IMG/VR virus record: IMGVR_UViG_3300032235_000166
Location: 1 to 30,026 of that record
Origin: a virus
Direction: 5' to 3' (one strand)
Length of the DNA: 30,026 nucleotides
Shown: one piece after another, positions 1 through 30,026 of the stretch
How the letters are laid out: each line of letters starts with the position of its first letter
Numbering within the stretch: the first letter of the stretch is position 1
Notes under the pieces: model-generated
Told to the model about the DNA's origin: nothing
The model's input: only the letters and a program-made list of their open reading frames with translations
Databases searched by the model: none
Translations under genes and position numbers: made by a program

Positions 1-1
1 A

Positions 2-652
2 ATGGCCTCAAACGCGCAGTCGAAATTGCTACTGGAAGCGGCGCAGAGATACGCACAGGAAATAAGTCCAGAAGCACTCGCCGCGCTAGGAGAACGTGGG
101 ATATCTGAGGTAGTTGCTGCTCGTTATATGCTCGGTACTGTTACCGATCCTATGAACGGTCACGAGATGCAAGAGGGTTGGATATCTATTCCATACTTGA
201 CTGCATTAGGTCACTGCGTTGGCTTTAAGTTCAGACGAATAGATGATGGTAAACCTAAGTATGGTTCACCTACCGGACAGAAGGCTCATCTCTATAACGT
301 TACCGATATTACTTTGATGTCGCCATACATACTGGTATGTGAAGGTGAGCTAGATACCATCATCGCTTCAGGTGTACTGGGCATACCAGCAGTGGGTGTA
401 CCTGGTGTGCAGGCTTGGAAGTCACACTATCCAAAACTATTTGGTGGTTACGAGACAGTCTTTGTTGTTGGTGATAATGACATTAAAGAAGATGGCACCA
501 ATCCTGGTGCTGAGTTTGCTAAGCGTGTCGCAAACGACGTGATGAACTCAACCATAGTAACATTGCCTCCAGGTATGGACATTAATGACTACTACCTAGC
601 TAATGGTGAGGTCGCAACACGTGCGCTTCTAACAGGTGAGAAGGGTGAGTAG
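2..652 (+). CDS. TOPRIM-domain primase-like protein
   Basis: This 216-aa protein carries a TOPRIM fold: VCEGELD (residues 112-118) supplies the catalytic glutamate and VVGDND (155-160) the acidic DxD-type metal site, as in DnaG-type primases and phage primase/helicases. The N-terminal 100 residues resemble the primase catalytic-core lead-in (GWISIPY, then GFKFRRIDDGKPKYGSP). No CHC2 zinc-binding motif and no helicase P-loop are present, so it should act with a separate helicase outside the window. The ATG is at base 2, so an upstream extension cannot be excluded, although the length fits a single-domain phage primase. The next gene begins 6 bases after the stop, suggesting one transcript with the modification genes. 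Confidence 0.85.
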   Translation: MASNAQSKLLLEAAQRYAQEISPEALAALGERGISEVVAARYMLGTVTDPMNGHEMQEGWISIPYLTALGHCVGFKFRRIDDGKPKYGSPTGQKAHLYNVTDITLMSPYILVCEGELDTIIASGVLGIPAVGVPGVQAWKSHYPKLFGGYETVFVVGDNDIKEDGTNPGAEFAKRVANDVMNSTIVTLPPGMDINDYYLANGEVATRALLTGEKGE

Positions 653-658
653 AGACGA

Positions 659-1042
659 ATGGATAAGAATGTTACAGACTTTGCAGCATATGGGCTTTCA
701 GATCTTAGAGTCGGATTACCAGAACGAAAGAGTGTTAATCAGACCGGTACCAGTAAGGTAGACGATGAGTTTGTTACCGATGTATGGCGCATCTTGGATA
801 CAGCAGGCAATCTTCTCATTAAGAAACACCACGATTACGGTCCTAAGAACATCAGTCTTAGTCCAGGTGGACCTCTTAATGGTCTGCGTGTACGTATGTG
901 GGACAAGGTCGCCCGAATTAACAACCTTATTGATTCTAACGTTAACCCTAGCAATGAATCTCTGCGTGATAGCTTCATTGACCTTCTAAATTATTCTGCT
1001 ATTGCAATGATGGTCCTCGATGGGACTTGGCCAGAAGAGTGA
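659..1042 (+). CDS. DUF1599 / nucleotide-modification-associated protein (Nmad1-like)
   Basis: The 127-aa product shows the hallmark pattern of the DUF1599 family: a helical segment followed by KKHHDYGPKN (about 55-64) and GLRVRMWDKVARI (75-87), then a C-terminal helix. This family is linked by gene neighbourhood to phage nucleotide and DNA modification, sometimes beside thymidylate synthase genes, but its reaction is unknown. Here it sits directly upstream of a DNA methyltransferase whose GTG start overlaps its TGA (GTGA at 1039-1042), consistent with translational coupling and a role in DNA modification. The functional link is inference; the family assignment rests on motif recognition. Confidence 0.75.
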   Translation: MDKNVTDFAAYGLSDLRVGLPERKSVNQTGTSKVDDEFVTDVWRILDTAGNLLIKKHHDYGPKNISLSPGGPLNGLRVRMWDKVARINNLIDSNVNPSNESLRDSFIDLLNYSAIAMMVLDGTWPEE

Positions 1043-1716
1043 GCAACATTAAAAGCGAATTGATATTAGGCAATTCTTTAGAAGAGCTGCCGAAGATTAA
1101 AGTCAGAGAAGAAAAGTTTGTTATTGTAACTGACCCACCTTTTAATATCGGGTATCACTATAACAATTACAAAGACAACTTAGAGTCAGAAGAATACTAC
1201 GAGATGCTTGCATCTATATTCCAGTACTCTCCATTTGTTGTTATCCACTATCCAGAAGAGATATACAAGATAGCATTTCAAGTTGGTGAGTTTCCAGAGA
1301 AGATTGTTAGTTGGGTATATAACTCTAACACTGCTAAGCAACATAGGGATATAGCATTCTTTGGTATTAAACCAGACTTCAAACAATATGGTCAACCATA
1401 TAAAAATCCAACAGATAAAAGAATTATGCAAAGAATTGCTAATGGTAAAACAGCTCGACTGTATGACTGGTGGGAAATTAACCAAGTCAAGAACGTGTCT
1501 AAGGAAAAGACAAAGCACCCTTGCCAGATGCCGTTAGAAGTTATGAAAAGAATCGTAGGAATATTGCCACCTGATTACACAATAGTAGACCCATTTATGG
1601 GTTCAGGTACAACAGGGCTTGCTTGTAAGTTATTAAACCGTAACTTTATAGGTATCGAAATGGATGTTGAATACCACGCTATTGCTCAGCAAAGAATTAG
1701 AGATGCCAATGAGTGA
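1039..1716 (+). CDS. Beta-class DNA methyltransferase (N6-adenine or N4-cytosine)
   Basis: The 225-aa protein has motif IV DPPF (residues 32-35) near the N terminus and the SAM-binding motif DPFMGSGTT (184-192) near the C terminus. That order marks beta-class amino-methyltransferases, which methylate adenine N6 or cytosine N4 in duplex DNA. DPPF does not decide between the two; adenine is slightly favoured. A TTG lies upstream at 1027, but the GTG at 1039 overlaps the previous stop and follows an AGAAGAG stretch, so it is the chosen start. No restriction partner is nearby, so it is an orphan phage methyltransferase, probably protecting the genome from host restriction. Confidence 0.88.
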   Translation: MSNIKSELILGNSLEELPKIKVREEKFVIVTDPPFNIGYHYNNYKDNLESEEYYEMLASIFQYSPFVVIHYPEEIYKIAFQVGEFPEKIVSWVYNSNTAKQHRDIAFFGIKPDFKQYGQPYKNPTDKRIMQRIANGKTARLYDWWEINQVKNVSKEKTKHPCQMPLEVMKRIVGILPPDYTIVDPFMGSGTTGLACKLLNRNFIGIEMDVEYHAIAQQRIRDANE

Positions 1717-2341
1717 CATACATCCAATCATCAACGATCTGGTACCAGCAATGGCTAACAGTATCTTTCAACAGTTTAAGTTATACGTTGAAGCAGATGA
1801 TGTACGTCAAGAGTGTTTGATGTGGGCGATGAGCCGCACAGATTATATTAATGAGCAGTTAAACGTAGAAGATAATGAAGAGCGTAAGCATAACGAGCAG
1901 CGTATAGCGTGGCAGATGAGGCGTGTAGCAGAGCGCTACGCACGCAAGGAGAAGGCAGCTAAGGCTGGCTATCACATTACTGATGAGGCTTACTATGAGA
2001 GTGCAACTGTTGCTCAGCTTCTACCATTTGTTATTGCATCCATCATAGACGGTACAGTGTTAGAGCAAGCGCAAGAGATGATCCGTGATGGACAACCGAA
2101 GGGGTCGTCATCACCAGCAGAAGGTGGCAACCTGCTTGCTATGTTATTTGATATTAAAAAGGCTTTCTTAAAGTTAGAAGAGAAGCACCGCACAATACTT
2201 ACCTACCGTTATCACGAGAACTTTACCTTTGCACAGATGTCTATGTTACTAGAGTGCGCTATATCTACTGCTGACCGCAGATGTAACAGTGCGATGCGTA
2301 AGTTGCTCATTGAATTAGGTGGTGACTCACCATTCAGATAA
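1709..2341 (+). CDS. Sigma-70-like protein with region 2- and region 4-like segments
   Basis: The 210-aa product has an N-terminal stretch, YVEADDVRQECLMWA, resembling sigma region 2.1. It ends with a helix-turn-helix like sigma region 4 (EEKHRTILTYRYHENFT, then a recognition helix around ISTADRRCNSAMRKLL). The middle is charged and not recognisable. It could be a small alternative sigma factor directing host polymerase to phage promoters, or a sigma-derived regulator. The ATG at 1709 overlaps the upstream TGA (ATGAGTGA); another ATG lies at 1703. The stop overlaps the next start (TAATG at 2339-2343). It is a candidate for activating the rightward late promoter, which is inference. Confidence 0.65.
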   Translation: MSDIHPIINDLVPAMANSIFQQFKLYVEADDVRQECLMWAMSRTDYINEQLNVEDNEERKHNEQRIAWQMRRVAERYARKEKAAKAGYHITDEAYYESATVAQLLPFVIASIIDGTVLEQAQEMIRDGQPKGSSSPAEGGNLLAMLFDIKKAFLKLEEKHRTILTYRYHENFTFAQMSMLLECAISTADRRCNSAMRKLLIELGGDSPFR

Positions 2342-2724
2342 TGAAAGAGGCGGATCTCTTTGAGTTCCTCAAGCAAGATATCTACCCTGACTTGGTTAAG
2401 AGTGAGGGTACTTATGATGTCTTTGACTGTATCAGCTACAAGGCTGGTCACTTTATTGAACTGAAGTCTAGGATTACACACTACTCAGACCTGCTTATCG
2501 AACAGGTTAAGTATCGTAAACTGATAGAACAAGCAGTCCAATCTAATCTGCTTCCCTTCTATATTAACTCTACGCCGCTTGGTATCTACTCCTTTGACTT
2601 GAACGATATACCAGAGCCAGAGTGGGTAACTCATCTGATGCCAGCTAGTACAGAGTTTGAGAATAGAAACAAGGTACCAAAGGTTGTTGGTTACTTGGAG
2701 ATCAGTGAGGCTATCAAGTTATGA
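2341..2724 (+). CDS. Candidate PD-(D/E)XK nuclease-fold protein
   Basis: The 127-aa protein has a strand-like segment YDVFDCISYKAGHFIELKSR (25-44) with Asp26 or Asp29 followed by the E-x-K signature at Glu40-Lys42, the usual active-site layout of PD-(D/E)XK nucleases. Downstream, EQVKYRKLIEQAV fits the conserved helix after the core. A short phage protein of this type could be a DNA-processing or Holliday-junction-type nuclease, but it may also be a degenerate fold without activity. It is coupled on both sides (TAATG at its start, ATGA at its end), placing it in the replication and modification operon. Only motif inspection supports the call. Confidence 0.5.
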   Translation: MKEADLFEFLKQDIYPDLVKSEGTYDVFDCISYKAGHFIELKSRITHYSDLLIEQVKYRKLIEQAVQSNLLPFYINSTPLGIYSFDLNDIPEPEWVTHLMPASTEFENRNKVPKVVGYLEISEAIKL

Positions 2725-2894
2725 TTTATGATTACAAGTGTGATACCTGCAAGTGTGAACTCACTATCGAACGTAGCATCCACGCTGAGGCTAACGCACC
2801 TATCTGCTTTGACTGCCATACACCTATGGATCGTGTCTATGGCGTAGGTGGTATCAAGTTTAACGCACCTGGTTTCTACTCTACTGGAGGTTAA
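2721..2894 (+). CDS. FmdB-like zinc ribbon protein
   Basis: A 57-aa ORF starts at the ATG overlapping the upstream TGA (ATGA, 2721-2724) and ends at TAA 2892-2894. It reads MIYDYKCDTCKCELTIERSI, then ICFDCHTPMDRVYG, and ends GGIKFNAPGFYSTGG. The paired Cys motifs and the final KFxxxGFYxTG are typical of FmdB/regulatory-protein zinc ribbons, which are widespread as tiny proteins in actinobacteria and their phages. Function is unknown; nucleic-acid or protein binding is likely. The GGAGG inside its last codons forms the ribosome site of the next gene. Confidence 0.8.
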   Translation: MIYDYKCDTCKCELTIERSIHAEANAPICFDCHTPMDRVYGVGGIKFNAPGFYSTGG

Positions 2895-2895
2895 C

Positions 2896-3471
2896 GTGTC
2901 TGACTATCCTAATTGGTTTGCTACCGGTGCTCAGCCCAACTTTGCTACGTATCTGATACAAGATGCTGGCTTACCTAACCTAAAGTATCTTCAACTCGGT
3001 GCCTTCACAGGAGATGCCAGTGTGTGGTTAATGAAGAACATACTTACTGACCCATCATCTCATCTATTCGATGTTGATACGTGGCAAGGTAGCGATGAAG
3101 TAGCGCACCACTCTATGGACTTTGATGATGTTTACTCAGTGTATAAAGATAAGGTTAAAGATCTCTCTATTACATCTGTTGTTATGCGTACCGATGATTA
3201 CCTGATACGTGTACGTGAAGTCTTTACAGATTCTTTTGACTTCATCTACATTGACGCAGACCATACAACAGTAGGTGTTTTAATGGACGCTGAACTAAGC
3301 TGGCCTTTGCTCAAGTCCGGTGGCATTATGGCATTTGATGATCTTACGTGGGGCGCAGACTTGCCTCCCTCTCAATCGCCTAAAGCTGGCATCCTCCTCT
3401 TTGCTGAACGCCATAAGGAAGAGTTTGATTTAGTTGTTGCTAACACTCAGTATTGGATTAAGAAAAAGTAA
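2896..3471 (+). CDS. Class I SAM-dependent methyltransferase (family 24-like)
   Basis: The 191-aa protein has LKYLQLGAFTGDASVWLM in place of the SAM-binding glycine loop, an acidic motif HLFDVDTWQGSDE, and FDFIYIDADHTTVGVLMDAE followed by LLKSGGIMAFDDLTW. This order is typical of Methyltransf_24 enzymes, which act on sugars or small molecules rather than directly on DNA. The GTG at 2896 is chosen because GGAGG (2886-2890) lies at good spacing, whereas an upstream in-frame extension would run deep into the zinc-ribbon gene. Substrate is unknown; modification of a virion glycan or a host metabolite is possible. It is the last gene before a convergent junction. Confidence 0.75.
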   Translation: MSDYPNWFATGAQPNFATYLIQDAGLPNLKYLQLGAFTGDASVWLMKNILTDPSSHLFDVDTWQGSDEVAHHSMDFDDVYSVYKDKVKDLSITSVVMRTDDYLIRVREVFTDSFDFIYIDADHTTVGVLMDAELSWPLLKSGGIMAFDDLTWGADLPPSQSPKAGILLFAERHKEEFDLVVANTQYWIKKK

Positions 3472-3473
3472 AA

Positions 3474-3501
3474 CCACACTGGAAGGCAAGTAACAGTGTG
3501 G
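3474..3501. terminator. Hairpin at the convergent gene junction
   Basis: CCACACTG (3474-3481) pairs perfectly with CAGTGTGG (3494-3501) across a 12-base loop. It starts two bases after the rightward stop codon and lies before the end of the leftward C5 methyltransferase gene. No long T-run follows on either strand, so intrinsic termination is plausible rather than certain; separation of converging transcripts is the likely role. Confidence 0.5.
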
Positions 3502-3529
3502 CTCTACTTCTCGGAACGGAGAGGCTAGA

Positions 3530-4168
3530 TTATTCTAGCACATTAAACAGTTGTTTGCCTATCTCATAGGTATAAATCGGTGGTATTGCTTCCACTAATT
3601 CTCCCCAGATCATCCAGTCAATTCCCATAGCTTGACGTGCTTCCTCTATTGACTTAGCAGTATGTCCACCTTTAGGTATCTCATCACGCATAGATCCATA
3701 GATACCTACCGGCTTACCCTGTTCTTTGTGATTACAGACCGATCCGGTAATCTCCAAGTTGGACTCAAAAAGTCTATGTCTACGAACCTTTAACCCAAAT
3801 GATGAACCGCAGAATTGTATTGGGTTAATCAACGGTGCTCCCGGAACGTTTTCTATTACATAAGGTTTGCCTGATTTAATCAAAGCCTCTCTTGTTTGCG
3901 GTATCAGATCTACCTTGTCCGTACTCTTCCCCTGTGCGTTACGCAAATGTTGAGTACGAGAGTGGGTTTGGCAAGGTGGACTGGCTGCTATCACATCAAA
4001 GGTGCGTAGATAATCTATATCCTTTAGGATCTCCAAGCAGTCAGCCTGTATGAACTCATATGGATAGCGCTTCTGCTTCTTTATATCTATCCCTGTAACA
4101 GTGAAGCCAGCATCGGCATAGCCTTTGCTCGCTCCCCCTGCTTTACGGTATAGGTCTAGTAACTTCAT
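3530..4168 (-). CDS. C5-cytosine DNA methyltransferase
   Basis: The 212-aa product contains the C5 methyltransferase core. Motif I is variant (DLYRKAGGAS, 5-14, instead of DLFxGxGG). The catalytic Pro-Cys is in ASPPCQ (62-67), ENVPGA (106-111) is motif VI, and RRHRLFE (129-135) is motif VIII. The protein is short for the family, with a compact target-recognition region, as in many phage versions. The ATG at 4168 overlaps the TGA of the upstream lysis-type gene (ATGA), which argues against the longer in-frame start at 4210. It is the last gene of the leftward operon and probably modifies phage DNA to evade restriction. Confidence 0.88.
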   Translation of the reverse strand: MKLLDLYRKAGGASKGYADAGFTVTGIDIKKQKRYPYEFIQADCLEILKDIDYLRTFDVIAASPPCQTHSRTQHLRNAQGKSTDKVDLIPQTREALIKSGKPYVIENVPGAPLINPIQFCGSSFGLKVRRHRLFESNLEITGSVCNHKEQGKPVGIYGSMRDEIPKGGHTAKSIEEARQAMGIDWMIWGELVEAIPPIYTYEIGKQLFNVLE

Positions 4169-4605
4169 CAGTACCACCCTCTCCTGTCTGAGTGGGCAAG
4201 AGCGCGGCACGCACTTCCTCGATAGCGATGTTCAAGGTATCGTATACCGTGAAGGATTTGTAATTCAGGTTCTCGACTACGCTCTCCAAGGAGTTGAGCA
4301 ATTCCGAAAGCTGAACTAATTGGTTTGCCCTGAGAGTCTCGTGGGCGAGCGAAGTGGTCAAGCCTGCTCTCACGGGTCCATAGGGTGATAAGACAGACTT
4401 GCTCTTTCTTACTGTATCCAAGTGCTCGTGAGTAACTAACGATAAGTGTCTTGTTCTCACGCTTTTCCTCCATTGTTGCTTTTCTTTCTTTTACGACTAG
4501 ATTTTTTGGGTGCTCTACGACCTGATGTACTGGTTCGGGTGCGAACACCCACAGTAACATAAGGGCGATCATCAACAGCAAACCACTTAACACCTTGCTC
4601 TTCAT
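4168..4605 (-). CDS. Membrane-anchored transglycosylase/lysozyme-like cell-wall hydrolase
   Basis: From the ATG at 4605 the 145-aa protein has a short basic start, then a hydrophobic segment (LSGLLLMIALMLLWVF, about 6-21), a signal peptide or anchor. The C-terminal half, with LITLWTRESRLDHFA, then SAFGIAQ, GIRYLEHRYRGSACRALAH and the final GWY, matches SLT/lysozyme-like domains in which the Glu of TRES is catalytic. It should cleave peptidoglycan during lysis. The N-terminal third overlaps the upstream basic gene in another frame by 149 bases. An ATG at 4473 would give a cytoplasmic form with little overlap. A purine-rich GGAGGAGGAG stretch precedes 4605 but also encodes a Glu run in the other frame, so the start is uncertain. 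Confidence 0.72.
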   Translation of the reverse strand: MKSKVLSGLLLMIALMLLWVFAPEPVHQVVEHPKNLVVKERKATMEEKRENKTLIVSYSRALGYSKKEQVCLITLWTRESRLDHFARPRDSQGKPISSAFGIAQLLGERSREPELQILHGIRYLEHRYRGSACRALAHSDRRGWY

Positions 4606-4744
4606 CAAACTCTTTCTCCTCCTCCAGATACTCTTTATAAAGCTCTGGATATTGGTGAGAGAGTCGTACTAAAGCACGATCCCTCGCTCTTCTGTAGTTA
4701 CGATATGAAATTGATTGAGCTGCGCTGACCTTCCTATTCTCCAT
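4457..4744 (-). CDS. Small basic protein of unknown function
   Basis: The 95-aa protein begins with a helical, Arg/Tyr-rich region (SYRNYRRARDRALVRLSHQY), continues with an acidic run (EYLEEEKEFDEEQ) and ends with a strongly basic tail (RAPKKSSRKRKKSNNGGKA). The layout suggests binding to nucleic acid or to a ribonucleoprotein, but I do not recognise a named family. The ATG is preceded by GGGGGATAAACTCA, a good ribosome site, and overlaps the end of the 25-aa membrane peptide gene. Its last 149 bases overlap the hydrophobic start of the hydrolase gene in another frame. Confidence 0.7.
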   Translation of the reverse strand: MENRKVSAAQSISYRNYRRARDRALVRLSHQYPELYKEYLEEEKEFDEEQGVKWFAVDDRPYVTVGVRTRTSTSGRRAPKKSSRKRKKSNNGGKA

Positions 4745-4811
4745 TGAGTTTATCCCCCACTACTAAAACCAGGTAAAAGAGTACCATTACGGCTATGATT
4801 CCCAATATCAT
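4734..4811 (-). CDS. 25-aa single-pass membrane peptide
   Basis: An ATG at 4811 overlaps the upstream TGA (ATGA at 4808-4811), and the frame runs to a TAG at 4734-4736 inside the start of the next gene. The peptide reads MILGIIAVMVLFYLVLVVGD plus KLNGE: one hydrophobic helix with a short charged C terminus. AGGTG lies just upstream. The interlocked start and stop argue that it is translated. It sits two genes before the cell-wall hydrolase, so a holin-like, holin-modulating or other membrane role is possible; size and hydrophobicity are the only functional evidence. Confidence 0.6.
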   Translation of the reverse strand: MILGIIAVMVLFYLVLVVGDKLNGE

Positions 4812-5059
4812 AAGACACCTGCAAGCGTAGCAAATACGATTTTTGTGATGTCTAAGGGTTGTCCGACGAGCATTGCGTCCTCGTCCTCTGCGTCCCACGC
4901 TGATACCAGTAAGCGTGAGTTGATAGGGCTACGACGTAGCCACTTGACCGCTTCTACGGGGTCACTGCCACCCCACTCTGCTATACCTTGACTATCCACC
5001 ACCTCATAGAAGGTAAATAGGGGTGATGTCTTTGGATGAAAACTAATTACCTCACTCAT
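4808..5059 (-). CDS. Hypothetical small protein
   Basis: This 83-aa protein has a beta-rich N terminus (FYEVVDSQGIAEWGG), a helical DPVEAVKWLRRSP and a C-terminal half with acidic AWDAEDEDAMLVGQPLDITK. No catalytic or metal motif is visible and I do not recognise the family; it is probably a compact cytosolic alpha/beta protein. Its ATG is inside the stop of the 58-aa gene upstream (ATGAGTGA), and its TGA overlaps the membrane-peptide start, so it is part of the coupled leftward operon. Confidence 0.7.
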   Translation of the reverse strand: MSEVISFHPKTSPLFTFYEVVDSQGIAEWGGSDPVEAVKWLRRSPINSRLLVSAWDAEDEDAMLVGQPLDITKIVFATLAGVL

Positions 5060-5228
5060 TGCCTTCTGCCTCTCTCTCGTTCGTGATACCTACACGGCTA
5101 AGAGCGTAGACCATACGCTCTAGGTTCTTCATAGCATTAGCGGCGTCAGCTTGTAGCAACTGATCCATAGCCACCTTCTCGCAAAGTTGTGCTTTAGCCT
5201 GCCAGTATTCTTTCGTTGGTTCACTCAC
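5052..5228 (-). CDS. Hypothetical 58-aa helical protein
   Basis: A GTG at 5228 lies just before the upstream stop (GGTGAGTGA), and the frame ends with a TGA (5052-5054) overlapping the next ATG. The product begins MSEPTKEYWQAKAQLCEKVA and is almost entirely amphipathic helix (AANAMKNLERMVYALSRVGI), ending in an acidic tail. A two-helix hairpin or small dimeric protein is likely. No family is recognised. The interlocking overlaps at both ends are the main evidence that it is a gene. Confidence 0.68.
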   Translation of the reverse strand: MSEPTKEYWQAKAQLCEKVAMDQLLQADAANAMKNLERMVYALSRVGITNEREAEGNE

Positions 5229-5490
5229 CGTACATCTCCTCTAGTGTGTCGTAGCTTTCGTTTACATTATCGGGGTCAATATAAATTGCCGCCCCCGCGC
5301 ACTCTTCTTCATTGCAGCAACGAATTGAGCACGGATCTTCGCAGTCTTCTTCGCAGTCTTTCCCGTCTAAGTGTTCATAACGTATCCAGTCGCTACCGCA
5401 CTGCTCACAGGTATAGCCATAATGCTCGCTAAGTCCCGTAATTACCGCGCCCATAGCAATAGGGTCGTCGATAGGTGGCTCGTGGCTCAT
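5221..5490 (-). CDS. Cysteine-rich acidic zinc-binding-type protein
   Basis: The 89-aa protein starts at the ATG overlapping the upstream TGA (ATGA, 5487-5490). An N-terminal helical stretch leads to YTCEQCGSDW and then a very acidic Cys-rich region (GKDCEEDCEDPCSIRCCNEE plus another Cys). Nine Cys residues, several in CxxC spacing, suggest one or two metal sites. The C terminus (YDTLEEMYGE) is acidic and helical. The strong negative charge would suit a DNA-mimic or protein-binding role in this anti-restriction neighbourhood, but that is speculation. Confidence 0.68.
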   Translation of the reverse strand: MSHEPPIDDPIAMGAVITGLSEHYGYTCEQCGSDWIRYEHLDGKDCEEDCEDPCSIRCCNEEECAGAAIYIDPDNVNESYDTLEEMYGE

Positions 5491-5714
5491 AGTGTGCCCC
5501 TTGCCATAAGCCACTCATCGGCTAATTGTAAAGTAATAGCGTGACCAGCCTCTTGCATAGCTTTCATTAAAGTACCAGCTACGCCAGCTCCCTCAATTAT
5601 GCAATTACCGTTAGTGTCTAATAGATCCACTATCCAAGCTCTTTCGCTCTCGCTCTCCATATCCTCATATTCTCGAATACTTATGCGATAGTTAGTTTCG
5701 CTTAATTCTTGCAT
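5487..5714 (-). CDS. Hypothetical 75-aa protein
   Basis: The protein starts at an ATG in a TAATG overlap with the upstream gene, preceded by GGAGGGCTAAAG, a strong ribosome site inside the upstream C-terminal codons. It has alternating strands (NYRISIREYEDM; RAWIVDLLDTNGNCIIEGAG) followed by a helix (TLMKAMQEAGHAITLQLADE). The pattern resembles a small alpha/beta domain that might bind another protein. No family is recognised. The end overlaps the Cys-rich gene by an ATGA. Confidence 0.65.
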   Translation of the reverse strand: MQELSETNYRISIREYEDMESESERAWIVDLLDTNGNCIIEGAGVAGTLMKAMQEAGHAITLQLADEWLMARGTL

Positions 5715-5875
5715 TACTTTAGCCCTCCCTCTAAAAAATCCGATATTGCATTGACGATATCGTGACGATCTAATTCTGTCTGTAAATAGATAGTCATCTC
5801 CACCATTTTGTTGCCTTCATCATCGTGTGTCGTATCGGCTACCTCATAGCCGTATTCTGTCCATAGTGCAGACAT
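5714..5875 (-). CDS. Hypothetical 53-aa acidic protein
   Basis: From an ATG at 5875 the frame runs to a TAA at 5714-5716 that overlaps the next ATG. The protein begins MSALWTEYGYEVADTT and ends HDIVNAISDFLEGGLK: one acidic beta-like half and one helix. GGGAGAGGG lies 6 bases or so upstream. It is the first gene after a 117-base gap that may hold a second leftward promoter. No family is recognised. Confidence 0.68.
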   Translation of the reverse strand: MSALWTEYGYEVADTTHDDEGNKMVEMTIYLQTELDRHDIVNAISDFLEGGLK

Positions 5876-5992
5876 ATCTTGCCCTCTCCCTCTTGCGTGT
5901 ATTGAGGTGATCTACCTCCCGCCCTCACCCTCTCCCCCTACCGAGAGGAGAGAGTAAGCGCGGGTGGCGTACCAACTATCCCGTACTATACC
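5876..5992 (-). promoter_or_regulatory. Intergenic leader with possible second leftward promoter
   Basis: Read leftward, the gap begins with GGTATAGTACGGGATAG; the -10-like TATAGT is at 5985-5990. It resembles GGTATAGTCGGGCATAG at the main leftward promoter (TATAGT at 7578-7583), although no good -35 is visible here. Two small hairpins follow: CCTCTC/GAGAGG (5929-5934 with 5943-5948) and GAGGT/ACCTC (5904-5908 with 5914-5918). A GGGTGAG heptamer also occurs on the leftward strand between them, as in the repeat cluster at 7735-7826. Confidence 0.4.
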
Positions 5993-6238
5993 TTAACTAG
6001 CCACAATTATGAGCTTAGCACTCTCATATCCCTGGCAATAATTCTTAGCGTGATCTAGTGACGTAAAAATATCGTCAAAATCGTACTCTCTCCCGAAAGC
6101 TCTCTTGCCCGCGATATAAATATCGCCTACCTTGAAAGCATAGTATTGCCCGCCAATAGTGTGCCAATAAGGTACGCTCACTCTCGCGTGTTCGCCCTCT
6201 TGCCACTCTAGAATTATCGGTGACTGTATCTCTTGCAT
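5993..6238 (-). CDS. Hypothetical 81-aa protein
   Basis: The protein has a beta-rich core (IILEWQEGEHARVSVPYWHT, then GGQYYAFKVGDIYIAGK) followed by FDDIFTSLDHAKNYCQGYES and a final strand LIIVAS. It looks like a small, complete alpha/beta domain with one helix between sheets. The ATG overlaps the upstream TAA (TAATG, 6236-6240) and GGGAGGG precedes it by about 8 bases. No recognised family; probably an early host-interaction protein by context. Confidence 0.68.
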   Translation of the reverse strand: MQEIQSPIILEWQEGEHARVSVPYWHTIGGQYYAFKVGDIYIAGKRAFGREYDFDDIFTSLDHAKNYCQGYESAKLIIVAS

Positions 6239-6444
6239 TATATTGCCCTCCCTAGATGATCGAATTTATAGCGCATAGGCGCGCCCTCGCATTGTATAAC
6301 GTTAAATCTATCTATGACACCAGCTATTGGATATACCAAAATCTCACAATTACCGTTAGAAAATCTTTCGTAGGTGTAATCATAGTAATGGTATCCCTCT
6401 TGTATTCTTGCAATAGTCTCCTGTTTATCGGCAAAACTAGGCAT
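6238..6444 (-). CDS. Hypothetical 68-aa protein
   Basis: The chosen ATG at 6444 sits in a TAATG overlap with the zinc-finger gene and follows GGGAGGGGGAAAG; a longer frame from 6489 would run through that gene and is rejected. The product starts MPSFADKQETIARIQEG, then has aromatic strands (YHYYDYTYERF), CEILVYPIAGVIDRFNVI and a short basic end. It is probably a small beta-sheet protein. No family is recognised. Confidence 0.65.
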   Translation of the reverse strand: MPSFADKQETIARIQEGYHYYDYTYERFSNGNCEILVYPIAGVIDRFNVIQCEGAPMRYKFDHLGRAI

Positions 6445-6605
6445 TACTTTCCCCCTCCCGCTATGTGTTGCGCTAATTGTACGTCGCATTTATCCTTAAA
6501 GCAGCTATCGCATAGGCGATAATCTATGCTCTCGCTATGGTATCCCTTACCCTGTCCGCATTTATCACACGGGCGGATATAACTAGGCGTCTTATACTTA
6601 GCCAT
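6444..6605 (-). CDS. 53-aa zinc-finger-like protein
   Basis: From an ATG at 6605 (TAATG overlap with the upstream gene) the frame encodes MAKYKTPSYIRPCDKCGQGK, then YRLCDSCFKDKC, and ends AGGGK. The two CxxC pairs separated by about 16 residues fit a single zinc ribbon or treble-clef finger, with a third Cys pair partner at Cys40. A nucleic-acid or host-protein binding role is likely; I recognise no specific family. Its last codons supply the ribosome site of the next gene. Confidence 0.72.
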   Translation of the reverse strand: MAKYKTPSYIRPCDKCGQGKGYHSESIDYRLCDSCFKDKCDVQLAQHIAGGGK

Positions 6606-6754
6606 TACGCCGCCGCCATTTCGACAGTAAGCCCCGCTAGTGCGTACGCCTTAATAATCGCCCGCGCCCTTGCCAGGGATAGATCGCCCTCGCCTACTAT
6701 CTCGCCCGTTAGCGTATCCATTAGGCGAATATATGTCTTAGCTCTTGTATTCAT
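6605..6754 (-). CDS. Hypothetical 49-aa protein
   Basis: An ATG at 6754, preceded by AAAGAGAGAGCAAG, opens a frame encoding MNTRAKTYIRLMDTLTGEIV followed by helical LARARAIIKAYALAGLTVEM and an Ala tail. It resembles a strand-turn-strand-helix mini-domain. Its TAA overlaps the zinc-finger gene start. No family is recognised; support comes from ribosome site, coupling and balanced composition. Confidence 0.6.
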   Translation of the reverse strand: MNTRAKTYIRLMDTLTGEIVGEGDLSLARARAIIKAYALAGLTVEMAAA

Positions 6755-6833
6755 ATCTTGCTCTCTCTTTATTCTGCCCCTAGTGGCAGACCGTAAGACT
6801 TAGACCGTTAGACCTAAGCCCTACAGTACGTCC
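6755..6833 (-). other. Short gap with inverted and direct repeats
   Basis: The gap downstream of the 46-aa membrane protein contains TTAGACC twice, one base apart, within an inverted repeat CTTAG/CTAAG. GTACG/CGTAC also flank the end of the membrane-protein gene (about 6827-6845). No T-run or clear promoter is seen; a weak attenuator is possible. Confidence 0.3.
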
Positions 6834-6974
6834 CTAGAGCGTACAGTGTGTCATTGATCCAAAACAGTACCCTGTCCCTGTCCACCATAGGTTAGCTGTT
6901 ATCCAATACAGGAGAGCTATCCCCGCAAGGATAGCCACCGCCCGCACAATACGTCCGCGCCGCGTAAGTCTCAT
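6834..6974 (-). CDS. 46-aa membrane protein
   Basis: An ATG at 6974 is preceded by AAGGAGGGCAGAAA, the best ribosome site in the operon. The protein begins MRLTRRGRIVRAVAILAGIA, a basic cytoplasmic start leading into one hydrophobic helix (about 12-30, with WW at its edge), and ends in TGTGYCFGSMTHCTL with two Cys that would lie outside the membrane. The MRLTRRGRIV start is a pattern I associate with small membrane proteins of actinobacterial phages, from memory only. A role in exclusion, lysis timing or envelope remodelling is possible. Confidence 0.72.
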   Translation of the reverse strand: MRLTRRGRIVRAVAILAGIALLYWITANLWWTGTGYCFGSMTHCTL

Positions 6975-6990
6975 TTTCTGCCCTCCTTTC

Positions 6991-7527
6991 TTAATAGTTG
7001 CGGAATACGTGTCCGCCGTCGGTTATGAAAAAATCATAAAATAAATCTCTAGTGTACGCCTCTAGATCAAAATATCGGGCAAGGAAAGAGTTAGAGTCTA
7101 GCTCTCCTGTACCCTCCAACAGCTCTTGAGCGAAAGCCTCCGCGCTGTCGTAGTGTCCCATATAGGCATCCTCATAGTTAGAAAAATCGGGAGATCCTCC
7201 TACGTGTTCGCAATACTCTAAAAAAGCCTCCCGATCATATTCTGGCACACTGTCTATTTTCTCCGCAATATCTTGTGCCTCTTGTGGGTTGCACTCTCCC
7301 GTTAATAGACCGCCAAAATTCTCGTGATCGAATACCCAAAATTCATCGCTATGGCATAAAGCGCAAAAGGTAACGCCGTTTTTTTCATAGCTCTTTAAGT
7401 GTTCGCCGTAAGTAGTTGCCTCTAATCCCTCCAACCATATGCCGTTTAACATCCCGCCGTTATAGCAACCTAAGCAACCAACCCACGCGCGGGGGGTTGC
7501 TGTCTGTGTCTGTGTGTCTGTGTTCAT
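6991..7527 (-). CDS. ardA: ArdA-like antirestriction protein
   Basis: The 178-aa protein follows the ArdA layout: an N-terminal WVGCLGCYNGGMLNGIWLEG (15-34), FWVFDHENFGG (63-73), a central acidic domain with YEDAYMGHYDSAEAFAQELL, and a C-terminal ARYFDLEAYTRDLFYDFF. ArdA proteins are elongated acidic DNA mimics that occupy type I restriction-modification enzymes and block cutting of incoming DNA. Two CxxC pairs (Cys18/21 and Cys55/58) could form a zinc site. The ATG at 7527 follows AAGGAATAAGTA, and a near-consensus promoter lies about 45 bases upstream of it. As first gene of the leftward operon it would be expressed on entry. Confidence 0.85.
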   Translation of the reverse strand: MNTDTQTQTATPRAWVGCLGCYNGGMLNGIWLEGLEATTYGEHLKSYEKNGVTFCALCHSDEFWVFDHENFGGLLTGECNPQEAQDIAEKIDSVPEYDREAFLEYCEHVGGSPDFSNYEDAYMGHYDSAEAFAQELLEGTGELDSNSFLARYFDLEAYTRDLFYDFFITDGGHVFRNY

Positions 7528-7577
7528 TACTTATTCCTTATCGGTAGGTGATAGCTGTTGCGCCATCTCTATGCCCG

Positions 7578-7605
7578 ACTATACCGTATTGGGTAGGCGT
7601 GTCAA
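7578..7605 (-). promoter_or_regulatory. Leftward sigma-70-type promoter
   Basis: On the minus strand a consensus -35 TTGACA (7600-7605) is separated by 16 bases from TATAGT (7578-7583, five of six to TATAAT). Transcription would start near 7571, giving a leader of about 44 bases before ardA. It is the strongest promoter match I found and should drive the early operon with unmodified host polymerase. Confidence 0.75.
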
Positions 7606-7668
7606 TACCATTTTACAATAATCTTTTACCGTGTCGCGGGATAGTTGCTAGGTTATTCGATAGCGGCA

Positions 7669-7826
7669 AGAGCTAAGAGATCGGCAGACTAGAGCCAGGA
7701 GATAGGGCGAGAGCTGCGAGATGTTAGAGCTATCGGGTGAGCAGCTGCGGGGTAGAGCTGCGACGGGTGAGAGCTTGCGGGTTATCGGCTTAGCTATTAG
7801 AGAGTTATTTAATTTAGGGTGAGAGC
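7669..7826 (+). repeat. Degenerate AGAGC / GGGTGAG repeat cluster
   Basis: AGAGC occurs at 7669, 7691, 7710, 7726, 7754, 7770 and 7822, with an AGAGAG variant at 7799; spacings are irregular (16-29 bases, then 52 across the variant). GGGTGAG occurs at 7735, 7765 and 7817, and the 10-mer GGGTGAGAGC is exact at 7765-7774 and 7817-7826. The units also share GCTGCG and TATCGG. The cluster lies behind the leftward promoter in non-coding DNA, the usual place for operators, replication iterons or enhancer-like sites. Confidence 0.55.
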
Positions 7827-7934
7827 GATTAGGTGTGCCGGCGGGGTAGTCAGCCCCACTGTATTTTCTAGCCAAGCCAAGCAGGGCAGGGGGTGGGGGC
7901 AAGCGTGGCAGGGCAGAAAACCGACACGGGGTTG

Positions 7935-7963
7935 TTGATTTTACGCGTGTTCTTTACTATACT
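7935..7963 (+). promoter_or_regulatory. Rightward promoter toward terL
   Basis: TTGATT (7935-7940) and TATACT (7958-7963) are separated by exactly 17 bases. The -10 matches five of six bases and the -35 four of six. Transcription would begin near 7970, giving a leader of almost 400 bases before terL with several hairpins and a terminator. The weak -35 leaves room for an activator or alternative sigma factor. Confidence 0.55.
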
Positions 7964-8011
7964 CCCCAAATAAATATATTTCCTAAAGTGAAATGGTGAT
8001 CTGGTAAAACC

Positions 8012-8252
8012 GCAGGTCAGCTATTAAAAACCTGTGATGTGTACCACAAATATAAAATATTTTTTACCAACGCGGGAAATGAGTTAAATTTCCTGCCTTC
8101 TATATAGTAGGGGCTGTAAGCAGGGGAAGCCCCGAATGGTGCGCTACGCTACCGCTCCGCGAGTCCCCTAAGGACGAGCGCTGACTTACCCCTCACTTCG
8201 CTGTGGCTCGTTCGGGCGCTAAGCCCGACCAGTACCTGCAGTCGCAGGTTTT
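8012..8252 (+). ncRNA. Hairpin-rich structured leader upstream of terL
   Basis: Stems in order: CAGGT/ACCTG (8013-8017 with 8030-8034), GGAAAT/ATTTCC (8075-8080 with 8088-8093), GGGGCT/AGCCCC (8110-8115 with 8128-8133), GTCC/GGAC (8163-8166 with 8172-8175), TCGGGC/GCCCGA (8212-8217 with 8223-8228) and ACCTGC/GCAGGT (8234-8239 with 8244-8249). CTTACCCCT (8185-8193) can instead pair with AGGGG plus TAAG (8109-8113, 8117-8120) across a 3-base bulge, which excludes the GGGGCT hairpin. The competing pairings and the terminal hairpin suggest an attenuating or antiterminating leader, or a separate small RNA. No known family is recognised. Confidence 0.45.
8234..8252 (+). terminator. Intrinsic-type terminator upstream of terL
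   Basis: ACCTGC and GCAGGT form a perfect 6-bp stem with a 4-base loop AGTC, and the transcript continues into TTTTAG. The T-run is short, so termination may be partial. It follows the TCGGGC/GCCCGA hairpin by 5 bases and would end transcripts from the rightward promoter before the terminase gene unless read through. Confidence 0.5.
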
Positions 8253-8363
8253 AGTTGGGATAGTTCTATCAAATTCCTAGACCGGTATTTTATTAAAAAC
8301 ATCCTCAAGCCGGTATAAACGAAGAAGGCATTCCGCGCCACTCGGCGCTTTGAGGAGATATAC

Positions 8364-10226
8364 GTGGCAGAGAATTCCGCCGACATAGCCAAGAGAATTA
8401 TCCTTGGCTGTGTAGCAGAGGGTATGACCATAGAGCAAGCCTGCGCTTCAGCCGGTAAGTCTATGAAGACGTATGAGTACTACCGTCGTACCGACAAAGT
8501 ATTTACAGATAAAATTGATCGTACCCGTCTCGGTCTAAAGGACAAGTCCTTTGCCTCAGGCGATGTCCACGATATCAGCTTTGAAGAATTCCGTGAGCGC
8601 TTTCTGCACTCCAAGACTTTCGCCCATCAGAAGAACATCGTAGATGTCATCGAGGGCAGGACGCCCCACTGGTTACACCCCGCTATGAAGTATGAGCCAG
8701 GTGTTGCCAATAACCGCATCCTTATTAACATCCCGCCAAACCACGCCAAGTCTATGACGATAACCGTGGACTATGTAACGTGGATGGTAGCACAGAACCC
8801 GAACTTTAGAGTCTTGATTGTTTCCCAGACTCAGCGACTAGCGGCAGACTTTCTCTACGCTATTAAGCAAAGACTGACCCACCCAATGTATGAGCAACTC
8901 CAGCAGGCTTACGCCGCTGGTGTCGGCTTTAACTCTAAGTCTGCATCGTGGCAGGCTACCCGTATCACCTTCGGAGATGAACTCCGCGAGTCAGGTGAAA
9001 AGGATCCAAACATTGAAGCCGTCGGTATCGGCGGTCAGATTTACGGCAAGCGTGCCGATATGATTATTGTAGATGACGCAGTTACTTTAAGTAACGCCAA
9101 TGACTTTGAGCGTCAGATTAAGTGGCTAACGCAGGACGTCCGGTCCCGTCTTAACCCAACGGGTAAGTTAATTATTATCGGTACACGTGTAGCCTCAGTA
9201 GATTTATACAAAGAACTACGCAACGAAGATAGATACCCAGGCGGTCTAGTACCGTGGACCTATCTAGCAATGCCAGCGCTTTTAACGGCTGATGAGAACC
9301 CCGACAAGTGGGAGACTTTGTGGCCTGCATCAGATGCACCTTTTGACGGTCAGGCTGAATCCGATAAGGATGAGGTTACTGGACTATACCCACGCTGGTC
9401 AGGCCGCAACTTATTTAATGAACGACAATCAATGGATGCCTCAACGTGGGCATTGATCTACCAACAACAGGACATATCAGATGACTCTGCTTTTGACCCT
9501 GTATGTGTTCGTGGTTCGATTGATGGAATGCGTAAGTCGGGTCCGTTAACCGCCGGCCATCCTGGACATCCGCGAGACCTAAACGGCTTTAGTATTATCT
9601 GTGGGCTAGACCCTGCAATGATTGGTGATACTGCAGCTATCTGCTACGCCATTGACCGCAGTACGAATAAGAGATACATCGTAGATGCTATCAAGATTAC
9701 TCGTCCATCGCCTGCAGCTATCCGTAACTTAATATTTGACTGGACCTCTATCTACTCACCGAGTGAGTGGATTGTAGAGAAGAACGCTTTCCAGTCCTTC
9801 CTTACGCAAGATGAAGGTATCCGTCAGCACCTAGCAACACGTGGCGTTCAATTTAAGGAACACCATACCGGTCAGAACAAATGGGATGCTGGATTCGGTG
9901 TTGCATCTATGGCAAGCCTATTCGGTACCAAGCAACACGATGGCAAGCACCATCGAGATAATCTTATTCACTTACCTTCAGATCAGACTGAGAATGTCAA
10001 GGCTCTGATAGAGCAGTTGATTACCTGGTCACCAACTACTAAGGGTAAGACTGACTTAGTAATGGCGCTTTGGTTCTGTGAGATCCGCGCCCGTGAGATG
10101 CTCAACTACGGCAAGTACTCAAAGCATCACCTAGCAAACCCATTCCTCTCTCGTCACGAGATAGGCAAGCGAACAGTTGTCAACCTAGATGAACTATTCG
10201 CAGAGCAAAACAAAACGTTCATCTAA
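8364..10226 (+). CDS. terL: Terminase large subunit
   Basis: The 620-aa packaging motor has a P-loop variant INIPPNHAKS (121-130), Walker B MIIVDD (233-238) and a C-terminal nuclease with GLDPAMIGD (414-422) and VEKNAF (471-476) as metal-site segments. It cuts concatemeric DNA and pumps it into the prohead through the portal. The first 60 residues (MTIEQACASAGKSMKTYEYY) look like a small helix-turn-helix, as in small terminase subunits, and no separate small-subunit gene precedes it; this may be a fused DNA-recognition domain. The GTG start follows GAGGAGATATAC. The structured control region lies directly upstream. Confidence 0.93.
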   Translation: MAENSADIAKRIILGCVAEGMTIEQACASAGKSMKTYEYYRRTDKVFTDKIDRTRLGLKDKSFASGDVHDISFEEFRERFLHSKTFAHQKNIVDVIEGRTPHWLHPAMKYEPGVANNRILINIPPNHAKSMTITVDYVTWMVAQNPNFRVLIVSQTQRLAADFLYAIKQRLTHPMYEQLQQAYAAGVGFNSKSASWQATRITFGDELRESGEKDPNIEAVGIGGQIYGKRADMIIVDDAVTLSNANDFERQIKWLTQDVRSRLNPTGKLIIIGTRVASVDLYKELRNEDRYPGGLVPWTYLAMPALLTADENPDKWETLWPASDAPFDGQAESDKDEVTGLYPRWSGRNLFNERQSMDASTWALIYQQQDISDDSAFDPVCVRGSIDGMRKSGPLTAGHPGHPRDLNGFSIICGLDPAMIGDTAAICYAIDRSTNKRYIVDAIKITRPSPAAIRNLIFDWTSIYSPSEWIVEKNAFQSFLTQDEGIRQHLATRGVQFKEHHTGQNKWDAGFGVASMASLFGTKQHDGKHHRDNLIHLPSDQTENVKALIEQLITWSPTTKGKTDLVMALWFCEIRAREMLNYGKYSKHHLANPFLSRHEIGKRTVVNLDELFAEQNKTFI

Positions 10227-10238
10227 TAGGAGATATCA

Positions 10239-10556
10239 ATGGTTGCACCAATAGTAGGATTAGCAGTAGGAGCAGCAGCACGTGCTGTTGCAAAGAAAGT
10301 TGCACAAGATGCATCAAAGAAAACAGTTAAAAAAGTAGTAAAGAAAGCAACTTCTAAAATGACTGCTAAAGAACGCGGTTTTGCAAAAGATAAAGCATCG
10401 CGCAAGGAAATGAAACAACAAGATACTGTTTATAACAAAGCCGGTAAAGCTGATCTTAAAAAGGGTTCTAGGTCTGGTGCAGCAATTGCTAATACTCCTA
10501 AATCTCAAAGTCCATCAAAGCCTAAAGTTCCAGTAAAGAAAGTTGGTAATAAGTAA
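10239..10556 (+). CDS. Lysine-rich small protein
   Basis: The 105-aa protein opens with a hydrophobic, Ala/Gly-rich stretch (MVAPIVGLAVGAAARAVAKK) and is otherwise strongly basic (KKTVKKVVKKATSKMTAKER; PSKPKVPVKKVGNK). It is low-complexity and likely largely disordered. Charge suggests DNA binding, perhaps inside the capsid; the N-terminal helix may associate with membrane or portal. AGGAGATATCA gives a good ribosome site. Its TAA overlaps the next ATG. No family is recognised. Confidence 0.7.
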   Translation: MVAPIVGLAVGAAARAVAKKVAQDASKKTVKKVVKKATSKMTAKERGFAKDKASRKEMKQQDTVYNKAGKADLKKGSRSGAAIANTPKSQSPSKPKVPVKKVGNK

Positions 10557-10633
10557 TGGCTAAGACAATGATTAAGAAGTCAGATATGAAGTGCAAGAAG
10601 TGTGGCAAGTCAAAGAAAGCGTGTAAGTGCTAA
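10556..10633 (+). CDS. 25-aa basic CxxC micro-protein
   Basis: The ATG overlaps the upstream TAA (TAATG) and its own TAA overlaps the next ATG in the same way. The peptide begins MAKTMIKKSDMKCKKCGKSK and ends KACKC: four Cys in CxxC and CxC spacing among lysines, enough for one zinc knuckle. Double coupling is the main evidence for translation. A nucleic-acid-binding role is plausible. Confidence 0.6.
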   Translation: MAKTMIKKSDMKCKKCGKSKKACKC

Positions 10634-10800
10634 TGGCTGCTAAACCAAAGCCAACTCCAAAGGCTAAGCCACTTACAGGTGAGAAGGCTGCTGAAGCATT
10701 GAAAAAGCGCACATCACCTAAAGGTGTAAAAGAATTTGAAAAGCGTGCAAGCAAAGCTCTCGACAAGAAGTACCCAGGATTATACAAAAAGACTAAGTAA
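10633..10800 (+). CDS. 55-aa lysine-rich protein
   Basis: Starting in a TAATG overlap, the product reads MAAKPKPTPKAKPLTGEKAA, then EALKKRTSPKGVKEFEKRAS and ends KKYPGLYKKTK. A Pro/Lys tail precedes one amphipathic helix, a histone-tail-like layout also seen in other small basic genes near the capsid. It lies 9 bases before the portal start. Function is unknown; an internal DNA-associated protein is one option. Confidence 0.65.
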   Translation: MAAKPKPTPKAKPLTGEKAAEALKKRTSPKGVKEFEKRASKALDKKYPGLYKKTK

Positions 10801-10809
10801 GGACCCCAC

Positions 10810-12564
10810 TTGTTATCAGTCAAAGAAGTTGACGCGAAACTATCGCGGCTACGTACTCGCTCATCAGCGCGAGACCAGCGTATGCGCGATGTTCTCTCCG
10901 TGCGTCAAGGTGATATCTCAAAGGTATTTCCTTCAATGTTTTCAGAGGACTACCCAAAACCTCTCGTAGCTAACTTCATTGACGTTGCAGCACGTGACCT
11001 TGCAGAAGCAATGGCACCGCTACCTTCCTTTAACTGCTCAGCTACCAATATGGTCTCTGACGCACAACGTAAGGCAGCAGATACCCGTACTCGTATTGCC
11101 AACTACTACGTCGGTTCATCTGACCTACAACTTCAGATGTATACCGGTGCTGATTGGTATAATACATACGGTTTGCTTCCAGCAATTATTGAGATGGATT
11201 ACGAGACAAACAACCCTCGTATCCGTCTGCTTAATCCTTTTGGTGTATATCCTGAAGTAGACCGCTTTGGTCGCTGTATCTCTATGACTCAGGTAGTCGT
11301 AACAGATGCTGAGACATTAGCGTCACAGTACCCAGAGTTCTACGATCAGATTATTAACAAGCGTGCTTACCAGACATCATCTCCATATATCTCAATGGTG
11401 CGCTACCACGATAAAGACCAAGACCTTATCTACCTACCAGAGCGTGAGAATCTCGTTATCTCTCGCGTAAAGAACCAGATTGGTAAGTGTCTAGCACGTG
11501 TAGTTACTCGTTCATCATTAGATGGCGAAGCACGTGGTCAGTTCGATGATGTACTAGCAGTACAACTTGCTCGTGCTCGCTTTGCAGTATTGCAGATTCA
11601 AGCCGCTGAGAAGTCTATCCAAGCACCTATTGCTATTCCACAAGATGTGCAAGAACTTGCTTTGGGACCTGACGCAATTATGCGTTCATCTCAACCACAA
11701 AACATTCGTCGTGTTCCACTAGAACTACCACCTGGAGTCTTTACAGAGTCAGGTGTACTAGAGCGTGAACTACGCTTAGGTGCTCGTTATCCTGAGTCTC
11801 GTTCAGGAGATATCAGCGCGTCTGTTGTTACAGGTCGTGGAGTCCAAGCGCTACAGGCTGGTTTTGATACACAGATTAAATCAGCTCAAGCACAATTTGC
11901 ACGTCTATTTATGGAACTTGTATCTCTCTGCTTTGAAATTGACGAAGTTATCTTCGGTTCAATGACTAAGTCAATCAAGGGAACAGATGACGGTACTCCA
12001 TACAATATGAAGTACGTACCATCTCGTGACATCAAGGGCGAGTACGGAGTAGACGTCCGTTACGGAATTATGTCCGGTATGGATCCTAACCGTGCAATCA
12101 TCGCATTACTACAGATGCGTTCAGATAAACTTGTTTCACGCGACTATGTACGCCGTGAGATTCCAATGGACCTCAATGTAACTCAAGAGGAGCAACGTGT
12201 TGATATTGAAGAAATGCGTGACTCTCTTCGTGTGGCCGTTGCTCAGTATGCTCAAGCTATTCCTGCTATGGCGGCGCAGGGGCAAAACCCTGAAGAGATT
12301 GTCAAGCGTATCGCTGGTGTTATCCAAGGTCGCCAAAAGGGACTCTCACTAGAGTCAACTGTAGAAAAAGTATTTATGCCCCAAGAAGTTCCACCAGTTG
12401 CGCCACCTATGGCGCCAGGTATGGAACAACAGATTCCAGCAGCAGGTGCGGCCACCGCTCCTGCCTCGCAGCAACCTCCACAAGAACAAGCTGGTCAGGC
12501 CCCTGCTGCTGGTCAACGTCCCGATATAGCGCAACTACTAGCCTCTATTGGTGGGGCAGCATAA
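10810..12564 (+). CDS. Portal protein
   Basis: The 584-aa product sits directly downstream of terL and has the size and composition of a portal. An N-terminal helical region (DAKLSRLRTRSSARDQRMRD) leads to a mixed core with NPFGVYPEVDRFGR, a long helix-rich region (VQALQAGFDTQIKSAQAQFA) and a Gln/Ala/Pro-rich tail. Portals form the dodecameric DNA gate where the motor docks. The TTG start follows AAGTAAGGACCCCAC; the protein reads through without an earlier ATG, and the first internal Met (MRDVL) would remove conserved-looking sequence. No protease or Mu gpF-like domain is fused. Confidence 0.87.
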   Translation: MLSVKEVDAKLSRLRTRSSARDQRMRDVLSVRQGDISKVFPSMFSEDYPKPLVANFIDVAARDLAEAMAPLPSFNCSATNMVSDAQRKAADTRTRIANYYVGSSDLQLQMYTGADWYNTYGLLPAIIEMDYETNNPRIRLLNPFGVYPEVDRFGRCISMTQVVVTDAETLASQYPEFYDQIINKRAYQTSSPYISMVRYHDKDQDLIYLPERENLVISRVKNQIGKCLARVVTRSSLDGEARGQFDDVLAVQLARARFAVLQIQAAEKSIQAPIAIPQDVQELALGPDAIMRSSQPQNIRRVPLELPPGVFTESGVLERELRLGARYPESRSGDISASVVTGRGVQALQAGFDTQIKSAQAQFARLFMELVSLCFEIDEVIFGSMTKSIKGTDDGTPYNMKYVPSRDIKGEYGVDVRYGIMSGMDPNRAIIALLQMRSDKLVSRDYVRREIPMDLNVTQEEQRVDIEEMRDSLRVAVAQYAQAIPAMAAQGQNPEEIVKRIAGVIQGRQKGLSLESTVEKVFMPQEVPPVAPPMAPGMEQQIPAAGAATAPASQQPPQEQAGQAPAAGQRPDIAQLLASIGGAA

Positions 12565-12581
12565 GTGAAGGAGGTGCAAAT

Positions 12582-12713
12582 ATGAAAAAAGGTACATTTG
12601 AAAAGTCTGTACAAGTAAAGCCAGTAGAAGGCAAGAAAGATACAGCGAAGCCAGCAGGCGGCAAGGTATTCTTCGGAATGGTCGTTCCTGGACGCAAAGG
12701 CAAGAAGGCTTAA
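12582..12713 (+). CDS. 43-aa basic protein
   Basis: An ATG preceded by GAAGGAGGTGCAAAT, a near-perfect ribosome site, opens a frame encoding MKKGTFEKSVQVKPVEGKKD followed by GGKVFFGMVVPGRKGKKA. It is short, basic and Gly-rich with one hydrophobic strand. It lies between portal and further head genes; a minor structural or DNA-associated role is possible. No family is recognised. Confidence 0.65.
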   Translation: MKKGTFEKSVQVKPVEGKKDTAKPAGGKVFFGMVVPGRKGKKA

Positions 12714-12741
12714 ATTATTTACCTGAAAGGTGTACTGGACG

Positions 12742-12960
12742 ATGAGTAGTAAAGATAAACTTCCGCGTCCAGTACGCCCGACAGATTTCTTAGTAATACT
12801 TGCAGGTTTTATGTACAACCTAACTCAGACAGTTGAAGCGTTTGCTTCTGAGTTATATGAATTATCTATCTATCACGCTAATCAAAAGTCAGCCACAATC
12901 AAAGTGTGGGAAGAATTTTCACAAGATTTAGAAACAATACAGGAGGAAACAGATGGCTAG
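12742..12960 (+). CDS. Hypothetical 72-aa helical protein
   Basis: The ATG at 12742 lies about 11 bases after GAAAGG; a GTG at 12730 is in frame but has no ribosome site. The product is helical: PTDFLVILAGFMYNLTQTVE, then FASELYELSIYHANQKSATI and an acidic end. The hydrophobic first helix could be buried in an oligomer rather than in membrane. It overlaps the next gene by 8 bases. No family is recognised. Confidence 0.68.
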   Translation: MSSKDKLPRPVRPTDFLVILAGFMYNLTQTVEAFASELYELSIYHANQKSATIKVWEEFSQDLETIQEETDG

Positions 12961-13354
12961 AGGTCCACTCGCCGGTGCTGCAGGTCCTGGTAAGTTCTCA
13001 AAGAGAACAGATTTACCTTCATCATATTACGGTGAAGGTGTAGAAACTGCATCAGTTAAGTCTGGTGCTCCACTCGCATCCACACGTGGTGTAGCAGATA
13101 ACGTTGGTGGTCGTCCCGCTGGCGCTCCTGCAGTATCTGCACCAGTTACAGAACTCTTTGCACCTACTCAGCGTCCTGAAGAACCAATCACAGCAGGTAT
13201 TGATCGTGGTGCAGGTCCAGGATCTGAAGCTCTAGGTATGCAATCACCTTTATCGCAACGCAAGATGTCTGACATCCTTGCTCAAATGATTCCTTATGAT
13301 AATACAGGCGACATTGCAATTCTTTATCAGCAGGCTTTAGCACGAGGTAATTAA
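12953..13354 (+). CDS. Disordered head-region protein
   Basis: The 133-aa protein is rich in Gly, Ala, Pro and Ser (MARGPLAGAAGPGKFSKRTD; ELFAPTQRPEEPITAGIDRG), with one predicted helix near the C terminus (LSQRKMSDILAQMIPY). The layout of a long flexible tail and a short helical end is common in minor head proteins that bind portal or internal proteins. AGGAGGAAACAG precedes the ATG. Its stop overlaps the start of the giant gene (TAATG), so the two are probably made together. Confidence 0.68.
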   Translation: MARGPLAGAAGPGKFSKRTDLPSSYYGEGVETASVKSGAPLASTRGVADNVGGRPAGAPAVSAPVTELFAPTQRPEEPITAGIDRGAGPGSEALGMQSPLSQRKMSDILAQMIPYDNTGDIAILYQQALARGN

Positions 13355-16300
13355 TGTCTGACTTAAACGCAGTTGCAACTGCTGCACAGTTAGCCGAACA
13401 AGACAAAAAAAGACTTGAAGCATATACAAAGTCTCTTAAGACTCATAAAGAATTATCTAATCTTCCGCCTGAGTTGGCTCAAAAGCAGTACGCTAAATTA
13501 ACGCCAGCCCAACAAAAGTCATTACAAGAACAATACGGTAATGAAGATCCTATTACTAAACCAGACCGTGGTTGGCTAGGCACTGCTTGGCACTACACAG
13601 GTGGTGCAGTTCTTGGTGCTGCTAAAGAAGTTGGAAAAGACATTCTTGGCGGTCTATCAAACGTATCAGATTTCAGCACACGTCTTTATAGAACAGTTGC
13701 TATTGCAGCTGACCAAGGCGTTGACCTTAATAAAGCGTGGGATATTTCTAACGATAAAGGCGATAAAGTATTTAGCCCAGGTCGTATTGAAAAAGCAAAG
13801 TTAAAGTTTTCTGAAGATGCTGTTGCTATTGCTATGCGTATCGCAGCTGGTGAAGACCAAGGCAAAATTCTTAAAGAAGCAACTCCTGAACAACAGAAGT
13901 ATCTTGCATTGTACGATAAGAAGCAAGGTACTAAAGAAGAGCAGGATTTATTTCAAGATACACTTGACGCAGTAAATGCTGCTAAGTATTCTCCAGGTCG
14001 TCTAGTTGCAAACTTGTTTCTCCCTGAACAATGGGAAGGCTCTGGATTCTTTTACAAGGCAGTATCTGGTTCTGTAGATGCAGCCTTTAGAGTATTAGCA
14101 GATCCGCTTATCGTTGCTGGTAAAGTAAAGAAAGCATACGATCTTACAAAATATTCTGTAGAAGTAATCGCAGGAAGTGCTGCACGTGATGGTGTTGCAT
14201 TTGCTAATTACTTTGACCAGCCTAGAACTATTAACTTCTGGAATGATTACGGCTCTAAATTAAAAGCCTATCGTGAAGCTGACAAGGTTGGCAATACTGA
14301 GGTAAAGGCTCAGTTATTAGAAGAGATGAAAATTCTCGCACCTGAATTTGGTCCAGCAGTTATTCAAACATTTAACAAAGCAGACGAACCTATCGAAAAC
14401 GTTCTTACTGCAAAAGCATTCTTTAGTAATGCTAAGCAGTTAGACGAGATGGTTAAGGGCGCTGGTGGACGTCGTCGCATTATTGCGCCACGTATGACAC
14501 CTGCACGTAAAGCAAGAGTAAACATACTCACAACTGCTAATAAAGTATTTGATATTGACAAGGTTGGTCCTTCACTCGTAGGTGCATCTTTCTTTGGACG
14601 CGAAGCATCTGATGAAGGTATTTACAAACTTGTTACTGAGGGACGTGAAGAGATTGTCCAGTCAATGGATGCTCTTAACAAGACTAGAAAAGTAGGCGTT
14701 GCTCGATTCTCTACAGCAGATATCAGTGTTCGCTTAGATCGCTTTAAGCAAAGATTCTCAATAGCCCCTTTATTTAAGAATGATGAATTTGATGTAACAG
14801 CAGTAGATGCGCCTGAACAAATCTACCGACTAGCACGTCTAGTATTTCCACAGCGCGAAGCAAAACTAGCATCTGAGGTATTTAGAGGATTAGATGATGT
14901 TGGTCAGCGCAAAGATTTTACTAAAGGTATCTTAGATAACATCACTGATATTCGTGGTATTAATACAACAGAGCCTACAAAGAAAATGGGTAATACCCTT
15001 CTTGGTCAAGGTAAGCGTACTTACGATACAGTAGCAGATGACATACAAGATATTGGTGCTTTTGCATCTGACTTTAATAATAAGATGACTATTCCAAGTC
15101 TTCGAGATATTGACCGTTTTACAGCTCGTAGTACTATTGGAACAAAGATTCTAGGACCTGTTGCTAACAGCGAGTTCTTAGAGCAGGTAGTTAGCGGCTG
15201 GTCATTCCTTACTTTGGCTGGACCACGTTACGCTATCCGTAACTCAATTGAAGATTTAATGGTTAACCTTGCTATTGGTGAATCACCTTGGGGTCTCATT
15301 GAGAGCCGTCGCCTTGTTACACGTGTATTAACATCTATTGAAGCACAACGTGGTGTAAGTACTTTTGAAACACTAGCAAATAGCCCACTTGGTTTTGTAA
15401 TGCGTATCGTCAATAAGGATGAAGCCGCTAAATACACTAACGAAATTAAACGACTCGATGATGTTCTTGTAAAGAATAAAGCATCAATCAAGGAACTTCG
15501 TGCAAAGATTGAAAAATCTACCAGTGATCGTGAAATTGCTAAGTTAAAGAACGAAATTTCCCGTCTTCGCAAGGAGATGGATGTAGATGTAGTACGCAAG
15601 ACCCGTGAGATTATGGCAAGTGCCTTAACTCAGGGACGTATTAACCGTTACTTAGTAGCAAATGGAAAGAAACCTCTCAACCAAGAGGGCATTGACTTCC
15701 TAACAGAGCAAATTGTCTACGGTGATATGGAGAATCTACTAGGAGTTATCTCTGAAGGTGGATTTAACTTTGCAACTGGTGGGGATTTCCTTACAAGCGC
15801 AGTAGAATTTACACGTAAACACGGTGTTCGTTCTACAGCGCTACGTATTACAGGTCCTAAGCAGAAATACACAGCTGCTCAAGGTAAAAGAGGCTTTAAG
15901 ACTCTAGCGGTTTCAGATCAAGATGAAGCATCTATGGTTGCTTACCTACTTCGTATCTCCTATGTGTCAAATGACGAACTAGGCGCACTGGCTGTGGCAA
16001 ATCTTGACAATAAACCAGCGGCAATTGCTGCCATCAAAGCAGAGTTAGTTAAGAATCCTAAGCTCGTAGACGATGCAATCCTTAAAGCACGTGGCATCAG
16101 TCTTGATGAGCACGCTGAAATTATCTTTGACCGTACACGTAGAGTATTTGAAACTCGTCGCGTAGGCGCTAATGGAGAGAAGATTCTCAACAAAGAACTT
16201 CTTAATAAAGTACGTACTATTGATGACAATGGTGAATACGTAGTATCAGGTCGTATATCTTTAGATGATCTACCAAGCAACAATATGGATTTACCAGAAA

Positions 16301-18201
16301 ACGTAGTGGGTCCAGAACTGGTAGCGGTAACTAATACCGGTAATTACACAGCATCCGTTATGGAAAATGGATGGCGTTGGTTAGGTATGTCTAACGCACG
16401 TATCTCACGTCAACCTATCGTTGTTTCTGAAATGCTTAACATTCGTAAGCAGATGCGTAAGTCTGGCTTTGAAGATGCTTGGATTTCATCCTATACAAAG
16501 GGTATCAATCCAGCAGAACAAGGCCTTATTGACCAAGCAACTGAACTTGCTAAGCGTGATTTAGCACGAGTAGTTGAAGAACGTGCTATCGGACAGACAC
16601 TGGCTTACATTGATAACCCACTTATCCGTTCACAGATAGCATTCTCATCACGTAACTTTGCACGATTCTATCGTGCTACTGAAGACTTCTATCGTCGTAT
16701 TGGACGTGCTGTTAAGTACAATCCAGAGTCAATCGCTGTTGCAGCATTGACATATGAAGGTGTAACACACTCAGGTTGGGTACAAAAAGATGACCAAGGT
16801 GAGCCATACTTCATCTATCCTGGAATTGCTCCTGTATATAACGCATTCCAAAAGATGCTCGATGGTCTAGGTATCGGTTCTGAATTCAAGGCTCCGTTCC
16901 CAATTCAATTTGGTGCTCAACTTAAAATGATTACACCATCATTGAACCCAGACTCTTTAATTCCTACATTTGCTGGACCGGTAGCTGGTGTCAGCATTAA
17001 GACTTTAGAAGCAATTGTTGGTATCTGGAGTCCAGGTGCTGCAGATACTATTACTCGTTACACATTAGGTAAATATGCAGTAGATCAACCTATGGTTTCA
17101 GCATTCTTACCAGCACACATTAACCGTTTATATGGTGCTATGAATCGTGACGAACGTGACTCACAGTACGCATCAGCGCATCGTAAAGCAGTAACATACC
17201 TTGAGGCAGCAGGTCACGGTATTCCTAAGAACTATGATTCAGAAGGAAACTTGATTCCTCCTACTGCACAGGAACTAGAAGAGTACCGTTTGAAAGTAAA
17301 ACAAACTACTGTCAACATTCTAGGTATGCGCTTTGTGTTTGGATTCTTTGCACCAGCATCACCTCAAGTACAACTTAAGTCTGATATTGCTGAGTGGGTA
17401 CGTGATAATGGTCGCGCTAATTTTAAGCAACTATGGAATGACCTTAAGGATGAATACGCTGGCGACTATGACGCTGCTATGGCTCAATGGGTAAAGTTAT
17501 ACCCTGACCAAATTGCATTTACAATACCAGAATCAGAGCGTTCAACAGTAGCAGTCTTTGGATATGCTGAAGAAGCAGGTCAATTCGTTGACTCAAATCC
17601 AGAACTATTTAAGTCATATCCACAAGCAGCAGCATTCTTGATTCCTAATAAGGCTGGATTCTCTTGGGATGCTTACAAAACTATGACCGATATGGGTCTA
17701 CGTAAGAATGTTCGTGTAGAAGACCACTTGCGTAAGATTCAAACAGCAGCTGATTTGCAGACTTACTACGACAAGAAGAACGAATACGAGTTAAACCTAG
17801 AGCGTGTAGGTACTGACTATGAGCGTTCTAAACTTCGTAAGCAGTTCTCAGACTGGAAGACTTTGTTCTTTGCTGGACGTCCATTGGTAGCAGAGGAACT
17901 ATCTCAAGGTAGCCAAAAGGCTATTGATCGTATCAATGCACTCAATGACCTAGAGCGTCTGCTTAGCGACAATACAGCTCGTGCGGCAAGTCCTAAGACA
18001 TTTGATGCTCTCAAGGAAATGCTTGATACATACCTTGAGTACAAGAAAGAAAAAGACCGTTCAGAGCGTTTTGGTGGATCATCTACCCTAATGCAAAACT
18101 TTAAGGATAGGACAATAGTAAAGATGCGCCAGTTATCTCAGTTCAATGAGAATACCGCTGCAGCATATGACTCATTGTTCGGAAGTTTACTAGGAGACTA
18201 A
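13354..18201 (+). CDS. Giant (1615-aa) virion protein, candidate ejected internal protein
   Basis: This single frame takes a sixth of the window. The N terminus is charged and helical (QDKKRLEAYTKSLKTHKELS), with Gly-rich amphipathic segments near residues 75-100 (GGAVLGAAKEVGKDILGGLS). A probable coiled coil lies around 695-750 (LVKNKASIKELRAKIEKSTS; EIAKLKNEISRLRKEMD). Later parts have SGWSFLTLAGPRYAIRN and FPIQFGAQLKMITPSLNPDS, recalling large polyvalent or internal virion proteins. No polymerase or peptidase motif was found. Position between portal and scaffold, size and helix content favour an internal protein ejected with DNA; a tape measure is less likely because no tail-tube context exists. 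Confidence 0.7.
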   Translation: MSDLNAVATAAQLAEQDKKRLEAYTKSLKTHKELSNLPPELAQKQYAKLTPAQQKSLQEQYGNEDPITKPDRGWLGTAWHYTGGAVLGAAKEVGKDILGGLSNVSDFSTRLYRTVAIAADQGVDLNKAWDISNDKGDKVFSPGRIEKAKLKFSEDAVAIAMRIAAGEDQGKILKEATPEQQKYLALYDKKQGTKEEQDLFQDTLDAVNAAKYSPGRLVANLFLPEQWEGSGFFYKAVSGSVDAAFRVLADPLIVAGKVKKAYDLTKYSVEVIAGSAARDGVAFANYFDQPRTINFWNDYGSKLKAYREADKVGNTEVKAQLLEEMKILAPEFGPAVIQTFNKADEPIENVLTAKAFFSNAKQLDEMVKGAGGRRRIIAPRMTPARKARVNILTTANKVFDIDKVGPSLVGASFFGREASDEGIYKLVTEGREEIVQSMDALNKTRKVGVARFSTADISVRLDRFKQRFSIAPLFKNDEFDVTAVDAPEQIYRLARLVFPQREAKLASEVFRGLDDVGQRKDFTKGILDNITDIRGINTTEPTKKMGNTLLGQGKRTYDTVADDIQDIGAFASDFNNKMTIPSLRDIDRFTARSTIGTKILGPVANSEFLEQVVSGWSFLTLAGPRYAIRNSIEDLMVNLAIGESPWGLIESRRLVTRVLTSIEAQRGVSTFETLANSPLGFVMRIVNKDEAAKYTNEIKRLDDVLVKNKASIKELRAKIEKSTSDREIAKLKNEISRLRKEMDVDVVRKTREIMASALTQGRINRYLVANGKKPLNQEGIDFLTEQIVYGDMENLLGVISEGGFNFATGGDFLTSAVEFTRKHGVRSTALRITGPKQKYTAAQGKRGFKTLAVSDQDEASMVAYLLRISYVSNDELGALAVANLDNKPAAIAAIKAELVKNPKLVDDAILKARGISLDEHAEIIFDRTRRVFETRRVGANGEKILNKELLNKVRTIDDNGEYVVSGRISLDDLPSNNMDLPENVVGPELVAVTNTGNYTASVMENGWRWLGMSNARISRQPIVVSEMLNIRKQMRKSGFEDAWISSYTKGINPAEQGLIDQATELAKRDLARVVEERAIGQTLAYIDNPLIRSQIAFSSRNFARFYRATEDFYRRIGRAVKYNPESIAVAALTYEGVTHSGWVQKDDQGEPYFIYPGIAPVYNAFQKMLDGLGIGSEFKAPFPIQFGAQLKMITPSLNPDSLIPTFAGPVAGVSIKTLEAIVGIWSPGAADTITRYTLGKYAVDQPMVSAFLPAHINRLYGAMNRDERDSQYASAHRKAVTYLEAAGHGIPKNYDSEGNLIPPTAQELEEYRLKVKQTTVNILGMRFVFGFFAPASPQVQLKSDIAEWVRDNGRANFKQLWNDLKDEYAGDYDAAMAQWVKLYPDQIAFTIPESERSTVAVFGYAEEAGQFVDSNPELFKSYPQAAAFLIPNKAGFSWDAYKTMTDMGLRKNVRVEDHLRKIQTAADLQTYYDKKNEYELNLERVGTDYERSKLRKQFSDWKTLFFAGRPLVAEELSQGSQKAIDRINALNDLERLLSDNTARAASPKTFDALKEMLDTYLEYKKEKDRSERFGGSSTLMQNFKDRTIVKMRQLSQFNENTAAAYDSLFGSLLGD

Positions 18202-18202
18202 T

Positions 18203-19588
18203 ATGGCGAGAGAAATTCTAAACGTTGATAGCTATATTGCTACTCTTAAGGAACAACAGAAGCAAGCAAATGCTAAGAGACAAGCAGCCGAAGCAGCAGC
18301 AAGCAAGAAAAAGGCTGACTCTGCTGAAGCCAATAGAATTAGAAATGAAGCTAATCTTAAGTTTCAATACTCTGAAGGTCTAGCAAAATCACTTGTTGAC
18401 TATGAAGGTCAACTAAAGAACTATGCTAGAAAGATTTCTCGTGGAGATGTTCTTAGCGCTGTAGAACAAGCAGACTTTGACTTTGCTGTAAGGCAATATA
18501 AGGCTGTTAGTTCTGCATATACAACTGCTCTTAATGAGGGTAACTCTATCCTTGCAAAGATGCCTACTACTTTTGCTAAAGAGAAAGCAGCTATCCAAAC
18601 CAAGGCTGGACTACAGACAGATGAAGAAAAGAAAGTAGAAGCAGCCACTGCTCCTGCTCTTACAGACTTTCTTAAAAGCGCTATTGGTAATACCGAAAAG
18701 ACAAAGCAACTTCAACAAGCACTTAAAGATGCTGGTGAATATAGCGGTCCAGTAGATGGTGTATTTAGAGCAGATGTTTTGCTACCTGCTGCTGAAAGAG
18801 CAGAAGTTAGATTAGACCAATATGCAGCATTAGGTATGCCGTTTGTAGATCGCTTTGAAGGATATAAGCGTCTTCAAGCAACTGGTACTGGAACTGGTGC
18901 TGTTCCAACAGCAACTATATCTAACCCTACACAGGCTAAGGCTTATATCAATAATGCTTACAAAACATTACTAGGCCGTGATGCAACAGAAGCAGAAGTA
19001 ATTTCTCTCACAAAGAAACTTAATGATGCTGAAGCAAAGTCTAAGACAAAGACAGTTAAAGGCATCACTACCGGTGGTATTAACCGAGAGCAATTCCTTG
19101 TAGATATTATTAAGGCTCGACCAGAATTTGAAAAGCGCAAGGAAGCAAAGAAGGCTCTTACTGCCGAGACTGTATTATCCACAGCACGTGCTAATGGTCT
19201 TACATTAAGCCAAGACCAAATAAGTAACTACGTTTCTCGTATTGATAACGGTGAAGATCCAAAGGTAATCCAGAATCAGATTCGTCAGATTGCTGGTAAT
19301 GGTATGCCAGATAGTGTCAAGAAGATGCTCGCAGAGGGTACAGACCTTGATACAGTCTATGCTCCATATAAAGGAGTTATGGCATCCGTTCTTGAACTTA
19401 ATCCTGAGAGTATTCCTTTGAATGACCCAACACTTCGTACTGCTATCGGAGCAGATAAAGAAATGCCTATCTATGAATTCCAACGTCAACTTCGTAAGGA
19501 CGCACGTTGGCAGTACACAAATAATGCAAGAGAAGAAGTATCTAACATAGCGTTAGGTGTTCTTCGTGACTTCGGATTTCAGGGGTAA
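18203..19588 (+). CDS. Internal virion protein candidate with PG-binding-like segment
   Basis: The 461-aa protein begins with an Ala/Lys coiled coil (TLKEQQKQANAKRQAAEAAA). A segment at 168-192, KQLQQALKDAGEYSGPVDGV, resembles half of a peptidoglycan-binding type 1 repeat. NNAYKTLLGRDATEAEVISL (250-269) resembles the DUF4214-type LLGRxxxxxE motif, and the C terminus is helical. It begins one base after the giant gene stop. A wall-contacting, ejected role alongside the giant protein is reasonable, but both domain matches are partial. Confidence 0.65.
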   Translation: MAREILNVDSYIATLKEQQKQANAKRQAAEAAASKKKADSAEANRIRNEANLKFQYSEGLAKSLVDYEGQLKNYARKISRGDVLSAVEQADFDFAVRQYKAVSSAYTTALNEGNSILAKMPTTFAKEKAAIQTKAGLQTDEEKKVEAATAPALTDFLKSAIGNTEKTKQLQQALKDAGEYSGPVDGVFRADVLLPAAERAEVRLDQYAALGMPFVDRFEGYKRLQATGTGTGAVPTATISNPTQAKAYINNAYKTLLGRDATEAEVISLTKKLNDAEAKSKTKTVKGITTGGINREQFLVDIIKARPEFEKRKEAKKALTAETVLSTARANGLTLSQDQISNYVSRIDNGEDPKVIQNQIRQIAGNGMPDSVKKMLAEGTDLDTVYAPYKGVMASVLELNPESIPLNDPTLRTAIGADKEMPIYEFQRQLRKDARWQYTNNAREEVSNIALGVLRDFGFQG

Positions 19589-20695
19589 ATGATGGCTGGA
19601 CCAAGCGCTATTACTGGTAAGATTGCCAAGGTAACACCAACTAAACCTGCACCAAAGACACCTGCGCCAAAGGCACCGACTCCTAAAACTCCTGCACCAA
19701 AGACTCCTGCACCTAAGACTCCGGTAGTTCCAACTGTTCCAGTCGAACCAGTTGTTGATCCAAACCAAGCGCTTATTGATGCAATCAATGCACAGAATGC
19801 TGCTAATGCAGCAAGTGATGCAGCCGCTGCAAAACTATTAGCTGAACAACAATTGGCTTCACGTAAGTCTGCTTATGATCTTCTTGCAGAAGAGTTTAAC
19901 CGTTATGGTCTTGGCGCTCTTGTAGATGGAATTAAAGGACTTGTTCAGGAGAATGTATCTCCTTCAGAGTTCACTATCCGTTTGCGTCAAACAGATGCGT
20001 ATAAGCGTCGCTTTGCTGCTAATGCACAACGTATAGCAAAAGGATTAGGTGCGGTTTCAGAGGCTGAATATATCGGTCTTGAAGACCAGTACCAGAATAT
20101 TATGCGTCAGTATGGATTGCCTGATACCTACTACACCAAAGGTGAGATGGGTCGTCAAGAAGGATTTGAAAAGTTTATTGCCAATGACATCTCTGCCGTT
20201 GAACTAGAAGACAGAATTCAGACAGCACAGAACCGTGTTATTAACGCTAACCCAGAAGTCACTAAGGCACTCAAAGAATTCTACCCAGACATTACTAATG
20301 GCGATATCTTGGCTTACACACTTGACCCAAAGAACGCTATTAAGAATATTCAACGCAAGGTAACAGCCGCTGAAATCGGTGGTGCTGCACTAGCACAAGG
20401 ATTACAGACAGGCCTTAACCGTGCTGAAGAACTAGCAGGATATGGTGTTACTAAAGAACAAGCACAGCAGGGATACCAGACTGTTGCTGAAATATCACCA
20501 CGTGGTTCATTGCTTTCAGACATTTACCAACAAGGTCCTTACGGACAAGTACAAGCAGAGCAAGAAGTATTTAATCTTGCAGGATCTGCAGAAGCCGCAC
20601 GTCAACGCAAGAAACTTACATCACTTGAGACCGCAGCATTTAGCGGTCAATCTGGTGTTGGTGCCTTAGCACGAGAACGAGCCGGAAACATATAA
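19589..20695 (+). CDS. Internal/head-region protein with Lys-Pro repeats
   Basis: The 368-aa protein has a short start, then a Pro/Lys/Thr repeat (KTPAPKAPTPKTPAPKTPAP, about 19-45), an Ala/Gln helix and a helical body with FEKFIANDISAVELEDRIQT and PKNAIKNIQRKVTAAEIGGA. The repeat tract is probably an extended linker, as in wall-spanning or virion proteins. Its start directly follows the preceding stop, so the 1615-, 461- and 368-aa proteins look like one co-translated set. It ends just before a hairpin and the scaffold gene. Confidence 0.65.
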   Translation: MMAGPSAITGKIAKVTPTKPAPKTPAPKAPTPKTPAPKTPAPKTPVVPTVPVEPVVDPNQALIDAINAQNAANAASDAAAAKLLAEQQLASRKSAYDLLAEEFNRYGLGALVDGIKGLVQENVSPSEFTIRLRQTDAYKRRFAANAQRIAKGLGAVSEAEYIGLEDQYQNIMRQYGLPDTYYTKGEMGRQEGFEKFIANDISAVELEDRIQTAQNRVINANPEVTKALKEFYPDITNGDILAYTLDPKNAIKNIQRKVTAAEIGGAALAQGLQTGLNRAEELAGYGVTKEQAQQGYQTVAEISPRGSLLSDIYQQGPYGQVQAEQEVFNLAGSAEAARQRKKLTSLETAAFSGQSGVGALARERAGNI

Positions 20696-20701
20696 AGCCT
20701 G

Positions 20702-20725
20702 CCACTAGAACGACTGGCCTAGTGG
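20702..20725 (+). terminator. Hairpin between internal-protein and scaffold genes
   Basis: CCACTAG (20702-20708) pairs perfectly with CTAGTGG (20719-20725) over a 10-base loop, starting a few bases after the stop codon. No T-run follows, so it may be a processing or stability element. A second weaker stem, CCCT with AGGG around TTCCCCAG near 20758-20774, lies before the scaffold start. No consensus promoter is visible in the 121-base gap. Confidence 0.45.
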
Positions 20726-20816
20726 AGTGATATCAAGACCAGTAGTAGGAGCCATACCCTTTCCCCAGAGGGATATGAGGCCTGCGTCAATCAAACAACT
20801 GATAGGGAGATGGACT

Positions 20817-21287
20817 ATGTCCAATTACGAGTACGAGGATGACGACGATGACTTCACACAGGATTCATCGAATGACCTTGTAAAACAACTACGCAAAGCA
20901 GCCAAGCAAAAGGACAAAGAACTACAAGAGCTTCGTGCTCAGTTCGAGGGACTTAGCAAGGCGCAACGTGAAAGAGCAATCAAGGATGCCCTCGCAGCTC
21001 GCGGGGTAAATCAGAAGATCTCTTCATTTATCCCACAGGACATTGACCCAACTGAAGAGTCCGTGTCTAAATGGCTTGAAGCTAATGCCGATGTATTCGG
21101 TCTTAACATCGAGTCGCCCCAGGCAGTACCGAACACAGATCCAGCAGACATTGCTGCATACAAGAAACTAACGCAAACAGCCGAAGCAGGTTTTACACCT
21201 GAAGCCGGACAAGACATTATGCAACGGTTAATGAATGCAAATAGCAAAGAAGAGTTGGACGCTGTAATTCGGGAGTCTGGACTTTAA
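20817..21287 (+). CDS. Capsid scaffolding protein (candidate)
   Basis: The 156-aa protein lies immediately upstream of the capsid gene. Its N terminus is extremely acidic (MSNYEYEDDDDDFTQDSSND), followed by a coiled coil (LVKQLRKAAKQKDKELQELR) and a helical C-terminal end (GQDIMQRLMNANSKEELDAV). Acidic, helical and capsid-adjacent is the usual profile of phage scaffolds, which shape the procapsid and then leave. The ATG at 20817 follows AGGGAGATGGACT; the longer frame from 20727 would translate a hairpin-containing leader and is rejected. No protease active site is seen. Confidence 0.75.
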   Translation: MSNYEYEDDDDDFTQDSSNDLVKQLRKAAKQKDKELQELRAQFEGLSKAQRERAIKDALAARGVNQKISSFIPQDIDPTEESVSKWLEANADVFGLNIESPQAVPNTDPADIAAYKKLTQTAEAGFTPEAGQDIMQRLMNANSKEELDAVIRESGL

Positions 21288-21311
21288 TCCAACCCTAACG
21301 AAAGGTAACAA

Positions 21312-22241
21312 ATGCCAGTTCCAGGAGGTACCCCTACCGGTACATCTGCGATTAGCAATTTGGTGCAGACAGCGTACGATCAGTACGTAAGAATGGCGCT
21401 TCGCTCCATTCCAGTTATGCGCTCACTTGCTGATGTCAAGCCTGTACAACAGGCTATGCCAGGTTCGTCAGTTGTGTTCTCTATCTACTCAGATCTTGCA
21501 CAAGCAACATCTACATTGACAGAAACAACAGACGTATCAAGCATTGCACTAGGTAACCCAAATCAGGTTACAGTTACATTGAACGAATACGGTTCAGCAG
21601 TAACAACAACAAAGAAGTTAAACCTAACTTCATTCAACGATGTAGATTCAGCTCTTGCTGACATCATCGCTTACAACGCAGCAGATTCTATTGACTCTGT
21701 AGTAGCATCAGTTCTCACAGGTGGCTCAAACGTCATCTACGCAGGAACAGCTACAACAACAAACGGAATCACATCTTCAATGACTATCTCAACACAGGAT
21801 ATTCGTGAAGCTGTAACACAACTTCGCACAAACAAGGCATTGCCTCGTATCGGCGAACTATATGCTGCATACCTTCACCCACGCCAATCAGCCGATCTTC
21901 GTGCTGAATCAGGTACTGGTGGATTCCAAGAACTCACAAAGTATGTTGAGCGTACACCGTTCACAGCTGGTGCAGTTGGAGTTCTCGAAGGTGCATTCAT
22001 TGTTGAAACACCTCGCGTACCATTCGCAGCTAACTCAGGATCAGTCAACGTCTACAAGGCAGTTGTCGCTGGTCGTGAAGCACTTGCTGAAGCAATGGGA
22101 CAAAACATCTCAACTGTTATCGGTCCAGAGATTGACGCATTGCGTCGTTTCCGTACCATCGGTTGGTACTATATGGGCGGCTTTGCTCGCCTACGTGAAG
22201 CAGCACTCTATCGCATTGAGTCTGCTACAAGCATTAACTAA
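21312..22241 (+). CDS. Major capsid protein, N4-gp56-like
   Basis: The 309-aa protein has the features I associate with the N4-gp56 capsid family: an N-terminal helix with DQYVRMALRSIPVMRSLADV, GSSVVFSIYSDLAQATSTLTE, NQVTVTLNEYGSAVTTTKKL, and a C-terminal part with YAAYLHPRQSADLRAESGTG, GVLEGAFIVETPRV and FRTIGWYYMGGFA. It adopts the HK97 fold and forms the shell. AAAGGTAACAA gives the ribosome site. A strong hairpin follows the gene. Codon choice is regular, consistent with high expression. Confidence 0.88.
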   Translation: MPVPGGTPTGTSAISNLVQTAYDQYVRMALRSIPVMRSLADVKPVQQAMPGSSVVFSIYSDLAQATSTLTETTDVSSIALGNPNQVTVTLNEYGSAVTTTKKLNLTSFNDVDSALADIIAYNAADSIDSVVASVLTGGSNVIYAGTATTTNGITSSMTISTQDIREAVTQLRTNKALPRIGELYAAYLHPRQSADLRAESGTGGFQELTKYVERTPFTAGAVGVLEGAFIVETPRVPFAANSGSVNVYKAVVAGREALAEAMGQNISTVIGPEIDALRRFRTIGWYYMGGFARLREAALYRIESATSIN

Positions 22242-22252
22242 TAGTGCGACGG

Positions 22253-22278
22253 CAGGGGCGGGGTCAAACCCGCCTCTG
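22253..22278 (+). terminator. Strong hairpin after the capsid gene
   Basis: CAGGGGCGGG (22253-22262) pairs with CCCGCCTCTG (22269-22278) over the loop GTCAAA, giving 10 pairs with one G-T wobble. It begins 11 bases after the capsid stop. No T-run follows, so partial termination or 3'-end protection of capsid mRNA is more likely than full termination. Confidence 0.6.
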
Positions 22279-22297
22279 TCACTTAGAAAGGTTGGAT

Positions 22298-22624
22298 ATG
22301 GCATACGCATTAAAAACGCCTTACCGCAATGAGACGTGGATTGCAGATTACACATATGCAAGTCCATATGCTCGTCTTGCGGGACGTCGTTTAGCAGGCG
22401 GAACAATTGATGGTCCTATCCCAATTAGCATTACCGATATCCACAGAGGTATCAGTTTAATTATTAACGGCACAACCGTTACAGAGAATCAGACTCCAAG
22501 CCAAGATGATTTGGCTGCTGCTGATTACTACTATCTTGGTGGTCACGAGTACACGATTCCTAATAACGTGGCACAAATCCTCATCAACGCAGGTTACGGC
22601 GCTTACGTAACACTTATTCCATAA
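22298..22624 (+). CDS. Hypothetical 108-aa virion-region protein
   Basis: The ATG at 22298 follows AGAAAGGTTGGAT; the longer frame would read through the capsid hairpin. The product is beta-rich with many Tyr residues (YRNETWIADYTYASPYARLA; GGHEYTIPNNVAQILINAGY) and has TDIHRGISLIINGTTVTENQ in the middle. It may be a head-completion or decoration protein by position. No named family is recognised. Its TAA overlaps the following ATG. Confidence 0.68.
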   Translation: MAYALKTPYRNETWIADYTYASPYARLAGRRLAGGTIDGPIPISITDIHRGISLIINGTTVTENQTPSQDDLAAADYYYLGGHEYTIPNNVAQILINAGYGAYVTLIP

Positions 22625-22890
22625 TGGCTAAGCATTGGGAACATCATCCGATAGAAGTAGAAGGTTGCTTTGGTTGCAAAGCACTAGGACTTCAGATGGA
22701 TGCAGGAGCCGCTAAGTCAAACGGTGTACCAACGGCTAAAGAGCACGACAAAGAACTGGGTTCTTACTATGACGCAGTGCGTCAAGGTATCGAACCACGT
22801 TCAACCAAGATGCACGATATCAAGGCAGCAGTAGAGATTTCCAACGATGCTGGTAAGGCATTCGATGGAGTAAACCTAACATTTAACTAA
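22624..22890 (+). CDS. Hypothetical 88-aa protein with one CxxC
   Basis: Starting in a TAATG overlap, the protein opens MAKHWEHHPIEVEGCFGCKA: three His near a CxxC pair suggest a metal site. The rest is polar, with AKEHDKELGSYYDAVRQGIE and a C-terminal SNDAGKAFDGVNLTFN. I recall similar CFGCKxxxL openings in actinophage genes of unknown function. Its place between capsid and small basic genes does not settle the role. Confidence 0.68.
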   Translation: MAKHWEHHPIEVEGCFGCKALGLQMDAGAAKSNGVPTAKEHDKELGSYYDAVRQGIEPRSTKMHDIKAAVEISNDAGKAFDGVNLTFN

Positions 22891-22900
22891 GGAGAATAAA

Positions 22901-23053
22901 ATGCCAGCAAACGATCCAATGGGATACGGCAAGTACGAAGCCGAAGAAGATATGTACAAGCCATATCCAGCAGATGCTAACGACCAACCATTTATGACAT
23001 ACGAAAAACTACAGACTGGTGCCTACGGCAAGTCTGCACCAAAGCAGGCTTAA
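22901..23053 (+). CDS. Hypothetical 50-aa protein
   Basis: AAGGAGAATAAA precedes the ATG with ideal spacing. The peptide reads MPANDPMGYGKYEAEEDMYK, then PYPADANDQPFMTYEKLQTG and ends AYGKSAPKQA. It is Tyr/Pro-rich, without a predicted fold. Such short polar peptides may be minor virion or assembly components; no family is recognised. The next gene begins one base after its stop. Confidence 0.65.
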   Translation: MPANDPMGYGKYEAEEDMYKPYPADANDQPFMTYEKLQTGAYGKSAPKQA

Positions 23054-23054
23054 T

Positions 23055-23228
23055 ATGAAAAAAGCAACTGGTGCAAAGAAGGTCGCAAAGGTTATGCGTG
23101 AGTTCAAGGCAGGTACTTTGAACTCTGGTTCTAGTAAGGGACCTATTGTAAAGAATAAGAAGCAAGCAGTTGCTATTGCTTTAGCTTCAGCAAAGATGTC
23201 CAAGAAAAGAATGGGTAAGAAGAAGTAA
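23055..23228 (+). CDS. DUF6496-like basic protein
   Basis: The 57-aa protein has KVAKVMREFKAGTLNSGSSK followed by KNKKQAVAIALASAKMSKKR, the pattern of the small DUF6496-type family (VMxEFKxGxLxS, then a K/R-QAxAIALSxA helix). The function of that family is unknown; it is a compact basic helical protein common in phages and some bacteria. Its stop overlaps the next start (TAATG). It lies in a set of lysine-rich mini-genes after the capsid, where DNA or capsid binding is plausible. Confidence 0.7.
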   Translation: MKKATGAKKVAKVMREFKAGTLNSGSSKGPIVKNKKQAVAIALASAKMSKKRMGKKK

Positions 23229-23506
23229 TGGCAAAGTCTCCAGCGTGGCAAAGAGCAGAAGGCAAGAATCCTAAAGGCGGTCTTAACGCCAAGGGACGTG
23301 CATCAGCTAAAGCGCAGGGGATGAACCTCAAGCCACCTGTCAAGAAGGCTGAGGCTGCTAAGTCGCCTAAGTCTGCAGCACGACGCAAATCATTTTGTGG
23401 TCGTATGTGCGGAATGAAGGCAAAGAATACTTCTAGCAAAACTGCTAAAGATCCGAACTCAAGAATTAACAAGTCGCTACGCGCTTGGGATTGTAGTTGC
23501 AAATGA
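23228..23506 (+). CDS. DUF6321-like basic protein
   Basis: The 92-aa protein begins MAKSPAWQRAEGKNPKGGLN and has KSFCGRMCGMKAKNTSSKTA plus DPNSRINKSLRAWDCSCK. The order of PAWQRxEGKNPxGGLN, FCxRMxGM and DPxSRINKxLRxW is characteristic of the family I know as DUF6321, found next to capsid genes in diverse phages. Function is unknown. An Ala/Lys insert separates the halves. Four Cys are present. The stop overlaps the next ATG (ATGA). Confidence 0.72.
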   Translation: MAKSPAWQRAEGKNPKGGLNAKGRASAKAQGMNLKPPVKKAEAAKSPKSAARRKSFCGRMCGMKAKNTSSKTAKDPNSRINKSLRAWDCSCK

Positions 23507-23664
23507 AAAAGAAAGTAGCGTTTTGGGACAAGAAGAACCCAAAGCAAAAGTCAAAGACATTAACACCAGCGCAGAAGACAGCGGCTAAGGCTCGTGCTAA
23601 AGCAGCAGGACGTCCTTATCCTAATCTGGTAGACAACGCAGCAGTATCTAAAAAGAAGAAGTAG
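23503..23664 (+). CDS. 53-aa lysine-rich protein
   Basis: The ATG lies in an ATGA overlap and the frame ends at TAG 23662-23664. It reads MKKKVAFWDKKNPKQKSKTL, then TPAQKTAAKARAKAAGRPYP and ends in a run of lysines. The central part is a basic Ala/Lys helix followed by GRPYPNLVDN. Like its neighbours it is likely to bind DNA or an acidic virion surface; this is inferred from charge alone. Confidence 0.68.
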   Translation: MKKKVAFWDKKNPKQKSKTLTPAQKTAAKARAKAAGRPYPNLVDNAAVSKKKK

Positions 23665-23673
23665 GAGTAAACG

Positions 23674-23960
23674 GTGGCACTAGGAACATATGGTTCAACA
23701 CTCACATCAGAGTTAAACAGACTTGCTAATGGTGGCACCTATCCTGCTATTTCTGCATACGTTGACCAAGCAGCAGCAGCGAGAGCGTGGGCTGCACAAC
23801 GTTCAGTAACATTAACAGTAACAGACACAGTGGGGGTGCTCAATCAAATTGCGGGGATTACGAATCAAGCGGCTTGGCTTGACTTCTCTGGTGTATGCAA
23901 TCGTATCGCTGGTACTTCTGGCTTACCTGCAGCGGCAGCTCTCAGAGCGGTCTCTTCCTG

Positions 23961-23961
<1 letters not shown>
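23674..23961 (+). CDS. Hypothetical 95-aa protein
   Basis: A GTG start follows TAGGAGTAAACG. The product is neutral and Ala-rich: TYGSTLTSELNRLANGGTYP, then DQAAAARAWAAQRSVTLTVT and helical VGVLNQIAGITNQ. The TYP-helix-Ala pattern suggests a small helical domain at the start of the tail genes. Its TGA overlaps the next ATG, so it is probably made together with the Ig-like protein. No family is recognised. Confidence 0.65.
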
Positions 23962-25351
<1,390 letters not shown>

Positions 25352-25355
25352 TATG

Positions 25356-25369
25356 TTAGGCTTGCCTAA
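25356..25369. promoter_or_regulatory. Inverted repeat at the glycosyltransferase start
   Basis: TTAGGC and GCCTAA flank two bases (TTAGGCTTGCCTAA) and touch the start ATG at 25369. The loop is too small for a good RNA hairpin, so a protein-binding site is more likely. It resembles part of actinobacterial DtxR/IdeR iron boxes, a weak similarity that may be chance. Confidence 0.3.
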
Positions 25370-26442
25370 TGAAAGTTGCTATCTACACAATATCCAAGAA
25401 TGAAGAAAAGCACGTTAGACGCTGGTTTGAATCAGTCAAAGATGCAGACTACTGGCTTATCGCAGATACTGGATCAACAGACAAAACCGTTGAGATTGCA
25501 CGAGAGCTTGGCATTACAGTTGTGCCGATATATGTCAGCCCCTTTAGGTTTGATGACGCAAGGAATGCGTCGTTAGCGCTACTACCAGATGACATAGATT
25601 ACTGCATTGCGCTAGACCTTGATGAGACTATGTCTAAAGGTTGGCGAGAAGAACTGCAGAAGGCTTTTGACGAAGGTATAGATAGACCAACATATCGGCG
25701 CATTGAATCTTTTAATCCAGATGGAACTGCTAACAGCGAGTTCGATGGATTTAAGGTTCATCGCAGACACAATATGAGATGGCACTATCCGATACACGAA
25801 GTACCACAATGGTACGGAGATGCGGAAGAATCTCGTAAGAAGTTTGGTTTTGAGATACATCATCGCCAAGACAGAACCAAGTCTCGCCATAGTTATTTGC
25901 CACTGTTAGAGATGGCAGTCAAAGAGAATCCAGATGCTCGCAATCTGTATTACTTAGGCAGAGAGTATTACAACTTTAAGAGACCAGCGGAAGCACTAGA
26001 GAACTTTAAGAAGTATTTAGAGTTATCTATCTTTCCAGAGGAACGCAGTTATGCGTGCAGGTTGATGGCTAAGTGTGATGAGGCTAATGCCGAAGAACAT
26101 TTGCTTAAATCGGTTGAAGAGTTCTCCAGCAGAGAATCTCTGATGGCACTGGCTAATCATTACTATATGACTCAGCAGTGGGATGAGTGCTTACTGGTAT
26201 CTAGACGAGCACTAGATTACACAGAAAAACCAGTGACCTTCTTATCGGAGAATTGGGCGTGGGGTCATATGGCCTACGACCTAATAGCAATATGCAGTTG
26301 GCAGTTAGAAGATTTTCCTACGGCTTTAGAGTATGGAAAGAAAGCGTTAGAGATAAGTCCCAATGATGAGCGTTTGAAAACAAACGTTCAGTTCTATCAA
26401 GAAAAGGTAAACAATGGCAACACTCGCAGAGATGGTGGATGA
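25369..26442 (+). CDS. GT2-family glycosyltransferase with TPR-like C terminus
   Basis: The 357-aa protein begins with a GT-A fold: YTISKNEEKHVRRW (6-19), IADTGSTDKTVEIA (31-44) and CIALDLDE with the DxD-type site (about 79-86), then HYPIHEVPQW and GFEIHHRQDR as acceptor-side segments. The C-terminal half has TPR-like helices (NLYYLGREYYNFKRPAEALE; EYGKKALEISPNDERL). It should transfer a sugar from a nucleotide donor, perhaps to the fibre or capsid. No strong ribosome site precedes it, and its end overlaps the next gene by 29 bases. TPR-fused GT2 proteins also occur in bacteria, so host origin is possible. Confidence 0.85.
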   Translation: MKVAIYTISKNEEKHVRRWFESVKDADYWLIADTGSTDKTVEIARELGITVVPIYVSPFRFDDARNASLALLPDDIDYCIALDLDETMSKGWREELQKAFDEGIDRPTYRRIESFNPDGTANSEFDGFKVHRRHNMRWHYPIHEVPQWYGDAEESRKKFGFEIHHRQDRTKSRHSYLPLLEMAVKENPDARNLYYLGREYYNFKRPAEALENFKKYLELSIFPEERSYACRLMAKCDEANAEEHLLKSVEEFSSRESLMALANHYYMTQQWDECLLVSRRALDYTEKPVTFLSENWAWGHMAYDLIAICSWQLEDFPTALEYGKKALEISPNDERLKTNVQFYQEKVNNGNTRRDGG

Positions 26443-27310
26443 AGTAAGATCCTCACTGGCTGGCTATACCCTGCGCCAAGATAGAATTACTTATCTAGAT
26501 AGCGCAATTACTACTACTTCTACAGCAATTCCTGTTGGTTCATCTAGCAATCTAGCAAAAGGCATCATTGAAATTGATGATGAACTTATCTGGATTGATA
26601 ACTTTTCTACATCTAATAACACACTCAATGCCGCTCCTGGCTTTGGTCGTGGATGGCAAGGCACAGCACCAGCTCCACACGCACAGTACGCTCAGGTAAC
26701 ACTGACTCCAACATTCCCACGTACTGTTATCAAGCAGGCCATCAACGATACTATCAACAGTTTCTTCCCGAAACTATGGGCTATCGGCTCAACAACATTT
26801 ACCTTTAATGCAAGCCAGACTACATATCCGCTACCAAATGACGTAGAGTCAATCATCTACGCTTCTTGGCAGACAACTGGCTCAAGCCTAGAGTGGCTAC
26901 CAATTAACCGTTGGCGTGCAGATCCTATGGCTAACGTATCAGCGTTTAACACAACCAACACAATTAACATCTACGAGAACATCCAACCGGGACGTACAGT
27001 TCAGGTCTACTACACAACTACCGCTAACACATTAGATGCAAACACTGATGACTTTGCAGATGTGACAGGGCTACCTGATTCTTGCCGTGACGTAGTAACC
27101 CTTGGTGCTTCTTACAAGTTACTCTCCTATGTAGATTCAGGTCGTATCAACCTATCCTCAGCTGAGGCTGACCTGAACGATACAAAGATTCCATCCAGCG
27201 CTGGTGTTGCTTCATCTCGTTATATCTTTGCTCTTTACAACCAACGCCTCAACGAAGAATCACTCAAACTGCAAGACAAGTTCCCTATCCGTGTTCACTA
27301 CACATCATAA
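26414..27310 (+). CDS. Candidate neck/adaptor or tail protein
   Basis: The 298-aa protein begins MATLAEMVDEVRSSLAGYTL, a head-tail-adaptor-like opening. After a beta insert (AIPVGSSSNLAKGIIEIDDE) comes TVIKQAINDTINSFFPKLWA followed by FTFNASQTTYPLPNDVESII, a helix-then-PND pattern I associate with adaptor/neck families of short-tailed phages. The rest is beta-rich (INIYENIQPGRTVQVYYTT), ending in a helix and YTS. It could equally be a tail-base protein. The ATG lies inside the end of the glycosyltransferase gene. Confidence 0.55.
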   Translation: MATLAEMVDEVRSSLAGYTLRQDRITYLDSAITTTSTAIPVGSSSNLAKGIIEIDDELIWIDNFSTSNNTLNAAPGFGRGWQGTAPAPHAQYAQVTLTPTFPRTVIKQAINDTINSFFPKLWAIGSTTFTFNASQTTYPLPNDVESIIYASWQTTGSSLEWLPINRWRADPMANVSAFNTTNTINIYENIQPGRTVQVYYTTTANTLDANTDDFADVTGLPDSCRDVVTLGASYKLLSYVDSGRINLSSAEADLNDTKIPSSAGVASSRYIFALYNQRLNEESLKLQDKFPIRVHYTS

Positions 27311-27320
27311 GGCAGAATAA

Positions 27321-28211
27321 ATGACTAGAAAATATAGCACAACCTCAGTTGCAACAGCACTTGCAGCAACTATTTCAAACAGCGCTGTAACACTTACTGT
27401 TTCAGCTGGTACTGGTTCTGCTCTTATGGGTGGAGTTAGCCTTGCAGCAGGTAACGTAGACCAGTTCCTCGTTGCACTCGATGTGGATACACAGAACGAA
27501 GAAATCGTAGCCGTTACTGGTATCTCTGGAGATACACTTACAGTAGTTCGTGCTCAAGCAGGATCTACTGCCGTATCACACACAGCAGGTGCATCGGTTA
27601 AACACGTCTTTACCGGTGATGACGCAACATTCTTTACAGCAGGTGTAGCTACAGCAAATGCAGCAATACCTAAGTCAACTGTTACAACCAAAGGTGACAT
27701 CATTGCGGCTACTGCATCAGCAACAGTCACTCGTGTAGCGGCTGGAACAAACGGATATATACTCACAGCAGATTCAACTGAAGCAGCTGGTATCAAGTGG
27801 GCTGCAGCAGCAAGCCAACTACCATCACAGGCTGGTAACGCTGGTGAGTATCTCAAGACTGATGGAACTACGGCTTCGTGGGAACCAGCAATTGCAACTC
27901 TTAACTTAACTTTCAATGCACAGACTGGTACTACATACACTCTAGTCTCTGGTGATCTCAATAAACTCGTTACATTATCTAACGCGTCTGCCATTACATT
28001 GACAGTACCTAATGGTATCTTTACCACAGGTCAACAGATTAACATTCAACAGATTGGTGCAGGTCAAGTTACTATCGTATCCGATGGAACATCAGTACTG
28101 ACATCAAATGGCGCAACATCTACCGCACCTAAACTGCGTGCTCAATACAGCGCAGCAACTATCGTATGCACATCAAGTAATAACTTTACAGTTATCGGAG
28201 ACCTAGCGTAA
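27321..28211 (+). CDS. Tail fibre protein with shared C-terminal domain
   Basis: The 296-aa protein has an N-terminal beta domain (AATISNSAVTLTVSAGTGSA; QNEEIVAVTGISGDTLTVVR), a middle linker seen in fibres (KSTVTTKGDIIAATASATVT, then VLP-like repeats GTNGYILTADSTEA and GNAGEYLKTDGTTASWEP), and a C-terminal domain (199-296) matching that of the collagen-like fibre. No enzymatic motif is present. The TAA overlaps the next ATG. It is likely a second fibre or a fibre branch presenting the same tip. Confidence 0.78.
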   Translation: MTRKYSTTSVATALAATISNSAVTLTVSAGTGSALMGGVSLAAGNVDQFLVALDVDTQNEEIVAVTGISGDTLTVVRAQAGSTAVSHTAGASVKHVFTGDDATFFTAGVATANAAIPKSTVTTKGDIIAATASATVTRVAAGTNGYILTADSTEAAGIKWAAAASQLPSQAGNAGEYLKTDGTTASWEPAIATLNLTFNAQTGTTYTLVSGDLNKLVTLSNASAITLTVPNGIFTTGQQINIQQIGAGQVTIVSDGTSVLTSNGATSTAPKLRAQYSAATIVCTSSNNFTVIGDLA

Positions 28212-28756
28212 TGAGTCCAATCCTAGGCATTTATGCCTCGCAGATTAGTGGGCATTTATTTACTTTTCCTGCAAGCTCATTTGAATCTATTCAAACTACC
28301 ACTTTAGGTAGTGGAACATCATCAGTAACATTGACCAGTATTCCGTCAACATATAAACATTTACAACTTCGTGTATCAGGTGCCGCAAATGCTAACGTAT
28401 TCCTTAGATTCAATGGAGGAACTAGCGGTTATTCTTGGCATAGATTAGCAGGAGATGGATCATCTGCTAGTGTAACTGGAGCGCCAAACGAATTTAGTAT
28501 GTTTGTAATGTATCCACCATCTAATTCATATCCTTTAACTTTTATATCAGACATCCTTGATTATACTAATACTAATAAATACAAAGTTGTTAAATCATTG
28601 GCAGGCATAGACCAAAACGGTTCTGGAAGGGTTGAAATGACTTCTGGTTCTTATAGAAATACTTCAGCAATTTCATCTATTACAATTTATAGTGATGGTG
28701 GAAACTTCTCAACTAATACATCATTTGCTTTATATGGCATAAAGGACGTGGCATAA
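28211..28756 (+). CDS. Beta-sandwich fibre/decoration protein, paralogue 1
   Basis: The 181-aa protein has a distinct N terminus (MSPILGIYASQISGHLFTFP) followed by SIPSTYKHLQLRVSG, VFLRFNGGTSGYSWHR, ISDILDYTNTNKYKVVKSLA and the ending SSITIYSDGGNFSTNTSFAL plus YGIKDVA. The SIPxTYxxLxLxxS opening and SSFxLYGIK ending recur in the next two genes. The fold is probably a jelly-roll, as in carbohydrate-contacting phage proteins. Base composition turns AT-rich here, unlike the neighbours upstream. Confidence 0.7.
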   Translation: MSPILGIYASQISGHLFTFPASSFESIQTTTLGSGTSSVTLTSIPSTYKHLQLRVSGAANANVFLRFNGGTSGYSWHRLAGDGSSASVTGAPNEFSMFVMYPPSNSYPLTFISDILDYTNTNKYKVVKSLAGIDQNGSGRVEMTSGSYRNTSAISSITIYSDGGNFSTNTSFALYGIKDVA

Positions 28757-29268
28757 TGGCTGTAACATATATTCCAATTGCTTCGACAACCTTAACAAGT
28801 AATACATCATCATATACATTTTCTAGCATCCCAAATACATATACTGATTTGGTATTAACAATTAATTCAGCACAAACAACAGCTGCAACAAGTGCATCAA
28901 GCGCAGCAAGTATACGAATTAATGGTGATACTGGATCTAATTACTCAACAACATTTCTTTATAATTCAAATCCAACTGTTGCAAGTGGAAGAAATTCAAA
29001 TAATACTTTTGGTCTTGGCGGAAGATTAAATGAAAGTGATACAAATATTCTTGGTGTAGGAACTGTTCATTTTATGAACTACTCAAATACTTCTACATAT
29101 AAATCTTTTTTAAGTCGAGGAAGCGATACGCTTATTTATTCAATTGCTTATATCAATACTTGGCGTTCAACATCCGCAATAAATTCTATCACAATTGGAA
29201 CATTAGAGGCTGGTGGAAACCTTTTAGCTGGATCATCTTTTACTCTTTATGGAATTAAGGCGGCTTAA
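28756..29268 (+). CDS. Beta-sandwich fibre/decoration protein, paralogue 2
   Basis: This 170-aa protein starts in a TAATG overlap. It has SSIPNTYTDLVLTINSAQTT, an RINGDTGSNYSTTFLYNSN segment, VHFMNYSNTSTYKSFLSRGS, INSITIGTLEAGGNLLAGSS and the end FTLYGIKAA. The domain order matches the gene before and the gene after, with low identity in the middle, where receptor-contact loops would lie. It is AT-rich. Function as a virion surface protein is inferred. Confidence 0.7.
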   Translation: MAVTYIPIASTTLTSNTSSYTFSSIPNTYTDLVLTINSAQTTAATSASSAASIRINGDTGSNYSTTFLYNSNPTVASGRNSNNTFGLGGRLNESDTNILGVGTVHFMNYSNTSTYKSFLSRGSDTLIYSIAYINTWRSTSAINSITIGTLEAGGNLLAGSSFTLYGIKAA

Positions 29269-29271
29269 CTT

Positions 29272-30026
29272 ATGGCGACAATGACTGCTTTACAAACATA
29301 CACAGTTGGTTCTACCTCAACATCTGTTATTACATTCAGTTCTATTCCACAAACGTACACTGATTTAATTCTTAAAATTTCAGCACGTGAAAGTGAATCA
29401 TCTCAATCTTCTAATCATTATATTAGAGTAAATAATACTTCATCTCCATATATTGTTTCTCGTTTTTATGGATCAGGAACATCTGTAGGTGGGGATTCTT
29501 TAAGTGGGTATATTGCTGTTTTACCAGACTCTGCTGCTACTGGTACAAGTAATACATTCTCCAATGGAGAAGTATATTTTTATGGTTATACATCTAATAA
29601 TAACAAAAGCGTTATAGCAGACGGAGTGCAAGAAAATAACACTTCTGGTGCATATATTTATGCAGAGGGTGGATCTGTTAATAGTAGAAATGCAATTACG
29701 ACTATTACAGTTACAGCTAATGATGCTTTTGTCCAGTACTCAACCTTTACTCTCTATGGAGTTTATAACTCAGCACTGGAGACAGCCGTTGAAGCTCCTA
29801 CCATTGGTACTGCAACTGCTGGCTCACAAGCTGCAGACGTAGCCTTTACTCCTGCTGGATCAGGAGCACCTGCATCATCATATGTGGTGACATCATCACC
29901 GGGTGGACTAACAGCAACTGGTGCCTCATCACCTATTCAAATCGGTGGCTTGACTAGCGGTACTGCATATACATTTACAGTGCGTGGTCAGAACCCTGGT
30001 GGCTTAGGAGCAGCATCTGCTGCATC
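29272..30026 (+). CDS. Fibre paralogue 3 fused to a fibronectin type III-like domain (partial)
   Basis: Starting at an ATG three bases after the upstream stop, the frame is open to the window end (251 complete codons). Residues up to about 170 repeat the paralogue domain: FSSIPQTYTDLILKISARES, HYIRVNNTSSPYIVSRFYGS and a YSTFTLYGVYNSA end. A fibronectin type III-like module follows (APTIGTATAGSQAADVAFTP; SYVVTSSPGG; GLTSGTAYTFTVRGQNPGG). Base composition shifts back from AT-rich at this boundary, suggesting a fusion of modules of different origin. The C terminus lies outside the window. Confidence 0.75.
   Translation, partial: MATMTALQTYTVGSTSTSVITFSSIPQTYTDLILKISARESESSQSSNHYIRVNNTSSPYIVSRFYGSGTSVGGDSLSGYIAVLPDSAATGTSNTFSNGEVYFYGYTSNNNKSVIADGVQENNTSGAYIYAEGGSVNSRNAITTITVTANDAFVQYSTFTLYGVYNSALETAVEAPTIGTATAGSQAADVAFTPAGSGAPASSYVVTSSPGGLTATGASSPIQIGGLTSGTAYTFTVRGQNPGGLGAASAA

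Follow-up and report, generated by a model that had tools for sequence, protein, structure and literature searches.

A conserved and structured RNA, which from sequence comparison very probably represents a new and apparently undescribed phage RNA family, precedes the large terminase subunit gene (terL) in the window, the whole 30,026-nt stretch analyzed here (positions 1 to 30,026 of the IMG/VR virus record IMGVR_UViG_3300032235_000166). The RNA is predicted to be ~140 nt long in the window, with a likely start at ~8112–8116, a likely end at 8252, and a likely forward orientation, and is followed by terL (8364–10226, forward strand, GTG start; phrog_38, E 8.9e-64). The original prediction of a structured RNA before terL was borne out by compensatory changes in two hairpins (P2 and P5) and by conservation in relatives. 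Hundreds of freshwater virus contigs carry this RNA, which provides a one-copy marker for the group; the cultured phages nearest to them infect actinobacteria, among which is the dominant lake order Ca. Nanopelagicales.

Linkage of the RNA to terL

At least 598 IMG/VR stretches (~600 contigs) encode a terL relative, 80 of which were fetched. Judged by terL, the nearest phages in the databases are Planktophila phages E7 and F5 (~47% identity), which were the first to be isolated on Ca. Nanopelagicales and also encode a sigma-70 factor (PMC10202952). This kinship suggests an actinobacterial host, and the viruses form an abundant freshwater group that is probably associated with actinobacteria. 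A terL-based search of species genomes returned no relative, and a DNA-level search of the phage collection returned no homologue. Elsewhere in the window, we noted a sigma-like gene (1664–2341), a counter-restriction set of three DNA methyltransferase-like genes and an ArdA-like anti-restriction protein (1027–1716, 2848–3471, 3530–4210, and 6991–7527), and a noncoding, GAG/AGAGCT-rich segment (7640–7800) that separates the leftward genes from the late region and is possibly a packaging or origin site.

The position of the RNA was assessed with two context-free searches that ignored genes, one using a 3′ motif (TTACCCCTCNNTNCGCTGTNGCT) and the other a 5′ motif (CCTTATATATAGTANGGGAG). Among the matches listed for the 3′ motif, terL lay downstream on the same strand in 113/113 testable loci (116 loci, three being left out as contig ends), at a distance of 106–723 nt. 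The same arrangement was seen in 93/93 testable loci with the 5′ motif, a count that leaves out nine further loci near a contig end. The motif TACCCCT(C) occurs once before terL in nearly all loci with enough upstream DNA, and a covariance model of the 3′ half found exactly one strong copy per genome in all nine near-complete relatives (37–41 kb, E < 1e-15). Neither the Planktophila phage E7 nor the Streptomyces phage Percastrophe gave a significant match to this model, and a remote P5/P6 copy sought in both of these and in the lake group L360 was not significant (best E 0.13–1.5). Searches of the window and ~30 relatives against Rfam 15, under both normal and permissive settings, gave no RNA family above the gathering threshold, tRNA and a 16S fragment aside, the best sub-threshold matches being ~16 bits and on the wrong strand.

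The linkage survives inserted ORFs and tRNAs (spacing up to 723 nt), which fits control of the whole operon and argues against translational control of terL. A tRNA gene sits between the RNA and terL in the relatives L022, L058, and L069, small ORFs do so in other loci, and an ~80–90 nt block flanked by GATAG..CTATC copies occupies this position in L001, L017, L020, and L021.

Hairpins and their conservation

Fold energy provides only modest evidence for structure, while the comparative evidence is strong. The region from 7935 to 8252 (318 nt) folds at −95.3 kcal/mol (z = −2.40), with 1/100 shuffles as stable, in keeping with the expectation that it would fold better than shuffled controls; this did not extend to the 144-nt core of the window alone (z = −1.14). 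The core of 50 relatives gave a mean z of −1.63, with 38% below −2. Given that fold energy alone was not decisive, the relatives were used for comparison. A covariation test on the whole alignment, without division into classes, was blurred by class differences. The E-values and shuffles reported here leave in some relatedness of the sequences; the repeated compensatory changes in P5 and the many P2 stems do not rest on these statistics.

The best-supported helix is P5 (8190–8216, forward strand; CCC-UC-AC...GC-UGUG-GC...GU-UC-GGG), which contains the conserved UUACCCCUC. It is composed of C8190–8192 paired with G8214–8216, a UC/UC internal loop, 8195–8196 paired with 8210–8211, and G8200-C8201 paired with G8206-C8207 around a UGUR loop. 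Across 51 distinct sequences, 94.7% of cells were paired compared to 85.8% when shuffled, with 36 doubly changed cells against 15.7 and four of the seven pairs changed on both sides; the covariation score was reached by 0/500 shuffles and was destroyed by sliding the partners. The pair 8196:8210 switched between GC and CG on 13 tree branches (listed transitions), its covariation exceeding a tree-based null both in class A1 and overall, and in L249 all seven nucleotides pair (CCCUCGC/GCGAGGG). Two other candidates in this region were discarded: a helix between GAGC (8176–8179) and GCUC (8206–8209), which did no better than shuffles, and a pseudoknot reading of 8195–8196/8210–8211, which was replaced by the nested P5 hairpin.

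Compensatory changes were likewise noted in P2 (GGGGCT, 8110–8115, with AGCCCC, 8128–8133; forward strand). P2 forms a perfect stem of 6 bp or more in 69% of 135 relatives, compared to 10% of shuffles, and complementarity is kept despite wide variation across about a dozen different stem sequences (GUAAAAC/GUUUUAC, GCAAAGC/GCUUUGC, GCAAAUC/GAUUUGC, GUAAAGU/ACUUUAC, GUAGAC/GUCUAC, GGGGAGUGAA/UUCACUCCCC, and others). The stem of the commonest class, GUAAAAC/GUUUUAC, has GGGA/GACC on its flanks, and these could make a tandem GA loop with closing G-C pairs; in L249, full pairing would take the place of that loop.

The next two hairpins, also on the forward strand, complete the central part of the RNA. 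P3 (8140–8163) is weak in the window, with three Watson–Crick pairs and a GU, and relatives have CUCGC/GCGAG, CAUCGC/GCGAUG, or GCCUC/GAGGC at this place. The P3 loop of class A2 members is complementary to a segment just before UUACCCC (e.g., AAACCUUC/GAAGGUUU, AAGCCUC/GAGGCUU, and GUUGG/CCAAC), the longest complement averaging 5.66 nt with its own partner against 4.68 ± 0.16 with partners swapped. P4 (GUCC-CCUAA-GGAC, 8163–8175) shows mostly complementary NCC/GGN arms, with GCC/GGC in 64 and UCC/GGA in 26 of 116 sequences (base counts) and other combinations in the remainder. A hammerhead-like reading of P4 (GAGUCC..GGACGAG) was rejected, as the GAAA core is missing and Rfam was negative.

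P6 (UCGGGC-GCUAA-GCCCGA, 8212–8228, forward strand) shares its 5′ strand with P5 and was found in many, though not all, clades. Its cells were paired in 67% of cases, reached by 0/500 shuffles, with only a weak excess of double changes; stems include CGGGAG/CUCCCG (L149 and L194) as well as UGCUCGG/CCGAGCA and UGUUCGG/CCGAACA (L038 and L056). One clade (e.g., L212, L215, and L225) keeps P2, P3, and P4 with terL still downstream, and lacks UUACCCC, P5, P6, and the terminator region. Directly after the RNA lies GGGATAGTTCTATC (8257–8270), which is conserved in a 103-sequence alignment and is kept in the clade without P5/P6.

Promoter-like box and upstream signals

Just before P2 lies a conserved −10-like box, TATATAGTA (8101–8109, forward strand), the pattern TATATAGT(A) at 8101 being present in 96% of 137 relatives compared to 5.5% of shuffles. 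This box is likely the promoter of the RNA, and its position would place the start site at ~8112–8116. The original prediction had instead placed a 17-base-spaced promoter at 7935–7964 (TTGATT-N17-TATACT), which is present in the sequence as described and is conserved in only 11/127 relatives under a strict definition (9%) and 25/127 under a loose one (20%).

Several further signals lie upstream of the −10-like box. CTAAAGT at 7983 is kept in 90% of relatives. A palindrome of the form TGTGA-N6-CCACA (TGTGATGTGTACCACA, 8033–8048) is centered ~73 bp upstream of the predicted start, and GTGA-N7/8-CAC at these positions occurs in 90% of relatives compared to 0.5% of shuffled sequences. TGTGA-N6-TCACA is the consensus of CRP/FNR-type regulators, and the protein binding TGTGATGTGTACCACA may be a CRP-type regulator. 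An inverted repeat (GCGGGAAAT/ATTTCCTGC, 8072–8096), which could serve as an operator or hairpin, lies just upstream of the −10-like box, and its arms, as judged by eye, co-vary in relatives (CGGGAAAT/ATTTCCCG and GGCAGGAAA/TTTCCTGCC).

The more distant terL relatives, comprising Streptomyces Beephvirinae (43% identity), soil contigs, and a lake group, show no recognizable sequence similarity to the RNA. They share an order of signals consisting of CCCGGGGGTTGTTAA, AGTCCCC, TGTGA-N6-TCACA, TATATATA(A/C/G)T-GGGG, hairpins, and terL, and a perfect TGTGA-N6-[TA]CACA lies upstream of terL in most of the distant Streptomyces and soil phage loci. The combination of TGTGA-N6-TCACA and TATATATANT-GGGG may be an ancient region for late gene control in this lineage of terminases. 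The loci L305–L359, L360–L366, and L199 carry TGTGA-N6-TCACA palindromes, often in two copies, together with TATATATANT-GGGG before terL. Three contigs from three datasets (L361, L362, and L374) start at the same base, which lies upstream of terL and 8–10 nt past a TATATAGGGG box. If the datasets are metatranscriptomes, these starts could be transcript 5′ ends; this reading was set aside, as the contigs may come from a single virus population in which assembly broke at the same point.

Terminator and possible function

The RNA in the window ends in a good intrinsic-terminator-like hairpin, ACCTGC (8234–8239)-AGTC-GCAGGT (8244–8249) followed by TTTT (8249–8252), on the forward strand. As originally described, this phage thus has a terminator before terL, although the feature is clade-specific and not general. 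It occurs in 82% of class B, 78% of other or mixed classes, and 57% of class A1, with shuffles at 3–10%; it is rare in class A2 (24% vs. 3% of shuffles) and at shuffle level in class C (4%).

These frequencies bear directly on the proposal that the RNA is an attenuator, in which mutually exclusive terminator and antiterminator helices would be switched by a ligand, protein, or translation. The terminator in the window is real, and the UCGGG strand common to P5 and P6 would allow some strand exchange. Conserved and mutually exclusive terminator and antiterminator helices were, however, not found. The helix originally proposed, between CTTACCCCT (8185–8193) and AGGGG (8109–8113) plus TAAG (8117–8120), is present in the sequence and shows no compensatory change; in relatives it breaks, with 8117:8188 pairing in 47/112, 8120:8185 in 42/112, and 8110:8192 in 82/112, part of the mispairing at the last reflecting an alignment shift in class C. 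CCCCUC pairs with UCGGG in P5 rather than with AGGGG, and L018 and L095 lack GGGG yet keep CCCC. The competition proposed between this helix and the GGGGCT/AGCCCC hairpin is not supported. Covariation, which had been put forward as the check, was thus passed by the RNA and failed by the specific competing-helix switch. P6 does not overlap the terminator stem, and the only perfect partner seen for the 3′ strand of the terminator (AAAACCTG, 8027–8034, with CAGGTTTT, 8245–8252) lies upstream of the conserved promoter; this pairing is not kept in L002. As the terminator is absent in class C, rare in class A2, and lost in the clade without P5/P6, a universal terminator/antiterminator attenuator is excluded, and an attenuator in any form appears very unlikely.

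The broader proposals, an antitermination RNA or a small RNA controlling the late genes, are plausible. We tentatively read the RNA as a 5′ leader at the head of the late operon that influences RNA polymerase in cis, and put the chance of this a little short of even. Transcription would begin from the TATATAGTA promoter, where a regulator bound to the TGTGA-N6-CCACA palindrome would assist RNA polymerase, and the nascent leader would fold into a constant core of P2-P3-P4 together with P5/P6. The fold would then act in cis on the polymerase, through pausing or read-through, and so let late transcription continue through terL and the structural genes. Where a clade has the terminator, a short RNA would be the default product and read-through the regulated step, as at lambda pR′-tR′. 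The hairpins with compensatory changes, the strict terL linkage, the single copy, the −10-like box, and the clade-specific 3′ terminator support this model. As two classes lack the terminator or seldom have it, control of read-through would not be the whole function.

The HK022 put RNA is a cis-acting antiterminator of early operons that has two hairpins and suppresses terminators downstream of it with no need for phage proteins. Like put, the RNA here would be a folded nascent RNA near a phage promoter acting on RNA polymerase. The lambda pR′-tR′ region with Q, comprising a promoter, short leader, intrinsic terminator, and late genes, has the same layout as the window, and lambda Q requires DNA elements in the promoter rather than a conserved folded RNA (PMC6606751). 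This promoter-leader-terminator order directly before late genes is found in the window and not in all clades, so that, in contrast to the lambda late leader, the terminator of the RNA here is not universal.

Several clades have a discrete promoter and terminator, a layout that fits a trans-acting small RNA as well as it fits a cis leader. Such a stand-alone noncoding RNA, whose target would be packaging or the transcription or translation of the host, and whose terL linkage would reflect co-inheritance or shared late timing, is possible though rather doubtful. Its own −10-like box, its own terminator in several clades, and the strongly conserved UUACCCCUC and CGCUGU, which are typical of a protein-bound or tertiary-folded RNA, speak for it, whereas the terminator is absent in class C and mostly so in class A2, P5/P6 are lost in one clade, and no copy away from terL was found in motif or covariance-model searches. 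An actinophage precedent exists in the noncoding RNA of the Cluster A mycobacteriophages L5, D29, and StarStuff, which is likewise promoter-driven and of unknown function and is abundant and stable, its region being toxic to M. smegmatis (PMC5712189). That RNA, however, is ~500 nt long and does not precede terL, being transcribed from Pleft, an early promoter at the right end of the genome (PMC5712189).

The phi29 pRNA, too, is a noncoding RNA of a phage, similar in size and tied to packaging genes. The Rfam model of phi29 pRNA had no match in the window or relatives, and terL here belongs to an ordinary large-terminase group (phrog_38) rather than encoding a phi29-type packaging ATPase. That one of the most abundant freshwater virus groups has in this RNA an undescribed class of RNA machine, either a compact, pseudoknot-capable leader directly reprogramming actinobacterial RNA polymerase for late transcription (an RNA-only antiterminator) or a second, unrelated packaging RNA, seems improbable. 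We found no description in the literature of late gene activation in phages of this kind; the promoter and RNA module before the late operon opens the question to direct tests, and would bring to light either a new small RNA of phages or a control of RNA polymerase based on RNA.

Finally, the inverted repeats could belong to a DNA-level site (cos/pac, a replication origin, or an operator cluster) and only resemble RNA hairpins, a reading suggested by the adjoining terL, the palindromes, and, in some relatives of class A2, pairs of TTATCCACA repeats that resemble DnaA boxes and separate the RNA from terL. We consider this highly improbable, as internal-loop hairpins with a conserved UGUR loop, one-strand U-runs, and a well-placed promoter box fit an RNA better, and the record of the Streptomyces relative Percastrophe starts ~667 bp upstream of terL, which would put a cos end outside the RNA. 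In L035, L042, and L045 (class A2), the paired TTATCCACA repeats lie directly before terL and suggest a replication origin or DnaA-type regulation. The window itself carries direct repeats of CCGGTAT between the RNA and terL (8282–8288 and 8310–8316), a possible operator or promoter pair, and relatives carry other repeat words (CAGCTAAT, CCTAGTA, and AACCAGGTATAAAT) that match within one phage. Overall, repeats of at least 8 nt occur between the RNA and terL in 34% of relatives, compared to 4% of shuffles.
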